Assembly: GCF_023703795.1 (NCBI RefSeq)
Contig: NZ_CP098518.1
Location: 186,001-250,000, forward strand
From: Haloplanus sp. HW8-1
Lineage (GTDB): Archaea; Halobacteriota; Halobacteria; Halobacteriales; Haloferacaceae
Direction: 5' to 3'
Length of the DNA stretch: 64,000 nt
The position numbers were made by a program, and so were the translations under genes. Within the stretch, counting starts at the first letter, position 1; every line of letters starts with the position of its first letter. Positions 1-64,000 of this stretch are shown here, piece after piece. A model generated the notes under the pieces. That model ran no database searches and was not told the origin of the DNA. It saw nothing but the letters and a program-made list of their open reading frames with translations.

Positions 1-264
1 GGTTCCGGCCTGGTAGACGTCCTTGTGCTGGAGGATTCGCTGTCCGATTTCGAAAAACTGGAGGCTCGGCTCGTACGTCCCGTCGTCGGTGACGAGGTAG
101 CCGTGGTCGGTCAGGGTACTCAGGTGGTGGTGGACGGTCGCCTTGCTCCGACCCACCTCCTCGGCGATCTCCGTCACGCCCGCCGAGCCGAGATCGACGA
201 CGGCCTCGGCGATCTCGATCGACGTCTCGACTTATTTGACGGAATTTCTCGATTTCTCTTCCAT
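1..264 (-). pseudogene. IclR-type transcriptional regulator, 5' part, interrupted by a stop
   Basis: Read from ATG at 264, the frame gives ten residues ending NSVK, then TAA at 234-232. It then continues open to the window edge with VETSIEIAEAV and a winged-helix stretch (VTEIAEEVGRSKATVHHHL, then LTDHGYLV). Haloarchaeal IclR proteins normally begin with NSVK followed by one residue and VETS, so the stop replaces a single residue inside an otherwise normal N-terminus. No ATG or GTG lies between the stop and the HTH core. A TATA-like box at 291-296 sits at the right distance for the original start. Only about 77 residues after the stop are visible; the effector domain lies outside. This is most simply a recent nonsense mutation, or possibly a sequencing error. 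Confidence 0.6.
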
Positions 265-290
265 TCGTTCACTAAAACTGGTTGGAAAGG

Positions 291-296
291 CTTAAT
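291..296 (-). promoter_or_regulatory. TATA-like box for the IclR-type gene
   Basis: The plus strand reads CTTAAT, about 29 bp before the ATG at 264. This is leaderless-type spacing, so the promoter of the broken regulator looks intact. Confidence 0.4.
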
Positions 297-784
297 CGTT
301 TGGCATGCGGGAACGTGAGCACCCGTATCAGCATCCCGGCGGAGCGACGCGAACGTTCGACCGATCCGTGGCACGCTCCGTCCCGTCGGGGTGCGTCGCT
401 TCGGGGGTGGTCGGTGGGTGGTGCTATTCGCCCCGGCGACGACCCTCGGTATCCGTCCTCGGTCCACTACATATCATTTTTAGATATAATCTTTAGTTCT
501 GACTATTCGAGGCGACGATGTCGAGTCCCGGACCGCCGGCAGCGTCGTCGGATTCACGCCGTGTTCGACGAGAACGTGCGCAAAATCGACTAAAACGGCA
601 TTTTGTGGCAGCCTGGGGGATCGTCCCATCGTCACGTTCGACGGGGATGTGGGCGTTCGTCACGTGCGCCGTTGGAACTCGCGGAAAAACGCCCGGAGGC
701 GGCACGTCGCCGCCGCGGACGAGGTCGAATCGCTCGGGATTCCGTTTCCAGCGCGAAACGCTCGGCCCCGACTCTGGATATATA

Positions 785-798
785 ATTCAAATTTGAAT
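785..798. promoter_or_regulatory. Perfect 14-bp palindrome (operator-like)
   Basis: ATTCAAATTTGAAT is a perfect dyad with no spacer. It overlaps an AT-rich stretch with TATA-like sequence (GGATATATAATTC just upstream). No gene begins nearby in a convincing frame, so any regulated target is unknown. Confidence 0.35.
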
Positions 799-932
799 AC
801 ACCAAAATGATAAATTTCAGATAACGTTTGACCACGTCGAACGAGTCCCGCCGAGACGGGGCTACGAGTTCCGGTAGGATCGGCTGCACGCGACGCCCCG
901 ACGGTCGGTCCTGAGACGCCGCCCGTCGCCGG

Positions 933-2120
933 CTACCGGCGAAGAAAGTCGGCGCCGTTCGACAGGCGTCCGATCCCGGTGCCAGTGCCGGTCGCCGCGC
1001 CGCCGGTCCGGATGATGTTGAACGCCGTCACCAGGTCGGAACGGGAGATGAGGCCGACGAGTTCGCCGGCGTCGTCGACGACGGGCAGGCGGCCGACGCC
1101 CTCCTGTTGCATCGTCGAGATGGCGTCCATGGCCTCGGTCTCCGGCGTGATCGTCACCAACTCCGTGGCCATCACGTCCTCGACGCGGTAGGCGTCGCGC
1201 TCCACCTCGCGCACCTCGCGGGCGTCGTCGAGGGTGACCATTCCGACGAGACGCCCCTGACGAAGGACCGGGTAGCCCGTGTGGCGTTCACGGAACATCC
1301 GGTCGGTGAGCGTCGCCAGTGAGGTGTCGGCGGTGACGGTGTCGAGTTCGCCCGCCGGCGTCATGATGTCGCCGACGGTCACGCCCTCGAACGCCGCCCG
1401 CATCACCGTCTGCTGGGCCTCGCTCGACGCGCCGATGTAGATAAAGAAGGCGAGTGCGACCAGAAACAGGTTGGCGAAGATACCGACGATGGCGAGGACG
1501 ACGGCGAACAGTTTACCCACTTCCGCGGCGATCTGTGTCGCCTGGGCGTGCGGGCGGGTTCGGGCGAGCAGCGCCCGGAGGACGCGGCCGCCGTCCATCG
1601 GGAAGCCCGGAAGCATGTTGAAGACGGCCAGCGCGACGTTCGTCAGGGCGAGGTAGGCGAGGACGAACTGGACGGCCGGGAGGCGTCCGGGCACGACGAG
1701 GAAGCCGACGTACGACACGACACCGAGGGCGACGCTGACCAGCGGGCCGGCGACGGCGATGGTGAACTCCTGTTTCCAGTCCTCGGGCATCTCCGTGAAT
1801 CGGGCGACGCCGCCGAACAGCCAGAGGGTGATCGAGTCGATCTGGTAGCCGTAGCGCATGGCGACCAGGGAGTGGCCGAACTCGTGGAGCAGGACACAGA
1901 CGAACAGGCCGGTGGCCGCCGCCGCTCCGAGGATCCACCGCAGCGATCCCGCGGTGAGGGCGTCGGCGGGCATCGCGGCGCCGAAGACACCGTTCAGGAC
2001 GCCGACTAGATTCCCCACGTCCGACCCGATCAGCCACGCGAACAGGGGCAAGACGAGCAGAAAGGTCAGATCGAGTTTGATCGGAATACCGAACGCGCTC
2101 CCGATACGTATCCCGCGCAT
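933..2120 (-). CDS. Site-2 protease (M50) family membrane metalloprotease with CBS pair
   Basis: Likely intramembrane zinc protease of 395 residues. The zinc motif HEFGH is at 79-83, in a transmembrane segment, and the second signature NMLPGFPMDGG at about 168-178 supplies the third metal ligand. Further hydrophobic segments lie near residues 13-35, 60-80, 120-150 and 200-235. The C-terminal part from about 246 holds two CBS domains (GDIMTPAGE, then VEDVMATELVTI), which in this family sense adenine nucleotides and may gate the protease. The substrate is unknown. ATG at 2120 has a TATA-like box 27 bp upstream, so the transcript is probably leaderless. It stands alone, tail toward the gene-free region. 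Confidence 0.9.
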   Translation of the reverse strand: MRGIRIGSAFGIPIKLDLTFLLVLPLFAWLIGSDVGNLVGVLNGVFGAAMPADALTAGSLRWILGAAAATGLFVCVLLHEFGHSLVAMRYGYQIDSITLWLFGGVARFTEMPEDWKQEFTIAVAGPLVSVALGVVSYVGFLVVPGRLPAVQFVLAYLALTNVALAVFNMLPGFPMDGGRVLRALLARTRPHAQATQIAAEVGKLFAVVLAIVGIFANLFLVALAFFIYIGASSEAQQTVMRAAFEGVTVGDIMTPAGELDTVTADTSLATLTDRMFRERHTGYPVLRQGRLVGMVTLDDAREVREVERDAYRVEDVMATELVTITPETEAMDAISTMQQEGVGRLPVVDDAGELVGLISRSDLVTAFNIIRTGGAATGTGTGIGRLSNGADFLRR

Positions 2121-2143
2121 ACCGACTGTAGCGGGGGAGTCGA

Positions 2144-2149
2144 CTTAAC
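2144..2149 (-). promoter_or_regulatory. TATA-like box for the M50 protease
   Basis: CTTAAC on the plus strand, about 27 bp from the ATG at 2120. Confidence 0.45.
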
Positions 2150-2197
2150 TCTTGCAAGCGGGGTGGTCGTCCGGCGGCGTCGCCGTCGAGCGACCGG

Positions 2198-3880
2198 TCA
2201 GTTCGTGTTCGTCACCGGCGTCACCTCGAAGACGCCAACGGTGCCGCTGATCTCGAAGCCGACACAGAGCAACGGGTTCCGGATCGGGCTCTCGGACGCC
2301 GGGACGAAGTGGACGCCCTCCGGGGCGAAGTCGCCGGCACGGGCCGGATTGTCGCCCTGGGCGTCCTCCTCGGCCGCCGCGGCGAGGTCGTCCTCGCTCA
2401 CGCTGTAGTCGCGGTTGACGGCCATCTGCGTGTACGTCGGGTTCTCGGGACTCGTCACGTCGTAGGCGGTGATACCGCTTCCTTTCTCCTGCCCGATGAA
2501 CGCGAAGGTCCGGTCGCCGACGACGCCGAGTTCGGCGCTTTCGGTCTCCGGACCGCTCTCGACGACGTTCACGTGGCCGTCGGGGTACTGCTCGGCGAAC
2601 GTCCGCTCGAACCGGCTCCCGCTGTCGAACGCGAGTCGCAGGCCGTCGTCCTCGACCTGCCACACGGAGAACGACCGGCCGCCGATGGCGTAGATGTCGG
2701 TGTAACCGTTCGGCCCACCGGCGAACTCCGCCATCGCCGCCTCGTTGACTTCCATGTTGCCGAGATTCTCGGGCCGTTTCAGTTCCTCGACGCTGTCGAC
2801 GTAGGGGTTCTCCGAGAGGTCGAAGCCAGCCGGATCGAGGTCGAGATTCTTCAGCACGCTCACCTCGAAGTCCTTTGCGTCACCTTCGTTGGCGGTGACG
2901 ACGAACGTGTCGCCACCCACCTCGTAGGCGTCGATGGCGTCGGGCTGGTACATCCCCTTGAGCGGCCAGTTCTGGAGGCTGCTGCCGTCTACGTCGCTCG
3001 TGTCGAGTTCGTTGCCGGGGAGCGAGAAGTCCTTGAACCCGAGGCCGTCGATGCGTTCGACCGTCGCCGACGCGAGGTCGACCGTCGCGATGGCGTTGTT
3101 CTCCTGAATGCTGACGAACGCGCGTTCGCCGTCGGGCGCGACGGTGACGAACTCCGGCTCGATGACCGTCGAGGCGACGGCCTCACCGTCACCGGACGTG
3201 ACGAGGTGGACGGCCTCATCTCGGAGCGCGGCCTCCTGCCCGTCGAAGGCGCCGAACGTCGCCGTCGAGACGCTGGCGTTCCGTGCGCCGTTGCTGATGT
3301 CGATCACGCTGACCGAACCGGCGGGGTCGGTCGACCCGCCCGGCTCGCCCTCGTTGGCGACGACGACGTAGTCCCCGTTGGGGGTGATAGTCACCTTGTC
3401 CGGAAGCGGGCCGACCGACACCGCGCCGACGAACTCCAGCGACGAGGGGTCGTAGAACGCGACGGCGCCGTCGTCGGTCGCCGGGTCGGCCTCGATGGCC
3501 GCCGCGACGAGGGACCCGTCGACGTCGACGCTGTTGGTCCCCCCGACCGACGAGACGACGTCGCTCTCGGCGCCGACGAGGTCGCTCGCGTTCAACACCG
3601 CGTCCTGTGTCGGGGTCGACGGGTCCGAGAGGTCGAGCACTTCGACCTGTCCGGCGCCCGAGTTGACGACGAACAGCCGGCTCCGGGGGGCGTGGAAGGC
3701 GACGATCTCCGCCCCGCCGAGCGCTTCGCCGGTCGCGTACCGGCCGATGCGGTTCAGCCGTACCGTCTCGACGTCGGTACTGCCCCCGCCGAACTGCGCC
3801 GCGAGGCCGGACGGAATCGCCGCTCCGGCCAGTAGTCCGAGTGCGCTGCGTCGGCTCAATCCCAACTCGTTCGGTGTCAC
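2198..3880 (-). CDS. Tat-exported beta-propeller protein, choice-of-anchor I type
   Basis: 560 residues. The N-terminus carries a twin-arginine signal (LSRRSALGLLAGAA, residues 8-21) followed by a short Ala/Gly-rich segment, so export by Tat to the cell surface is expected. The body repeats LYWD/YVTN-like blades (for example LFVVNSGAGQVEVLDLSDPS, YVVVANEGEPGGS, TFVVTANEGDAKD) typical of the choice-of-anchor I family, annotated elsewhere as phytase-like or alkaline-phosphatase-like. The enzymatic role is not established. It is strongly acidic, as expected outside a halophile. GTG at 3880 is the start that keeps the Tat signal; a TATA-like box lies 37 bp upstream, implying a leader of about 10 nt. 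Confidence 0.75.
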   Translation of the reverse strand: MTPNELGLSRRSALGLLAGAAIPSGLAAQFGGGSTDVETVRLNRIGRYATGEALGGAEIVAFHAPRSRLFVVNSGAGQVEVLDLSDPSTPTQDAVLNASDLVGAESDVVSSVGGTNSVDVDGSLVAAAIEADPATDDGAVAFYDPSSLEFVGAVSVGPLPDKVTITPNGDYVVVANEGEPGGSTDPAGSVSVIDISNGARNASVSTATFGAFDGQEAALRDEAVHLVTSGDGEAVASTVIEPEFVTVAPDGERAFVSIQENNAIATVDLASATVERIDGLGFKDFSLPGNELDTSDVDGSSLQNWPLKGMYQPDAIDAYEVGGDTFVVTANEGDAKDFEVSVLKNLDLDPAGFDLSENPYVDSVEELKRPENLGNMEVNEAAMAEFAGGPNGYTDIYAIGGRSFSVWQVEDDGLRLAFDSGSRFERTFAEQYPDGHVNVVESGPETESAELGVVGDRTFAFIGQEKGSGITAYDVTSPENPTYTQMAVNRDYSVSEDDLAAAAEEDAQGDNPARAGDFAPEGVHFVPASESPIRNPLLCVGFEISGTVGVFEVTPVTNTN

Positions 3881-3912
3881 ACCAACAGCCGATCGCCGCC
3901 GGGTAATACCTG

Positions 3913-3919
3913 CTTATAA
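3913..3919 (-). promoter_or_regulatory. TATA-like box for the propeller protein
   Basis: CTTATAA on the plus strand gives TTATAAG on the minus strand, the strongest TATA match between the divergent genes starting at 3880 and 4019. Confidence 0.45.
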
Positions 3920-4018
3920 TACCGGTACGTAGTCCTCCCGATCGATGGGTGGGGATGGGAAGACCCCCAGGTGCCCCCGACGCCAAACGCTTTGTCCCAG
4001 GGTCGCCTACCGGCGTGC

Positions 4019-4396
4019 ATGAGCGAGCAGTCACCGACGCCGGCCGTCAAGCGCGCCGACGAGATTGACTACGAACCGGTCGACGCCGCCGCCGGCCTCT
4101 CGAAGGGCGTCCTGATCGGCGACTCCGACGGTGCCCCCCACTTCGCGATGCGTCGCTTCACCCTCGAACCCGGAGCCGAGGTGCCCTCCCACACCAACGC
4201 GGTCGAACACGAGCAGTACGTCCTCTCGGGGGAGTACGTCGTCGGCATCGGCGACGAGGAACACACCGTCTCGGCCGGGGACTCGCTTCTGATCCCCGCC
4301 GGCGTCCCACACTGGTACCGCAACGAGGGCGACGAGGCAGGCGCGTTCCTCTGTGCGGTGCCCAACGGCGACGACACCATCGAACTCGTCGAGTAG
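4019..4396 (+). CDS. Cupin domain protein
   Basis: 125 residues forming a single small beta-barrel cupin. Motif 1 is visible as GAEVPSHTNAVEHEQYVLSG, where His and Glu residues can bind a metal. Motif 2 is GDSLLIPAGVPHWYRN with its His. The family includes sugar isomerases, dioxygenases and small-molecule sensors, so the reaction cannot be named. ATG at 4019 starts MSEQSPTP; an in-frame upstream start at 3971 would add an unlikely Pro-rich tail. It is followed by the helicase 45 bp later. Confidence 0.8.
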   Translation: MSEQSPTPAVKRADEIDYEPVDAAAGLSKGVLIGDSDGAPHFAMRRFTLEPGAEVPSHTNAVEHEQYVLSGEYVVGIGDEEHTVSAGDSLLIPAGVPHWYRNEGDEAGAFLCAVPNGDDTIELVE

Positions 4397-4441
4397 CACG
4401 GAGTCGAACGGCTGAAATACCCCGTCCACCTACCGCAGGTC

Positions 4442-6496
4442 GTGTCACGGCAGGTCGGACGGGTCGAGACGCTCTTTCTGCACGGTCGCGACGGCGACTT
4501 CCTGGTCGCCGTCACCCGCGACGGTGACCGGGTGTTCCGGGCGGTCCTCGACCTCAAGGAGACGGACGCCGGTCCCCGTCCCGCTCGCTTCCGGATCAAG
4601 CGCGGGTCAAGCGAGGAGCCGCGCGACCCGAGCCAGTTCGTCGAACTCGCGCGCCGCGCCGAGCGCATCCGGATCTCCCAGCAGACCTCGGCCGCGGACC
4701 GAGAGCGTCTGGAGTCGATGCTCGACGGCTACCAGCTCGACGCACTCACGGTCCGGACCTGTCGCTACTGCGCCGCCGACGGCCGCTACTCGCCGATCAC
4801 GGCGGACACCGCGATCAAGGCCGATCGGGACCACATCTGTCCCGACTGCGCGAAGCGGGAACTCGACGGCGAACTCGCGTACGCCGGCGGACTGACCGGG
4901 GCCGCACAGGACCGCCTCGAAGACCTCCTGCTGGAGGTACAGGACCTCGACCGCATCGTCAACCTCCTCCAGGGGGAACTCGATCCCGACCTCACGAAGT
5001 TCGACGAGATCGGGGCGACCGTCGAGGACGTCGACCCCGTCCCGACGGCCGACCTCGACCTCCATCCCGACCTGAAGGCGCAGGTCACCGACCGCTTCGA
5101 CTCCCTGCTCCCCGTCCAGAGCCTCTCGGTCCGGAACGGTCTCATGGACGGCGACGACCAGCTCGTCGTGAGTGCGACGGCGACAGGCAAGACGCTCGTG
5201 GGCGAACTCGCCGGCATCGACCGCGCGCTGACGGGCAAGGGAAAACTGCTCTTTCTCGTTCCCCTCGTCGCCCTCGCCAACCAGAAGGAGGAGAACTTCG
5301 AGGAGCGGTACGGCGACCTCGTCGACGTGACGATCCGCGTCGGCGGCAGCCGCGTCACCGACGACGGGACGCGGTTCGATCCCTCGGCCGACGTCGTCGT
5401 CGGCACCTACGAGGGCATCGACCACGCCCTGCGGACGGGCAAGGATCTCGGCGACGTGGGGACCGTCGTCATCGACGAGGTTCACACTCTGAAGGAGGGC
5501 GAACGCGGGCACCGCCTCGACGGGATGATCTCGCGGCTCAAACACTACTGCGAGCGTCGGGCGGCAACCGGCGGCGACTACGACGGCGCCCAGTGGATCT
5601 ACCTCTCGGCGACCGTCGGCAATCCCGAGTGGCTGGCTCGCAACCTGGGCGCCACCCTCATCGAGTTCGAGGAGCGGCCGGTCCCCATCGAGCGCCACCT
5701 GACGTTCGCCGACGCCCAGGAGAAGACCCGCATCGAGAACCGGCTGGTCCGGCGGGCCTTCGACAGCAAGTCCTCGAAGGGCTACCGCGGTCAGACCATC
5801 ATCTTCACCAACTCGCGGCGACGCTGTCACGAGATCTCACGGAAACTGGAGTACGACTCGGCGCCCTACCACGCCGGCCTCGATTACGGCCGGCGCAAGC
5901 GCGTCGAACGCCAGTTCGGAAACCAGGACCTCGCGGCGGTCGTCACCACCGCGGCGCTGGCCGCGGGCGTCGACTTCCCCGCCTCACAGGTGATCTTCGA
6001 TACGCTGGCGATGGGCATCGAGTGGCTGTCGGTTCAGGAGTTCGAGCAGATGCTCGGCCGGGCCGGCCGCCCCGACTACCACGATCAGGGCGTCGTCTAC
6101 CTCCTGGTCGAGCCGGACTGCGCCTACCACAACAGCATGGAGATGACCGAGGACGAGGTGGCGTTCAAGTTGCTGAAAGGCGAGATGGAGGACGTCCGCA
6201 CCGTCTACGACCTCTCGGCGGCCGCCGAGGAGACGCTGGCGAACGTCACCGTCGCGGGGAAGGGGGCCAAGCGACTCAACGACCGAATGCTCGGCGACGT
6301 GCCGACCAAACGCGCCATCGCCAAACTGCTGGAGTGGGACTTCATCGACGGACTGGCGCCGACGCCGCTCGGGCGGGCGGTGACCCGGCACTTCCTCGCG
6401 CCCGACGACGCCTTCGCCATCCTCGATCGCATCCGCAGGGGGATGGACCCCTACGACCTCGTCGCCGAACTCGAACTCCGGGACGACGAGGGTTAG
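4442..6496 (+). CDS. Archaeal superfamily II DEAD/DEAH-box helicase with zinc ribbon
   Basis: 684 residues. The N-terminal region ends in a zinc ribbon with Cys107, Cys110, Cys133 and Cys136. The helicase core follows: motif I ATATGKT at 245-251, motif II DEVH at 345-348, motif III SAT at 389-391, and motif VI around QMLGRAGRP. The C-terminal part resembles Ski2-like helicases (CPF-ending segments, GxxDYHDQG). It probably unwinds DNA or RNA in repair or RNA turnover; the substrate is unknown. GTG at 4442 gives MSRQVGRVETLFLHG. The stop overlaps the stop of the convergent thioesterase. Confidence 0.85.
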   Translation: MSRQVGRVETLFLHGRDGDFLVAVTRDGDRVFRAVLDLKETDAGPRPARFRIKRGSSEEPRDPSQFVELARRAERIRISQQTSAADRERLESMLDGYQLDALTVRTCRYCAADGRYSPITADTAIKADRDHICPDCAKRELDGELAYAGGLTGAAQDRLEDLLLEVQDLDRIVNLLQGELDPDLTKFDEIGATVEDVDPVPTADLDLHPDLKAQVTDRFDSLLPVQSLSVRNGLMDGDDQLVVSATATGKTLVGELAGIDRALTGKGKLLFLVPLVALANQKEENFEERYGDLVDVTIRVGGSRVTDDGTRFDPSADVVVGTYEGIDHALRTGKDLGDVGTVVIDEVHTLKEGERGHRLDGMISRLKHYCERRAATGGDYDGAQWIYLSATVGNPEWLARNLGATLIEFEERPVPIERHLTFADAQEKTRIENRLVRRAFDSKSSKGYRGQTIIFTNSRRRCHEISRKLEYDSAPYHAGLDYGRRKRVERQFGNQDLAAVVTTAALAAGVDFPASQVIFDTLAMGIEWLSVQEFEQMLGRAGRPDYHDQGVVYLLVEPDCAYHNSMEMTEDEVAFKLLKGEMEDVRTVYDLSAAAEETLANVTVAGKGAKRLNDRMLGDVPTKRAIAKLLEWDFIDGLAPTPLGRAVTRHFLAPDDAFAILDRIRRGMDPYDLVAELELRDDEG

Positions 6497-6906
6497 TCGG
6501 CCCGGGCCTCCTCGCGTCTAGCCTCCATTCGATCCACCCACGCCGCCGGGAGCGGCCGCGACCCGTCGCCGTCGGGGTCGACGTACACCTGCACCGTCTC
6601 GGCCGTCGCGGCCACCCGCTCGCCGACCCGGACCTCGTAGCCCATGGTGACGCTCGATTTGCCGATCGAGCGCATGCCCATGGCGACGGTCACCTCGTCG
6701 TCGAGTTCGATCTCGCTGCGGTAGTCGATCTCCAGGTTGACCAGCACGGTGTCGATGTCGTCGAGGCCGACGCCGAGGACGTCGGCGTAGTAGTCGACCC
6801 GTGCCTGTTCGAGGTAGGTCGCGTAGACGGCGTTGTTGACGTGGTGCATGGCGTCGACGTCCCGAAAGCGCACCTGCAAGTCGGTCTCGTACTCGAACGT
6901 GGACAT
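6493..6906 (-). CDS. Hotdog-fold acyl-CoA thioesterase (4-hydroxybenzoyl-CoA type)
   Basis: 137 residues, the usual length for single-hotdog thioesterases. The segment VRFRDVDAMHHVNNAVY matches the YbgC/4HBT active-site motif, with the Asp that acts as nucleophile or base. It likely hydrolyses an acyl-CoA or aryl-CoA. ATG at 6906 (MSTFEYETDLQVRF) is chosen; an earlier in-frame start at 6930 would add eight residues outside the fold. It is divergent from a 3-hydroxyacyl-CoA dehydrogenase, so a shared role in acyl-CoA metabolism is plausible. Confidence 0.85.
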   Translation of the reverse strand: MSTFEYETDLQVRFRDVDAMHHVNNAVYATYLEQARVDYYADVLGVGLDDIDTVLVNLEIDYRSEIELDDEVTVAMGMRSIGKSSVTMGYEVRVGERVAATAETVQVYVDPDGDGSRPLPAAWVDRMEARREEARAD

Positions 6907-6961
6907 ACTGGACGGTGGACGACCGTGCATTTGTGCCTACCGGCGGGGGCAAGGCCGGAGG

Positions 6962-6965
6962 TTTA
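6962..6965 (+). promoter_or_regulatory. TATA-like box for 3-hydroxyacyl-CoA dehydrogenase
   Basis: TTTA in GGTTTATGCC, about 29 bp before ATG 6993. It supports that ATG rather than the in-frame upstream start at 6915. Confidence 0.45.
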
Positions 6966-6992
6966 TGCCCCCGACAGCCGTCCGTCCGGTCG

Positions 6993-7949
6993 ATGTCAAC
7001 GACCACGCCATCGGCACCGGCGGCGGTGACCGTCGTCGGCGCGGGGACGATGGGTCACGGGCTCGCGGTCCAGTTCGCCCGTCACGGCGCGGGCGTGACC
7101 CTCGTCGACCACCGCCAGTCGAACCTCGACTGGGCCCGCGACGGCGTCGACGATGCTCTCGCCTTCCTCGACGCGGAGGGGTTGCTCGACGCCGCTCCCG
7201 ACGCCGTCCGCGGCCGGATCGACTACACGCTCGACCTCCCGGTGGCGGCGTCGGACGCCGCGCTGGTGATCGAGAGCGTCTCCGAGGACCTCGACACGAA
7301 AGCGGCGGTCTTCGGGGAACTCGCGGCGGCGGCGCCGGCCGACGCCGTCCTCGCGACGAACACCTCGGGCATCCCGATCACCGACATCGGCGAGGCGGTG
7401 CCGGCGGTCGCCGACCGAATCGTCGGCTGTCACTGGTGGAATCCGCCGTATCTCCTGCCGACCGTCGAGGTGGTTCGCGGCGAGGCGACGAGCGACACGA
7501 CCGTCGACCGGACGGCGGCGTTCGTCGAGGCCGTCGGCCGCGATCCGATCGTCGTCGAACGCGACGTCCCCGGCTTCGTCTGGAACCGAATTCAGTTCGC
7601 CGTCCTCCGGGAGTGTACCCACCTCGTGACCGAAGGCGTGGCCTCGCTTTCGGACGTCGAACGGGCGGTCCGGGACGGCTACGCCCTCCGAACCGCCGTC
7701 GTCGGCCCGTTCGAGACGGTCGACCTCGCCGGCCTCGACCTGTTTCGAACCATCGCGGAGAACCTCTATCCCCACCTGAGCGACGCGACGGAGCCGGGAC
7801 CCCTCTTCGAGGAGCGACTGGCGGCCGGTCGCGGCGGCGTCGAGGACGGCGCGGGATTCCACGAGTACGACGACGACCCGGCGACGCTGATTCGACGCCG
7901 CGACGAGCGCGTGGCGGCCGTCCGGCGGGCGCTCGCGGACGACGACTGA
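6993..7949 (+). CDS. 3-hydroxyacyl-CoA dehydrogenase
   Basis: 318 residues. The N-terminal Rossmann NAD site is VTVVGAGTMGHGLAVQFA (about 11-28). The catalytic neighbourhood includes ATNTSGIPITDIG and GCHWWNPPYLLPTVEVV, where the His belongs to the His-Glu pair. The C-terminal helical domain starts around PGFVWNRIQFAVLREC. It oxidises 3-hydroxyacyl-CoA to 3-ketoacyl-CoA in beta-oxidation or a related degradation route. It is a stand-alone form without a fused enoyl-CoA hydratase. The neighbouring thioesterase and the MaoC/carboxylase operon fit acyl-CoA catabolism. Confidence 0.85.
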   Translation: MSTTTPSAPAAVTVVGAGTMGHGLAVQFARHGAGVTLVDHRQSNLDWARDGVDDALAFLDAEGLLDAAPDAVRGRIDYTLDLPVAASDAALVIESVSEDLDTKAAVFGELAAAAPADAVLATNTSGIPITDIGEAVPAVADRIVGCHWWNPPYLLPTVEVVRGEATSDTTVDRTAAFVEAVGRDPIVVERDVPGFVWNRIQFAVLRECTHLVTEGVASLSDVERAVRDGYALRTAVVGPFETVDLAGLDLFRTIAENLYPHLSDATEPGPLFEERLAAGRGGVEDGAGFHEYDDDPATLIRRRDERVAAVRRALADDD

Positions 7950-7955
7950 CCTCGG

Positions 7956-8162
7956 TCAGCGCATCTCGTCGAGGTGTTCGAAGGCGTCGGCGTCGGCGGT
8001 CAGCCAGTGGGTGAGCCGCTCGACCTCGCTCGCGCCCGGCGGGTAGAGCGTCCGTCGATCCGCGGCTCCCTCGTAGGTGACGACGACCGACCGGAGGCCG
8101 GCGTCCGCCGTCGATTCCTCGACGTCGGGGGCGGCGTCGTCTGGCTGTGAGGTGTTCGACAT
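7956..8162 (-). CDS. Small conserved haloarchaeal protein (DUF7511-like)
   Basis: 68 residues with an acidic N-terminus and a conserved-looking core, VVVTYEGAADRRTLYPPGAS, then VERLTHWLTADADAF. I recall this pattern from a haloarchaeal family of unknown function (DUF7511, from memory). There is no signal, membrane segment or metal motif. A TATA-like GTTAAC lies about 30 bp upstream of ATG 8162. It converges on the dehydrogenase, leaving a 6-bp gap. Confidence 0.7.
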   Translation of the reverse strand: MSNTSQPDDAAPDVEESTADAGLRSVVVTYEGAADRRTLYPPGASEVERLTHWLTADADAFEHLDEMR

Positions 8163-8298
8163 GACTCACGTCGGAATCGACGGCGGGGACGGTTAACGGC
8201 TGCTATGTGAACTCCGGGGACCGGTGGGACGCCCCGTGTCGCCCAGTACGTCAACGTATCACAACGTGACGATCCCGACGATTTCGACTGGAGGTGGA

Positions 8299-8748
8299 TC
8301 ATGACGGCCGTTTCTTCGCGAGGACGGTGCGATCGAACGCACACACCAGTCGGTCGTCGCCGGCGTACGCCTCCACGTGCATCGTGACTACGCCCCGGTC
8401 GCCGTCGCTGGTCTCGCGCTTGTCCGTCACCGTGGTCCGGGCGCGGAGCGTGTCGCCGGGGTAGACGGGCGCCGGATGCTCCACGTCGTCGTAGCCGAGG
8501 TTGGCGACGATGGTGCCGTCGGTCGTGTCGGGAATCGTCAATCCCACCGCGAGGCTCATCGTGTAGAGACCGTTGACGATGCGCTCCCCGAACTCCGTTT
8601 CGGCCGCGAACTCGGCGTCGAGATGGAGCGGTTGCTGGTTCATCGTCATGTCGCAGAACCGCTGGTTGTCGCTCTCGGTGATCGTCCGCCGTTTCTCGTG
8701 TTCGAAGGTCCGACCGACCTCGAACTCCTCGTAGTAACACCCGGTCAT
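8299..8748 (-). CDS. MaoC-family (R)-enoyl-CoA hydratase/dehydratase
   Basis: 149 residues with a single hotdog domain. YYEEFEVGRTFEHEKRRTI is the usual MaoC N-terminus, and the hydratase region reads FCDMTMNQQPLHLDAEFA, then FGERIVNGLYTMSLAVGL (a D-x(4)-H-like arrangement). It probably hydrates an enoyl-CoA made by the upstream acyl-CoA dehydrogenase. The ATG at 8748 (MTGCYYEEF) is preferred; the in-frame start at 8775 adds nine residues in the intergenic gap. It is the last gene of a three-gene minus-strand operon, 54 bp after the carboxylase stop. Confidence 0.85.
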   Translation of the reverse strand: MTGCYYEEFEVGRTFEHEKRRTITESDNQRFCDMTMNQQPLHLDAEFAAETEFGERIVNGLYTMSLAVGLTIPDTTDGTIVANLGYDDVEHPAPVYPGDTLRARTTVTDKRETSDGDRGVVTMHVEAYAGDDRLVCAFDRTVLAKKRPS

Positions 8749-8802
8749 GGGGGCGACGTGGGCCGCAGCGGGCAAAGTGATTCCGCCGGTTCCGCGACGG
8801 GC

Positions 8803-10557
8803 TCAGAGGATCGTCCCGTGTTTCTTGTCCGGTCGGTCCTTCTCGACCGTCTCGTAGAAGTCGAACCGGCCGACCAGTTCCTCACGGAGCGTGCTCGGCG
8901 GCACGAGTTCGTCGATCACCACGTCGCTCGCCATCCGGTGGACGTCGATCCCCTCCCGGTACTCCTCGCGCAGTTCCGCCTCGCGCCGTTCGCGCTCCGC
9001 GGGGTCGTCGACCTCGGCGAGTTTGCGGGCGTAGACCGCGTTGATCGCCGCCTCCGGGCCCATGATCGCGATTTCGGCCCCCGGAAGGCCAAGCGTCGAC
9101 TCGGTGTCGTAGGCCGGCCCCGACATGGCGTAGATGCCCGCGCCGTAGGCCTTCCGCACCACGACACACTGTTTGGGCACCGTCGCCGCCGAGGTGGCGT
9201 AGATCATCTTCTTGCCCTGCTCCAAGATCCCCTCCTTCTCGACGCCCGATCCGGCCATGAACCCCGGCGTGTCACAGAGGTAGAGCAGTGGAATCCCGTA
9301 GGCGTCACAGGTCCAGACGAACTCGGCGGCCTTCGCCGCGGAGTCGGGGAAGATGGCGCCCGCCCGGACGGCCGGCTGATTGGCGACGACGCCCACCGGT
9401 CGGCCGTCAAGGCGTGCGAAGGCGGTGACGATTTCGCTCCCGAAGTCGGGTTTCAGCTCCAGCACCGACCTCTCGTCGGCGATCCGGTCGAGCAGGGTCC
9501 GCACGTCGTACCCTTTCCGCCGCGCCTCGGGCACTACCGAATCGATTCCCTCGGGCGACTCCGCCGGCGCCCTCCCCTCGGTTCGGGGCGGGTCGGCGTC
9601 GGCGTTGTCGGGGAGATAGGAGAGTAGTCGAGCGACGAGCGAGCGGGCCTCACCCTCGTCGGCCGCGACGAGGTCCGCGCTCCCCGACTCGGCGGCGTGG
9701 ACCGCTGGCCCACCCAGGTCGTCCATGCTGATCTCCTCGCCGGTCACCATCTCGACCATCCGCGGGGAGGCGATGGCCATCGCCGATCCCTCGACCATGA
9801 CGGTGAAGTCGGCGAAGACGGGGGTGTACGCCGCGCCGGCGATGCAGGGTCCGTACAGCACGCAGACCTGTGGGACACGCCCCGAGAGCCGCGAGTGGTT
9901 GTAGTAGAACTTCCCGATCCCCTCTCGGTTGGCGAAAAACCCCGTCTGCTGGTCGATTCGGCCGCCCGAGGAGTCCATCAGGTAGAGCACTGGGCGTCCC
10001 GTCTTGAGCGCCCGCTCTTGCATCCGGAGGAACTTCTCGACGCCCTTCTCGGCCATCGACCCCGCCTTGACGGTGTAGTCGTTGGCCATGAAGTGGACCG
10101 CCCGCCCCTCGAAGTCGGCCGCGCCGGTAAGGAGACCGTCCGCAGGCAGGCGGTCGTCACTCTCCTCGGTGTCCGGCGCCGACGGGTGCCACGCGTCGAA
10201 GTTGGCGAACGTACCGTCCTCGAACGTGAGGCCGTCGGGGAACCAGAGATCGAGGCGGTCGCGGACGAACAGTTTTCCCGCCTCGCGCTGTCGCTGCCGG
10301 TATTTCTCCGGGCCGCCCGCGCGGATGTCCGCGATCTCGTCCCACAGCCGTTCCTCGCGCTCGGTGGGACCCGCTTCGGCGTCGGCCGTCGCCTCGGCGC
10401 CACTCGGCTCCGCACCGTCGGGCGGGTCGCTCTCGGCGATCGGCTCGCCCTCGCCCCGCCCCGCGAACACGCGGACGCGCTCGCCGAACCGGGTCGCGAG
10501 CGCGCGGGCGATGGCCGTCGCCTCTTCGGTCGTCGTATCGGCGACGCGTACGTCCAT
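8803..10557 (-). CDS. Acyl-CoA carboxylase, carboxyltransferase (beta) subunit
   Basis: 584 residues. The two crotonase-like halves of a biotin-dependent carboxyltransferase are clear: DSSGGRIDQQTGFFANREG and GPCIAGAAYTPVFADF in the first, LCDTPGFMAGSGVEKEGI and AYGAGIYAMSGPAYD in the second. Such subunits carboxylate propionyl-, methylcrotonyl- or acetyl-CoA; the order here (acyl-CoA dehydrogenase, carboxylase, MaoC) suggests a leucine-like or branched-acyl route. The biotin carboxylase/BCCP partner is not in the window. The first 65 or so residues (TTEEATAIARALATRFGER, then an acidic linker) are not part of the usual domain. ATG 10557 overlaps the upstream TGA as TGATG, so translation is coupled. 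Confidence 0.87.
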   Translation of the reverse strand: MDVRVADTTTEEATAIARALATRFGERVRVFAGRGEGEPIAESDPPDGAEPSGAEATADAEAGPTEREERLWDEIADIRAGGPEKYRQRQREAGKLFVRDRLDLWFPDGLTFEDGTFANFDAWHPSAPDTEESDDRLPADGLLTGAADFEGRAVHFMANDYTVKAGSMAEKGVEKFLRMQERALKTGRPVLYLMDSSGGRIDQQTGFFANREGIGKFYYNHSRLSGRVPQVCVLYGPCIAGAAYTPVFADFTVMVEGSAMAIASPRMVEMVTGEEISMDDLGGPAVHAAESGSADLVAADEGEARSLVARLLSYLPDNADADPPRTEGRAPAESPEGIDSVVPEARRKGYDVRTLLDRIADERSVLELKPDFGSEIVTAFARLDGRPVGVVANQPAVRAGAIFPDSAAKAAEFVWTCDAYGIPLLYLCDTPGFMAGSGVEKEGILEQGKKMIYATSAATVPKQCVVVRKAYGAGIYAMSGPAYDTESTLGLPGAEIAIMGPEAAINAVYARKLAEVDDPAERERREAELREEYREGIDVHRMASDVVIDELVPPSTLREELVGRFDFYETVEKDRPDKKHGTIL

Positions 10558-11723
10558 CAGTACGACCTCGGGAACCCCAGTTCGGTCGCGATGTGGTTGT
10601 ACGCCATCTGCTGGGTGACGGGCGCGAGACGGGTGAGGTTGATCTCCCGCCACCACCGCTCGATGTCGTACTCGACGGCGTACCCCCATCCCCCGAAGGC
10701 CTGCATGGCGTGGTAGACGGTGTCGATACCCGCCTCTACCGCGGCCGCCTTCGCGACGTTCGTCTCGTAGCCACAGTCCTCGCCTCGGTCGAACAGCCAC
10801 GCCGCCTTCTGTCGCATCAGCCGTGCCGTCTCGACGTTGGTGTAGGCCTGCGTGATGGGAAAGGAGACGGCCTGGTGGGTGCCGATCGGGGCGTCGAACA
10901 CCTCGCGGTCGTTGGCGTAGTCGACGGCCTTCGACACTGCGAGTTCGGCGATGCCCGTCGCGGCCGCCGCAAAGCCCACGCGTTCGGGGTTGAGCGTCTC
11001 GACCAGGTGCCACCAGCCCTCGTCCGCCTCGCCGAGCAGGGCCGTCTCCGGGACGCGGACGTCCTCGAGGAACACCTCACACGAGTTGGAGTAGTTCATC
11101 GCGTGTTTCGGGATCGGCGACACCTCGATACCCGGATCGTCCATGTCGACGAGAAAGAGGCTGAGCCCGCGGGTCGGCTTCGACACCTCGTCGCGCGGCG
11201 TCGTCCGCGTGACGAGGATCATGTCGTCGGCGCGGTCAGCGAAGGTGATCCACGCCTTCTTGCCGTTCAGGACGTACTCGTCGCCGTCGCGTTCGGCCCG
11301 CGTGCTCACGTTCAGCGTGTTCGTTCCCGCCTCGGGTTCGGTGATGGCAACGGAGAAGATCCGGTCGCCCGCCGCGATGTCGGGCAGGTACGTCCGTTTT
11401 TGCGCCTCGGTTCCCGACTCCCGGAGCGCGATGGCAGCCATGCCGGCGGTGACGACGAGATACCAGGTGCCGGCCATCCCGCAGCCCTCGGCACACAGCG
11501 TCTCCATCGCCAGCCCCATCTCCTGGAGCCCCATGCCGGCGCCGTCGTACTCCTCCGGGATCAACAGGCCGTGAAACCCCGCCTCGCCGAGTTCGTCCCA
11601 GAAGTCGGCCGCGAACTCGCCCTGCTCTTCGCGCTCGCGCCAGTACTCGGGGCCGTACTCGGACGCGACGTCGCTGGCAGTCGAACGGATCAGCGCGTGT
11701 TCGGGTGACGTTTCGAACTCCAT
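10557..11723 (-). CDS. Acyl-CoA dehydrogenase
   Basis: 388 residues, the normal size. FAD and substrate motifs are visible: IFSVAITEPEAGTNTLN, FADRADDMILVTRT, and the C-terminal MQAFGGWGYAVEYDIERWW segment. It desaturates an acyl-CoA to the enoyl-CoA, passing electrons to ETF. It is the first gene of the operon. ATG 11723 gives MEFETSPEHALIRSTASDV; upstream in-frame sequence runs into the antisense of the next gene and is rejected. Its 3' end is coupled to the carboxylase. Confidence 0.9.
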   Translation of the reverse strand: MEFETSPEHALIRSTASDVASEYGPEYWREREEQGEFAADFWDELGEAGFHGLLIPEEYDGAGMGLQEMGLAMETLCAEGCGMAGTWYLVVTAGMAAIALRESGTEAQKRTYLPDIAAGDRIFSVAITEPEAGTNTLNVSTRAERDGDEYVLNGKKAWITFADRADDMILVTRTTPRDEVSKPTRGLSLFLVDMDDPGIEVSPIPKHAMNYSNSCEVFLEDVRVPETALLGEADEGWWHLVETLNPERVGFAAAATGIAELAVSKAVDYANDREVFDAPIGTHQAVSFPITQAYTNVETARLMRQKAAWLFDRGEDCGYETNVAKAAAVEAGIDTVYHAMQAFGGWGYAVEYDIERWWREINLTRLAPVTQQMAYNHIATELGFPRSY

Positions 11724-11764
11724 ACCGATACTCCGTAGCGCGGGACCGTATAGTTGCGGCCGCC

Positions 11765-12391
11765 CTAACCGTCCACGATGGTCAGGGTCCCCGAGTCGGA
11801 CACCTCCCCGTTCACGCCGACGGTGACGGAGTCGTCGCCTGCGTCCGGGTTCTCGACGGCCTCGTATTCGACGATGAGTGCGTCTCCGCCCTCGAGGTCG
11901 TGGTTTCCAGACAGTTCGATCGTGAGCGTGTTGCCGCCGTCGGAGACGATCACGCCGTCCCCGGGCGGGCAACACTCCACGTCGGCGGTCGCGTCGACTT
12001 CGACGCTGCCGTCGCGGTCCCCGTCGATCCCGACCATCTCGATTTCGGCCCGTTCGTCGACCGACGCCACGTCCGCCGACCCGTCGGGGTACTCGATGAC
12101 GAGGCTGTTCAGGGAGTTGCCTGCGGCGTCCGATCCCGGTGCGATGGAGTAGTTCACCACGTGGGACGTGACCTCGTTTGCCTCGTCGTCGCGTGCCCAG
12201 ACGAGTTCCGACCGGTAGGCATCTTCCGTGTCCTCCACCGTAGAGCCTCCCGTCAGATCCGCCACCAACTCGCGCTCGGTCCCGAAATCGGCCATCCCGA
12301 CCGCGGCGGCGGCAAACATCGACGCCAGCAACAGGGTGAGGACAACGACAAGTACCGCGCCCACGAGCGGCGAGATGCCCCGTCGGTCCAT
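11765..12391 (-). CDS. Type IV pilin-like protein
   Basis: 208 residues. MDRRGISPLVGAVLVVVLTL is a class III (archaeal prepilin) signal: a short basic N-terminus, a processing region before SPLVGAVLVV, and a long hydrophobic helix to about residue 32. The rest is acidic beta-rich extracellular sequence with two adjacent Cys (VECCPPGD). After cleavage by the archaeal prepilin peptidase it would assemble into, or associate with, a pilus or remain as a membrane-anchored surface protein. No secretion ATPase is nearby, so it is an orphan pilin. The start is ATG 12391, as the earlier in-frame start lacks the signal context. Confidence 0.75.
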   Translation of the reverse strand: MDRRGISPLVGAVLVVVLTLLLASMFAAAAVGMADFGTERELVADLTGGSTVEDTEDAYRSELVWARDDEANEVTSHVVNYSIAPGSDAAGNSLNSLVIEYPDGSADVASVDERAEIEMVGIDGDRDGSVEVDATADVECCPPGDGVIVSDGGNTLTIELSGNHDLEGGDALIVEYEAVENPDAGDDSVTVGVNGEVSDSGTLTIVDG

Positions 12392-12542
12392 TGGCGACGG
12401 TTCGCCCCGCAGCGACAACAAAGTCACGCGACGATTTTCAGAAGTGAAAATTGCGGTCGGTGGCCGCGTCTTTTGTGCCGGCCGGCCCCACGGAGCGTAT
12501 GATCGATGCCGATGGGGGGTGACGACGACCGGTCCCGTTAGT

Positions 12543-12549
12543 CTTTAAT
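12543..12549 (+). promoter_or_regulatory. TATA-like box for gatB
   Basis: CTTTAAT, about 27 bp before ATG 12573: a leaderless-type promoter. Confidence 0.5.
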
Positions 12550-12572
12550 CATCGGCCGTGTAAGCCCGCGCA

Positions 12573-14060
12573 ATGACTGCGCAGGCGCTCCAGCAACGTG
12601 ATCTCGCGGTCGTCATCGGGCTGGAGGTCCACGTTCAGCTCGAAACCGACACGAAGATCTTCTGCGGCTGTTCGACCGAGCCGGCCGACGACGAGGAGCC
12701 GAACACCCGGACCTGTCCGGTCTGTCTCGGGTTGCCCGGCGCGCTCCCCGTCCTCAACGAGGCGGCCGTCGAGGCCGCGGTGAAGGTGGGTAAGGCTCTC
12801 GACGCCGATATCGCCGCGGAGACTCGATTCCACCGGAAGAACTACTACTACCCCGACCTCCCCAAGAACTTCCAGATCACCCAGTACGACGCGCCCATCT
12901 GTGCCGACGGAACGCTCTCGGTGAGCGTCGAGGGCGACCGCCGGGAGATCGGGATCGGCCGCGCACACCTCGAGGAGGACCCCGGGAGCCTCCAGCACGA
13001 GGGCGGCAACATCGAGACGGCCGACTACACGCTGGTCGATTACAACCGTGCGGGGACGCCGCTGATGGAGATCGTCACGGACCCCGACTTTCGCGGCCCC
13101 GGCGAGGTCCGTGCCTTCCTCGCGAAACTGGAGGAAGTGCTGGAGTATCTCGGCGTCTTCGACGCCTCCCGTGACGGCAGCCTGCGGATCGACGCCAACA
13201 TCTCGCTGGTCCCCGAAGACGAGATGGACGACGGCGACGCCGACGAGGCGACGCTCGCGGCTGCCAACCGCACCGAGGTGAAGAACATCTCCAGTCACAA
13301 GGGCGCCGAGCAGGCGTTGGCCTACGAGGTGACTCGACAGAAGAACGCGATCGAACGCGGTCGCGAGGTCGAACAGGAGACGCGCCACTGGGACGAGAGC
13401 CGCGGCATCACCGTCTCGATGCGCTCGAAGGAGGAGGAGAAGGATTACCGCTACTTCCGCGAGGCGGATCTCCCACCCCTGCAGGTCGCCGACTGGACGG
13501 AGCGCATCCCGATTCCGGAACTCCCGGACGCGCGCCGCGAGCGCTTCCGGGAGGCGTACGGCCTCGACGCCGAGTCGGCGTCGAAGCTCACCTCGACCAA
13601 GGAGGTCGCGGACTTCTTCGAGGACGTGGCCGACCGGTTCGACGCCGACCTCGCGGCGACGTGGGTGGCTGACGACCTGCTCGGCGAACTCAACTACCGC
13701 GACATGCGCATGACGGACGTCGAGGGACGACTCGACGAGTTCGCCCGCCTTATCGAACTCGTCGACGCCGACGAGATCACGGAGAAGAACGCCCGAGAGG
13801 TGGTCCTGCGGACGATGCTCGACGAGGGCCTCGATCCCGACGCGGTGGTCGACCGCGAGGGCCTCGGCAAGGCTGGCGACGACGCCGTCGCGACGGCCGT
13901 CGCCGAGGCCATCGAGGAGAACCCCGAAGCGGTCGAGGACTACCACGCCGGCGAGGGTGGCGCACTCAATTTCCTCGTCGGGCAGGTCATGAGCAAAACA
14001 GGGGGAAGCGCCGATCCCGGTACCGTCAACGGTCTGCTTCGCGATCGTCTCGACGACTGA
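12573..14060 (+). CDS. gatB: Aspartyl/glutamyl-tRNA amidotransferase subunit B
   Basis: 495 residues. VIGLEVHVQLETDTKIFCGC and TCPVCLGLPGALPVLN are diagnostic of GatB, with cysteines of a zinc site. The kinase-like cradle continues with FHRKNYYYPDLPKNFQITQY. The C-terminal YqeY-like tail ends in FLVGQVMSKTGGSADPGTVN. GatCAB converts Asp-tRNA(Asn) (and sometimes Glu-tRNA(Gln)) to the amidated form. In archaea that also have GatDE its main job is Asn. GatA and GatC are not in the window. Confidence 0.96.
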   Translation: MTAQALQQRDLAVVIGLEVHVQLETDTKIFCGCSTEPADDEEPNTRTCPVCLGLPGALPVLNEAAVEAAVKVGKALDADIAAETRFHRKNYYYPDLPKNFQITQYDAPICADGTLSVSVEGDRREIGIGRAHLEEDPGSLQHEGGNIETADYTLVDYNRAGTPLMEIVTDPDFRGPGEVRAFLAKLEEVLEYLGVFDASRDGSLRIDANISLVPEDEMDDGDADEATLAAANRTEVKNISSHKGAEQALAYEVTRQKNAIERGREVEQETRHWDESRGITVSMRSKEEEKDYRYFREADLPPLQVADWTERIPIPELPDARRERFREAYGLDAESASKLTSTKEVADFFEDVADRFDADLAATWVADDLLGELNYRDMRMTDVEGRLDEFARLIELVDADEITEKNAREVVLRTMLDEGLDPDAVVDREGLGKAGDDAVATAVAEAIEENPEAVEDYHAGEGGALNFLVGQVMSKTGGSADPGTVNGLLRDRLDD

Positions 14061-14100
14061 CGTCCCGGTTCGTCGGCGTACGTGTTTTCTACCTATACAG

Positions 14101-14105
14101 TTAAG
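14101..14105 (+). promoter_or_regulatory. TATA-like box of the unknown four-gene operon
   Basis: TTAAG in a TATACAGTTAAG stretch, 38 bp before ATG 14140, implying a short leader. GGAG at 14130-14133 could serve as a ribosome-binding site, unusual beside the leaderless genes around it. Confidence 0.4.
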
Positions 14106-14119
14106 ACGTCTCACGTCTT
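14103..14119. promoter_or_regulatory. Perfect inverted repeat in the operon promoter (candidate operator)
   Basis: AAGACGT, three bases, ACGTCTT: a perfect 7-bp dyad that overlaps the downstream edge of the TATA-like box. A protein bound here would block TBP/TFB or RNA polymerase. This is the only clean dyad I saw in a promoter of this part of the window. Confidence 0.5.
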
Positions 14120-14139
14120 CCAGTTCTGCGGAGTATCAC

Positions 14140-14796
14140 ATGGCAGACCCCGTCAACGACATCGTCAAGGAGATTCCGTTCGCCGAACTCGTCCGAAAGG
14201 CCGCGCTGGCGGTGGCCGACGGACAGACTGCGCTGGATCTCAACTCGGTACAGACCGCCCAGACGCTCGCGGACATGGAACTCGACGCTGGCGCCGTCAT
14301 CCTCGGCATCGTCGAGGAGACGGACGCCGACGGCAACGTCACCAACGTCTCGACGCTGACGAACGACCAGCCTCTCTCCCTGCTGGCGTACGGCGTCACC
14401 CCGACCTTCTACGAGTTCAGCGAGACGGAGATCGACCTGAAATTCTGGGTGCGCTGGCACACCCGCAGCACCCACGTCGAGAGCGACTCGACGTTCTCGC
14501 GGGACCTGCGAACGAGCTACGAGAGTTCGCGCAAGAAGTACGGCGGTGGCGGCGGCGTCGGCCTCAACCTCGGCTTCTTCTCCATCGGGGGGAGCGGCGG
14601 CTACCAGAAACAGGAGGTCAAGGGCGAACGCGAGGTGGAACTCGACGTGCGCTCGCACACCGAGTACGACAGCAAGGTGTACGGGCTGGACGCGAGCGCG
14701 GCCTGCCGGCTGTCGACGACGCTCGTGCCCAAGCCCGCACCCGACCGCTCGGTGCCCGAAATCATCACGCGGCCGGCCGAGGGTGGGACGTCGTGA
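14140..14796 (+). CDS. Unknown protein, possible DUF2589-like fold, first gene of PASTA operon
   Basis: 218 residues, no signal peptide or membrane helix. Residues about 14-40 read FAELVRKAALAVADGQTALD, a motif repeated in the next gene. Then come a beta-rich central part (IDLKFWVRWHTRSTHVESDS), a Gly-rich hinge (KKYGGGGGVGLNLGFFSIGG) and strands of alternating charged and hydrophobic residues. The layout recalls bacterial DUF2589 proteins, whose function is unknown; that comparison is from memory and weak. The stop overlaps the start of the next gene as GTGA, so the proteins are likely made in fixed ratio and may form one assembly. Confidence 0.7.
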   Translation: MADPVNDIVKEIPFAELVRKAALAVADGQTALDLNSVQTAQTLADMELDAGAVILGIVEETDADGNVTNVSTLTNDQPLSLLAYGVTPTFYEFSETEIDLKFWVRWHTRSTHVESDSTFSRDLRTSYESSRKKYGGGGGVGLNLGFFSIGGSGGYQKQEVKGEREVELDVRSHTEYDSKVYGLDASAACRLSTTLVPKPAPDRSVPEIITRPAEGGTS

Positions 14797-15182
14797 GCGG
14801 CTCGGCGACCGAACCGTGGGCCGCCCGTCCCCTCGGCGAACTCGTTACCGGGGTCGCCCGTGCGGTCGCGGACGGCCAGACCGAACTCGACCGGGCGTCG
14901 CTCTCGACGCGGCGGGACATCCGCCGGGCGGTCGAGGCGGGCGAACTGGAGACCCCCATCGAGACGCCCTGGTTCCGGTTCGCGGGCGTCGAGGCCGACA
15001 TGAACGTCTCGCTGTCGATGCGCGGCCGCCCGGAACGGGACGCCAATGGCGAGGTCAGGGCGTACCGACCGACGCTCGTGGCGGCGCCCACCGATCCCGA
15101 GTTCACGACCCGCAACGACTACGACGTCGCGGCGTCGAGTCGCGTCCGCCTCGATATCGTTCCCGTCCCCGGTTCGGAGTGA
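14793..15182 (+). CDS. Unknown protein sharing an N-terminal motif with the preceding gene
   Basis: 129 residues, starting at GTG 14793, whose TG is part of the preceding TGA. The N-terminus PLGELVTGVARAVADGQTEL parallels the first gene's AELVRKAALAVADGQTAL. The rest is a compact beta-rich stretch (WFRFAGVEADMNVSLSMRGR, SSRVRLDIVPVP). It looks like a shorter paralogue of the first gene without the Gly-rich hinge. The function is unknown; the tight overlap and shared motif suggest hetero-oligomerisation. Confidence 0.7.
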   Translation: MSGSATEPWAARPLGELVTGVARAVADGQTELDRASLSTRRDIRRAVEAGELETPIETPWFRFAGVEADMNVSLSMRGRPERDANGEVRAYRPTLVAAPTDPEFTTRNDYDVAASSRVRLDIVPVPGSE

Positions 15183-15183
15183 G

Positions 15184-16338
15184 ATGCCCGGCGACGACTT
15201 CCGGTTCACGACGGAACTGACCTCCCTCGACGTCTCGAAACTCGACCGTGCCGAGGCCCGCGAAGTGGAGGGGCTGTACCGAGCCAAGGAGTATCTCGTG
15301 GCGGAGCTTCGGGACCGGGTTATCGACGTGGAGAGCGACCGTGACCTGCTCCGGATGCGTCTCGACCGCAGCCAGGCGGAGCGCGATCGACTTCGATCGC
15401 GACTCGACGCGCTCGAATCCGACCGGGGCACCGTCGCGCCAGACCGGCTGGTCGCGTCGCTCGGCGACGCCCTCGCGAGCGCCCGCGACGACCTCTCGAC
15501 CGTCGACTACGCCATCGGCCGGATCGAGGTCGACCTGAAGGCGAACGTCGTCGGCGGTTCGGACGGCCCGCAGTTCCAACTTCCCGACCTCGCCGAGTCG
15601 GTGGATCGCGAGGCGCTGAGCACGCTCCGGTTCGACTTCCGACCGGCCGTGGGGGACGCGCAGACGGCCACCTACGACCCGATCCCGGACGTGCGCGGCC
15701 GGTCGCTGGACGAGGCGCGCGAGGCGATCCGGCGGGCGGGCTTCGCCGTCGGCGACGTGACGACCGAACCCGGCGACGCCGACGACGTGGTGACCGACCA
15801 GTTCCCTTCGCCCCGCGCGGTCGCGGAACCGGGGGCGGCGGTCGATCTGACCGTCTCGGAGCGGCGTGCGGTCGACGTCCCCGCGGTGATCGGTCACGGC
15901 CTCGGCGACGCCACGGCGGCGCTCGACGCCGCCGGCCTCGCGGTCGGCGAGGTCGACGCCGAGACACGCGACGATCCGGCCGACGTGGTGATCGGCCAGT
16001 CGCCGCCCGCGGGCGAGTCGGTCCCGGCGGGGGCCGCCGTCGATCTGACCGTCTCCGCGGGGCCGGCGACCGAGGAGGACCACGCGAACGAGGACGGGAA
16101 CGAGGACGAACGGCGGGCCGACGTCGACGCCGAGACGGGCGAGACCCACGACGTCGGCCTCCGGGACGTGGACGGCATCGGCCCGACATACGCCGACCGC
16201 CTGCGCGCGGTCGGCGTCGACGACCTTCCCTCCCTCCTCGCCAGCGATCCGGCCGAGGTGGCCGACGTGACCCGCGCCTCGCGGAGCCGCGTCGAGGGGT
16301 GGTTCGAGCAGGCAAAGCGCCTGCTGGAGGGGGCGTGA
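15184..16338 (+). CDS. Coiled-coil, two-PASTA, helix-hairpin-helix protein of unknown function
   Basis: 384 residues. Order: a charged coiled coil (about 35-80); a strand-rich region (about 88-155) echoing the motif of the two upstream proteins (RLVASLGDALASARDDLS, then IEVDLKANVV); PASTA 1 (about 166-226, IPDVRGRSLDEAREAIRRAG); PASTA 2 (about 229-293, VPAVIGHGLGDATAALDAAG); an acidic linker; and a C-terminal HhH domain (about 326-384, DGIGPTYADRLRAVGVDDL). PASTA domains normally bind peptidoglycan or mediate contacts in bacterial kinases and PBPs, but archaea lack peptidoglycan and no membrane segment is seen. ATG 15184 follows the previous stop by one base. Confidence 0.75.
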   Translation: MPGDDFRFTTELTSLDVSKLDRAEAREVEGLYRAKEYLVAELRDRVIDVESDRDLLRMRLDRSQAERDRLRSRLDALESDRGTVAPDRLVASLGDALASARDDLSTVDYAIGRIEVDLKANVVGGSDGPQFQLPDLAESVDREALSTLRFDFRPAVGDAQTATYDPIPDVRGRSLDEAREAIRRAGFAVGDVTTEPGDADDVVTDQFPSPRAVAEPGAAVDLTVSERRAVDVPAVIGHGLGDATAALDAAGLAVGEVDAETRDDPADVVIGQSPPAGESVPAGAAVDLTVSAGPATEEDHANEDGNEDERRADVDAETGETHDVGLRDVDGIGPTYADRLRAVGVDDLPSLLASDPAEVADVTRASRSRVEGWFEQAKRLLEGA

Positions 16339-16574
16339 ACGCCCACCTCGTCGCGTTCGACCCGTCGAGCGACGCGGCGTCGGTCCAGGGGGTCCTCGAA
16401 CGCGTCGTCGCCGCGGGCGGCGAACTCGTCGTGGTCGCGGACCGCGGCGTGATCGTCCGCGCGCCCGACGCCGTCGCGGAGTCGCTCGCCGACGAGCCGC
16501 CGGTGGCTCACGTCGGCGGCGTGGCGCTGCCGGACCGGACGCCGATCCGGATCCGTCGGCCGCCGACGGAGTGA
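16335..16574 (+). CDS. Small alpha/beta protein, last gene of PASTA operon
   Basis: 79 residues from GTG 16335, overlapping the previous stop as GTGA. The sequence alternates short strands and helices (NAHLVAFDPSSDAASVQGVL, AAGGELVVVADRGVIVRAP), like a ferredoxin-like or protease-propeptide fold, and ends in a basic-proline tail. There is no metal motif or signal. The function is unknown; only the operon ties it to the other three. Confidence 0.65.
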   Translation: MNAHLVAFDPSSDAASVQGVLERVVAAGGELVVVADRGVIVRAPDAVAESLADEPPVAHVGGVALPDRTPIRIRRPPTE

Positions 16575-16651
16575 GACGACACCCACCGATACGCCTCCCG
16601 GCGTGGTCACCGTTCACACCCGCCACGTCCGCCGATTACGCCCCGCGAAAG

Positions 16652-16656
16652 TTTTA
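16652..16656 (+). promoter_or_regulatory. TATA-like box for topA
   Basis: TTTTA in AAAGTTTTAGG, 30 bp before ATG 16684. It separates topA transcription from the upstream operon and supports this start over the in-frame one at 16603. Confidence 0.45.
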
Positions 16657-16683
16657 GGCGCGTGGTCGGCGTACGGCAGGTCG

Positions 16684-19200
16684 ATGAAACGCGGCCCCGA
16701 ACTGATCGTGACGGAGAAGGACAACGCCGCCCGCCGCATCGCGGACATCCTGAGCGGCGGCTCCGCGGAGGCCGAGCGGGTGAACGGCGTCAACGTCTAC
16801 AAGTGGGGCGGCAAGCGCTGCATCGGCCTGTCGGGTCACGTCGTCGGCGTCGACTTCCCCCCTGAGTACAGCGACTGGCGCGACGTGGAGCCGGTCGAAC
16901 TCGTGAGCGCGACGGTCGAAAAGCGGCCGACCCAGGAGAACATCGTCGCCGCACTCCGACGGCTGGCGCGAAACGCCTCCCGGGTTCAGATCGCGACCGA
17001 CTACGACCGCGAGGGCGAACTCATCGGCAAGGAGGCCTACGAACTCGTCCGCGAGGTGAACGAGGAGGCGCCCGTCGACCGGGTGCGCTTCTCCTCGATC
17101 ACCGACCGCGAGGTGACGGAGGCCTTCGCCGACCCGGACGACCTCGATTTCGACCTCGCGGCCGCCGGCGAGGCGCGTCAGATCGTCGACCTGATGTGGG
17201 GGGCGTCGCTCACGCGGTTTCTCTCCCTGTCGGCCCGGCAACTCGGCGACGACTTCATCTCCGTCGGTCGGGTACAGGGTCCGACGCTGAAACTGATCGT
17301 CGACCGCGAACGCGAGATCGACGCGTTCGACCCCGAGGACTACTGGGAGCTGTTTGCCGACCTCGCCGAGGACGACGAGTCGTTCGAGGCGCAGTACTTC
17401 TACCTCGACGACGACGGCAACGAGGCCGAACGCGTCTGGGACGAGGCGCAGGCCGACGCGGTCGACCGAACTCTCTCGGCGGCGTCGACGGCCACCGTCG
17501 ACGAGGTCCGCCGACGCACCCGGACCGACGATCCTCCCGCCCCGTTCAACACGACGCAGTTCATCCGCGCCGCGGGCGGTGTCGGCTACTCGGCCCAGCG
17601 CGCGATGAGCATCGCCGAGGACCTCTACACGGCGGGGTACATTACCTATCCCCGGACCGACAACACGGTGTACCCCGAGGATCTCGATCCGCGGGAACTG
17701 CTGGAGGCGCTGTCGGCCGGCCGGCAGTTCGGCGACGACGCCGCCACCCTGCTCGACGCCGGCGACATCACGCCCACCGAGGGCGACGAGGAGACAACCG
17801 ACCACCCGCCGATCCACCCGACCGACGAGCTTCCCTCCCCCTCGGATCTCTCCGAGGACGAATGGGAGGTGTACGAACTCGTCGTGCGACACTTCCTCGC
17901 CACCGTCGCCGACGCGGCGACCTGGGAGCATCTGCGCGTGGTCGCGAGCGTCGCCGGGGAGGACGAGGCGTGTTCTCTGAAGGCGAACGGCAAGCGTCTG
18001 GTCGACCCGGGCTATCACGCGGTCTACCCCTACCGCTCGGCGAGCGAGAACCACGTGCCGGACGTCGAGGAGGGCGAGGAACTCGCGGTGACGGCGACAC
18101 GGCTGGAGGCCAAGCAGACCCAGCCCCCGCGACGGTACGGCCAGTCCCGCCTCATCGAGACGATGGAGAAGATGGGAATCGGGACGAAGGCGACGCGCCA
18201 CGACGTGATCCAGAAGCTCTACGATCGGGGGTACATCGAGGGCGATCCGCCACGCCCCACCCGCCTGGCCCGCGGCGTCGTCGAGGCCTCCGAGGAGTTC
18301 GCGGACCTCATCGTCAGCGAAGAGATGACGGCGCAACTGGAGGCGGACATGCAGGCCATCGCCCGCGGCGAGGCGACGCTCTCCGAGGTGACCGACGAGT
18401 CCCGAGAGATCCTCGGACGCGTCTTCGACCGCCTCGAAGACTCACGGGAGGCGCTCGGCGATCACCTGCGCGAGTCGCTAAAAGCCGACAAGACCGTCGG
18501 CCCGTGTCCCGAATCGGATCACGACCTCGTGATCCGACGGAGCCACGACGGCTCGTACTTCGTCGGCTGTGACGGCTACCCCGACTGCGAGTACACCCTC
18601 CCGCTCCCCTCCACGGGCAAGCCGATCCTGCTCGATGACGCCTGCGGGGAACACGGCCTGCACGACGTGAAGATGCTCGCCGGCCGCAAGACGTTCGTCC
18701 ACGGCTGCCCGCTCTGTGCGGCCGAAGCGGCGGAGGAGGAACCGGACCTGGTCGTCGGTCCCTGTCCCGACTGTGGCGACGACCACGGCGGTGAACTTGC
18801 GGTCAAGCGCCTCCGTTCGGGTGGTCGGTTGGTCGGATGTACGCGCTATCCCGCCTGCGACTACTCTCTCCCCATGCCCCGCCGGGGCGAGGTCGAACTC
18901 ACCGACGACGTCTGTGCGGAACACGACCTCCCGGGACTCCGGATCACCTACGAGGAGTCGGAGCGAGAACCCTGGGAACTCGGCTGCCCGATCTGCAACT
19001 ACCGGGAGTATCAGGCCCGGCAGGCGGGGACGGAACTGGAGGCCATCGACGGCATCGGCGAGAAGACGGCCGAGAAACTGAACGACGCGGGCATCGAGGA
19101 CGTGGCCGGGCTGAAATCCGCCGAACCGGACGCGCTGGCAGACGAAATCGACGGCGTCGGCGAGGATACGGTCCGCAACTGGCAGGCCGACGCTGACTGA
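16684..19200 (+). CDS. topA: DNA topoisomerase I (type IA)
   Basis: 838 residues. The Toprim domain shows ELIVTEKDNAARRIA and the metal triad DYDREGE (Asp106-Glu112). The active-site tyrosine is Tyr322 in YITYPRTDN. The central gate region reads EARQIVDLMWGASLTRF and SVGRVQGPTLKLIVDRE. From about residue 600 there are Cys clusters of topoisomerase zinc fingers; the first (VGPCPESD) has lost one of its usual Cys. The C-terminus adds an HhH motif (IDGIGEKTAEKLNDAG). It relaxes negative supercoils. The HhH end resembles that of the protein two genes upstream. Confidence 0.94.
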   Translation: MKRGPELIVTEKDNAARRIADILSGGSAEAERVNGVNVYKWGGKRCIGLSGHVVGVDFPPEYSDWRDVEPVELVSATVEKRPTQENIVAALRRLARNASRVQIATDYDREGELIGKEAYELVREVNEEAPVDRVRFSSITDREVTEAFADPDDLDFDLAAAGEARQIVDLMWGASLTRFLSLSARQLGDDFISVGRVQGPTLKLIVDREREIDAFDPEDYWELFADLAEDDESFEAQYFYLDDDGNEAERVWDEAQADAVDRTLSAASTATVDEVRRRTRTDDPPAPFNTTQFIRAAGGVGYSAQRAMSIAEDLYTAGYITYPRTDNTVYPEDLDPRELLEALSAGRQFGDDAATLLDAGDITPTEGDEETTDHPPIHPTDELPSPSDLSEDEWEVYELVVRHFLATVADAATWEHLRVVASVAGEDEACSLKANGKRLVDPGYHAVYPYRSASENHVPDVEEGEELAVTATRLEAKQTQPPRRYGQSRLIETMEKMGIGTKATRHDVIQKLYDRGYIEGDPPRPTRLARGVVEASEEFADLIVSEEMTAQLEADMQAIARGEATLSEVTDESREILGRVFDRLEDSREALGDHLRESLKADKTVGPCPESDHDLVIRRSHDGSYFVGCDGYPDCEYTLPLPSTGKPILLDDACGEHGLHDVKMLAGRKTFVHGCPLCAAEAAEEEPDLVVGPCPDCGDDHGGELAVKRLRSGGRLVGCTRYPACDYSLPMPRRGEVELTDDVCAEHDLPGLRITYEESEREPWELGCPICNYREYQARQAGTELEAIDGIGEKTAEKLNDAGIEDVAGLKSAEPDALADEIDGVGEDTVRNWQADAD

Positions 19201-19219
19201 GCCGTCGGGAGTCGGACCC

Positions 19220-19226
19220 TTTTTAT
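19220..19226 (+). promoter_or_regulatory. TATA-like box for GGGP synthase
   Basis: TTTTTAT, about 28 bp before ATG 19252. Confidence 0.5.
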
Positions 19227-19251
19227 CGGATCCGCGGAGTAGACACCTGCA

Positions 19252-19965
19252 ATGACCACGCCGTGGGACGAGTGGGACCACGTCCTCAAGGTCGACCCCG
19301 ACAAGGACCTCGTCGCGGGCGAGACTTTCGAGGACGTCTGTGCCACCGGAACGGACGCCATCGAGATCGGTGGGACGACGGGCATGACCAAAGGGAAGAT
19401 GGAGACGGTCGTCGACGCCTGCGCGAAGTACGGCGTGCCGCTCTACCAGGAGCCGTCGAACCCGGCCGTCGTCATCGACGACGACGCACTCGACGGCTAC
19501 CTGATCCCGACGGTGTTCAACGCCGGCGACAGTTTCTGGGTCACCGGTGCCCACAAGGAGTGGGTCCGCATCGAGAACGGTCTCGACTGGAGTCGCACGC
19601 ATACGGAGGCGTACATCGTCCTCAACCCGGATTCGTCGGTCGCGGAGTACACCGACGCCGACTGCGACCAGTCGCCCGACGACGTGGCCGCCTACGCCGC
19701 CGTCGCGGAGAAACTGTTCGGCCAGGATATCGTCTACGTCGAGTACTCGGGGACGTTCGGCGATCCCGAAATCGTCGACGCCGCGAGCGACGCCCTCGAC
19801 GAGGCGACCCTCTTTTACGGTGGCGGCGTCGGCGACTACGACACCGCCCACGAGATGGGCCAGCATGCCGACGTGGTCGTCGTCGGTGACCTCCTCCACG
19901 ACGAGGGCTGTGACGCCGTCCGCGAGACCGTCGAGGGCGTCAAAGACGCCCACGCCGACGACTGA
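19252..19965 (+). CDS. Geranylgeranylglyceryl phosphate synthase
   Basis: 237 residues, a TIM-barrel prenyltransferase. Motifs: [53 protein letters not shown] and [13 protein letters not shown] (phosphate-binding). It joins geranylgeranyl diphosphate to sn-glycerol-1-phosphate, the first ether-bond step of archaeal lipids. It sits alone under its own promoter between topA and the enolase-superfamily gene. Confidence 0.94.
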
Positions 19966-19977
19966 CCGCGCCCCGGG

Positions 19978-19983
19978 TTTTTA
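19978..19983 (+). promoter_or_regulatory. TATA-like box for the enolase-superfamily gene
   Basis: TTTTTA, 29 bp before ATG 20010. Confidence 0.45.
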
Positions 19984-20009
19984 CTCACCGCCCGCCGAAC
20001 CGACGGCCG

Positions 20010-21110
20010 ATGCAGATCACCGACGTACGGGTCGAGCGGATCGAGGTACCGCTGGAGCGACCGCTGGGCGTCTCGCGGGATCGATCGATGGACGTCCGCG
20101 GTGCTGCCTTCGTCGTCGTCGAGACGGACGCGGGGATCACGGGCCTCGGCGAGGGCGTCGGCCCGGAGTCGCACATCGTCGAGCACATCGTCGAGGAGAA
20201 GTACGCCCCGCGCCTGATCGGTGAGGACCCACTCGACATCGAGCGTCACTGGCAGGCGATGGTGACCGACGACGTGTACAAGGACCGCAAAGGACAGGGC
20301 CTCTCGGCCGCCAGCGGCGTCGACATCGCGCTCTGGGACGTCGCGGGCAAACACCACGGCGTCCCCGTCTACCGACTGCTCGGTGGCCCGGTCGACGGCG
20401 ACTTGAAACCGTACGCGAGCGATCTGTTCTGGCAGGACGCCGAGACGATGGCCGAGCGAGCGGGGTCGTACGTCGACCGCGGGTTCGCGGGCGTGAAGAC
20501 CCACCTCGGTCGCGGCATCGACGCCGACGAGGAGCGCGTGGCGGCGATGCGCGACGCCATCGGCGACGCCGCCCTGATGGTCGACATGAACTGCGGATAC
20601 GACCGACCAGACGCGCGCCGGGTCGGCCGGATGCTCGCGGAGTACGACGTCTACTGGTACGAGGAGCCGCTGTCGCCGTACGACGTGGACGGACTGGCGG
20701 GCCTCCGGGACGAACTCTCGGTACCCATCGCCGCCGGCGAGAACGAGTACACGAAGTGGGGCTTTCACGACCTCTTCGCGGCCGACGCCGTCGACTACGC
20801 GATGCCCGACGTGATGCGCTGTGGCGGCATCACGGAGGCGACGAAGATCTGTACGCTCGCGGAGACGTACGGCACGGTCGTCACCCCCCACTGTTTCACC
20901 ACTGGCGTCGGCCTCGCGGCGACCATGCACGTGATGGCGGCGTCGCCGGCCTGCGAGTGGCTGGAGTTCGATCCCACCGACTTCCCGGTGTACGGGTCGC
21001 TGTTCGAGACGCCGCCGGAACTCGACGACGGGCGGATCGCCTTGCCCGAGGACCCCGGCCTCGGTGTCTCCCTCGATGAGGACGTGATCGGGGCGTTCCG
21101 CGTGGAGTAA
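20010..21110 (+). CDS. Mandelate racemase/muconate-lactonizing enzyme family protein
   Basis: 366 residues with the N-terminal capping domain and C-terminal barrel of the enolase superfamily. Likely catalytic residues: Lys163 and His165 in GVKTHLG (the KxK position reads K-T-H), metal ligands Asp192, Glu218 and Glu244, and His294 in [11 protein letters not shown]. It abstracts the alpha proton of a carboxylate; typical outcomes are racemisation or sugar-acid dehydration, but the substrate is not evident. No sugar-catabolism operon surrounds it. Confidence 0.85.
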
Positions 21111-21120
21111 AACGGTCGCG

Positions 21121-21126
21121 TTTAAG
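21121..21126 (+). promoter_or_regulatory. TATA-like box for aspS
   Basis: TTTAAG, centred about 28 bp before ATG 21151. It favours that ATG over the in-frame GTG at 21145. Confidence 0.5.
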
Positions 21127-21150
21127 GCGCGGGCACCGATACGGGTGGAT

Positions 21151-22452
21151 ATGGAACACCGAACCCACGCGGCCGACGTCGCCGCCGGCGAGACGGCAAC
21201 GGTCGCCGGCTGGGTCCACGAGATTCGGGACCTCGGTGGCATCGCCTTCCTGATTCTCCGGGACAGAACCGGCAAGCTCCAGATCAAATTCGAGAAAGAC
21301 GAGATGGACGACGGACTGGTCGAGACGGGTCTCGGCGTCCACCGCGAGAGCGTCGTCTCGGTTTCCGGTGCCGTCGAGGAGGAACCACGCGCGCCGACGG
21401 GCCTGGAGATGGTGCCCGACTCGGTCGAGGTGCTGGCTGAGGCGGACCCCGAACTCCCCCTCGATCCTTCGGGGAAGGTCGACGCCGAACTGCCGACGCG
21501 GCTGGACAACCGGACGCTCGACCTCCGCAAGCCCGAGGTGAAGGCCATCTTCGAGATCCGGAGCGAGATCCTGCGTTCGGTCCGGGAGTACTTCCGCTCG
21601 GTCGGTTCGACGGAGATCAACACGCCGAAGATAGTCGCCACCGGTACTGAGGGCGGCACCGAACTCTTCCCGATCACCTACTTCGGGAAGGAGGCGTTCA
21701 TGAACCAGTCGCCACAGCTGTTCAAACAGTTGATGGTCGGCAGCGGTCTCGAACGCGTCTTCGAGATCGGCCCCATCTTCCGGGCCGAGGAGCACAACAC
21801 GCCCCGGCACCTCAACGAGGCGACGATGATCGACTTCGAGTCGGCGTTCGTCGACCACCACGAGGCGATGGACGTCTGTGAGGGGACCCTCAAGGCGGCC
21901 TACGCGGGCGTCGCCGAGAACTGCGAGGCGGAACTGGACCTCCTCGGCTACGAGGACTTCGAGGCGCCGGACGAGGACTTCCCGCGACTCACCTACGAGG
22001 AGGCCATCGAGCGGGTCAACGCCACGGGCGAACTCGACGAGCAACTCGTCTGGGGCGACGACCTGTCAACCGAGGCCGAGAAGGCGCTCGGTTCGGACGT
22101 CGGCGGTCACTACTTCATCACCGACTGGCCCTCCGAGATCAAGCCGTTCTACATCCAGGACTACGACGACGACCCGCAGCTGTCGAAGGGGTTCGACCTG
22201 ATGCATCCGCGGATGGAACTCGTCTCGGGGGGACAGCGCGAACACCGCTACGACGAACTCGTCGCCGGCTTCGAACAGCAGGGGCTCGATCCCGAGCAGT
22301 TCGACTACTACACCCGCATGTTCAAATACGGGATGCCGCCCCACGCCGGGTGGGCCTACGGCGTCGAACGCCTCGTGATGACGATGCTGGGGCTGGACAA
22401 CATCCGCGAGGCGGTGTTGTTCCCGCGAGACAGGCAGCGTCTGAGCCCGTAG
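21151..22452 (+). CDS. aspS: Aspartyl-tRNA synthetase (archaeal type)
   Basis: 433 residues, class II synthetase. The N-terminal OB fold binds the anticodon ([20 protein letters not shown]). Motif 2 is [20 protein letters not shown] and motif 3 is [20 protein letters not shown]. It is the short archaeal/eukaryal form, without the bacterial insertion domain. It charges tRNA-Asp, and could also charge tRNA-Asn if it is the non-discriminating kind that feeds GatCAB (gatB is 7 kb upstream). Confidence 0.95.
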
Positions 22453-22542
22453 GGCGAAGACGATCCTGTCGAGCGGGTGCAGGGAACGAGCGGAGCGACG
22501 TGACCGTATACCGGGCGCCTCGACGGCCCCGTTCCGACAGGG

Positions 22543-22548
22543 CTTAAC
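22543..22548 (+). promoter_or_regulatory. TATA-like box for pantoate kinase
   Basis: CTTAAC, 28 bp before ATG 22573. Confidence 0.45.
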
Positions 22549-22572
22549 GACTCCCCGTCTACCGTCGGAGAC

Positions 22573-23439
22573 ATGAGCGAGCAGTCACGGGCCGACGGCG
22601 CGGCCGCGTTCGTCCCCGGTCACGTCACCGGCTTTTTCAGCCCTTCTCCCAACGACGACCCGGCGCGTGCCGGATCGCGGGGGGCCGGGCTGACCCTCTC
22701 GGACGGCGTCCGGGTGGCGGTGCGGCCGGTCGACGGCCACGGTGCCTCCCGGATCGCCCTCGACGGCGAGGGGCTCTCGATGGCGGCCGTCGAGACGGTG
22801 CTGGAGGGGTTGGGAGTGGCCGATCGGGCGCGGGTCGTCGCGGAGAGCGACCTTCCCCTCGGGACGGGCTTCGGCGTCTCGGGGGCGATGGCGCTCGGGA
22901 CGGCGCTCGCGGCGAACAGGGCCTTCGACCGGGAGCGGTCGGCGAACGCGCTCGTGACCCTCGCCCACCGGGCCGAGGTGGTCGCGGGGACGGGGCTCGG
23001 CGACGTGGTCGCCCAGGCCCGCGGCGGGGTACCGATCCGCCTCGCCCCCGGTGCGCCGGTACACGGGCGGCTGGACGCCGTGCCGGACCGGGCACGCGTC
23101 GAGTATCTCTCCCTCGGCGACCTCTCGACGACGGACGTTCTCGCCGGCGATACCGACCGACTGGCCGTCGCCGGCGAGGACGCCCTGTCGCGACTGCTCG
23201 ACCGGCCGACGCTCCCGACGCTGCTTTCCGAATCCCGCCGTTTCGCCGGCGAGACGGGGCTGGTGACCGACCGGCTCGCGGACGTGCTCGCCGCCGTCGA
23301 CGACGCCGGCGGCCGTGCCTCGATGGCGATGCTCGGGGAGACGGTGTTCGCGCTCGGATCGGGACTCACGGACGCCGGCTACGACGTGTCGGCCTGTCGG
23401 ATCTGTGACGCCGGCGCCCACCTCGTGGCCCGTGACTGA
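22573..23439 (+). CDS. Pantoate kinase (GHMP family)
   Basis: 288 residues. AFVPGHVTGFFSPSP near the N-terminus and the GHMP phosphate loop DLPLGTGFGVSGAMALG (about 96-112) identify the archaeal pantoate kinase. It phosphorylates pantoate to 4-phosphopantoate, the first half of the archaeal bypass of pantothenate in CoA synthesis. The next gene carries out the second step, which makes the assignment firm. Confidence 0.9.
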   Translation: MSEQSRADGAAAFVPGHVTGFFSPSPNDDPARAGSRGAGLTLSDGVRVAVRPVDGHGASRIALDGEGLSMAAVETVLEGLGVADRARVVAESDLPLGTGFGVSGAMALGTALAANRAFDRERSANALVTLAHRAEVVAGTGLGDVVAQARGGVPIRLAPGAPVHGRLDAVPDRARVEYLSLGDLSTTDVLAGDTDRLAVAGEDALSRLLDRPTLPTLLSESRRFAGETGLVTDRLADVLAAVDDAGGRASMAMLGETVFALGSGLTDAGYDVSACRICDAGAHLVARD

Positions 23440-23447
23440 CCGGGGCG

Positions 23448-23453
23448 TTTTTA
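23448..23453 (+). promoter_or_regulatory. TATA-like box for phosphopantothenate synthetase
   Basis: TTTTTA, 27 bp before ATG 23478, so the second CoA gene probably has its own leaderless start. Confidence 0.5.
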
Positions 23454-23477
23454 TCCGGGCCAGCGCATCGGTCGCGC

Positions 23478-24257
23478 ATGGGCGAGGTCGAGATTCCCGA
23501 GGACCACCCCCGTCACGACTCGCTGGTGACCCGTCACCGGATCGAGGCGGGCGTCGAGAAGGGCATCACCAGCAGACAGGGACTCATCGCACAGGGTCGC
23601 GGGGAGGCCTTCGACTACCTCCTCGGGGAGCGGACCCTCCCCTCGGCGGACGCGGCGGCGCGCGCGGCGGCCGCACATCTCCTGCTCGCCGACCATCCGG
23701 TCCTCTCGGTGAACGGGAACGCGGCGGCGCTCGTGCCGGCGGAACTGGTTGCGCTCGCCGACGCCGCCGGCGCGGATCTGGAGGTGAACCTGTTCAACCG
23801 AACCGACGAGCGGATGCGGGCCATCGCCGACCACCTCCGCGACCACGGGGCGACGGCGGTGAAGGGACTGGCCGCGGACGCCCGCATCCCGAACCTCGAT
23901 CACGAGCGTGCGAAGGTGGACGCCGACGGCATCGCCGACGCGGACGTGGTGCTGGTTCCGCTGGAGGACGGCGACCGCGCCGCGGCGCTGGCCGACCTCG
24001 GGAAGGTCGAAATCGTGATCGACCTCAACCCACTGTCGCGGTCGGCACGGGTGGCCGACGTCCCGATCGTCGACAACATCCTGCGGGCGATCCCGGCGAT
24101 CACGGCCCACGCCCGCGACTTGGCGGACGCCGACCGCGCCACTCTCGAACGGATCGTCGCCGACTTCGACCCCGAGGCGACACTCGACGCCGCGGAACGG
24201 ACCATCCGGGAGGGCGACTTAGACGAGAGCGCCGATCGACCCTCTCGGGTCGGATGA
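23478..24257 (+). CDS. 4-phosphopantoate--beta-alanine ligase (phosphopantothenate synthetase)
   Basis: 259 residues. PEDHPRHDSLVTRHRIEAGV, ITSRQGLIAQGRGEAFDYLL and EVNLFNRTDERMRAIADHL match the archaeal phosphopantothenate synthetase. It joins 4-phosphopantoate and beta-alanine with ATP. The near end ITAHARDLADADRATLERIV is typical. It follows pantoate kinase by 38 bp and together they complete the archaeal phosphopantothenate route. Confidence 0.92.
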   Translation: MGEVEIPEDHPRHDSLVTRHRIEAGVEKGITSRQGLIAQGRGEAFDYLLGERTLPSADAAARAAAAHLLLADHPVLSVNGNAAALVPAELVALADAAGADLEVNLFNRTDERMRAIADHLRDHGATAVKGLAADARIPNLDHERAKVDADGIADADVVLVPLEDGDRAAALADLGKVEIVIDLNPLSRSARVADVPIVDNILRAIPAITAHARDLADADRATLERIVADFDPEATLDAAERTIREGDLDESADRPSRVG

Positions 24258-24291
24258 GCCGCCGGGGACGTTCTAAGTCGTCGGCGACGAT

Positions 24292-24306
24292 CCGGCGGTT
24301 CGCCGG
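24292..24306. repeat. Perfect GC-rich inverted repeat between convergent genes
   Basis: CCGGCG-GTT-CGCCGG could fold into a tight hairpin in the 82-bp gap between two converging genes. It lacks a following T-run, so a terminator role is only a guess. Confidence 0.25.
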
Positions 24307-24339
24307 CTCCCGACTCCTCCCGTGAATCGTGCTGTTGCG

Positions 24340-25500
24340 CTACCGGGCGTCGTCGATGGCGCGTTCGAGGCGGTCGAAGCCGGTTTCGAGTCGGTCGAGG
24401 CTGTTGGCGAAACTCAGGCGGAGCCAGCCGGTGCCCGCTTCGCCGAAGCCGTCGCCGGGAGCGAGGACGACGCCGTACTCCCGGAGGAGGTGTTCGGCCA
24501 TCTCGAGGCTCGTCCCCGGCAAATCCGGATCGAGGAAGGCGTAGAACGCGCCCTCCGGTCGGGGGCAGGCCAGGCCGTCGATGTCGGCGACGCGGTCGAC
24601 GACGTAATCGCGTCGCTCGCGGAAGGCGTCGTACATCTCCTCGGCGGCGTCCTGGGGACCGGTCAGCGCTGCGAGCGCGGCGTGTTGGCTCACGCTCGGC
24701 GCACACGAGGTGGTCGATTCGTGGATCTTCGTCGCCTGATCGACGATGTCGGTCGTCCCCGCGAGCCACCCGACCCGCCACCCGGTCATGGCGTAGCGCT
24801 TCGAACAGGAGTTGACCGTGAGGACGTTCTCGGGGTTGCCCGTCATCGCGGCGACGCTCCGGGGATCGTCCTCGTAGGAGAGGCCGAGGTACACCTCGTC
24901 GGCGACGACGTAGGCGTCGTGGTCCGCGGCGGCGTCGACGACGGCGCGGACCGTCTCGGGGTCATACGTCCGCCCGGTGGGGTTGTTCGGCGAACAGAGG
25001 ATCACCAGCGCCGTGTCGGGGCCGATGGCGTCGACGAGACGGTCGGCGTTGAGGTCGAACCCCGACTCCGCGGGCATGGGAACTGGCGCGGGGACCCCGT
25101 CGGCCAGTCGCGCTTGGACCCAGTAGTTGGGGAAGCCGGGCGTCGGGAAGACCACCTCGTCGCCGGCCGAGACGGTACAGAGCGCCGCGAGGTGGAGCGC
25201 CTCCATCCCGCCCGTGGTGACGATCACCTCGTCGGGGTCGACCCGAGTGCCGTAGTCCCTCGCCATGTGGTCGGCGATAGCATCGCGGAGCGCCGGGTTG
25301 CCGGCGTTGGTGGTGTAACTGGTGTGGCCGTCCCGTGCCGCCCTGCAGGCGGCGTCGGTGACGTGTGTGGGCGTGTCGAAGTCCGGGATGCCCACCTCCA
25401 GTCGCACGAGGTCGTCGTCGACTTCCTCCGCGATGTCGAACATGTAGCGGATGCTGGACCGCTCGACTGAACGCACGCGGTCGGTCGGACCGAGGGTCAT
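24340..25500 (-). CDS. PLP-dependent aminotransferase (class I/II)
   Basis: 386 residues, fold type I. The PLP lysine lies in VNSCSKRYAMTGWRVGW; other anchors are TTGGMEALHLAALCTVSAGD, LCSPNNPTGRTYDPE and VVADEVYLGLSY. It probably moves an amino group between an aromatic, alanine or aspartate-type donor and a keto acid; the substrate cannot be read from sequence. ATG 25500 (MTLGPTDRV) is preferred over the 25572 start, which adds a Pro-rich tail. Confidence 0.88.
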   Translation of the reverse strand: MTLGPTDRVRSVERSSIRYMFDIAEEVDDDLVRLEVGIPDFDTPTHVTDAACRAARDGHTSYTTNAGNPALRDAIADHMARDYGTRVDPDEVIVTTGGMEALHLAALCTVSAGDEVVFPTPGFPNYWVQARLADGVPAPVPMPAESGFDLNADRLVDAIGPDTALVILCSPNNPTGRTYDPETVRAVVDAAADHDAYVVADEVYLGLSYEDDPRSVAAMTGNPENVLTVNSCSKRYAMTGWRVGWLAGTTDIVDQATKIHESTTSCAPSVSQHAALAALTGPQDAAEEMYDAFRERRDYVVDRVADIDGLACPRPEGAFYAFLDPDLPGTSLEMAEHLLREYGVVLAPGDGFGEAGTGWLRLSFANSLDRLETGFDRLERAIDDAR

Positions 25501-25578
25501 AGTCGGGGGTGGCCCGGTGGGAGCAAAAGGAGTTCGGTCCCCGGTAGGTACATTCCGCCGCGGATCGATCACACTCCC

Positions 25579-26334
25579 GTGTCACTCCGACCGTACTTTT
25601 TCGGTGTCTACCACTGGCGCGAACGACTCGCTCGGATCGCCGCCGCGTCGGCCCTCGTCGCGGCCGCTATCGTCGCTTTCCGCCGCGGCGGGCGGACGCT
25701 CCGTGCCGTCGCCGTGGGGATCGGCACCGGCGCGCTCTACCGCGGTGGCGACGCGACACGCCGTCTCCTCTCGCCCCCGCCGTGGGCACTCGACCGGCCG
25801 AAGTACGACGCCCTCGGCTCGATCCTCCGGATCGACGACGCCGACCGCATCCTCGACGTGGGGTGTGGCACCGGCCGGTCGCTGGTGGGACTGGCGCCAC
25901 ACCTGCCCGACGACTGCGAGGTGGTCGGCTGCGACGTCTTCGACGACCGGGTGATCCTCGGCAACGGGCCGCGACTGGCGCGGTACAACGGCGCCCGCGC
26001 CGGCCTCGCGGTGTCGCCGGTGGCGGGCGACGCCTCGCGACTCCCCTTCGGTGACGAGGCGTTCGACGCCGTCACCGCCAGTCGGGTCCTCCACGACGTC
26101 CCCGAGGAGCATCGGGACGCGGCGTTCGCGGAACTCCGTCGGGTGTGTGCCGACGATGGGACCGTCGGACTGCTCGAACTGCCGGTCACGCCCGACGGGA
26201 TCGACGATCACGAGGCGTACTGGCGGGGACGTCTCGACGACGCGGGGTTGGTCGTCGAACGGGTGGCGACCGTCGCACGGCCGACCCGCGAGGGGACCTA
26301 CGTCGCGATCGTGGCGACGCCCGGGAGGACGTGA
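25579..26334 (+). CDS. Membrane-associated class I SAM-dependent methyltransferase
   Basis: 251 residues from GTG 25579. Two hydrophobic stretches near residues 15-32 and 41-56 may anchor the protein, followed by a catalytic domain with SAM motif I ILDVGCGTGRSLVGLAPHL, an acidic loop (VVGCDVFDD) and GDASRLPFGDEAFDAVTASR. The target is unknown; small-molecule or lipid/quinone methylation would fit. It is divergent from the aminotransferase with about 78 bp between starts. Confidence 0.8.
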   Translation: MSLRPYFFGVYHWRERLARIAAASALVAAAIVAFRRGGRTLRAVAVGIGTGALYRGGDATRRLLSPPPWALDRPKYDALGSILRIDDADRILDVGCGTGRSLVGLAPHLPDDCEVVGCDVFDDRVILGNGPRLARYNGARAGLAVSPVAGDASRLPFGDEAFDAVTASRVLHDVPEEHRDAAFAELRRVCADDGTVGLLELPVTPDGIDDHEAYWRGRLDDAGLVVERVATVARPTREGTYVAIVATPGRT

Positions 26335-26357
26335 TCGGCACGCCCGGAACCGGCGGG

Positions 26358-26363
26358 CTTTAG
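26358..26363 (+). promoter_or_regulatory. TATA-like box for metG
   Basis: CTTTAG, 28 bp before ATG 26388, favouring that start over ATG 26370. Confidence 0.45.
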
Positions 26364-26387
26364 GGGTCCATGCTCCAGAGGACACGT

Positions 26388-28499
26388 ATGAGCCACGAGG
26401 AGTTTCCCACGGATCGGCCAGCGGTGGTGACCTGTGGGTTGCCCTACGCCAACGGCGACCTCCACATCGGGCACCTGCGAACGTACGTCGGCGGCGACGT
26501 GTACGCCCGTGCGCTGCGCAAACTCGGCCAGGAGACGGCTTTCGTCTCGGGGTCGGACATGCACGGGACGCCGGTCGCGGTCAACGCAGAGCAGGAGGGC
26601 GTCTCCCCCGAGGCGTTCGCGCTCGAGTGGCACGAAACCTACGAGGCGACGTTCCCGAAGTTCGGGGTCGACTTCGACAACTACGGCCACACCCACGACG
26701 CGACGAACGTCGAGACGACGACGGAGCTCGTGCGGACCCTGGAGGAGAACGGTCACGTCTACGAGAAGGAGATCATGGTGGCCTACGACCCTGCGGAGGA
26801 GCAGTCGCTCCCGGACCGGTACGTCGAGGGCACCTGTCCCTACTGCGGGGCACGGGCCCGCGGCGACGAGTGCGACGAGGGCTGTGGTCGCCACCTCGAA
26901 CCCGGCGAAATCGAAGACCCGGAGAGCACGATCACGGGCAATCCGGCCGAGTACCGCGAGCAGACTCACAAGTTCTTCCGAGTCTCGGACTTTCAGGAGT
27001 ACCTCGGTGAGTTCATCGATCGCCTCGAGGGCACGCCGAACGCGAGGAACCAGCCCCGCGAGTGGATCGAGGGCGAACTCCGCGACTGGTGTATCACCCG
27101 CGACATGGACTGGGGCATCGACTACCCCAGCGAGGAGTCGGACCTCGTCCTCTACGTCTGGGTGGACGCCCCGATCGAGTACCTCTCGTCGACGAAACAG
27201 TACACCGAGCGCGTCGGCGCCGACGTCTTCGACTGGGCGGAGGCGTGGAAGGGTTCGCCGGACGAACACGGCGAGTCCGGCGGTGAAATCGTCCACGTCA
27301 TCGGCCGCGACATCATCCAGCACCACACCGTCTTCTGGCCCGCCATGCTCCGTGGTGCCGACTACGACGAACCACGCGCCGTGATGGCAAGCGGGTTCAT
27401 CACGCTCAACGGCGAGGGCTTTTCGACCTCCCGTAACCGCGCCGTGTGGGCCGACGAGTACCTCGACGAGGGGTTCGAACCGGACCTCCTGCGCTACTAT
27501 CTCGCCACCAACGGCGGCTTCCAGCAGGACGTGGACTTCTCGTGGGAGCGGTTTCGCGAGCGCGTCAACAACGAACTCGTGGGGACGGTCGGCAACTTCG
27601 CCTACCGCTCCCTGCTGTTTGCCTACCGCGAGTTCGGCGGGACGCCCGACGCCGACCTCTCGCCCGAGGTTCGCGAGCGCATCGAGGACGCGGTCGATGA
27701 CTTCGCCGCCGCCGTCAACGACTACTCGGTGCGTGACGCCGGCGACGCGGCCGTCGCCCTCGCCGGATTCGGCAACGAGTATATCCAACAAAACGAGCCG
27801 TGGAACCTCGTCGACGACGACCCCGAGCGAGCGGCACAGGTGCTCCGGGACTGCGTGCAGGTGGCGAAGGCCGTCGCCGTCCTCTTTGCCCCCGTCGCGC
27901 CCGACACCTGCGAGCGCCTGTGGTCGCAGGTCGGCGGCGAGGGCTCGGTCCACGACGTGACCGTCGACGCCGCCCTCGAAGCGCCCGCCGCGACGTTCGA
28001 CGAACCGGACGAACTCTACGAGAAGATCCCCGCGGAGCGCGTCGAGGAACTGAACGCGAAGTTGGACGAGCGGGTCGAGGCGGCGGCGTCCGGCACGGAC
28101 GAAAGCGAGGCAGACGAGGGAGACGCCGACGGTGACGTCGCGGCCGACGAGGCCACGCTCGACCTCGACCCCCTGGAAGCCGAGCGCATCGGGTTCGAGG
28201 AGTTCGAGTCCCTCGACGTGCGGGTCGGCGAGATTCTGGAGGCCGAAGGGATCGAGGGCGCGGACAAACTCGCGCGTCTCGTCGTCGATATCGGCGTCGA
28301 GGAGCGTCAGATCGTCGCCGGCATCAAGCAACTCCACGACCTTGAGGCGTTGCCGGGGACGCGCGTGATCGTGTTGGCGAATCTAGAGCGGGCCGAACTG
28401 TTCGGTGTCGAGTCGAACGGGATGGTGCTCGCGGCCGGCGAGGAGGCCGACCTCCTGACCACCGTCGACGACGCGGTGCCGGGCGAGCGGGTGCGGTGA
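26388..28499 (+). CDS. metG: Methionyl-tRNA synthetase
   Basis: 703 residues. The class I HIGH motif is in LPYANGDLHIGHLR; the KMSKS equivalent reads GEGFSTSRNRAVW. A zinc knuckle (CPYCGARARGDECDEGCGR) lies in the connective domain. An acidic linker leads to a C-terminal EMAP/Trbp tRNA-binding domain from about residue 595 (FESLDVRVGEILEAEGIEGA). The C-terminal module is fused here, not a separate gene as in some archaea. Confidence 0.95.
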   Translation: MSHEEFPTDRPAVVTCGLPYANGDLHIGHLRTYVGGDVYARALRKLGQETAFVSGSDMHGTPVAVNAEQEGVSPEAFALEWHETYEATFPKFGVDFDNYGHTHDATNVETTTELVRTLEENGHVYEKEIMVAYDPAEEQSLPDRYVEGTCPYCGARARGDECDEGCGRHLEPGEIEDPESTITGNPAEYREQTHKFFRVSDFQEYLGEFIDRLEGTPNARNQPREWIEGELRDWCITRDMDWGIDYPSEESDLVLYVWVDAPIEYLSSTKQYTERVGADVFDWAEAWKGSPDEHGESGGEIVHVIGRDIIQHHTVFWPAMLRGADYDEPRAVMASGFITLNGEGFSTSRNRAVWADEYLDEGFEPDLLRYYLATNGGFQQDVDFSWERFRERVNNELVGTVGNFAYRSLLFAYREFGGTPDADLSPEVRERIEDAVDDFAAAVNDYSVRDAGDAAVALAGFGNEYIQQNEPWNLVDDDPERAAQVLRDCVQVAKAVAVLFAPVAPDTCERLWSQVGGEGSVHDVTVDAALEAPAATFDEPDELYEKIPAERVEELNAKLDERVEAAASGTDESEADEGDADGDVAADEATLDLDPLEAERIGFEEFESLDVRVGEILEAEGIEGADKLARLVVDIGVEERQIVAGIKQLHDLEALPGTRVIVLANLERAELFGVESNGMVLAAGEEADLLTTVDDAVPGERVR

Positions 28500-28559
28500 C
28501 GCGACCGTCGGTCGGGGGCAGCGACCGGCTTTTTCACTCGGACTGTCGAAGGGGACGGC

Positions 28560-30314
28560 ATGCGACGGGCAAAGATCGTCTGTACGCTGGGACCTGCTTC
28601 CGACGACCGACCGACGATCCGCGGACTCGCGGACGCCGGGATGTCGGTGGCCCGCCTCAACGCGAGTCACGGCACCCACGAGGATCGTGCGACGGTGATC
28701 GAGCGGGTCCACGAGGTCGACGCAGCCGTCGACGATCCGCTCGCGGTGATGCTCGACCTCCAGGGGCCGGAGATCCGGACGGCCACGCTCGACGAGCCGA
28801 TCAACCTGTCGACCGACACGACAGTCCGGTTCGTCGAGGGCGGGACGGCCACCCCCGAGGAGATCGGCCTCTCGTATCCCATCGGCGCCGTCGAACCGGG
28901 TGACCGCGTCCTGCTCGACGACGGCCGGATCGAGACGCGTGTGGAGGCGGTCGACGGCGACGTCGTGACCGCTCACGTCGTCTCGGGCGGCGAACTCGGG
29001 AGCCGCAAGGGGGTGAACGTCCCCGGCGTGGACCTCGATCTGGACGTGGTGACCGAGGGGGATCGTCGGGATCTCGAAATCGCCGTGGAGAAGGGAGCCG
29101 ACTTCGTCGCGGCGAGTTTCGTCCGCGACGCCGAGGACGTCCTCGCCGTGACCAACACCATCGAGGATCTCGGCGGCGACATCCCGATCGTTTCGAAGAT
29201 CGAACGGGCGGGAGCCGTCGACAACATCGACGAGATCATCGAGGCGTCCGCCGGCGTGATGGTCGCCAGGGGCGACCTCGGCGTGGAGTGCCCGCTCGAA
29301 GACGTTCCGATGGTGCAAAAGCGGATCATCCAGGGCGCCCAGGATGCGGGCGTGCCAGTCATCACCGCGACGGAGATGCTGGACTCGATGATCACTGCCC
29401 GGCGGCCGACCCGGGCGGAGGCTTCCGACGTGGCCAACGCGGTGCTTGACGGCACCGACGCGGTGATGCTCTCCGGAGAGACGGCCATCGGCGATCACCC
29501 CGTCCGTGTCGTCGAGACGATGGACCGCATCGTCCGCGAGGTGGAAGACAGCACGGAGTACGTCGAGACGACCGAGGATCGGGTGCCTGCGGCCGCCCGG
29601 GAGTCCCAGACGGAGGCGCTGGCACGCGCGGCGCGGTATCTCGCCCGAGACCTCGGTGCTGCGGCGATCGTCGCCGTCTCGGAGTCGGGATACACGGCGC
29701 GTGCGACCGCGAAGTTTCGACCGAGCGTTCCGGTCGTCGCGACGACACCGCGGGACCGAGTGCGCCGACAACTCGCGCTCTCGTGGGGCGTCGACGCCCA
29801 GTACGCCGCCTACCGCGAGGACATCGAGGGGATGATCGACGCCGCGGTCGGCGCCGCTATCGACGCCGGCGCCGCCGAGAGCGGCGACACCGTCGTCGTC
29901 CTCTCGGGGATGATGACCGAACTCGAGGGGACCGACTCGACGAACATGCTGAAGGTCCACATCGCGAGTGAGACGGTCGCGACGGGCCGGAACGTCGTCG
30001 CCGGGCGCGTGGCCGGCCCCGTCTACCGGTGTCCGGAGGGCGACCTCTCGGGTGCATCCGACGGAGCAATCGTCGTCCTCCCGGCCACCTTCGACGGGAC
30101 GTTCTCGGGTGACACCGGCAAGATCGGCGGAATCGTCGACGCGCGGCCTGGAATGACGAGCTACGCCGCCATGGTCGCGCGAGAACGCGGTGTTCCGATG
30201 GTGAGCGGGGCGCCGTTACCCGACGACGTTGCCGAGGGGACGACGGTGACGATCCACGCCGACCGTGGCGTCGTCTACGAGGGTGACGTGACGCCGCGCG
30301 AACGGCAGCGGTGA
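28560..30314 (+). CDS. pyk: Pyruvate kinase
   Basis: 584 residues. KIVCTLGPASDDRPTIRGL, MLDLQGPEIRT and the signature IVSKIERAGAVDNIDEIIEA are canonical, with VMVARGDLGVECP for metal and substrate binding and ITATEMLDSM for K+/substrate. It converts PEP and ADP to pyruvate and ATP. After the regulatory domain the chain carries an extra C-terminal phosphohistidine-like mobile domain (about 480-584, GKIGGIVDARPGMTSYAAMV), seen also in some Bacilli; its role here is uncertain. Confidence 0.95.
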   Translation: MRRAKIVCTLGPASDDRPTIRGLADAGMSVARLNASHGTHEDRATVIERVHEVDAAVDDPLAVMLDLQGPEIRTATLDEPINLSTDTTVRFVEGGTATPEEIGLSYPIGAVEPGDRVLLDDGRIETRVEAVDGDVVTAHVVSGGELGSRKGVNVPGVDLDLDVVTEGDRRDLEIAVEKGADFVAASFVRDAEDVLAVTNTIEDLGGDIPIVSKIERAGAVDNIDEIIEASAGVMVARGDLGVECPLEDVPMVQKRIIQGAQDAGVPVITATEMLDSMITARRPTRAEASDVANAVLDGTDAVMLSGETAIGDHPVRVVETMDRIVREVEDSTEYVETTEDRVPAAARESQTEALARAARYLARDLGAAAIVAVSESGYTARATAKFRPSVPVVATTPRDRVRRQLALSWGVDAQYAAYREDIEGMIDAAVGAAIDAGAAESGDTVVVLSGMMTELEGTDSTNMLKVHIASETVATGRNVVAGRVAGPVYRCPEGDLSGASDGAIVVLPATFDGTFSGDTGKIGGIVDARPGMTSYAAMVARERGVPMVSGAPLPDDVAEGTTVTIHADRGVVYEGDVTPRERQR

Positions 30315-30363
30315 CGCCGCGCAGGTCGGTATCCCTTTCCGTGGGCACCCGCTACCGGGTGGT

Positions 30364-30564
30364 ATGAGTGCAGTCCCGGAGGAGGATCGCGACGGCGACG
30401 AGTCCCAGTGGCGATTCGCCCTCGACGAGGTCGGCGAGGACGCCGAAGCCGCCGGCCCGGAGCCGATCGAACCGGGGGCGCCGACACTGGAGAACACGGT
30501 GTTCGTCCTGCTCGGAATCACCCTCTCGGTCCTGATCTTCTACGTCGCCCTCGGTAGTCTCTGA
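30364..30564 (+). CDS. Small C-terminally anchored membrane protein
   Basis: 66 residues: a very acidic cytosolic N-terminus (DRDGDESQWRFALDEVGED) and one C-terminal membrane helix (NTVFVLLGITLSVLIFYVAL). It belongs to the many single-helix haloarchaeal proteins (DUF7312-like, from memory). It follows pyk by 49 bp; the function is unknown. Confidence 0.7.
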   Translation: MSAVPEEDRDGDESQWRFALDEVGEDAEAAGPEPIEPGAPTLENTVFVLLGITLSVLIFYVALGSL

Positions 30565-30673
30565 GGCGGATCGGCGTGACCGTTCACCGACCCCCCGACG
30601 ACCACGGTGACGGCGACGGTCGGAAACGATTCACGACGGCCCTCGTGGGGTGGCCCCGACCACGGGCCGGTAG

Positions 30674-30679
30674 TATAAA
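30674..30679 (+). promoter_or_regulatory. TATA box for the NfeD-like gene
   Basis: TATAAA, about 26 bp before ATG 30703; one of the best TATA matches in the window. Confidence 0.55.
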
Positions 30680-30702
30680 CCCCCACAGCCCGAAGAACGG
30701 GC

Positions 30703-31299
30703 ATGATCGACCCCACGAATCTCCTTCAGGCGGGGATCGAACTCGGCCCCGAGACGCTCCCGCTTCTCCTGGTCGTCGCGGGGCTCGGGCTCTCCATCGC
30801 GGAGGCGATGGCGCCGGGTGCGCACTTCGCGGTCCTCGGTGTCGCCCTGCTCGGTGCGGGGATCGTCGGTCTCCTCCTCGGGCCGGTCGCCGGCCCCCTC
30901 GTCCTCGCCGTCCTCGTTCTCGTATTCGGCGGTCTGGCGCTCGCCGGCTACCGACGGTTCGACGTCTACGGGGATTCGGGCATCGGACAGACGAGTGATT
31001 CCAGCTCCCTCCGCGGTCGGACGGGTCGCGTGACCGAACGGGTGACACCCCGGTCGGGCGGGGTAAAACTCGATCGGGGCGGGTTCAACCCCAACTACAG
31101 CGCCCGCTCGATGGACGGCGAGATTCCCGTGGGAACGGAGGTGCTGGTGATCGATCCCGGCGGCGGAAACGTCCTCACCGTCACTGCCCTCGACGACGTG
31201 GCCGACGACATCGATGCCGAACTCGCCAGGGGAAAGGCGGCGGAGTCGGAGGACAGCGACGATGCCCCGACACGCGAGGAGGAGTCCGAGCGGGCCTGA
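30703..31299 (+). CDS. NfeD-family membrane protein
   Basis: 198 residues with three to four hydrophobic helices in the first 85 (LLLVVAGLGLSIAEAMAPGA, then VLGVALLGAGIVGLLLGPVA). A soluble OB-like domain follows, with SLRGRTGRVTERVTPRSGG and the NfeD end GTEVLVIDPGGGNVLTV. In bacteria NfeD partners stomatin-like proteins in membrane quality control; no stomatin gene is present nearby. The tail is acidic. Confidence 0.8.
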   Translation: MIDPTNLLQAGIELGPETLPLLLVVAGLGLSIAEAMAPGAHFAVLGVALLGAGIVGLLLGPVAGPLVLAVLVLVFGGLALAGYRRFDVYGDSGIGQTSDSSSLRGRTGRVTERVTPRSGGVKLDRGGFNPNYSARSMDGEIPVGTEVLVIDPGGGNVLTVTALDDVADDIDAELARGKAAESEDSDDAPTREEESERA

Positions 31300-31359
31300 C
31301 GTCCGCGAGGGGCGGAGCCAGTCCCGCGTCGGCCGGCCGTCGACGGCCTGACCGTGGCG

Positions 31360-31366
31360 TTTAAAT
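31360..31366 (+). promoter_or_regulatory. TATA-like box for tfe
   Basis: TTTAAAT, 28 bp before ATG 31391. Confidence 0.5.
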
Positions 31367-31390
31367 CGCCGCCGGACCGAACGGGACACA

Positions 31391-31915
31391 ATGGCTTTTG
31401 AGGAGTTGCTGAGCGATCCGGTGATCCAGAAGTACCTCCACGAACTCGTCGGTCCGACGGGGATGCCGGTCGCCGCCGCGCCGCCGGACGGGGAGGTGAC
31501 GGACGAGGAACTCGCCGAGGAACTGGAGCTCGAACTGAACGACGTGCGCCGGGCCCTGTTTATCCTCTACGAGAACGACCTCGCCAGCTACCGCCGCGTC
31601 CGCGACGAGGACTCCGGGTGGCTCACCTACCTGTGGACCTTCGAGTACGAGAACATCCCGGAGAACTTAGAGGAGGAGATGTACCGTCTACTCGACGCCC
31701 TCGAAGAGCGTCTGGAGTACGAACGAACCCACGAGTTCTACCTCTCGGAGCCGGCGGGCATCCGCTTCGAGTTCAGCGAGGCGATGGAGTTCGATTTCCA
31801 GTGTCCCGAGACGGGGGCGCCGCTCGAACCGATGGACAACGACGATCTCATCGAGTCGACGGAACGACGGATCGAGGAGCTTCGGAACGAACTCAACGTG
31901 GAACTCACCCGCTGA
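31391..31915 (+). CDS. tfe: Transcription initiation factor E alpha subunit, degenerate zinc ribbon
   Basis: 174 residues. The extended winged helix (about 5-95: PVIQKYLHELVGPTGMPVAA, RRALFILYENDLASYRR) is fully conserved and stabilises the open promoter complex. The following zinc ribbon should have four Cys, but here only Cys138 remains: the first pair is replaced in LSEPAG (Ser119, Ala122) and the fourth position is Thr141 in CPETG. Haloferax TFE, from memory, has CEHCG and CPECG. The protein therefore probably cannot bind zinc there. The stop is fused to the next start as TGATG. Confidence 0.93.
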   Translation: MAFEELLSDPVIQKYLHELVGPTGMPVAAAPPDGEVTDEELAEELELELNDVRRALFILYENDLASYRRVRDEDSGWLTYLWTFEYENIPENLEEEMYRLLDALEERLEYERTHEFYLSEPAGIRFEFSEAMEFDFQCPETGAPLEPMDNDDLIESTERRIEELRNELNVELTR

Positions 31916-32580
31916 TGGTCGTCCTCGCAACCAAATGTTACGTCGAGGGCGACGCGAGAGAGCGGGCACTCGACGGGATGCAGGCGCTCGTCGACAACGT
32001 CGTGGGCGACCTCGACGTGACCTGGGAGGTCGGCGTCCGCCACGACGACTTCGTCTCCGTGACCATCGAGGGCGACGACGCCGTGGCCGCGCGCAACGCT
32101 CTGGGCGAGGAGTGGGGGACCATCGGCACCGGCTTCGAGGACGGGGAGACCTACGTCGGCACGCTCGAATCGTGGGACGAGGACGGGATCGTCCTCGACG
32201 CGGGCGAACGGGTGCGGATTCCGGCCGACCAACTCGGTCTCGGCCCGGGATCGCCGTCACAGATCCGGGATCGGTTCGGCCTCGTCCAGCACCTCCCGAT
32301 GCGGTTCGTGGCGGGCGAGCCACCGCGACTCGCCGACGCCGAGCGTGATCGCCTCTTCGAGTGGACACGCGGCGACGGGCGTCTGAACGTCAACAGCGCC
32401 ACGCGGGGCGAGGTGCGGGCGACGATCAACCGCGCCGGTCACGCCCGCGACATCGTCACGGTCGAACGCCTCGGCTTGCTCGAACAGAGTGCCGTCTGTA
32501 CCGAGGGAACCGATCCGCCGGGACTGCTCGCCAGCGTCGGCGAGTACCTCCCTGCGGAGCTGAAATGTGTCGTCCCCTGA
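31915..32580 (+). CDS. DUF2110-family protein coupled to tfe
   Basis: 221 residues. Start ATG 31915 shares a base with the tfe stop (TGATG). The N-terminal half alternates strand and helix (VVLATKCYVEGDARERALDG); the middle has DAGERVRIPADQLGLGPGS; the C-terminal part (NVNSATRGEVRATINRAGHA) looks like a small nucleic-acid-binding fold. The function is unknown. The tight coupling to a general transcription factor hints at RNA polymerase or RNA. Confidence 0.8.
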   Translation: MVVLATKCYVEGDARERALDGMQALVDNVVGDLDVTWEVGVRHDDFVSVTIEGDDAVAARNALGEEWGTIGTGFEDGETYVGTLESWDEDGIVLDAGERVRIPADQLGLGPGSPSQIRDRFGLVQHLPMRFVAGEPPRLADAERDRLFEWTRGDGRLNVNSATRGEVRATINRAGHARDIVTVERLGLLEQSAVCTEGTDPPGLLASVGEYLPAELKCVVP

Positions 32581-32583
32581 GCG

Positions 32584-33381
32584 ATGAGTCGCCGTCGCCT
32601 GCTTCCCCTCGTTGGCCTCGTGGCGCTCGTCCTCACGGCCGGCTGTGCCGGCTTCTTCGGCTCCCAGCCCGTCTCCGACGAGCAACTCGACGAGGACCCA
32701 CCGTCGCCGTACGTCTGGGACAACGAGGTGAACGCCCACATCACGATCACCGAGAACGCACGGTTCCAGGCTGTCTATCGGCTCGATCGGACGCGGATGG
32801 AACTGTTCCGCCGCGACGGCTTCGGCGGCCGGAACGCCATTCCCGTCTCGGCGGTCCGGTACCGCTACCCCAACGGGACGGTCATCACGGGCACCGAACT
32901 CGTCGCCCGCGGCGGGGCGATCAACCGCTCGCGCGAGCGAGTGTCGGTCCGGCTCCCGGCCGACGCCCCGGACGATGGCGGCGGCCGACTCGCGTTCACC
33001 TCCTCAAGTACGCCCAAGCGGTTCAGCCTCCCGACGTTCGTCAACGGTTCGTACGCGGTCGTGTTGCCGCCGAACCGCCGGGTCGAGATGTTCCCGTTCG
33101 GGAAAGTCAGCCCCCGCGGGTACGAGGTGACCCCGGCGGATGATCGACGGGTCATCCGTTGGGACAGCGTGGAGAGCGACTCCGTCTCGGTGCAGTTCTA
33201 CCTGCAACGCGACCTGCTGATCTTCGGCGGCGCCGCGGTCGGGCTGGGTATCGTCGGCGCCGTCGGCGCCCTCTACTACAAGCGTCGCATCGACGCGCTC
33301 AGGGAGCAACGCGAGGAACTCGGTCTCGACGTGGACACGGACGACGAGTTCCGCGACGATCCGCCGCCGGGCATGGGCTGA
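32584..33381 (+). CDS. DUF5803-type lipoprotein with a C-terminal membrane helix
   Basis: 265 residues. The signal LLPLVGLVALVLTAGC has a lipobox (LTAGC), so the mature protein should be lipid-anchored at Cys21. The extracytoplasmic part is acidic and strand-rich. A second hydrophobic helix near 217-237 (LLIFGGAAVGLGIVGAVGAL) precedes a charged tail, giving an in-out topology. It starts 3 bp after the DUF2110 stop; the role is unknown. Confidence 0.78.
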   Translation: MSRRRLLPLVGLVALVLTAGCAGFFGSQPVSDEQLDEDPPSPYVWDNEVNAHITITENARFQAVYRLDRTRMELFRRDGFGGRNAIPVSAVRYRYPNGTVITGTELVARGGAINRSRERVSVRLPADAPDDGGGRLAFTSSSTPKRFSLPTFVNGSYAVVLPPNRRVEMFPFGKVSPRGYEVTPADDRRVIRWDSVESDSVSVQFYLQRDLLIFGGAAVGLGIVGAVGALYYKRRIDALREQREELGLDVDTDDEFRDDPPPGMG

Positions 33382-33430
33382 TCGTATCCGGGTCGCGACT
33401 GTTTTCAACGTCCCCCGTCTACGCCACGCC

Positions 33431-34162
33431 ATGCGAGTCGCGGTCGTCACCGTCGGCGACGAACTGCTCTCCGGGGATACGGTCGACACGAACGCCTCGT
33501 GGCTGTGTGCTCGCCTCGACGACCGCGGGGTGAGCGTCGAGCGGATCACGACCGTTCCGGACCGGATCGCCGATATCGCCCGCGTGGTCAACGAGTACCG
33601 CGCGGAGTACGACGCCGTCGTCGTCACCGGTGGTGTTGGCCCCACTCACGACGACGTGACGATGGACGGCGTCGCGGCGGCGTTCGGCCGGGAGGTCGTT
33701 CCAAACGAGGCGGCCGCGGCGTGGATCGCCGACCACGGCGACTACACGGCCGCCGACCTCACCGAGGGGACGACCCACCTCCCGGCCGGGGCACGCATGC
33801 TCCCGAATCCCGAGGGGGTGGCACCGGGTGCGGCCCTCGATTCGGTGTACGTCCTGCCGGGCGTGCCGGCGGAGATGAAGGCGATGTTCCAGACGGTTGT
33901 CGACGAGTTCGAGGGGGAGCGAACGCACGTCGAGGAGGTGCGCACGGTCGAACCGGAGAGCGCACTCATCGACCGTCTCGACGAGGTTCGGGCGGCGTTC
34001 GACGTCGCGGTCGGGAGCTACCCCGGCGAGTCGGTTCGGCTGAAGGTGATCGCGACCGACGCGGCGACGGCCCGCGCCGCGGCCGACTGGCTCCGCGACC
34101 GCGTCGACCTAGCGCCGGAGGTAGAGCAACCAGAGCAGGGTGACGCCGAGACTGACGAGTAG
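33431..34162 (+). CDS. CinA-type molybdopterin-binding (MoCF) domain protein
   Basis: 243 residues, essentially one MoCF-biosynthesis-like domain. VAVVTVGDELLSGDTVDTNA and VVVTGGVGPTHDDVTMDGVA are the family fingerprints. Bacterial CinA adds an NMN deamidase domain and acts in nucleotide recycling; this short archaeal form has only the first domain plus a tail. The last 54 bases overlap a small antisense gene. Confidence 0.82.
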   Translation: MRVAVVTVGDELLSGDTVDTNASWLCARLDDRGVSVERITTVPDRIADIARVVNEYRAEYDAVVVTGGVGPTHDDVTMDGVAAAFGREVVPNEAAAAWIADHGDYTAADLTEGTTHLPAGARMLPNPEGVAPGAALDSVYVLPGVPAEMKAMFQTVVDEFEGERTHVEEVRTVEPESALIDRLDEVRAAFDVAVGSYPGESVRLKVIATDAATARAAADWLRDRVDLAPEVEQPEQGDAETDE

Positions 34163-34219
34163 TACGACCGCACCGGTCGCCGCGATGGGAAGGGGTTCCC
34201 CGGACTGGAGTGGGATCAT
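34109..34219 (-). CDS. Tiny single-helix membrane protein, antisense to the CinA-type gene end
   Basis: 36 residues from ATG 34219: MIPLQSGEPLPIAATG, then AVVLLVSLGVTLLWLLYLRR. It has a short polar start, one clear membrane helix and a basic two-Arg end (positive-inside). The frame is open, and the hydrophobic run ends exactly before the stop, unlike a random antisense frame. It overlaps the 3' end of the CinA-type gene. No upstream TATA was judged convincing. Confidence 0.5.
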   Translation of the reverse strand: MIPLQSGEPLPIAATGAVVLLVSLGVTLLWLLYLRR

Positions 34220-34323
34220 AGGTGGCCCTATCGACGGCAGTCGCTTAAACGTTCGTTAACCGAATCGGACGGTCGTCGTCGCGCGGTCGCGACGCTTTTC
34301 ACCGTGCCCCCGTAGCTCTCACC

Positions 34324-35382
34324 ATGCGACTCGGGTTCGTGGTCAACCCCATCGCGGGTATGGGTGGACGAGTCGGCCTGAAGGGTACCGACGGGAAGGT
34401 CGAGGAGGCGCGCGCCCGCGGTGCCGAACCGCGCTCGCCCGACCGGGCACGACGTGCGCTCGAGGCTCTCGCCGACAGACTCCCCGACGCGACGCTCTTG
34501 ACGTGGGGTGCCCCGATGGGTGCCGACCTCGCCCGCGACGCGGGGTTCGATCCCACAGTGCTGGGGTCGCCCGCGGGGTCGGAGACGACCGCGGCCGACA
34601 CGCGGGCGGCCGTCGAGACGTTCGCCGACGCCGACGTCGACCTCGTCGCGTTCGTCGGCGGCGACGGCACCGCCGCGGACGTGGCCGCCGCCTTGGAGGG
34701 GAGCGGGACGCCGATGTTGGGGATCCCCGGCGGCGTGAAGGTGTACTCGTCGGTGTTTGCGGTCTCGCCCGAGGATGCGGCCGACGTGATCGCCTCCTTC
34801 GAACGGACCGAGCGCCGGGAGGTGATGGACATCGACGAGGACGAGTACCGCGAGGGGGCCGTGAACCCGGAACTGCGGGCGGTCGCGTGGGTGCCGGTCG
34901 GCGAGAGCCTCCAGTCCTCGAAACAGACGGGAAGCGGGAACGTCGAATCGTTGGCCGAGGGCTTCGCCGACGGCGTGGAGGCGGGGGTGACGTACGTCCT
35001 CGGCCCCGGGAGTACCGTCGGGGCGATCAAGGACGCCCTCGGCGTCGAGGGTTCGCCCCTCGGCGTGGACGTGTGGCGCGACGGCGAGGTACTCGCCAGG
35101 GACGCCACCGAGGCGGAGATCCTCGACGCACTCGGCGACCACAACGTGATCGTGGTCTCGCCCATCGGCGGCCAGGGATTCATTTTCGGACGGGGGAACC
35201 CACAGCTCTCCCCGGCGGTCATCCGGCAGTGCGAGGTGGCGGTCGTCGCCTCCCGGGCGAAACTCGACGATATCGGACAGTTACGCGTCGACACCGACGA
35301 TCCGGATCTCGACGCGGACCTGCGGGGCTGGACCCGGGTCCGGGTCGGTCGGTTCGAACGGCGACTGATGGAGATCGCCTAA
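34324..35382 (+). CDS. ATP-NAD kinase family protein
   Basis: 352 residues. GFVVNPIAGMGGRVGLKGTD and the signature VAFVGGDGTAADVAAAL mark the NAD kinase/diacylglycerol kinase fold; GPGSTVGAIKDALGVEGSPL and SPIGGQGFIFGRGNPQLSP follow. This archaeal branch is annotated as ATP-NAD kinase, but the chain is longer and differs from the canonical PpnK, so the phosphate acceptor is not certain. Confidence 0.82.
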   Translation: MRLGFVVNPIAGMGGRVGLKGTDGKVEEARARGAEPRSPDRARRALEALADRLPDATLLTWGAPMGADLARDAGFDPTVLGSPAGSETTAADTRAAVETFADADVDLVAFVGGDGTAADVAAALEGSGTPMLGIPGGVKVYSSVFAVSPEDAADVIASFERTERREVMDIDEDEYREGAVNPELRAVAWVPVGESLQSSKQTGSGNVESLAEGFADGVEAGVTYVLGPGSTVGAIKDALGVEGSPLGVDVWRDGEVLARDATEAEILDALGDHNVIVVSPIGGQGFIFGRGNPQLSPAVIRQCEVAVVASRAKLDDIGQLRVDTDDPDLDADLRGWTRVRVGRFERRLMEIA

Positions 35383-35406
35383 AACCACCAGACATCAACA
35401 TCATTC

Positions 35407-35425
35407 ATGGGGTATAATGTCCCAT
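35407..35425. promoter_or_regulatory. Inverted repeat around the TATA box of the PhoU-type regulator
   Basis: ATGGG, nine bases including TATAAT, CCCAT: an almost symmetric 19-bp element that encloses the TATA (35413-35418) of the PhoU-domain gene starting at 35463. A repressor, perhaps the gene product itself through its AbrB-like domain, could bind here. Confidence 0.4.
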
Positions 35426-35462
35426 AGTGAAGATTAAGGCCATTGGAATAGATACGTGTGCT

Positions 35463-36494
35463 ATGGAAACACGGAAAGTGCAACGGCTGGGACCGTCGAC
35501 GTTGGCGATGACGCTCCCGGCGGAGTGGGCGAAAGAGCACAACGTCGAGAAGGGCGACGAGGTGTCGCTCCGGATGGGCGGGAAGGGCACGCTAACGGTG
35601 CTTCCGGAGTCGGCGAGCACCGAGGGGTCCGAGGCGACCATCCACGCCGACAACCTCGACTCCGGGGCGCTCGAACGGGCCATCGTCGCCCAATACGTCC
35701 TCGGTCGGCGGGTCATCCACATTCAGAAATCCGAGGACGCCCTCGACAGCGAGCACATCAACGCCGTCTACCGCGCCGAGACACAGTTGATGGGACTCGG
35801 TGTCATCGAGGAGACGCCCGAGCGCATCGCGATCCGCTGTTCGGTCGACCCGGAGGACTTCACCCTCGACAACCTCCTCGAACGCCTGGAGAACACCGGG
35901 AGTACCATGCGCGGCGAGTCGGTCAAGGCGCTGGCCCACGGTAACGCGGACCTGGCCGAACGGGCGCTGAACCGCGAGCGACAGGCGAACAAGATCTTCG
36001 TCCTTCTGCTTCGCCTGATCTTCATGGCCTACCAGAATCCCAACCTCGCCCGGGCGGTCGGCCTGGAATCCGGCTTCCCGCTGATCGGCTACCGCTCCGT
36101 GGCGAAGAACCTCGAACTCACCGCCGACAACGCCGAGGACATCGCCAACATCGCGCTGGACGCGAAGAACAACACCCTCGACGTCGACGGTTCGACAATG
36201 CGGGCGATTCGCGAATTCACTGATCAGGTCGACGAGATCACCGCCACGGCGGTCGAAGCCGTCGTCGAACGCGACTACGACAAGGCGATCGCAGTCGGGC
36301 GGATGTTCGCGGAGATCAGCGACCGCGAGATGGAACTGATCCGGAGCCTGCCAGACATGCCGAAAGTGGAACTCCTGCGGACCCGCGAGGTGCTGGTGAG
36401 CCTCCAGCAGACGGCACAGTACGCCATGCGTAACGCCGAGATCGCGGCGAACCTCGCGCTCAACGAGGAGTCCGAACACGTCACCATCGAGTAA
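35463..36494 (+). CDS. PhoU-domain phosphate uptake regulator with AbrB-like N-terminus
   Basis: 343 residues. The N-terminal SpoVT/AbrB-like DNA-binding fold reads METRKVQRLGPSTLAMTLPA, then EKGDEVSLRMGG. Two helical PhoU repeats follow (SVKALAHGNADLAERALNRE, NLELTADNAEDIANIALDA). PhoU proteins shut down phosphate uptake when phosphate is plentiful; the DNA-binding end suggests direct gene control. ATG 35463 is chosen; ATG-like starts upstream lie in the promoter. No Pst transporter is next to it. Confidence 0.88.
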   Translation: METRKVQRLGPSTLAMTLPAEWAKEHNVEKGDEVSLRMGGKGTLTVLPESASTEGSEATIHADNLDSGALERAIVAQYVLGRRVIHIQKSEDALDSEHINAVYRAETQLMGLGVIEETPERIAIRCSVDPEDFTLDNLLERLENTGSTMRGESVKALAHGNADLAERALNRERQANKIFVLLLRLIFMAYQNPNLARAVGLESGFPLIGYRSVAKNLELTADNAEDIANIALDAKNNTLDVDGSTMRAIREFTDQVDEITATAVEAVVERDYDKAIAVGRMFAEISDREMELIRSLPDMPKVELLRTREVLVSLQQTAQYAMRNAEIAANLALNEESEHVTIE

Positions 36495-36511
36495 CGATCC
36501 CCGCCCCTGCC

Positions 36512-37297
36512 CTATCGCGTTCGCGTCACCGGGATCGTCCCGCTAGGGACCCCGACGGAGAGCAGTCCGTCGTCGGGCGTCGGTGTCGCGGTCCCGCTAT
36601 CGGGCGTCGCCGTGCCGTCCTCCCCGCCGTCGAGGAGGCCGTCGTCGGGCGTCGGCGTCGGTGTCTGCGTCGGCGTCGGTGTCTGCGTCGGCGTGGGTGT
36701 CGCGGTCCCGTCGTCCGGCGTCGCCGTCCCGTCCTCGCCGTCGAGGATGCCCCCGTCGTCGGTCGTGGTCGGTGCCGGCGTCGGCGTGGGGGTCGCCGTC
36801 GCCGTCCCGTCCCCGTCCGCCGCGTCGTCGGGCTTGTTGTCGAACATGTCCGTCTCGACGGTGCGGGTCACCTTCGGCGCGCCGAAGGACGCACCGAGCG
36901 CAGACGAGTGGACGTCGGCGTTGACGGCGAGTGCGGTCCGTTCGCCGTTGCGGATGTGGCTCGTCCACCACGCGGGGATGCGTTCGTTCGCGAGGCGCGT
37001 AGTCATCGGCACCGTCGAGGGTCCCTGGGGGATCGAGACCCCCTCCTTGACGCCCGTCGCCATCCGGATGCCGTTCATGTCGATGGCGTAGTCGACGGTC
37101 AGTCCACCGAGACTGGCGCCGACGGGATTGGGATTCCGGACGGACAGGTTGCTCTCGACGACCGTCGTCGTCTCGTTGACGCCGGCGAACCGGTTGTCGA
37201 TCCCCGACACCGACGGTTGGCTGAAAAAGAAAAGGGCGAGACCGGCGAGTAAAAACGCGATGACGACTCCCCCCACGACCTGCTTGGTCGATGGCAT
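36512..37297 (-). CDS. LEA-type-2 (WHy domain) protein with threonine-proline tail
   Basis: 261 residues. One N-terminal membrane helix (GGVVIAFLLAGLALFFFSQP) anchors a WHy/LEA14-like beta-sandwich (about 40-140, VESNLSVRNPNPVGASLGGL). From about residue 160 the chain is a low-complexity tail of Thr-Pro repeats broken by DDG and GLLDG units, a likely O-glycosylated stalk. LEA14 folds protect proteins or membranes under stress in plants; the haloarchaeal role is unknown. ATG 37297 is the start; the long upstream open frame is antisense to the next gene. Confidence 0.8.
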   Translation of the reverse strand: MPSTKQVVGGVVIAFLLAGLALFFFSQPSVSGIDNRFAGVNETTTVVESNLSVRNPNPVGASLGGLTVDYAIDMNGIRMATGVKEGVSIPQGPSTVPMTTRLANERIPAWWTSHIRNGERTALAVNADVHSSALGASFGAPKVTRTVETDMFDNKPDDAADGDGTATATPTPTPAPTTTDDGGILDGEDGTATPDDGTATPTPTQTPTPTQTPTPTPDDGLLDGGEDGTATPDSGTATPTPDDGLLSVGVPSGTIPVTRTR

Positions 37298-37375
37298 ACG
37301 GGTGGTCTCGGTTGGACGGGACAAACGACTTGTGGCTTCCCGTTCCGGAGTTCCGACGATGTCGCCCACGAGACT

Positions 37376-37382
37376 TTTTAAC
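37376..37382 (+). promoter_or_regulatory. TATA-like box for squalene synthase
   Basis: TTTTTAA, about 33 bp before ATG 37412, between the two divergent genes. Confidence 0.4.
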
Positions 37383-37411
37383 CCCTCGGTCGTAACGCGC
37401 AACCGCTCCGA

Positions 37412-38494
37412 ATGTCTCGACACGCAGCTAGGCCTCCCGGTGACGAAGCCGACCTCGACTGGTGCCACGAGGCGGTCCAGGGTGTCTCCCGAACGTTCGC
37501 GTTGACCGTCGACGTGCTCGACGAACCGATGGCGTCGTACATCTGTGTCGGCTACCTCCTCTGTCGCGTGCCCGACACCGTCGAGGATGCGGACCACATT
37601 CCGCCGGCGGCCCAGGCACGTCTCCTCCGCGAGTACGACCGTGTGCTCGACCCGACCGACGACGCCGACGCCGACGCGTTCCGCGACACGGTCGACGAGT
37701 GGCTCCCGGCACCCGAGGCCCGCTCCGAGGACTGGGAGGTCGTCGCCAGCACCCCGCGGATCGTCCGGACTTTTCGGGCGCTTCCCGACGACGTGTGCGA
37801 GGCGGTCACGCCGCCGGCGCGCGAACTCGTCCAGGGGATGTCGATGTTCGTCGAGCGGTACGCCGACGAGGGGGGCCTCCGCATCCAGTCCCGTGAGGAA
37901 CTGGAGGAGTACTGTTACTACGCCGCCGGCACCGTCGGCACTCTCGTCACCAACCTGCTGGCACGCGGCGACCTGAGCGAGGGCCGTCGCGCCCGCCTCT
38001 ACGACACCGCCGAGGAGTTCGGTCTCCTGTTGCAACTGGTCAACGTCGCCAAGGACGTCTACGACGACTACACCGAGGAGGACAACGTCTACCTCCCGGC
38101 GGAGTGGCTGGCCGCCGAGGGGGTCCCCCAGGAGGAGGTCGTCGCCCCCGAACACGAGTCCGGGGCGGCGGCCGTCGTCCGGCGCACCGCGCGTCACGCG
38201 CGCTCCTTCCTCGACGACGCCCAGACGTATCTGGAGACGGTACCCACGACCGACGGCAACACCGTCGCGGCGTGGGCCATCCCCTTCTTACTCGCAGTCG
38301 GGACGCTCCGCGAACTCCTCGCACGCCCCGAGGACGCGCTCTCGGACACCGGTGTCAAGATATCGCGCCAGGAGGTGTTCGCCGTCGTCACGGAGATGAC
38401 CGGCACCGATCCGGATGGCCGCGGGACGCTCGCGGACCTCCGGGAGGACATCGCCGGGCAGCCCTACCACCGGGCCCGCGGACAGGCCGACTGA
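37412..38494 (+). CDS. Squalene/phytoene synthase family protein
   Basis: 360 residues. Two Asp-rich diphosphate motifs are visible: DTVEDAD after VGYLLCRVP, and DVYDDY after LLLQLVNVAK. EELEEYCYYAAGTVGTLVTN is typical. It condenses two FPP or GGPP head to head; size and C-terminal sequence favour squalene synthase over phytoene synthase. Squalene and its reduced forms are abundant haloarchaeal membrane lipids. The gene ends 8 bp before the convergent zinc-finger gene. Confidence 0.85.
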   Translation: MSRHAARPPGDEADLDWCHEAVQGVSRTFALTVDVLDEPMASYICVGYLLCRVPDTVEDADHIPPAAQARLLREYDRVLDPTDDADADAFRDTVDEWLPAPEARSEDWEVVASTPRIVRTFRALPDDVCEAVTPPARELVQGMSMFVERYADEGGLRIQSREELEEYCYYAAGTVGTLVTNLLARGDLSEGRRARLYDTAEEFGLLLQLVNVAKDVYDDYTEEDNVYLPAEWLAAEGVPQEEVVAPEHESGAAAVVRRTARHARSFLDDAQTYLETVPTTDGNTVAAWAIPFLLAVGTLRELLARPEDALSDTGVKISRQEVFAVVTEMTGTDPDGRGTLADLREDIAGQPYHRARGQAD

Positions 38495-38501
38495 TGGTCC
38501 C

Positions 38502-38795
38502 CTACGTGACGACTGCGTAGGTCAACAGGAAGCCGAAGTAGAGTGCGACCAGCGCCGCGAGCGCGAGGAGTCTGAACCGCCGCAGGGCGGCCTCCTCGTC
38601 CTCGCGGGCGTCGTCGAACGCCTCGCGTTCTCCCGCCGATAGCTCCTCGCCGTGTTCGAGTCCGCGATGGAGCGCCAGCCGTCCCGCTCCGGCGAACGGT
38701 CGACCACACCGCTCACAGACGTGTGCGGTCGCGTCCGCCGGGACGTGGATGTCGACGTCGGGGTCGGGGTCGGATGCCCTGTCGGTCACGGTCAC
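38502..38795 (-). CDS. C2H2 zinc-finger protein with C-terminal membrane helix
   Basis: 97 residues from GTG 38795, which overlaps the upstream stop as GTGA. One finger reads CERCGRPFAGAGRLALHRGL with Cys-X2-Cys and His. An acidic helix (SAGEREAFDDAREDEEAALR) precedes a C-terminal membrane segment (LLALAALVALYFGFLLTYAV). It resembles other haloarchaeal finger-plus-helix proteins. Coupling to the polytopic membrane protein suggests a complex. Confidence 0.72.
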   Translation of the reverse strand: MTVTDRASDPDPDVDIHVPADATAHVCERCGRPFAGAGRLALHRGLEHGEELSAGEREAFDDAREDEEAALRRFRLLALAALVALYFGFLLTYAVVT

Positions 38796-40204
38796 GAGGC
38801 GATGAAGGGTGGGGCGACGTACGGTTCCGCGACGATCCAGAGGCTGAGCATGGTGTAACAGATCATGGCGGCGGTCACGCCGTACTGGCTGCGGACGGCT
38901 TGCAGCCGGGAGGGAAACAGGTCGTAGGCAGTCGCGTGGGCGACCCAGACGGCCAGCAGGTGGCCGAGAAGGACAAAGGCGAGTTCGAGGCCGCCGAACC
39001 ACGCCGGCAGGCCGGCGAGTTGTGGCGGCGACGGCGGCGGCGAGAGAGGGGAAACGGCGACGGCGGCGAGCGTCGGCCCCAGGACGAGCACCGAGCCGAG
39101 GTTGTGTGCGAGGTGGTAGCCGGCGGCGATGGGGAGCAGCGAGGGCACGAAACGCCGTGCGATTTCGGTCACCGAGAGATACGTCTCGGCGCGTCGCCGA
39201 CCGAGACGCGCCGCCGTTCGGTAGGCCAGATAGAACAGCGCGGCGCCGACGAGATAGGCGCCGAGGTAGGCGACGACCGGCGGCACGCCCGCGCCGACGA
39301 CGGCACGAACGCCGGCCGCCCAGGGCCCGGTCGCGACGAAGCCGTCGTAGGTCGTCACGAACAGGAGCGTGACGACGAAGGCCACGTCACCGCGCTCGTC
39401 GAGGGTCGTCTCCGGGAGCACGCCACCCGGGAGACGCAGGTGGAGGCGACCGTCCTCGATGCCGAGCGGTGCGAGTCGCCCGTAGAGACGAAACGCCCGC
39501 GAGAGTGGGTCAACGCTTCCGAACCAGCGGTCGGTCCCGAAGACGACGGCGCCCAGGAGCGTCACGACGGTGTACGCCACGAGGACGGCGACGAGCAGTC
39601 GGGCGTCGTCGGCGAGGGGTGCGGTGACTTCCACCCACACCAGCAGGAGGAGGCCGGCGACGCTCGGCCACGCGCCGAGGCGGTCGGGGTACCGTCGGTC
39701 GAGGGAGGGGAGGCGTTCGGCGACGGTCCAGAACGGGCCGAGCGCCGGCCAGGTGTTCCCGACCAGGTACGTCGAGGCCACGAAGCCACCCCACCAGGCG
39801 ACCCAGACGACGAGCACCGCGAGATTGCGGACGCCGGTGGCGTCCTCGACGACACCGACGGCCACCGTGACCGTGAGGACGACGATCCCGGCGGCGCCCG
39901 CGAGGGCGTGTAGCGCCCGTCCCGGAGTGGGGAGCGGCCGGCGCCAGTCGTGGACGGCGGCGACCAGCCGGCGGTCGGTGACGAAGCTGGCGAGCAGAAA
40001 CGAGACGCCGACGACGCCGCCGCCGGTGAGCAAGAAGAGCCACGTCGGGACGGCGATCGGATCGCGTGTCGCCCCGCGGAGACTCCCGCTGTGGGCAGCG
40101 ACGCGGCCGACGCCCGCGACGAGGACCCAGGCGACCGCGAGGACGGCGCCCACGGCGCGTGACCGCCGTCGCCGTCGCCGTCGCCGCCGCGATTCGGAGG
40201 CCAT
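38792..40204 (-). CDS. Polytopic membrane protein divergent from coxC
   Basis: 470 residues with about ten hydrophobic segments and a ten-residue stretch of mostly Arg at the N-terminus ([14 protein letters not shown]), the positive-inside anchor. Conserved-looking His and Trp (RVAAHSGSL, AGYHLAHNLGSVL) could bind metal or haem. There is no recognised domain. Its place beside coxC suggests an accessory role in respiratory oxidase assembly or copper supply (inference). The long open extension above 40204 is antisense to coxC and is excluded. Confidence 0.72.
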   Translation of the reverse strand: MASESRRRRRRRRRSRAVGAVLAVAWVLVAGVGRVAAHSGSLRGATRDPIAVPTWLFLLTGGGVVGVSFLLASFVTDRRLVAAVHDWRRPLPTPGRALHALAGAAGIVVLTVTVAVGVVEDATGVRNLAVLVVWVAWWGGFVASTYLVGNTWPALGPFWTVAERLPSLDRRYPDRLGAWPSVAGLLLLVWVEVTAPLADDARLLVAVLVAYTVVTLLGAVVFGTDRWFGSVDPLSRAFRLYGRLAPLGIEDGRLHLRLPGGVLPETTLDERGDVAFVVTLLFVTTYDGFVATGPWAAGVRAVVGAGVPPVVAYLGAYLVGAALFYLAYRTAARLGRRRAETYLSVTEIARRFVPSLLPIAAGYHLAHNLGSVLVLGPTLAAVAVSPLSPPPSPPQLAGLPAWFGGLELAFVLLGHLLAVWVAHATAYDLFPSRLQAVRSQYGVTAAMICYTMLSLWIVAEPYVAPPFIAS

Positions 40205-40309
40205 CGATCGACGGTTGGGGTCTCCCCGTGGAGTAGCTTCCGGAACCGAGCGAGTCCCCGGCGGCGGCGGTTGGGAGGATTTTTGGTAGTCGAATCGCAA
40301 CGGAGGAGT

Positions 40310-41164
40310 ATGAGTACGGATCACGGCGGGGACGACCACGGACACCACCTCCCGGCAGTCGAGGACTGGCCGCGGGGGTTCGGTGAGGCGAGCTGGTGGC
40401 CGTTCGTCACGGCGCTCGGCGCCGGCGGCATCTACGTCGCTGCCGCCTTCTTCATCGTCGCAGGCGGGCAGGACTCCACGATCGATCCCATGATCGCCCC
40501 GCTGTTGGCGGCCTCGAGCGTCGGGGCGTTCCTCTTTGGCCTGTACGGCTGGCTGTATCACGCCTTCGTCGCCGAGTTCTGGTCTCGTGGCAGCAACGAG
40601 ACGAGTGCGTCGGCGCTCCGCTGGGCGATGATCGCCTTCCTCGGCTCGGAACTCGCCACCTTCGGCGCGGTGTTCACCTATTACTTCTTCATCCGCGCGG
40701 GGACGTGGCCGCCGGGCGAACTCCCGCACCTGACTGGATCGCTGGTACTCATCAACACCGCCATCTTGGTGGCGTCGAGTCTCACGCTCCACTGGGCACA
40801 CGTCGCCATCCGCAACGAGGACCGCCGGAAGTTCCTCCTCGGCCTGCTGACGACGCTCGTCCTCGGCATGGTCTTCATCGGCGGGCAGGTCTACGAGTAC
40901 TACGAGTTCATCGTCCACTCGAACTTCACGATCACCTCGGGCTTTTTCGGATCTGCCTTCTTCGGTCTGACCGGTCTCCACGGACTCCACGTTTCCCTCG
41001 GTGGCGTCCTCCTCGCCGTCGTCACGATCCGTGCGCTCGCCGGTCAGTACTCCGCCGAACGCCACGTGTCGGTCAGCACCGTCTCGATGTACTGGCACTT
41101 CGTCGACGTGGTCTGGATCTTCCTCGTCGTCGTGCTGTACGTGGGCGCGTCCATCGGCGCCTGA
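40310..41164 (+). CDS. coxC: Haem-copper oxidase subunit III
   Basis: 284 residues with seven membrane helices. The core Glu lies in IAFLGSELATFGAVF; GLTGLHGLHVSLGGVLLAVV and STVSMYWHFVDVVWIFLVVV are the classical subunit III end. The N-terminus is His/Asp-rich (TDHGGDDHGHHL). It supports terminal respiration with subunits I and II, which are not in the window, so the gene is separated from the core operon. A strong GGAGGAG precedes ATG 40310, an SD-type signal rare in this window. Confidence 0.9.
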   Translation: MSTDHGGDDHGHHLPAVEDWPRGFGEASWWPFVTALGAGGIYVAAAFFIVAGGQDSTIDPMIAPLLAASSVGAFLFGLYGWLYHAFVAEFWSRGSNETSASALRWAMIAFLGSELATFGAVFTYYFFIRAGTWPPGELPHLTGSLVLINTAILVASSLTLHWAHVAIRNEDRRKFLLGLLTTLVLGMVFIGGQVYEYYEFIVHSNFTITSGFFGSAFFGLTGLHGLHVSLGGVLLAVVTIRALAGQYSAERHVSVSTVSMYWHFVDVVWIFLVVVLYVGASIGA

Positions 41165-41202
41165 TCGGGCGGCGACCCCTGTCGCCGCGGCCAGCGCCGT
41201 AA

Positions 41203-41208
41203 ATTTAT
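41203..41208 (+). promoter_or_regulatory. TATA-like box for the CPVC-motif gene
   Basis: ATTTAT, 28 bp before ATG 41233. Confidence 0.45.
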
Positions 41209-41232
41209 GTGGGCTCACGCGACAGTTACTGC

Positions 41233-41460
41233 ATGGAGGATTTCGAGCAGCTCGTGTCGTCGCTCACGCCGCGAGAGGAGAACGACGAAATCAAACTCTA
41301 CCAGAACACCGTCTCGGTAGCGTGCCCCGTCTGTGAGGATCCGTTCGACGACCTCGTGGCCTGCAAGAAGACCGAGACCAGCCTCGAACAGATCGAACCG
41401 CTCGACATCTGCGTCACCGTCCACGAAGGGAGCCCCCTTCTGTTCACACACAAACACTGA
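41233..41460 (+). CDS. Small CPVC-motif protein (DUF7385-like)
   Basis: 75 residues. ACPVCEDPFDDLVACKKTET gives a Cys-X2-Cys plus a third Cys, a possible zinc or iron site, and the chain ends FTHKH. I recall it as a short haloarchaeal family of unknown function. Start ATG 41233 (MEDFEQLVSSLTP) fits the TATA spacing. Confidence 0.7.
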   Translation: MEDFEQLVSSLTPREENDEIKLYQNTVSVACPVCEDPFDDLVACKKTETSLEQIEPLDICVTVHEGSPLLFTHKH

Positions 41461-41475
41461 CCGCGGCGCCGCCCG

Positions 41476-41481
41476 ATTTAA
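41476..41481 (+). promoter_or_regulatory. TATA-like box for the CDGSH gene
   Basis: ATTTAA, 28 bp before ATG 41507. Confidence 0.45.
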
Positions 41482-41506
41482 GCCGCCGCCCCGACGACCG
41501 CGTGGT

Positions 41507-41731
41507 ATGTCACGCGAAGTGACCCACACCGCAACCGGCCCGAAGATCGTCACACCGGACGATATCGACGACGAGAAGGGTGACGTGGCCATCTGCCTGT
41601 GCGGCTTGAGCGAGGCGTATCCCTTCTGTGACGGTTCGCACCGCCGGGCCGAGGGCGAGGACCCCGACGAACGCTACAAGTACGTCGACGGGGAGCGACG
41701 TCGCATCTCCATCGAGTTCGTCGACGAGTAG
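41507..41731 (+). CDS. CDGSH iron-sulphur domain protein
   Basis: 74 residues. ICLCGLSEAYPFCDGSH is the exact CDGSH signature (C-X-C-X2-S-X3-P-X-C-D-G-S-H), which holds a [2Fe-2S] cluster with one His ligand. Such proteins act in Fe-S transfer or redox sensing. The C-terminal half (DERYKYVDGERRRISIEFVD) completes a single small beta domain. Confidence 0.9.
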   Translation: MSREVTHTATGPKIVTPDDIDDEKGDVAICLCGLSEAYPFCDGSHRRAEGEDPDERYKYVDGERRRISIEFVDE

Positions 41732-41784
41732 CGATAGTCCGTTGCCGGAAAGTATTTGGCTCGCATACGTCCATATCTTCACAA

Positions 41785-43974
41785 ATGGACGGCGAGATTC
41801 TCGACACGGTGACCGAGTGGGGGTCCCGTCCGGTCGCCGATGGCGTTACCGGGTTGCACGACCTCGCTGACGAGGAGTTCTCGGGCGCCGTCACCGACGG
41901 ATCCGCCTGGACGTTCGTCCTCAACGGTCGGTATCTGGGGGTGTTCGACGGCGATATCGGGGACTTCGAGGACGCGTCGCTCACCGCCTACACCGCACCC
42001 GACATCTCACTGCCGCTCCTGTATGCGATGCGATCCCGTGGCGGCGAGACGCGCGGGCAGTACTACTCGAACGAGACGTCGCTCGGCGAGATCGACGACA
42101 CTCTCTCTGCGGGCAGCTTCGTCGGCTACGTCGAGCTCTCGGAGAACGTCCTTTCGGGCGATTACTACGTCGTCTACTACGGTGGCCGGTCGCTCCCGGT
42201 CGCCTACGTCGGCAACAGCCGGCGCCTCCTCACGGGCGACGAGGCGTTCGAACGCGCCGCCGACGAAGTCGGCATCTACTCCGTCGTCGACGCCGATATC
42301 GAGGTCGTCGACCTGCCCGAGCGGCCGGACCAGGCCCGGTCGGACGACCCCGAGACGGGCACTCCGTCCGGTGCTGCGGTCGCCGCCGACGGGGCCGAGG
42401 CGGACGCGACGACCGACGACGGCGTCGGCGACGTCGCGTTCGACGAAGGGGCGACCGACGGCGTCGCCACGGACGACGATCCGGAGACGACCGACTCGGG
42501 CGTCACCGCGGCCGACGGGACTGCCGACGCCGACGATGGCACGGGAACGACGCCCGACTGGACGACCCCGGCGGTCGCCGATCCCGACGACCCGGCCGAC
42601 TCGGACCACGTCGACGAGGGGTCGATCGAGACGGAGCCAGAACCGGAACCAGCAACCGCCGACACCGACACGACGACCACCGACACCGACACGACGACCA
42701 CCGACACCGACACGACGACCACCGACACCGACACGACGACCACCGACACCGACACGACGACCGCCGACACCGACACGACGACCACCGACACCGACACGAC
42801 GACCACCGACACCGACACGACGACCACCGACACCGACACGACGACCACCGACACCGACACGACGACCGCCGACGACCCGGGTACGGTGGCCGTCGAGGAC
42901 GCCGGCACGGTGACGACGGAGGACGTTGACGTCGGGGTGGCCCAAGGGGCGGAAACGGGAGACCGGACCACCGAGAGCGCCGAGGCGGCCGACGCCCCGC
43001 CCGCCGAGCCGTCGGGAGCGGAGGCTGACCCCGACTCGGTCACCCCGGATCAGGTCGTTCGACTGCGGCGGGAACTCGAGGCCGCCAGAGCCGAGAAGGC
43101 GGAGGCAGAGGCGGAACGCGAACGCATCGAGCGTGAGCGAGACGAGTCTCGCGCCACGGTCGAGCGACTCCGGAACCGGGTCGAGGAACTGGAGGCGGAA
43201 CTCGAACGACTGGATGCAGACGCCGCGGGCAGCGCTGCCGCCGCCGCGGAGCGGACGCTCACGCGCGATGAGGCGCTCTCGGGGACGAACCTGTTCGTCA
43301 GATACGAGGACAAGACCGAGGGGACGCTCGAACGCGCGGCCGAGGGACGGATCGACGAGTCGACGCTGCGTGCAAACCTGCGGATCGACTACCACACGGA
43401 GTTCGAGACCACGGGGTTGTCCGTCGACGGGCAGCCGTTCGAGTCGTTCCTCCGTGCGACGCCGGAACATCGGTTCGCGGAGTGGCTGTTGACTGCGGTG
43501 ACCTACGAGATCCGTCGGACCGACACGCGCGCCGAACTCTCGAAACTGTACGAGGCCATCGAGCGGGTCGACCGCATCGACCTCGACGGCGAGGTGGACG
43601 TGATGGCCGACGGACGGGCGGACACGACGACGGAATCGTTCGACGTCGTGTTCCGGAACAAGATGGGTGATCCGCTGTTCGTCGCTGCATTCGAAGACGG
43701 TCGCGATCCCACGGGTGCGTCGGCCATCGAGTCGCTGCTCGACCGGACGAGACGGGTGAGCGACGCGGAGGAAACGCTCGCGGCCGCCTTTTTCGTGACG
43801 ACGAGTTACTTCGACGCCGATGCGATGGAGGTCGCCGTCGACGCCACCCGTGGTGGTCTGTTCAGTCGGAGTTCCCGACGAAGCTACGTGAAACTATCAC
43901 GGAAATCCGGGTTCCACCTCGGACTGGTCGAGGCGCGAGACGAGGACTTCTTCCTGACCGTGCCGGACCTCTAG
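41785..43974 (+). CDS. Large acidic haloarchaeal protein with Asp-Thr repeats and coiled coil (DUF7527-like)
   Basis: 729 residues. An N-terminal globular part (1-170, EFSGAVTDGSAWTFVLNGRY) is followed by a disordered acidic linker. A perfect Asp-Thr repeat lies at 293-362, a charged coiled coil at about 422-485, and a second globular domain at 493-729. The latter contains TTTESFDVVFRNKMGDPLFV, then AAFED, which loosely recalls restriction-endonuclease-like cores, but I cannot assign a nuclease. I recall homologues only in haloarchaea (DUF7527, from memory). No membrane helix is present. Confidence 0.75.
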   Translation: MDGEILDTVTEWGSRPVADGVTGLHDLADEEFSGAVTDGSAWTFVLNGRYLGVFDGDIGDFEDASLTAYTAPDISLPLLYAMRSRGGETRGQYYSNETSLGEIDDTLSAGSFVGYVELSENVLSGDYYVVYYGGRSLPVAYVGNSRRLLTGDEAFERAADEVGIYSVVDADIEVVDLPERPDQARSDDPETGTPSGAAVAADGAEADATTDDGVGDVAFDEGATDGVATDDDPETTDSGVTAADGTADADDGTGTTPDWTTPAVADPDDPADSDHVDEGSIETEPEPEPATADTDTTTTDTDTTTTDTDTTTTDTDTTTTDTDTTTADTDTTTTDTDTTTTDTDTTTTDTDTTTTDTDTTTADDPGTVAVEDAGTVTTEDVDVGVAQGAETGDRTTESAEAADAPPAEPSGAEADPDSVTPDQVVRLRRELEAARAEKAEAEAERERIERERDESRATVERLRNRVEELEAELERLDADAAGSAAAAAERTLTRDEALSGTNLFVRYEDKTEGTLERAAEGRIDESTLRANLRIDYHTEFETTGLSVDGQPFESFLRATPEHRFAEWLLTAVTYEIRRTDTRAELSKLYEAIERVDRIDLDGEVDVMADGRADTTTESFDVVFRNKMGDPLFVAAFEDGRDPTGASAIESLLDRTRRVSDAEETLAAAFFVTTSYFDADAMEVAVDATRGGLFSRSSRRSYVKLSRKSGFHLGLVEARDEDFFLTVPDL
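42661..42870 (+). repeat. Ten tandem 21-bp units, arranged as two blocks of five
   Basis: The unit GACACCGACACGACGACCACC encodes DTDTTTT and recurs ten times. Units 5 and 10 end in GCC (Ala) instead of ACC, so the array is two 105-bp blocks with the same variant in last place. This suggests a single unit expanded to five and the block then duplicated. The repeat sits in the disordered linker of the 729-residue protein. Confidence 0.9.
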
Positions 43975-44276
43975 CTCTGAATCTCGGCCGTCTCTTCGAT
44001 CTTCATCGAATCGAGTTTGTCGACAATGGCGTCGATCTTTTCGTCGAGTTCGTCGACGAAGTCGGCCGTATCCTCGGTGGTGATCGCACCCTGGCTCGAC
44101 GGTTCGATCAGGTTCTCCTCCTCGAGGACACGGAGGGAGTACCGGACCTTGTGATGGGGGTACCCCGTCTCGTTGGACATCTTCACGATCCCGATGGGTT
44201 CGTTCCCGATGACCATCTTTAGCACCTGCAAATGGCGTTCGAGCATGTCGACTTCTTTCTCGAGCCTGTCTATCAT
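43971..44276 (-). CDS. Small winged-helix regulator-like protein with coiled ends
   Basis: 101 residues. MIDRLEKEVDMLERHLQVLK is a coiled-coil helix. A winged helix follows (GIVKMSNETGYPHHKVRYSL, RVLEEENLIEPSSQG), then a second coiled helix. It is a typical small haloarchaeal HTH protein; its target is unknown. A TTTTAAAA box at 44303-44310 lies 30 bp upstream. Its TAG shares CTAG with the convergent stop. Confidence 0.8.
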   Translation of the reverse strand: MIDRLEKEVDMLERHLQVLKMVIGNEPIGIVKMSNETGYPHHKVRYSLRVLEEENLIEPSSQGAITTEDTADFVDELDEKIDAIVDKLDSMKIEETAEIQS

Positions 44277-44302
44277 GACACTTGTTAACTTGTCTTTGCG
44301 GG

Positions 44303-44310
44303 TTTTAAAA
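44303..44310 (-). promoter_or_regulatory. TATA box for the small winged-helix gene
   Basis: TTTTAAAA is symmetric and lies about 30 bp before ATG 44276 on the minus strand. Confidence 0.55.
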
Positions 44311-44473
44311 GTTGCTGTGGGAACCAGCGAACTGGAATCGGTCGTTTGAACGTGGGTGGTGAGAGTAATTAACGCTTCGGGTCGTGGCCGCATCGACCGA
44401 TGCCGGCGGCGGCCCGGCGCGACACGTCCGGTCGGGCCACTCCCGCTCCGGTCGCCGTGGGCGTATCGTAATC

Positions 44474-44479
44474 GGTTTA
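44474..44479 (+). promoter_or_regulatory. TATA-like box for purA
   Basis: GTTTAG, about 31 bp before ATG 44508. A second AT-rich box (TAATTAA, 44367-44373) lies further upstream and could be an alternative promoter. Confidence 0.4.
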
Positions 44480-44507
44480 GCGAGGCGGCTGGAACCTCCG
44501 GGCGGAC

Positions 44508-45839
44508 ATGACTGTCACTATCGTCGGATCCCAGCTCGGAGACGAGGGCAAGGGGGCCCTCGTCGACCTGTGGGGTGGGAACGCCGACATCGTGGTCCGG
44601 TACCAGGGCGGGGACAACGCCGGCCACACCGTCGTCGAGGACGGCGAGGAGTACAAACTGTCACTAGTACCGAGCGGCGCCGTCCGCGGCAAGGTCGGCG
44701 TCCTCGGGAACGGCTGTGTCGTCAACCCGCGCACGCTGTTCGACGAACTGGAAACGCTCCGCGAGCGGGGGCTGGACCCCGACGTGCGTGTCGCGCGCCG
44801 CGCTCACGTCATCATGCCGTATCACCGCGTCATCGACGGAATCGAGGAGGAGGCGAAAAGCGACGAGGACCTGGCGGCCGGCACCACCGGCCGCGGTATC
44901 GGACCCACCTACGAGGACAAGGTCGGACGGCGCGGCATCCGGGTCGGCGACCTGCTCGACCCGGACGTCCTTCGTGACCGCCTGGAGTACGTCGTCCCGC
45001 AGAAGCGCGCCCTCGTCGAGGACGTGTTCGGTCTGGAGGCCGGCGAAGAGTTCGACGTCGACGCGCTCCACGAGGAGTTCGCCGACGTCGGTCGTCGCCT
45101 CGCCGCGGAGGACATGACGGTCAACGCCGGCGACTTCCTCGGGGCCGAACTCGACGACGGCGCGAGCCTGCTGTTCGAGGGCGCACAGGGCACCTCGATC
45201 GACATCGACCACGGCATCTACCCCTACGTCACCTCCTCGAACCCCACGGCCGGCGGCGCGTCGACGGGGAGTGGCGTCGGACCGACGGTGGTCGGGCGCG
45301 GCGAAGTGGTCGGTATCGTGAAGGCGTACCTCTCCCGCGTGGGGACAGGTCCGCTGCCGACCGAACTCGACGGCGACGACGAGGAGTTGGCCGACTACAT
45401 CCGCGAGAAGGGCGGCGAGTTCGGCACCGTCACCGGTCGGCCGCGCCGCATCGGTTGGCTCGACGTCCCGATGCTCCGCCACGCGGCCCGGGTGAGCGGT
45501 TTCACCGGCATCGCCGTCAACCATCTCGACGTCCTCGCCGGCCTCGATACGGTGAAAGTCGGCGACGCTTACGACCTCAACGGCGAGCGACTGGAGACGA
45601 TGCCCGCGACGACCGAGCGGTGGGCCGACTGCGAGCCGATTTTGAAGGCGTTCGACCCGTGGCCCGAGGTGGACTGGACGGCCGCCGCCCAGGACGGGTA
45701 CGACGCACTCCCGGTGAACGCTCGCACGTATCTGGAGTACCTGAGCGACGAGGTCGGTGCCCCCATCTACGCCGTCGGCGTCGGCCCGGACCGTGCCGAG
45801 ACCATCGAACTCGTCGATCCCTTCGAGCACGACGGATAG
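44508..45839 (+). CDS. purA: Adenylosuccinate synthetase
   Basis: 443 residues. VTIVGSQLGDEGKGALVDLW (phosphate loop variant GDEGKG), QGGDNAGHTVV, GTTGRGIGPTYEDKVGRRG and EGAQGTSIDIDHGIYPYVTS are diagnostic. It makes adenylosuccinate from IMP, Asp and GTP, the committed AMP step. It is monocistronic by context, with its own promoter. Confidence 0.96.
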   Translation: MTVTIVGSQLGDEGKGALVDLWGGNADIVVRYQGGDNAGHTVVEDGEEYKLSLVPSGAVRGKVGVLGNGCVVNPRTLFDELETLRERGLDPDVRVARRAHVIMPYHRVIDGIEEEAKSDEDLAAGTTGRGIGPTYEDKVGRRGIRVGDLLDPDVLRDRLEYVVPQKRALVEDVFGLEAGEEFDVDALHEEFADVGRRLAAEDMTVNAGDFLGAELDDGASLLFEGAQGTSIDIDHGIYPYVTSSNPTAGGASTGSGVGPTVVGRGEVVGIVKAYLSRVGTGPLPTELDGDDEELADYIREKGGEFGTVTGRPRRIGWLDVPMLRHAARVSGFTGIAVNHLDVLAGLDTVKVGDAYDLNGERLETMPATTERWADCEPILKAFDPWPEVDWTAAAQDGYDALPVNARTYLEYLSDEVGAPIYAVGVGPDRAETIELVDPFEHDG

Positions 45840-45893
45840 GCGGCGAGGAGCCCAGGCGCACTCTTTCTTCCCGGCGGCCAGGGCGGGGCAACG

Positions 45894-45899
45894 GTTTTA
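45894..45899 (+). promoter_or_regulatory. TATA-like box for a tiny zinc-finger gene
   Basis: GTTTTA, about 27 bp before ATG 45924. Confidence 0.45.
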
Positions 45900-45923
45900 C
45901 CGCCGCCTCGCGCACGTATACAC

Positions 45924-46064
45924 ATGGTGACCACGACCGAGCGGGACGGTATGACGTGGTACGAGTGTGAGGTCTGTGGGATGTTGTTCGACGACCGCGA
46001 CGACGCCGCACAACACGAGGACAACTGCGACAGCGACAGCGCCGATCCCTCCTATCTACAGTAG
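45924..46064 (+). CDS. Tiny C2H2-type zinc-finger protein (DUF7128-like)
   Basis: 46 residues. WYECEVCGMLFDDRDDAAQH followed by EDNC gives two Cys, a His and a final Cys, a compact zinc knuckle. It ends DPSYLQ. This small haloarchaeal protein type is widespread (DUF7128, from memory). The TATA at the right distance supports expression as a leaderless transcript. Confidence 0.75.
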   Translation: MVTTTERDGMTWYECEVCGMLFDDRDDAAQHEDNCDSDSADPSYLQ

Positions 46065-46069
46065 GTCGC

Positions 46070-46504
46070 CTACTCGCTCCCGTCGACCAGTTCGTACGAC
46101 TTCTCGCCCCAGTCGTCCTCGACGAAGACGAACACGCGACCACGCGCCACCGCGAGGTCGGCCTGGATCCGACATCGCATCCCGTCCGGTGACCCGACGG
46201 TGACGCCCGGGAATAGCTCCTCGGTCTCGCCGCCGTCGAGGACGATCCGTCCGACGCCCGTCGACTCCAGGATGTCCTCGTGGGTCTTGCGGTCGTTGAC
46301 GTACATCATCACGCCCTCGGTCCCGTCGGGGCCGGTCACGAGGACGTGAACCTCCTTGCCGGGAGCAGTCGAGAGCGTCTCGGCGCTCCGCTCCGGGACG
46401 CCGCGGTAGAACGTCGTTCGGCCGTCGAGGTACTCCACTTCGACGCCGCCCTCCCGGAGGGTCACGGGGAGCGTACTCGGCGCCACGTCGGTGCGGATGG
46501 TCAT
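46070..46504 (-). CDS. DUF5796-family protein
   Basis: 144 residues, beta-rich. LPVTLREGGVEVEYLDGRTT, FYRGVPERSAETLSTAPG and VMMYVNDRKTHEDILESTGV are the visible blocks; the final part (GRVFVFVEDDWGEKSYELVD) is also strand-like. There is no catalytic motif. I recall it as a conserved haloarchaeal family of unknown function. It converges with the tiny zinc-finger gene, leaving 5 bp. Confidence 0.78.
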   Translation of the reverse strand: MTIRTDVAPSTLPVTLREGGVEVEYLDGRTTFYRGVPERSAETLSTAPGKEVHVLVTGPDGTEGVMMYVNDRKTHEDILESTGVGRIVLDGGETEELFPGVTVGSPDGMRCRIQADLAVARGRVFVFVEDDWGEKSYELVDGSE

Positions 46505-46579
46505 ACTACCGTTACCGGACGGCCAGTCAAAAACGTCGCGTCACGCGTCGCCCGTTCGACCACGCGCAGGGATACCGTT

Positions 46580-46732
46580 ATGTCGACGGCGACGCCCATT
46601 GGGTGTGTGTTCGACCTCGATCATCCCGCCTGGCGAACCGCCGGCGCGACCGGCGTGGCCTACGCCCTCGCGATCGGTGGCCTGTTTCTCGTGCTGTTCG
46701 TTGGACCGTACCTGCTCTTTCGGATCCCGTAA
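46580..46732 (+). CDS. Small single-helix membrane protein
   Basis: 50 residues. VFDLDHPAWRTAGATGVAYA leads into one membrane helix (LAIGGLFLVLFVGPYLLFRI). There is no recognisable domain or TATA. It ends 17 bp before the PAN stop on the other strand. The hydrophobic profile supports a real protein, though it could be over-called. Confidence 0.55.
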   Translation: MSTATPIGCVFDLDHPAWRTAGATGVAYALAIGGLFLVLFVGPYLLFRIP

Positions 46733-46749
46733 GCGAGTCGGCTCGCGGT

Positions 46750-47964
46750 TCAGGCGAACGCTCGTGAGACGCTCTCGTCGGCCGACTCGGCGCTGATCTT
46801 CCCCCACGCGGAGACGAAGTCGTCCATGTAGATCTCGGTCCGGTCGTCGCGGATAGCGAACATCCCGGCCTCGGTGCAGACGGCCTTGATGTCGGCGCCC
46901 GAGGCGTCGTCGGCCATCTCGGCCAGTTCGCCGAAGTCGACGTCGTCGGCGACGTTCATATCGCGGGTGTGGATCCTGAAGATGATCTCGCGGCCCTCGT
47001 CGTCGGGTTTCGGCACTTCGATCAGGCGGTCGAAGCGCCCCGGACGGAGGATCGCGGGGTCGAGCATGTCGAAGCGGTTGGTGGCCGCGATGATACGGAC
47101 CTCGCCGCGCTCCTCGAAGCCGTCCATCTCGGAGAGTAGTTGCATCATCGTCCGCTGGACCTCGGCGTCGCCGGAGGTCTTCGAGTCCGTCCGCTTCGAC
47201 GCGATGGCGTCGATCTCGTCGATGAAGAGGACGGCCGGTTCGTTCTCGCGGGCCACCTCGAAGAGGTCGCGCACGAGTTTCGCGCCCTCGCCGATGAACT
47301 TGTGGACGAGTTCCGAGCCGGCCATCTTGATGAAGGTGGCGTCGGTCTGGTTGGCGACCGCCTTCGCGAGCATCGTCTTCCCGGTACCCGGCGGCCCGTG
47401 CAGGAGCACCCCCGAGGGTGGGTCGATACCGACGTCCTCGAACATCTCCGGCCGGTCGAGCGGCATCTCGACTGTCTCGCGAACCTCCTGCATCTGCTGG
47501 TCGAGTCCGCCGATGTCCGTGTATGTCACGTCAGGGCTGTGGTCCACCTGCATCACGCGGGCTCGCACGTCGGTCTCCTTGTCGAGGCGCTTGACCACCG
47601 AGAGGGAGTTGTTGACCGCGACTCGCGAGTCGGGTTCGAGGTCCGACCGCATCTCGTCGGTGACCTCCGTCAGCGCCTCCTGGTTGTTGCCGTGCTGTTT
47701 GATGATGACGCCCTCGTCGGTCAGTTCCTGGACCGTCGCGACGAACAGCGGCGACTGCTTGAGTTTCTTGTTCTCGTGTGTGAGACGCTCCAGTTTCTGC
47801 TGGTACTTGTTGTTCTCCGCGTTCGCATCCAGCAGTTTGTCGCGCATCTCCTCGTTCTGTCCCTCCAGCACGTCGAGTCGCTCGCGGAGGGCCTCGATTT
47901 TTTCCTGCTGCGACGTCGCCTCCTCGTCGTACGGGAGGTCGACATCGTCCACAGTATCGGTCAT
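46750..47964 (-). CDS. pan: Proteasome-activating nucleotidase (PAN)
   Basis: 404 residues. An N-terminal coiled coil (15-70) leads to an OB ring and the AAA+ core: Walker A GPPGTGKTMLAKAV, Walker B LFIDEIDAIAS, second region of homology IIAATNRFDMLDPAILRPGR. It unfolds proteins into the 20S proteasome. PAN normally ends in HbYX to dock into the alpha ring; this chain ends SRAFA, so Tyr is replaced by Phe. Haloarchaea often carry two PANs; which one this is cannot be told. Confidence 0.94.
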   Translation of the reverse strand: MTDTVDDVDLPYDEEATSQQEKIEALRERLDVLEGQNEEMRDKLLDANAENNKYQQKLERLTHENKKLKQSPLFVATVQELTDEGVIIKQHGNNQEALTEVTDEMRSDLEPDSRVAVNNSLSVVKRLDKETDVRARVMQVDHSPDVTYTDIGGLDQQMQEVRETVEMPLDRPEMFEDVGIDPPSGVLLHGPPGTGKTMLAKAVANQTDATFIKMAGSELVHKFIGEGAKLVRDLFEVARENEPAVLFIDEIDAIASKRTDSKTSGDAEVQRTMMQLLSEMDGFEERGEVRIIAATNRFDMLDPAILRPGRFDRLIEVPKPDDEGREIIFRIHTRDMNVADDVDFGELAEMADDASGADIKAVCTEAGMFAIRDDRTEIYMDDFVSAWGKISAESADESVSRAFA

Positions 47965-47985
47965 TGTCCGGTTTAAGGCGCAGAC

Positions 47986-47993
47986 TCATAAGA
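47986..47993 (-). promoter_or_regulatory. TATA-like box for PAN
   Basis: The minus strand reads TCTTATGA, about 26 bp before ATG 47964. A closer GTTTAAG at 47970-47976 is too near the start. Confidence 0.35.
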
Positions 47994-48109
47994 GACTTCG
48001 GGTGAGTGCGGTCTTCGCCGCACGCCGCACGCCCGTCCCGCGATATTACCTGAAGGAATCAAACTCGATAGCAAATATTATCACCTTGTATTCGGGAATG
48101 TGTAGTAAG

Positions 48110-48370
48110 ATGAGTACGACCGAGGCAGTCCCCCATGACGCGGAGTCGGACCGGTGGGCCGACGTACGTGACCTGCCGCCGAGTGCGAAACTCGTCGCGA
48201 AGGTGCTCGACTACAACGAGACGCTGAGCCAGAGTCAGTTGGCCGACGAGACGCTCCTGCCGCCGCGAACCGTCCGATACGCGCTGACGCGACTGGAGGA
48301 CGCCGAGGTCGTCGAGTCGCGGTTCTCCTTTTCCGACGCGCGAAAGCGACTCTATTCGCTGAAGATTTAA
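48110..48370 (+). CDS. Small winged-helix (MarR/TrmB-like) protein
   Basis: 86 residues. LPPSAKLVAKVLDYNETLSQ, QLADETLLPPRTVRYALTRL and SRFSFSDARKRLYSL form a complete winged helix with no effector domain. It likely binds DNA; the target is unknown. ATG 48110 (MSTTEAV) is chosen; the in-frame ATG 48098 would place the start only 20 bp from the TATA-like box (48076-48081). It heads the stretch leading to mre11. Confidence 0.78.
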   Translation: MSTTEAVPHDAESDRWADVRDLPPSAKLVAKVLDYNETLSQSQLADETLLPPRTVRYALTRLEDAEVVESRFSFSDARKRLYSLKI

Positions 48371-48371
48371 T
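48366..48371 (+). promoter_or_regulatory. TATA-like box overlapping a stop codon, for the mre11 operon
   Basis: TTTAAT, overlapping the TAA of the winged-helix gene and lying 28 bp before GTG 48396. Confidence 0.45.
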
Positions 48372-48395
48372 CGGGAGCGGGAGCCATCCCGTGTC

Positions 48396-48710
48396 GTGAC
48401 CGAAGACGTACGCGACGCACTCAGCGCGTTGGCGAGGGGCGAGTCCGCGGATCCGGCCGCCCGGACGATCGACGAGGCCGTTTCGGCGCTCGACGACGTG
48501 GCCGACCTCGCGGCGTTCGTCGACGACGACGGGGACGAACGACTGCGCCGCGCAGTCGAGGCCGCGGACCGGGCGGGCGACAGGGCGGCCGCCCGCCGGG
48601 GGCGACGGGCGCTCGCGACCATCGATCGCTGTCGGGACGCGGCGGCCGATCACTTTCGCTCCGGTCGCGGAACGGTTTTGTGGACCGGGGATCAACCCCC
48701 GGAGCAATGA
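48396..48710 (+). CDS. Small helical protein coupled to mre11
   Basis: 104 residues from GTG 48396. It is almost all helix and charged (LSALARGESADPAARTIDEA, AVEAADRAGDRAAARRGRRA), ending DQPPEQ. There is no known domain. Its TGA overlaps the mre11 ATG as ATGA, so it is translationally coupled to mre11, which in turn is coupled to rad50. Such an arrangement suggests a partner of the MR complex, but this is inference. Confidence 0.72.
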   Translation: MTEDVRDALSALARGESADPAARTIDEAVSALDDVADLAAFVDDDGDERLRRAVEAADRAGDRAAARRGRRALATIDRCRDAAADHFRSGRGTVLWTGDQPPEQ

Positions 48711-49981
48711 CACGGGTGATCCACACCGGCGACACCCACGTCGGCTACCGCCAGTATCACTCGCCGGAGCGCCGGCAGGACTTCCTCGACGCCTTCGAGG
48801 CGGTAATCGACGACGCGATCGGCTCCGCCGCCGACGGCGATGACGCCTCTTCCGCCGGCGGGCGGACGCCGTCCCTGGACGCCGTCGTTCACGCGGGTGA
48901 TCTCTTCCACGACCGCCGTCCCGACCTCCCCGACCTCCTCGGCGTGCTCTCGGCGCTCCGCCGCCTCGCGGCCGCCGACGTGCCCTTCCTGGCCGTCGTC
49001 GGCAACCACGAGGCGACGCGCGGGAGCCAGTGGCTCGATCTCTTCTCGGATCTCGGACTGGCGACCCGTCTCGGCGACGAACCGACCGTCGTCGGCGACA
49101 CCGCGTTCTACGGCCTCGATCACGTCCCCCGGTCCCGGCGCGACGCCCTCGACTACGACTTCGCCCCGCACGACGCGGACGCCGCCGCGCTGGTGGCCCA
49201 CGGGCTGTTCACCCCCTTTGCCCACGCGGACTGGGACACAGAGACGGTGCTCGCGGAAGCGACCGTCGACTTCGACGCGATGTTGCTCGGCGACAACCAC
49301 GTCCCCGACCGCGCGCAGGTCGACGGCACGTGGGTCACCTACTGCGGGTCGACCGAGCGGGCGAGTGCCGACGAGCGTGACGCACGCGGGTACAACCTCG
49401 TCGAGTTCGGGCGCGACGTGGGCGGCGACGAGACGGTCGACGTCCGGCGCCGATCGCTCGACACCCGCCCGTTCGTCTTCGTCGACGTGGAACTGGCCGC
49501 GGGCGAGGGGGTCGATCGGGTCCGCGAGCAGGTCCGCCAGCACGACCTGGCCGACGCGGTGACCGTGGTGTCGATCACCGGCGAGGGCGACCCCGTCACC
49601 CCCGCGGGGATCGAGGAGGCGGCGATCGAGGAGGGGACGCTCCTGGCGCGTGTGACCGACCACCGGGCGGTCGGCGGCGACGCGAGCGCCCCCGACGCGG
49701 AGGTCGAGTTCGGCGACCCCGACGCCGCCGTCCGTGAGCGTGTCCGCGAGATGGATCTCTCGACGACCGGTCGGCGCCTCGACGAGACGGTCCGAGACGA
49801 GGGACTGGCGGATGCGAACGTCCGCGACCGGGTCGCCTCCCTCGTCGCCGACGCCGTCGACGACGGCGCCCTCGACGCCGACACGGCCGACGATGCGGAT
49901 GCGGACCCGACCGCGACGGCGGATCCCGAGAACGGGACGGCCGACCCCGACGACCAGGTGTCCATGGAGGACTTCCTGTGA
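48707..49981 (+). CDS. mre11: DNA double-strand break repair nuclease Mre11
   Basis: 424 residues. Phosphodiesterase motifs: [20 protein letters not shown] (I), [17 protein letters not shown] (II), [11 protein letters not shown] (III), VAHGLFTPF, and [17 protein letters not shown] for the last His. The acidic C-terminal tail (about 340-424) is a haloarchaeal addition. With Rad50 it processes DNA ends. It is coupled by ATGA upstream and GTGA downstream. Confidence 0.94.
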
Positions 49982-52644
49982 GGTTCGATCGGATTCGCCT
50001 GCGGAACTTCCGGCCGTACGCCGACGCCGACCTCGACCTGCGCGACGGCGTGACGGTGATCCACGGGCTCAACGGGAGCGGCAAGTCGTCGCTGCTGGAG
50101 GCGTGTTTCTTCGCGCTCTACGGCTCGAAAGCGCTCCCGGGAACGCTCGACGAGGTGGTGACCAACGGCGCCGACGAGACGGAGATCGACCTGTGGTTCA
50201 CCCACGACGGCGCGTCCTATCACGTCCACCGTCGTCTCCGACAGTCCGGGGACCGGACCTCGACTGCGGACTGTACCCTCGACGGCCCGGACGTGACCGT
50301 GGAGGGGGCTCGGGACGTCCGTGGCTTCGTCGCCGACCTGCTCCGCATGGACGCCGAGGCGTTCGTCAACTGTGCGTACGTTCGACAGGGAGAGGTAAAC
50401 CAGCTCATCAACGCCTCGCCGGACCAACGACAGGACGTGATCGACGACCTCCTGCAGTTGGGGCGTCTGGAGGAGTACCGCGAACGCGCCGCGACCGCCC
50501 GGTTGGGAGTCGAGGACGTCCGCTCGGAAAAGCGGGGTGAACTCAGCAAGGTGGCGTCACAGATCGAGGCGAAGGAAGCCGAGAACCTCCACGGCCGACT
50601 CGACGACCTGGAGACCGATCTTTCGGACGTGAACGACCGCATCGACCGGTACGAGCAGCAACGCGAGAAGGCCGAGCGCACCAAAGACGAGGCGGAGGCG
50701 ATCCTCGAGGAACACGAGACGAAACGGGAGCGCCTCGACGAGGTCGAGGCCGAGATCGAGGAGCTAGAGGCGTCGATCCGGGAGGCCGAGTCCGAACGCG
50801 AGACGCGTCGCGAGCGGATCCGCGAGGCCCGCGAGCGGATCGACGAACTCGAAGCGGCGATCGACGAGCGCCTCGACGCGGCGGGGCTCGACGGGGCGAC
50901 GACCTCGGCGATCGAGCGGCGACGCGAAGAACTGACGGCGCGCGAGGAGTCCGTCCGCGAGGCGCGCACGGAGGCGAACGCGTCGGCGACGGGGCTGGAC
51001 AACCAGGCGACGAACCTCGCGGAGAAGGCCGAGGATCTGATCGACCGCGCCGACCGCGCCGACGAGCGGGCCGCGGAGTCGCGCGAGGCGGCGCGGGCGG
51101 CCGAGGAGTCCGCCGAGGAACACGAGAGCCGGATCGAGGAGCTCGCTGCGGAGGAAGCCGACTTGGTCGCCGCGTTCGAGGACGCGCCGGTCGCACGCGG
51201 CGAGGCCGCGGACCGGCGTGCGGACCTCCGCGAGCGTCGCGCCGAGGCCCGGGAACGGGTCGCGGAACTCGACGCGACGCTCTCGTCGGTCCGGGAACGG
51301 GTCGCGGAGGCCGAGGAGTTGCTGGCGGCCGGGAAATGTCCGGAGTGTGGACAGCCGGTCGAGGACTCGCCACACGCCGACCGGATCGAGGAGGACCGCG
51401 GGCGGGTCGCGGAACTGGAGGCCGACCTGGCGACCGCCCGGGAGCGCGTCGCCGACCTCGACGACCGGATCGAGACCCTGGCCGACCTGATCGAGGCGGA
51501 GACGCGGCTGTCCGATATCGAGGACGAGCGCGATCGGCTCGAAGACCGCGCAGCGGAGCACCGTGAGGAGGCGACGACCCACCGCGAGACGGCCGCCGAA
51601 CACGAGTCGGAGGCAGCCGACCTGCGAGAACGGGCGGCCGAGACCCGGGAGGTCGCGGCGGAGAAACGCGAGGAGGCGGCCGAGGCCGACGACCGGGTCG
51701 AGGAGCTGACGACCGAACTGGAGACCATCGCGGAGACGCGCGACCGGATCGACGCCGTCGAGTCGCGACTGGATCGCGTCGCGGACCGGGACGACGAGAT
51801 CGACCGCCTCCGCGAGGAGGCGACGCGGATCGAGGAGGCGAACGACGAGCGCCGCGAGCGACTGGCCGAGAAGCGGGCGGGTCGTGACGAGTTGCGGGAG
51901 GCCGTCGACGAGGATGCCATCGAGGCGGCCCGGAAGAACAAGCGAAACGCCGTAGAGTATCTCTCGGACGTGGACGAGGAACTCGATCGGCTGGCCGAGC
52001 GGCGCGACGACCTCCAGGCAGAGATCGGCGGGGTTCGGAACGAACTGGAGGCACTGGAGACGCTTCGAGCGGAGCGAGACGCGCTCGCCGACCGTGTCGA
52101 GGCCCTCGACGACCTCCACGAGGAGGCCGAGCGTCTCGAAGCCATGTACGGCGACCTGCGGGCCGAACTCCGCCAGCGGAACGTCGAGACGCTCGAACGG
52201 CTGCTGAACGAGACGTTCGATCTGGTGTACGGCAACGACGCCTACGCCCGCCTGCGACTCGACGGCGACTACGAACTCTCGGTGGTCCAGAAGGACGGGA
52301 GCGAACTCGACCCGACCCAGCTATCCGGCGGGGAGCGAGCGCTGTTCAACCTCAGCCTGCGGTGTGCGATCTACCGGCTGCTGGCCGAGGGCATCGACGG
52401 TGCGGCGCCGATGCCGCCGCTCATCCTCGACGAACCCACCGTCTTCCTCGACGCCGGTCACGTCTCGCGGCTGGTGGACCTCGTCGAGGAGATGCGCGAT
52501 CTGGGGGTGGCCCAGATCGTGATCGTCAGCCACGACGAGGAACTCGTCGGTGCGGCCGACGACCTCGTGCGCGTCGAGAAGGATCCCCGAACCAACCGAT
52601 CGACGGTGTCGCGGTCGCGACCGGCGGTCGTCACCGAGGACTGA
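49978..52644 (+). CDS. rad50: DNA repair ATPase Rad50
   Basis: 888 residues from GTG 49978. Walker [18 protein letters not shown] (about 29-45); two long coiled arms meeting at a zinc hook CPEC at 454-457 ([10 protein letters not shown]); ABC signature [16 protein letters not shown] at about 782; Walker [12 protein letters not shown] at about 815-825. It holds DNA ends and drives Mre11. The last 14 bases overlap the 3' end of the convergent gene. Confidence 0.95.
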
Positions 52645-53074
52645 CTCGGTCGCCCTCACGGAGTGTCTCGACCGCCTCTCGCGTCGTCTCGGTCGCCTCG
52701 TAGCCACGCTCGCCGGCGACCCGTGCCTCCGCGATCAGGCCGGCCGCCCGAAACTCCGCGAGCAGTCCGTGGAGATCACTCTCACAGAGATCGTAGGCGT
52801 CGAGGAGCGTCCGGACCGCGACCGGACCGCGATCCACGAGTTCGACGAGGAGGCCGAGGGCACGGTCGTTCGGCGTCGCGGTGAGGACTCGTCGCACCGC
52901 CGGGGGGACCGCCCCCGCGGCAGTCGTCAGCGGTGCGGTTCCGTCGTCGACGGACAACTCGTCGTTCGACACGTAGCGTTCGGCCCCGGTCTCGGGGTCG
53001 CGGACGAGACTCGACTCCGACGACCGCTTCACGAGCAGATAGCGATCTCCGTCGTCGTCCCGGACGGTTCGCAT
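52631..53074 (-). CDS. Small winged-helix-like protein downstream of rad50 (DUF7346-like)
   Basis: 147 residues. The N-terminal part ([20 protein letters not shown]) is strand-rich; the C-terminal half ([36 protein letters not shown]) is a winged helix. I recall the same gene after rad50 in Haloferax. The function is unknown; no DNA target is evident. It overlaps the end of rad50 by 14 bp in antisense. Confidence 0.75.
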
Positions 53075-53099
53075 GGTCGGCGCGAGGTGGGCCGTGGAG

Positions 53100-53438
53100 T
53101 TAGGGGTTCCGCTCGGACGGGTCCTCGTGGTCGTCCCGGCCCTGGAAGATGCGGTAGAGGTGGTACACGCGGAGACCGGCGAGGAGTCCGATCAGGACGA
53201 CCCCGGCACCGACGGTCCACTGTCCCCTGAAGAACGCGAGCATCGGGCCGAAGGCGAGACAGAACACCGCCACGTTGGCCATGAGTACGCTCCGCCAGAA
53301 CAGCCCCCGGATCTCGGGATCGACGTCGCTGGGGTCGGTGTCGGGCGACGGGGCGGTCGGCGGATCGGGGCCGAGTCGCGCCGCCCGCTCTTCGGGCCCG
53401 AGGTCGTCGGCGTCGTCGCCCTGCGGATCGACCGGCAC
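53100..53438 (-). CDS. Two-helix membrane protein (DUF7322-like)
   Basis: 112 residues from GTG 53438 (VPVDPQGDDADDLG). An acidic proline-rich N-terminus precedes two membrane helices (SVLMANVAVFCLAFGPMLAF and TVGAGVVLIGLLAGLRVYHL) and a charged tail. The alternative TTG start at 53465 adds a Pro/Ser segment and is less likely. The function is unknown. Confidence 0.68.
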   Translation of the reverse strand: MPVDPQGDDADDLGPEERAARLGPDPPTAPSPDTDPSDVDPEIRGLFWRSVLMANVAVFCLAFGPMLAFFRGQWTVGAGVVLIGLLAGLRVYHLYRIFQGRDDHEDPSERNP

Positions 53439-53481
53439 GCTCGGAGGGAGCGAACGTGACGGCAAAAGGGTTCGGTTGTCC

Positions 53482-53661
53482 TCAGGCGAGTTCGTGGATC
53501 GGTACCGCCGCCGACGATTCGACCCACGCGAGCGGGTTCTCGGCGTCGTAAAGCACCGTCCCGTCTTCGACTTCGTACGCCTCGACGGTGTCGATTCCGT
53601 CGTGATCCGGACGGCGTTCGTCAGTACTGTCCCACCGGCCTGCGTCGACGTGGTCGGACAT
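53482..53661 (-). CDS. Small conserved haloarchaeal protein (DUF7331-like)
   Basis: 59 residues. The core DTVEAYEVEDGTVLYDAENP followed by LAWVESS is a pattern I recall from haloarchaea (DUF7331, from memory). It is beta-rich and acidic. An AT-rich TATA-like box (GTATATG, 53691-53697) lies upstream, shared in the divergent region with polB. Confidence 0.7.
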   Translation of the reverse strand: MSDHVDAGRWDSTDERRPDHDGIDTVEAYEVEDGTVLYDAENPLAWVESSAAVPIHELA

Positions 53662-53737
53662 CGTCACGGAGCTTGGTATGGGATGACATGGTATATGTCT
53701 TTTCGTCGTGGCAGCGTTTCCGGGCGGAGTGACTGGG

Positions 53738-53744
53738 TTTTTAT
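53738..53744 (+). promoter_or_regulatory. TATA-like box for polB
   Basis: TTTTTAT, 27 bp before ATG 53768, which supports that start over the in-frame 53708 start. Confidence 0.5.
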
Positions 53745-53767
53745 CGGGGAGCGTCGAAGTGGGCGGC

Positions 53768-56700
53768 ATGGAACAGGCGGAGCTCACCGGGTCCTGGGGG
53801 ACCGACGACGCCGACAGACCGGAGGCGGAGGCCGTCGCCGTCGCCGGGGACGTCGGGCAGTCGGTCGCCGAAGTCGTCGACGCCGCGGACCTGAAGTTTC
53901 CCGACCCCGAGGGGACCGTCGACCTCGCGGTCACGCAGGTCGACTACACGATCGAGGGACAGGGGTCCGACGAGTACCCCGTCGTCCACGTGTTCGGGCG
54001 GACGCCCGACGGCGACGCCGAACACGTCCGCGTCCTCGGGTTCGAACCGTACTTCTACGCGCCGACGGCGAGTCTCGACGACGACGACCTGGACCGCGAC
54101 GTGATCACGCGAACGGAGACCGGCTACGAGAGCATCCGCGGCGAGCAACTGACGAAGATCTGTACGCAGACGCCGCGGGACGTCGGGCAGATCCGCGACG
54201 AGTTCGACCACTTCGAGGCGGACATCCTCTTTCCGAACCGCCTGCTGATCGACAAGGACATCGGCGGGGGCGTTCGCGTCCCGGTCCGCAGGCTGGAGAG
54301 CGGGGCGATCCAGGTCCCCCACGACGAACTGGTCGCGGTCGATCCGCCCGAGACCGACCTCCGGGTGAACACGTTCGACATCGAGGTCGACGACCGCTCC
54401 GGCTTCCCCGAGGACGGCGAGGAGCCCATCGTCTGTCTCACCAGCCACGACTCCCACGAGGACGAGTACGTCGCGTGGCTGTACGATCCTGGTACGGGAG
54501 TGACACCACCGGAAGCGCTCGACGAGTACCAACCCTTCCGGGACGACATCGAAGCCGACGTGCGTGTTTTCGAGACTGAGGAGGCCATGCTGGACTCGTA
54601 CGTCGACTACATCGAGCGCGTAACCGACCCGGACGTGATCACCGGCTGGAACTGTCTTCCCGGTGACGCTCGGGTTCTTTTGGCCGACGGCACGGAGCGA
54701 GTCATCCGAGACGTACAGGTCGGCGATACGGTCGTCGGCAACGAGGACCAACGGACGACCGTCGCGGAAGTGACCGACAAGTGGAAGAGTGAGAAGCCGG
54801 TCCTCGAGTTTGACCTCGCCGATGGGACGTCGCTTCGGTCGTCGAGCGAACATCGAATCATGATCGGCGACGACGACTCCGTCGACTGGAAAGAAGGCGG
54901 GGATGTCGAACCGGGGGAGTACGTTCTCAAACCCAGAAAGCTGACCGTCGAGGACGAGACCGTTCCGGCGCTTTCGGAGCTGGTTCCGATCGAAAACCAG
55001 CGATTCGCCGATACCGACGCCGTCAGGTCGTTCAAAGAGACGCTCCCGCACGGCGCGGTCTCCGACCTCGCGGACCAGTTCGACCTCGCGACGGGAACTC
55101 TCTACCACCCGAGGACGGACGTGTGGACGCCGAAGCGATGCTCGATCGCAGCCGAGGAGTTCGACGTCCCGCTTCCGGATGGGGGTCGGACGTATCGTCG
55201 TACCCGTGCCGATCTCGACAGACAACTCACCGAACGGGAGGCGTATCTCGCTGGACTCGTCCTGACGGACGGAACGATGTCGCTCGACGATGGAGTTCGG
55301 TTTTACAACACTCGAACGGAACTGCACGATCAGTTCGCCGATGAGAACGAGTTACTGCCCGACGGGACGGGTTGTTACGCGCAGAACGTCCTCGATTACG
55401 CGATGTTGCACGCGTTCAACGGCCTTGGAATCCCGTTCGGTGACAAAAACGACGGCCCTGTCGATCTCTCGACGGTGTACGAACTACCCGAGGAGTACAT
55501 CGCCCGGTTCCTTGCGGGCGTCATCGATGGCGACGGCAACGTCTCAGACTCGGTTACGGTCGCAGCGGAAAACCGATCCATCGGCAGATGGTACGCCAAG
55601 CTGTTCCGACGACTCGGCGTCTACGCCCACCAGCGGGAGAACGTCGTTCGGATTCCCGATGCCGAGCGTGACCTCGAGCGACTGAAGGAAACCGTTCTCC
55701 CGCATATGTGTCACTCGGAGAAATCACGGGCACTTTCGAACCTCAGTGGGGGTACAAGCGGACGGACGGAAGACATCCCGTACGCCCTCTTCGAGGCCGA
55801 ATCCGGCAGTGACGCTCGGCGTATCGCTCGGGACAAGCACCGGCGAGACATCGCGCTCAAGCGTCACGAAACGACCGTCGAGGCGTGGGAAGAGTACGTC
55901 TTCGTGGCCGTCGAGAACGTCGAACAGGTGGGGACCGAAACGACCTACGACATCGAGACAACCACACACAACTTCGTCGCCGACGACTGTCTCGTTCACA
56001 ACTGTGACGACTTCGACGCGCCGTATCTCATCGACCGGATGGAGGAACTGCAGGGGCCCCACCACGAGTACGACCTGAACCCCGAACGACTCTCCCGGAT
56101 CGACGAGGTGTGGCGCAGCGACTGGGGCGGCCCCACGATCAAAGGTCGGGTCGTCTTCGACCTCCTCTATGCCTACAAGCGCACGCAGTTCACCGAACTG
56201 GAGTCCTATCGCCTCGACGCGGTGGGCGAACAGGAACTCGGGGCGGGCAAGGAGCGGTACACCGGCGACATCGGCGACCTCTGGGAGGAGGACCCGACGC
56301 GGCTGCTGGAGTACAACCTCCGCGACGTGGAGCTCTGTGTCGAACTCGACCGCAAGCGCGACATCATCTCTTTCTGGGACGAGGTGCGGACGTTCGTCGG
56401 GTGCAAACTGGAGGACGCCCCCACGCCGGGCGACGCCGTCGACGTGTACGTCCTGCACAAGGTCCACGGGAACTTCGCGCTCCCCTCGAAAGGGCGGGCC
56501 GACGCCGAGGACTACGAGGGTGGCGCGGTGTTCGATCCGATCACCGGGATCAAGGAAAACGTAAGTGTTCTAGATTTGAAAAGTTTGTATCCCATGTGCA
56601 TGGTGACCATCAACGCCTCCCCGGAGACGAAAGTCGACCCCGAGGACTACGCCGACGACACCTACCGCGCCCCCAACGGCACCCACTTCAGGAAGGAACC

Positions 56701-58933
56701 GGACGGCGTCATCCGGGAGATGGTCGACGAGTTGCTGGCGGAACGGGAACAAAAGAAGGCCGAGCGCAACGACCACGACCCCGACAGTCAGGCGTACGAG
56801 CAGTACGACCGACAGCAGCAAGCTGTCAAGGTTATTATGAACTGCTTCACGTCCGACACCGACGTGTTGACGCCCAACGGCGTCCGGAACATCCGAGACC
56901 TCGAAGTCGGCGACGACGTGTACTCGATCGACCCCGAGACGATGCGGATGGAGACCAAGCTGGTGACCGAGACGCACGCGTATCCGGAGTACCGGGGCGA
57001 TCTCGTCGACGTCGAGACGAGCAAGGTCGACTTCAGCGTCACGCCGAACCACCGGATGCTCGTCCGGAAGGACGACACCAACGGCGTCTCGTGGGACGAG
57101 TTCCGGTTCGTCGAGGCCGGCGACCTGAACGAGTCGTCACACTACGAACTGCCTCACGGTTGGGGGTTCTCGCATCAGGATGCGCTTGGAGAGACGATGG
57201 ACGTGATCGACCTTGTGCGCGAACACACGGATGTTGACATCACGCTATCCGACGGAGGGACGAAAGCCGCCGCGAAGTACGGAACGCCAAACGTTTCTGA
57301 CCGTGTTGAGACTGATGCGTTCCTCGAATTCCTCGCTTGGTACATCACAGAGGGGAGTCTCTACGAGGCAGACACCGCAAACTATCGAGTGAAGATCGCA
57401 CAGGAGGAGCAGACAGAACGTGAACGAATTGCAAACCTCGTGGAACAGTTCGTCGATTACTACTACGCCGACGATCGCTCGGTTAGCTTTTCGAGTCGCC
57501 TTTGGTCGGCGTTGCTAGGGGAACTGTGTGGCCGGGAGAGCGAAACCAAACGAATTCCTGAACTGGTATTTGAGGCTAGCCGCGAGCAAAAGGAACTATT
57601 TCTCGATACGCTCATCGCGGGCGACGGTGACCGTCAGGTGAACAGTTGGCGCTACTCAACGGTAAGTGACCAATTACGCGACGACGTGCTCCGCCTTTGT
57701 GCCCACCTGGGCTTGACCGCGAGCTACAACCGTGACAGCGGGACGTGGCGCATCTACTGCACCGAGAACGCCAAGAACAGTATCCGGATGCATCGCTCGG
57801 GCGGGCGAAGCACCGCCGACGACGGCGTCTACTGTGTTACTGTTGCGGACAATAATACGCTCCTCGCCGGTCGTAATGGGAAATTCCAATTCGTTGGTAA
57901 TTCACTGTACGGCGTTCTCGGATGGGACCGCTTCCGCCTCTACGACCGCGAGATGGGCGCGGCCGTCACCGCCACCGGCCGCGAGGTCATCGAGCACACC
58001 CAGTCGGCCGCCAACGACGTGGGCTACGAGGTGGCCTACGGCGACACCGATTCAGTCATGTTAGAAATCGGAGAGGAAGCCGTTGCCGAGGAGGTTCCCG
58101 ACGAGGTCCGGGAGGCCCACCCCGACGCCGACGAGTCGGATCTCCGACAGATCACTGGCGCCATCGAGACGGGCTACGAACTCGAGGAGAGCATCAACGA
58201 CTCCTACGACGAGTTCGCACTGGAGGAACTCAACGCCCACGAGCACCGCTTCCAGATCGAGTTCGAGAAGCTCTACCGGCGGTTCTTCCAGGCGGGCAAG
58301 AAAAAGCGGTACGCGGGCCACATCGTCTGGAAGGAGGGCAAACACGTCGACGACATCGACATCACGGGCTTCGAGTACAAGCGCTCGGACATCGCACCCA
58401 TCACCAAGGCGGTCCAGCGCCGCGTCATCGAGATGATCGTCACGGGCGAGGACGTCGACGACGTCGAGGAGTACGTCCACGACGTCATCGAGGACTTCGA
58501 GGCCGGAAACGTCGACCTGAACGACGTGGGCATCCCGGGTGGCATCGGGAAACGCCTGACGGCCTACGATACGGACACGGCACAGGTCAGGGGGGCGAAA
58601 TACGCCAACCACCTCCTCGGCACCAACTTCCAGCGGGGGAGCAAGCCGAAGCGACTGTACCTGAAGAAGGTTCACCCCGAATTCTTCCGACGGCTGGAAG
58701 CGGAAGAGGGGTTCGACCCACAGAGCGACGCCCTCTACGGCGAGTTCAAGCGCGATCCGGACGTGATCTGTTTCGAGTACGCCGACCAGATCCCCGACGC
58801 CTTCGAGATCGACTGGGACAAGATGCTGGAAAAGACGCTCAAGGGACCGATCGCCCGAATCATCGAGGCGCTCGATCTCTCGTGGGACGAGGTGAAAAGC
58901 GGTCAGCGACAGACCGGACTCGGTCAGTTCTGA
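53768..58933 (+). CDS. polB: Family B replicative DNA polymerase with two inteins
   Basis: 1721 codons, leaving 918 residues after removal of both inteins. Exonuclease motifs: ExoI VNTFDIEVDDRSGF, ExoII ITGWN/CDDFDAPYL (split by intein 1), ExoIII LEYNLRDVELC. Polymerase motifs: A VLDLKSLYP, B KVIMN/SLYG (split by intein 2), C YGDTDS. The extein codons are GC-rich except for AT-rich patches at motifs A and C. The protein must splice twice before it can replicate DNA. Confidence 0.96.
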   Translation: MEQAELTGSWGTDDADRPEAEAVAVAGDVGQSVAEVVDAADLKFPDPEGTVDLAVTQVDYTIEGQGSDEYPVVHVFGRTPDGDAEHVRVLGFEPYFYAPTASLDDDDLDRDVITRTETGYESIRGEQLTKICTQTPRDVGQIRDEFDHFEADILFPNRLLIDKDIGGGVRVPVRRLESGAIQVPHDELVAVDPPETDLRVNTFDIEVDDRSGFPEDGEEPIVCLTSHDSHEDEYVAWLYDPGTGVTPPEALDEYQPFRDDIEADVRVFETEEAMLDSYVDYIERVTDPDVITGWNCLPGDARVLLADGTERVIRDVQVGDTVVGNEDQRTTVAEVTDKWKSEKPVLEFDLADGTSLRSSSEHRIMIGDDDSVDWKEGGDVEPGEYVLKPRKLTVEDETVPALSELVPIENQRFADTDAVRSFKETLPHGAVSDLADQFDLATGTLYHPRTDVWTPKRCSIAAEEFDVPLPDGGRTYRRTRADLDRQLTEREAYLAGLVLTDGTMSLDDGVRFYNTRTELHDQFADENELLPDGTGCYAQNVLDYAMLHAFNGLGIPFGDKNDGPVDLSTVYELPEEYIARFLAGVIDGDGNVSDSVTVAAENRSIGRWYAKLFRRLGVYAHQRENVVRIPDAERDLERLKETVLPHMCHSEKSRALSNLSGGTSGRTEDIPYALFEAESGSDARRIARDKHRRDIALKRHETTVEAWEEYVFVAVENVEQVGTETTYDIETTTHNFVADDCLVHNCDDFDAPYLIDRMEELQGPHHEYDLNPERLSRIDEVWRSDWGGPTIKGRVVFDLLYAYKRTQFTELESYRLDAVGEQELGAGKERYTGDIGDLWEEDPTRLLEYNLRDVELCVELDRKRDIISFWDEVRTFVGCKLEDAPTPGDAVDVYVLHKVHGNFALPSKGRADAEDYEGGAVFDPITGIKENVSVLDLKSLYPMCMVTINASPETKVDPEDYADDTYRAPNGTHFRKEPDGVIREMVDELLAEREQKKAERNDHDPDSQAYEQYDRQQQAVKVIMNCFTSDTDVLTPNGVRNIRDLEVGDDVYSIDPETMRMETKLVTETHAYPEYRGDLVDVETSKVDFSVTPNHRMLVRKDDTNGVSWDEFRFVEAGDLNESSHYELPHGWGFSHQDALGETMDVIDLVREHTDVDITLSDGGTKAAAKYGTPNVSDRVETDAFLEFLAWYITEGSLYEADTANYRVKIAQEEQTERERIANLVEQFVDYYYADDRSVSFSSRLWSALLGELCGRESETKRIPELVFEASREQKELFLDTLIAGDGDRQVNSWRYSTVSDQLRDDVLRLCAHLGLTASYNRDSGTWRIYCTENAKNSIRMHRSGGRSTADDGVYCVTVADNNTLLAGRNGKFQFVGNSLYGVLGWDRFRLYDREMGAAVTATGREVIEHTQSAANDVGYEVAYGDTDSVMLEIGEEAVAEEVPDEVREAHPDADESDLRQITGAIETGYELEESINDSYDEFALEELNAHEHRFQIEFEKLYRRFFQAGKKKRYAGHIVWKEGKHVDDIDITGFEYKRSDIAPITKAVQRRVIEMIVTGEDVDDVEEYVHDVIEDFEAGNVDLNDVGIPGGIGKRLTAYDTDTAQVRGAKYANHLLGTNFQRGSKPKRLYLKKVHPEFFRRLEAEEGFDPQSDALYGEFKRDPDVICFEYADQIPDAFEIDWDKMLEKTLKGPIARIIEALDLSWDEVKSGQRQTGLGQF
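54653..56002 (+). mobile_element. Intein 1 of polB with LAGLIDADG homing endonuclease
   Basis: 450 residues, Cys1 to Asn450 (polB residues 296-745). Splicing block A begins CLPGDARVLLADG; block B is SSEHRIMIG; the end is CLVHN before Cys+1 (CDDFD). The endonuclease shows LAGLVLTDG and LAGVIDGDG. The host site GWN/CDDFD lies in the ExoII motif, so an unspliced chain would lack proofreading. This site is, from memory, one of several known in haloarchaeal polB. Confidence 0.93.
56555..56590 (+). other. AT-rich codon scar at the empty motif A intein site
   Basis: Twelve codons (ten G/C of 36 bases by count) spanning VLDLK/SLYP, ending TTGTAT, within GC-rich coding. The intein site known in archaeal family B polymerases falls between the Lys and Ser codons here. 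Confidence 0.6.
56843..57901 (+). mobile_element. Intein 2 of polB at the motif B site
   Basis: 353 residues (polB residues 1026-1378). Block A begins CFTSDTDVLTPNGV; block B is VTPNHRMLV; the end is FQFVGN before Ser+1 (SLYG). The residue before the final Asn is Gly, not the usual His. Degenerate LAGLIDADG-like helices read LAWYITEGSLYE and LDTLIAGDGDRQ. The central region is clearly AT-richer than the flanks, and the last 70 bases are AT-rich again. Confidence 0.9.
58049..58072 (+). other. AT-rich codon scar at the empty motif C intein site
   Basis: Eight codons (GATTCAGTCATGTTAGAAATC then GGA; nine G/C of 24 by count) directly after YGDT, where the motif C intein of other polymerases is inserted between Thr and Asp. 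Confidence 0.55.
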
Positions 58934-59037
58934 AAGGCGAGTTCGTCTTATCGAAATATTCGTTGTGGTTGGCGAAACTCGAAGGGGGAGAATGCGTAAG
59001 TATTATGCGTGTTACACCCCAGTCGTTCCGTAGGGAA

Positions 59038-59955
59038 ATGGCTACATTACAGATCACCAATCTTCACGCGAAAGTCGCAGAAGAGGGCGGCGAGAGCATC
59101 CTTCGCGGCGTCGACCTGTCGGTCGAGTCGGGCGAAATCCACGCTCTGATGGGGCCGAACGGCTCGGGGAAGTCGACGATGGCGAAGGTGATCGCCGGGC
59201 ACCCCGCCTACGAGGTCACCGACGGCGAGATCACGCTGCTCCTCGACGACGCCGACGTGGCCGACATCGACGAGGACGTACCCGCGGAGATGCGGGAGTG
59301 GGATCTGCTCGCCCTCGAACCCAACGAGCGCGCGGCGCTCGGTATCTTCCTCGGCTTCCAGTATCCGGCCGAGATCGAGGGCGTCACCATGACGAACTTC
59401 CTCCGGCAGGCGCTCAACGCCAAACACGAGGAGCGCGAGGAACTGTTCGAAGAGGACGACGACGCCGACGTCGACGAGGACGACGAGGCGGGCTACGACA
59501 CCTCCCCGATGGAGGGCGAGGCCGACGACGGTGAGATCGGCGTCGCCGAGTTCCAGCAGCTCCTGAAAGGAAAGATGGAACTGCTGGACATGGACGAGAA
59601 GTTCGCCCAGCGATACCTCAACGCCGGCTTCTCCGGCGGCGAGAAGAAACAGAACGAGGTACTCCAGGCGGCGATCCTCGAACCCTCGATCGCGGTGCTC
59701 GACGAGATCGACTCCGGGCTGGACATCGACCGCCTGCAGGACGTCTCCGAGGGGATCAACGCCCTCCGCGACGAGCAGGGGACGGGCGTCCTTCAGATCA
59801 CACACTACCAGCGTATCCTCGATTACGTCGAACCGGATCACGTGCACGTGATGATCGACGGTGAGATCGCACAGAGCGGCGGTGCGGATCTGGCGAAGAA
59901 ACTCGAGGACGAGGGCTACGACTGGGTCCGCGAGCAGGTCTACGAAGCGGCGTAA
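59038..59955 (+). CDS. sufC: Fe-S cluster assembly ATPase SufC
   Basis: 305 residues, an ABC ATPase. Walker A ALMGPNGSGKSTMAKV, signature FSGGEKKQNEVLQAA, Walker B SIAVLDEIDSGLD, switch His in QITHYQRIL. An acidic haloarchaeal insertion (about 135-175, DDADVDEDDEAGYDTSP) sits between the two halves. It powers SufBD for Fe-S cluster building. A TATA-like AGTATTATG lies 30-40 bp upstream of ATG 59038. Confidence 0.95.
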   Translation: MATLQITNLHAKVAEEGGESILRGVDLSVESGEIHALMGPNGSGKSTMAKVIAGHPAYEVTDGEITLLLDDADVADIDEDVPAEMREWDLLALEPNERAALGIFLGFQYPAEIEGVTMTNFLRQALNAKHEEREELFEEDDDADVDEDDEAGYDTSPMEGEADDGEIGVAEFQQLLKGKMELLDMDEKFAQRYLNAGFSGGEKKQNEVLQAAILEPSIAVLDEIDSGLDIDRLQDVSEGINALRDEQGTGVLQITHYQRILDYVEPDHVHVMIDGEIAQSGGADLAKKLEDEGYDWVREQVYEAA

Positions 59956-59977
59956 CGTGAATAGTTTACGCACAAGC

Positions 59978-59984
59978 ATATAAG
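59978..59984 (+). promoter_or_regulatory. TATA-like box for sufB
   Basis: CATATAA, 28 bp before ATG 60008, so sufB probably has a promoter of its own inside the suf cluster. Confidence 0.5.
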
Positions 59985-60007
59985 CAAACAGGATTAACAA
60001 CACACGT

Positions 60008-61435
60008 ATGAGCTCAAACGAGGATCTTAAAGACACCAACACCGAAGCCCGCTTCGAGTTCAAGAAAGAGGAGCGCTCGTCGTTCCAGGCCGAGAAGGGG
60101 TTGACCGAGGAGACGATCCGGGTTATCTCCGAGGACAAAGGTGAGCCGGAGTGGATGTTGAAGCGACGACTCCGGGCGCTCGAACAGTTCCAGGAGATGC
60201 CGATGCCGACCGACTGGCCCGGTCAACCCGACCTCTCCGAGGTCGACGTGAACGAGATCGTCCCGTACATCCGACCGGACGTCGAGACACGCGAGAGCGT
60301 CGACGACTGGACGGATCTGCCCGAGGACATCAAGGACACCTTCGACAAACTGGGGATTCCGGAAGCCGAGAAGAACGCCCTCTCGGGTGTCGGCGCCCAG
60401 TACGAGTCCGAGGTCGTCTACCAGAACATGCAGGAGCGCTGGGAGGAGAAAGGCGTCGTCTTCTGTAACATGGACGAGGCGGTCCAGGAACACGAGGATC
60501 TGGTCCGGGAACACTTCATGACGAAGTGCGTCCCGCCGAGCGACAACAAGTTCGCGGCGCTCCACGGTGCCATCTGGTCCGGCGGGTCGTTCGTCTACGT
60601 CCCCGAGGACACGGTCGTCGAGATGCCCGTACAGGCGTACTTCCGGATGAACTCCGAGGGGATGGGGCAGTTCGAGCACACGCTCATCATCGCCGAGGAA
60701 GGCTCGGAAGTGCACTACATCGAGGGCTGTTCGGCGCCGAAGTACTCGGCGTTCAACCTCCACTCCGGGGGCGTCGAGGTGTTCGTCGGCGAGGACGCAC
60801 ACGTCCAGTACTCCACGGTGCAGAACTGGTCGAAGAACACGTACAACCTGAACACGAAGCGTGCGCTCGTCGAGGCCGACGGACGGATGGAGTGGATTTC
60901 GGGATCGATGGGGTCGAAGGCGACGATGCTGTACCCGTCGACGGTGCTGAAGGGTCGCGGCGCGTCGGACAACCACATCACCATCGCGTTCGCGGGCGAG
61001 GGCCAGAACATCGACACGGGCGCGAAGGTGTACCACAACGCGCCGAACACGAAATCGACGATCGAGTCCAAATCCATCAGCAAGGACGGGGGCCGCACCA
61101 ACTACCGTGGCCTGGTCCACATCGCGGACGGCGCGTCCAACTCCTCGACGTCGGTCGAGTGTGACGCGCTGATGTTCGACAACGAGAGTACGTCGGACAC
61201 GATGCCGTACATGGAGATCAACGAGTCGACGGTGGACGTTGCCCACGAGGCGACCGTCGGCAAGATCGGCGACGAGGACGTGTTCTACCTGCAGAGTCGA
61301 GGGTTGGACGACGACGACGCCAAGCAGATGATCGTCTCGGGGTTCATCGAGCCGATCACGGAGGAACTGCCCATCGAGTACGCGGTCGAACTCAACCGTC
61401 TCGTCGAACTCGAGATGGAGGGGAGTCTCGGATAA
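60008..61435 (+). CDS. sufB: Fe-S cluster assembly scaffold SufB
   Basis: 475 residues, normal length. PPSDNKFAALHGAIWSGGSF, EGMGQFEHTLIIAEEGSEVH, YIEGCSAPKYSAFNLHSGGV and GASDNHITIAFAGEGQNIDT are family signatures; the chain ends in the SufB/D beta-helix tail. It forms the SufB-SufC-SufD scaffold on which clusters are assembled. Confidence 0.95.
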   Translation: MSSNEDLKDTNTEARFEFKKEERSSFQAEKGLTEETIRVISEDKGEPEWMLKRRLRALEQFQEMPMPTDWPGQPDLSEVDVNEIVPYIRPDVETRESVDDWTDLPEDIKDTFDKLGIPEAEKNALSGVGAQYESEVVYQNMQERWEEKGVVFCNMDEAVQEHEDLVREHFMTKCVPPSDNKFAALHGAIWSGGSFVYVPEDTVVEMPVQAYFRMNSEGMGQFEHTLIIAEEGSEVHYIEGCSAPKYSAFNLHSGGVEVFVGEDAHVQYSTVQNWSKNTYNLNTKRALVEADGRMEWISGSMGSKATMLYPSTVLKGRGASDNHITIAFAGEGQNIDTGAKVYHNAPNTKSTIESKSISKDGGRTNYRGLVHIADGASNSSTSVECDALMFDNESTSDTMPYMEINESTVDVAHEATVGKIGDEDVFYLQSRGLDDDDAKQMIVSGFIEPITEELPIEYAVELNRLVELEMEGSLG

Positions 61436-61437
61436 TC

Positions 61438-62652
61438 ATGAGCACGCAGGTACCAGCAGATCTCTCGGAGGCGACCGTTCACGAGATCGCCGACAGCCGA
61501 GACGAACCGGACTGGCTCCGCGAGACGCGACTGAAGGCGCTGACGGCCATGGACGATCTGGAGATGCCCGACGTCATCCAGACGCCCGGCCGTCGGTGGA
61601 CGAACCTCGACCAACTCGACTTCGACGAGTTGGCCGACCCGCTGAACCAGTCCGACGACACCGAACGCGTCACCGCCGAGGGCGTCGAGGTGCTCTCTTT
61701 TGCCGAGGCGATGGAGGAGCGCCCCGAACTCCTCGAAGCGAAGTTCGGCTCCGTGATCGAACCGGAGACGAACTACCTGACTGCGCTGTCGGTTGCCCTC
61801 TTTACCACGGGCACGCTCATCTACGTCCCCGAGGGCGTCGACGCCGAAGACGTGACCATTCGGACGACGATGAACTCCCGGTCGCTGTTCAGCCACACTC
61901 TCGTCGTCACGGAGGACACCTCGTCGGTGACGATCCTCGAACGGATCGACTCCGGCGACGCGGACGTCGAGGGGGCGCGCTACCACAGCAACCTCGTCGA
62001 GGTCGACGCGGGCGAGAACGGCTACGTCCAGTACGGCTCGCTCCAGACGCTCGACGAGGAGACGTACAACGTCACGCTCAAGCGCGGCGACGCCGACGTC
62101 TACGCCACCATCGATTGGATCGAGGGGAACCTTGGCTCCCGGCTGACCCGCTCGGACATCGAGACGGAACTCAACGGCGATAGCTCCGAGACGCAGATCG
62201 TCGGAGCCTTCTTCGGCCACGACGACCAGCATTTCGACGTGAACGCGCGGGTCTGGCACCAGGCCGAACACACCACGGCCGACCTCGTCACCCGCGGCGT
62301 CCTCGACGACACTGCTCGATCGGTGTACGAGGGCGTTCAAGACGTGGGTCGCGAGGCGTGGGACACCAGCTCCTACCAGCGCGAGAACACGCTCATGCTG
62401 AGCGACGACAGCGAGGCCGACGCTTCGCCGAAGCTCATCATCAACAACCACGACACCGAGGCCTCCCACTCGGCGACGGTCGGCCAGGTCGACCGCGAGG
62501 ATCTGTTCTATCTCACCTCGCGGACGATCCCCGAACAGGACGCCCGAAACATGCTCGTCGAAGGCTTCTTCGTGCCCGTCCTCGAGGAGATCGAGGTCGA
62601 GGAACTCCGCGAAGCGCTCGAATCGCGGGTCGCGGCCCGGCTCCGCGAGTAG
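61438..62652 (+). CDS. sufD: Fe-S cluster assembly protein SufD
   Basis: 404 residues, starting 3 bp after the sufB stop. RDEPDWLRETRLKALTAMDD and LSVALFTTGTLIYVPEGVDA parallel SufB; DLFYLTSRTIPEQDARNMLV is the typical SufD end. It pairs with SufB and SufC in the same complex. No cysteine desulphurase (SufS) or SufU is in the window. Confidence 0.94.
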   Translation: MSTQVPADLSEATVHEIADSRDEPDWLRETRLKALTAMDDLEMPDVIQTPGRRWTNLDQLDFDELADPLNQSDDTERVTAEGVEVLSFAEAMEERPELLEAKFGSVIEPETNYLTALSVALFTTGTLIYVPEGVDAEDVTIRTTMNSRSLFSHTLVVTEDTSSVTILERIDSGDADVEGARYHSNLVEVDAGENGYVQYGSLQTLDEETYNVTLKRGDADVYATIDWIEGNLGSRLTRSDIETELNGDSSETQIVGAFFGHDDQHFDVNARVWHQAEHTTADLVTRGVLDDTARSVYEGVQDVGREAWDTSSYQRENTLMLSDDSEADASPKLIINNHDTEASHSATVGQVDREDLFYLTSRTIPEQDARNMLVEGFFVPVLEEIEVEELREALESRVAARLRE

Positions 62653-62668
62653 GCCGCCGCAGGGAACG

Positions 62669-62675
62669 GCTTAAG
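62669..62675 (+). promoter_or_regulatory. TATA-like box upstream of the ferritin-like gene
   Basis: GCTTAAG, 28 bp before ATG 62700. At the usual spacing transcription would start at that ATG, not at the ferritin-like ATG 62744. Confidence 0.5.
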
Positions 62676-62699
62676 TTCCCCTCTCCCCGATTGCCCCGT

Positions 62700-62747
62700 A
62701 TGACCGTCCGACCCAAACGCATACCGAGGTGGCATCCGCTCGCATGA
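62700..62747 (+). CDS. Candidate leaderless 15-residue leader ORF
   Basis: ATG 62700 opens MTVRPKRIPRWHPLA and ends in TGA that overlaps the ferritin-like ATG (ATGA). The TATA 28 bp upstream fits a transcript beginning at this ATG, so ribosomes would load here first and then reinitiate. The peptide is basic and rich in Arg/Pro, possibly a leader that tunes the downstream gene. It could also be a chance ORF. Confidence 0.45.
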   Translation: MTVRPKRIPRWHPLA

Positions 62748-63238
62748 GCGTCAGCCACCGGGTCGGGTCCGATCATCAACTCGCCCGTCTCCTCCAGATC
62801 GGGATCGTCCTCGAGGAGGTCGTCGAGGCGCGGGCCCACCATCACTACCAGTCGCTCGACGCCGACCGGACGCTCGATCCCGAGATCGAAGCGCTCCTGG
62901 CCGACGCCGCCGAGGAGTCGGCCACCCACCGCGAGCGACTGGAGGCGGTGATCGCCGACCTCGACGCGGAGTCCATCCCCTTCGAGGACATCGAGACGCT
63001 CGTCGAGGCACAGTACGCCCAGACGAAGCCCGACGACTTCGACGGCGTTCTCTACGATCAGCTCTGTAACGAGGAGACGGCGTACAAGTTCTACGACGAC
63101 CTCGTATCGGCGATCGAGGCCAGCGACGCCCGGTTCTCCGTGGACCGGGACCGACTGCTCGACGTGTTGCGGTCGATCCGTGAGGAGGAGGCCGACGGCG
63201 TCGAAGAGGTGACGAAAATCATGGAGAAACGCGATTAG
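62744..63238 (+). CDS. Ferritin-like diiron four-helix protein
   Basis: 164 residues, all helical. Metal-site residues are visible as IVLEEVVEARAHHHY and AEESATHRERLEAV (Glu-X3-His type), with further Glu in LCNEETAYKFYDD. It likely stores or oxidises iron, or binds another metal in the ferritin/rubrerythrin fold, and sits next to the SUF genes and a DtxR regulator. ATG 62744 is chosen; GTG 62729 is also in frame. Confidence 0.82.
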   Translation: MSVSHRVGSDHQLARLLQIGIVLEEVVEARAHHHYQSLDADRTLDPEIEALLADAAEESATHRERLEAVIADLDAESIPFEDIETLVEAQYAQTKPDDFDGVLYDQLCNEETAYKFYDDLVSAIEASDARFSVDRDRLLDVLRSIREEEADGVEEVTKIMEKRD

Positions 63239-63240
63239 CG

Positions 63241-63675
63241 ATGAACACGGCAGACCAGTACCTCAAGGCGATCTATCTGATCCAGGAGATGGAGGACGGT
63301 CCGGCGGCGACGGGGGCGCTCGCGGACATGCTCGACGTGAGCCCCGCCAGCGCCAACGAGATGATCGGCAAACTCGAGGCCCGAGAACTTGCGGAACACG
63401 AGAAGTACAAGGGCGTCCGCCTTACCGACGAGGGAATCGCCCGGGCCCGTGACGCACTCCAGACGTACTGCATCATCGAGCGGTTCCTCGCGAACGTCCT
63501 CGACGTTGAGGACTTCCAGGGAGAGGCCCGCGAACTCGAAGCCGTCATCGACGATACGGTCGCCGACCGTCTCGACACGATCATCGACCGAAATCCGAAC
63601 TGTCCGGACTGCTTCGACGCCGAGACCGACGCCTGCCGCGAACTCGAAGTCGAGTGTGAACCCCCGGCCGACTGA
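63241..63675 (+). CDS. DtxR/SirR-family metal-dependent transcriptional regulator
   Basis: 144 residues. The winged helix reads DQYLKAIYLIQEMEDGPAAT, LADMLDVSPASANEMIGKLE, with the helical dimer/metal domain after (CIIERFLANVLDVEDFQGEA). The tail carries Cys residues (NPNCPDCFD, DACREL, VEC), possibly an extra metal site. It would sense Fe(II) or Mn(II) and control iron genes; it starts 3 bp after the ferritin-like stop, so one unit is likely. Confidence 0.92.
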   Translation: MNTADQYLKAIYLIQEMEDGPAATGALADMLDVSPASANEMIGKLEARELAEHEKYKGVRLTDEGIARARDALQTYCIIERFLANVLDVEDFQGEARELEAVIDDTVADRLDTIIDRNPNCPDCFDAETDACRELEVECEPPAD

Positions 63676-63690
63676 CGGCGCGAAAGACGG

Positions 63691-63697
63691 GATTTAT
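63691..63697 (+). promoter_or_regulatory. TATA box for tRNA-Gln
   Basis: GATTTAT followed by ACG, with CGAAA (BRE-like) just upstream at 63681-63685. It lies about 85 bp before the tRNA, giving a 5' leader for RNase P to remove. Confidence 0.4.
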
Positions 63698-63780
63698 ACG
63701 TGACGGCTGCCGAACGTCGAGACGACGTTCCGTGGTGGCGAAGGGAACGGCCCCCGAGTCTCGCGGGACGGCGGATCGGA

Positions 63781-63853
63781 AGTCCCGTGGTGTAGCGGCC
63801 AATCATCTGGGCCTTTGGAGCCCAGGACGGCGGTTCGAATCCGCCCGGGACTA
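63781..63853 (+). tRNA. tRNA-Gln (anticodon TTG)
   Basis: A 73-nt cloverleaf without encoded CCA. The acceptor AGTCCCG pairs with CGGGACT; the anticodon stem TGGGC/GCCCA holds loop CTTTGGA with TTG at 63815-63817; the T arm is GGCGG-TTCGAAT-CCGCC. Discriminator A. In archaea it is usually charged with Glu and amidated by GatDE. Its last 24 bases recur 101 bp downstream. Confidence 0.93.
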
Positions 63854-63854
63854 T
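63830..63854 (+). repeat. 25-bp direct repeat, first copy (3' end of tRNA-Gln)
   Basis: This covers the T loop, acceptor and one base after the tRNA and is identical to 63931-63955. Duplicated tRNA 3' ends are the usual mark of integrase-mediated insertion at a tRNA gene. Confidence 0.85.
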
Positions 63855-63912
63855 TCTGCTGCGACCGGACGTGAGCAGCGAATAGCGGACGGTGGATTCG
63901 ATCCCAGAGGAC

Positions 63913-63932
63913 GCGAGGATTCGTGTCCTCGC
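63913..63932. repeat. Hairpin just before the second tRNA 3' copy
   Basis: GCGAGGA-TTCGTG-TCCTCGC: a perfect 7-bp stem with six-base loop, ending in the first bases of the second 25-bp copy. It could be an arm of a decayed tRNA or an att-site accessory fold. Confidence 0.45.
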
Positions 63933-63955
63933 GGTTCGAATCCGCCCGGGACTAT
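63931..63955 (+). repeat. 25-bp direct repeat, second copy (orphan tRNA 3' end)
   Basis: The same 25 bases as 63830-63854, without a matching 5' acceptor, so not a working tRNA. The 76 bp between copies are too short for an integrated element; this is a remnant, a tandem att site or a truncated tRNA duplicate. Confidence 0.8.
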
Positions 63956-64000
63956 CGTGTGCCGAACAACCCCGTGAGGCGCCGATATCTTCAGCGGTTC

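Follow-up and report, generated by a model that had tools for sequence, protein, structure and literature searches.

The empty intein insertion sites of the family B DNA polymerase gene (polB) of Haloplanus sp. HW8-1 carry short patches of AT-rich codons in a GC-rich gene, and comparable patches recur at the intein sites of polB, MCM and DP2 in other haloarchaea. We regard it as rather likely that the polB patches are targets of homing endonucleases which were recoded synonymously in recurrent escape, with cleavage presumably lost. The gene is located in the 64,000-nucleotide stretch that was analysed (the window; contig NZ_CP098518.1, positions 186,001 to 250,000, assembly GCF_023703795.1). 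Its features are presented in Table 1.

Table 1. Features of the polB gene in the window; a slash marks the intein insertion point
Feature	Position	Strand	Details
polB (family B DNA polymerase) reading frame	53708..58933	+	1741 aa, two inteins included
Intein, exonuclease-domain site D (WN/C)	54653..56002	+	450 aa; intein-splicing and LAGLIDADG / Hom_end matches
Recoded empty motif A site, 12 codons	56555..56590	+	ENVSVLDLKSLY; codons GAA AAC GTA AGT GTT CTA GAT TTG AAA / AGT TTG TAT, insertion point after the ninth
Motif A insertion point (DLK/SLYP)	between 56581 and 56582	+	
AT-shifted codons ahead of the intein at motif B	56819..56842	+	CAA GCT GTC AAG GTT ATT ATG AAC
Intein, motif B site (MN/SLYG)	56843..57901	+	353 aa; Hint and LAGLIDADG_3 matches
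Motif C insertion point (YGD/TDS)	between 58045 and 58046	+	
Recoded empty motif C site, DSVMLEIG	58049..58072	+	GAT TCA GTC ATG TTA GAA ATC GGA

AT-rich patches in the polB gene of the window

The polB reading frame likely begins at an ATG near 53768 and is interrupted by two inteins. The intein at motif B had been recognised in the initial annotation whereas the one at site D had gone unmentioned. Motifs A and C are without intein, and the extein consists of 938 codons with a GC of 0.64 and a GC3 of 0.87. The motif B intein is shorter than usual for its site (353 aa compared to 409–426 aa) and its C-terminal residue is Asn, where the longer motif B inteins that were inspected have Gln. A second, divergent PolB-like protein with 42% identity is present in a Haloplanus genome (L116; G260:C1:2273045-2273683).

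The AT-rich codons at both empty sites had initially been read as scars of former inteins, and the counts behind that reading are reproduced here. At motif A, 10 of the 36 nucleotides are G/C when the gene's own codon choice predicts 19.2 +/- 1.3, and none of 20,000 draws reached so low a count. The extein-wide minimum of GC in windows of 8, 10 and 12 codons is found at motif A, followed by motif B. The footprint at motif A is asymmetric about the cut, with about 9 codons on the left and 3-4 on the right, and beyond about 12 codons the patch stops abruptly. The eight codons of the motif C patch contain 9 G/C of 24, as claimed (14.0 +/- 0.9 expected, p about 2.5e-4), but the insertion point, when placed from intein-bearing relatives, is YGD/TDS and thus one codon earlier than had been stated. 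The milder patch of eight codons reported to precede the motif B site also stands (G/C 9/24, 12.2 expected, p about 0.002). These codons are near to a widespread haplotype, GCT GTC AAG GTT ATT ATG, which is present in empty as well as in occupied alleles.

The eight nearest Haloplanus relatives were used as the reference set for these patches. Seven of them are canonical at motif A, and the window differs from them synonymously in 9-11 of the 12 codons, compared to a background of 22-28% (about 25%) and to 8-38% in the adjacent 30-codon flanks. This excess was tested in three extreme pairs and gave a binomial p of about 5e-7 to 3e-6. The eighth relative (L087) possesses a near-identical motif A patch, with 3 of 12 codons different, and the motif C patch is found unchanged (0 of 8 codons differ) in L118 from the Haloplanus genome G394. 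Among twelve Haloplanus genomes, motif A is occupied by an intein in four and motif C in two. The motif A intein of L086 matches LAGLIDADG_3 with 20.9 bits, just under the cut-off of 22.5, while for the 435 aa motif C intein the splicing domain alone was matched, its length being compatible with an endonuclease. L086 and L087, from two Haloplanus species with intein D, share about 30 identical codons around this intein (extein columns 280-309). Identity in this tract, which is not AT-rich, is far above the background of the pair, and it would appear from the two sequences to be a recent co-conversion.

Three empty known sites were read in the window genome, polB-A, polB-C and MCM-c, and each of them is recoded. 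The MCM-c site (G000:C1, L217) is heavily recoded, its codons being GCA TTG GAA CAG CAA/GAA ATT AGC ATA AGT, and has Glu in place of Ser at +1 (EQQ/EISIS). Both the Glu and the recoding are common to the Haloplanus genomes G394 (L255) and G393 (L261). Splicing chemistry is such that Glu instead of Ser at +1 should prevent intein splicing at MCM-c, and this site may plausibly be doubly protected from invasion by inteins. The DP2 gene of the same genome (G000:C1:2803425-2810054) is an open frame of 2299 aa whose two inteins follow KRRN and QRGG.

Distribution of recoded sites in polB, MCM and DP2

Altogether 191 distinct haloarchaeal polB alleles, sampled from one genome per species, were surveyed after removing the inteins in silico. 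In the 186 GC3-rich alleles, each 9-codon window was scored against the synonymous usage of its own allele (z). The polB tree was generated with FastTree and clades were defined at 86% protein identity; thresholds and several contrasts were picked while viewing the data. Windows at z<-4 are found in several alleles only at or around the polB sites D, A, B and C and at the extreme N-terminus. Their frequency is 10.1% within 10 codons of the four sites, where synonymous shuffles give 0.27%; elsewhere in polB it is 0.11%, with a null of 0.16%. At motif A, 10.2% of the alleles are observed at z<-3.5 when the null gives 4.6%, so that about half of these alleles would be expected by chance; the extreme ones, including the window (z -9.5), would not. 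Counted along the polB tree, the number of switches in recoding state is 16-43 for each site. A weaker AT-shifted cluster, of up to 13 of the 186 alleles at z<-3.5, covers the polB extein stretch AAVTATGREV (columns 594-603; window position about 57960). It lies 20-28 codons past motif B and coincides with no known intein site.

Nearly all strong windows of MCM (65 alleles, four sites) and of DP2 (50 alleles, two sites, with the empty alleles chosen by score) are inside the intein-bearing regions. The AT shift in DP2 reaches some 30 codons ahead of site IIa, farther than a single target site would account for. AT-shifted windows at extein columns about 384-410 of DP2, starting 20-30 codons upstream of IIa, are seen in up to 16-22 of the 50 alleles, and these columns are possibly an additional, undescribed intein target.

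The frequencies of invasion and of recoding are correlated over eight polB and MCM sites (rho 0.81, p=0.015). Empty alleles are also recoded more often in clades where some relative has been invaded (OR 2.2 by Mantel-Haenszel with singletons excluded, p=0.0006). A mirror signal of GC-rich flanks was looked for in the AT-rich Haloquadratum-like genomes, where few alleles are available, and gave no clear peaks; the idea of such a mirror at their B flanks was abandoned.

Occupied and empty alleles

Inteins occupy motif A in 19, motif B in 66, motif C in 31 and site D in 11 of the GC-rich polB alleles. None of the 19 occupied motif A alleles is at z<-4, compared to 16 of the 167 empty ones, a difference which is non-significant by proportions alone (p=0.38). 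The occupied alleles carry ordinary GC-rich codons at motif A (GTC/GTG AGC or ACN ... GAC CTG AAR/TCN CTN TAY) and not the codons of the patch. Within clades, the AT shift is stronger in empty than in occupied alleles at motif C (p=0.0002), motif A (p=0.04) and the two-codon core of motif B (p=0.025). Codon choices which are neutral to GC separate the two states as well: the +1 serine is encoded by AGY in 0/19 occupied and 72/167 empty alleles at motif A (p=7e-5), and in 1/66 occupied and 21/120 empty alleles at motif B (p=6.5e-4). The -1 codon of motif B is AAT in 3/66 occupied and 31/120 empty alleles (stratified p=0.0005). In phylogenetically independent pairs, the B-core feature, which was selected after inspection, goes with occupancy in 1.3 pairs and against it in 11.9 (median p=0.006); motif A (1.0 and 3.8) and motif C (3.4 and 7.5) follow the same direction at non-significant levels.

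Altered alleles are depleted among the invaded ones at motif C, at the B core and weakly at motif A, but not at site D, MCM-a, MCM-c or MCM-d. At site D a difference in AT shift between occupied and empty alleles was looked for and none was found, while at MCM-a, MCM-d and MCM-c the occupied alleles are more AT-rich than the empty ones (p=0.02-0.03; p=0.03 for MCM-a). Occupied alleles are AT-rich in 39 of 66 cases at motif B, 28 of 36 at MCM-a and 12 of 20 at DP2-a, and also at MCM-c and MCM-d. It is possible that tolerant endonucleases have invaded partly recoded alleles, that overlapping scoring windows are responsible in MCM, where the sites lie 14-39 codons apart, or that breaks have been mutagenic in both states.

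Whether the patches were imported or made in place can be judged from their residues and from their relation to the inteins. With host relatedness removed, the partial correlation between flank-codon and intein similarity is -0.06 at A, 0.06 at B, 0.07 at D and 0.31 at C. Variable residues match those of the nearest relative in recoded A patches (0.93, others 0.94) and B patches (0.88, others 0.91) while the synonymous difference in recoded A patches is doubled (0.53 compared to 0.25). Since the A and B patches keep the residues of their lineage, they were most likely made in place. The amino acid match is lower in recoded patches at C (0.69 compared to 0.84) and D (0.77 compared to 0.87), and amino acid change or import is therefore possible there. 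The +1 residue at site D is Cys in 11 of 11 occupied alleles and Phe, rarely Ala, in empty ones.

Proposed escape from homing, its alternatives and known systems

Every intein site sits in a conserved motif, which is what would be seen if the codons had a function of their own at the catalytic motifs, such as translational pausing or RNA structure, independent of inteins. This is hardly credible, since at matched amino acid conservation the rate of AT-shifted windows is 0.07-0.17 near the sites and 0.001-0.003 far from them (0.001-0.005 in equally conserved windows away from intein sites), a control by which a conserved-motif effect was rejected. Moreover, most polB alleles have GC-rich codons at motif A and the state flips many times on the polB tree. 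Repeated cutting and repair could instead produce an AT-biased mutational hotspot near the cut, where purifying selection would spare only silent changes, whether or not the allele contains an intein. AT-biased mutation might plausibly stem from single-strand damage at the repair stage, and mutagenesis of this kind would account for the AT-rich flanks of occupied B, MCM-a/c/d and DP2-a alleles as well as for the confinement of the signal to intein sites in polB, MCM and DP2. We nevertheless hold it to be unlikely, as 19 of 19 occupied motif A alleles are canonical at the z<-4 threshold, GC-neutral serine codons also split empty from occupied alleles, and the motif A footprint is asymmetric about the cut. 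Strand-asymmetric deamination around the break was rejected, the asymmetry looked for (C-to-T on the left, G-to-A on the right) not being seen.

The initial annotation had favoured inteins which came with flanks from AT-richer donors and were later lost precisely. Co-conversion itself is seen in the +1 Cys at site D and in the tract shared by L086 and L087; the AT-rich haplotype at motif B spans genera and is present in both states; and the flanks at C weakly track intein similarity. Where import followed by loss can be tested, however, it fails. Judged by the condition for refutation that came with it, it is refuted at motif A, where the patch codons do not match those of the intein-bearing alleles. 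At A, B and D the flanks do not track the inteins, the A and B patches retain lineage amino acids, and the patch limits are sharp at 12 codons. A degenerate pattern of the motif A patch, matched exactly only and therefore a weak scan, had 0 hits in viral contigs, after which viral import of this patch was dropped. On balance, we find co-conversion followed by precise loss quite unlikely as the origin of the patches.

Synonymous escape from homing endonucleases is the explanation that we prefer. Mobile inteins circulating in haloarchaea would cleave the canonical site and insert copies of themselves there, and cells with enough mismatches in the target would escape homing. Multi-codon recoded alleles would arise repeatedly and then spread, with codons replaced synonymously within roughly the footprint of the endonuclease and with no change to the polymerase protein at A or B; the C and D patches contain some amino acid changes besides the synonymous ones. 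Recoding would abolish cleavage, and selection for that abolition would have driven it. The AT-richness probably follows from synonymous divergence having been pushed to its maximum because, at 87% GC3, nearly any codon swap lowers GC. Synonymous recoding that blocks cleavage had been the other option of the initial annotation. Such recoding is supported indirectly by the site specificity, the independent recurrence, the contrasts at A, B core and C and the higher rate in clades with an invaded relative, and it would presumably block cleavage.

Haloarchaeal polB inteins a, b, c and d occupy four insertion sites, as described in the available text of PMC4071816. Active homing of the Haloferax volcanii polB intein has been shown at one of the four; according to the available text, about 90% of target plasmids receive this intein by homing, and 27% do so when the site is mutated (PMC3024317), which shows that the pressure is real. 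In Haloferax, a site that differs at several, mostly synonymous, positions is nevertheless cut by the MCM endonucleases (PMC10643990), a tolerance which speaks against escape by recoding. If several silent differences do not prevent cutting, strong escape would need several simultaneous changes, and this need would fit the multi-codon patches.

Models of the homing cycle need knowledge of host resistance to selfish endonucleases in essential genes. If escape is the right reading, haloarchaeal genomes record a natural, repeated and protein-neutral resistance, parallel to the resistance alleles of gene drives, and codon usage would make it legible in hundreds of species. Sequence data and simple Haloferax assays would then allow tests of how far endonuclease footprints extend, how fast the arms race proceeds and where intein sites have gone undetected. 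We see about an even chance that haloarchaea possess a synonymous immunity at intein targets which is readable in their DNA, such that codon usage alone marks past endonuclease pressure in essential replication genes, would map footprints and could reveal undescribed intein sites. No prior report of a codon signature at intein sites was found in the open-access literature, which is weak evidence of novelty.

Functional (synonymous) resistance alleles against CRISPR gene drives are changes at the cut site which keep the protein and stop homing. They are engineered, occur in insects and involve one or few changes, whereas the patches described here belong to a natural intein system and span several codons. 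The available text of PMC4071816 and PMC3024317, unlike the present analysis, reports no codon composition of empty sites. Point-mutant escapers of the MCM-a target arise in vivo in Haloferax (mext-a / vext-a plasmid assays, PMC10643990) and are similar in that target mutations appear under endonuclease pressure in a haloarchaeon, with the same class of intein. Those escapers are, however, laboratory plasmids from few colonies, while ours are natural chromosomal alleles with up to 11 of 12 codons recoded, the protein kept, and recurrence across genera and genes. The mcm alleles with a proline after MCM-d (PMC10643990) are likewise natural empty alleles with resistance based in the extein, but their resistance comes from a non-synonymous change that blocks splicing rather than from synonymous recoding of the DNA target. 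The MCM-c site of the window genome seems to combine the two, a splicing block (Ser to Glu at +1) and recoding.
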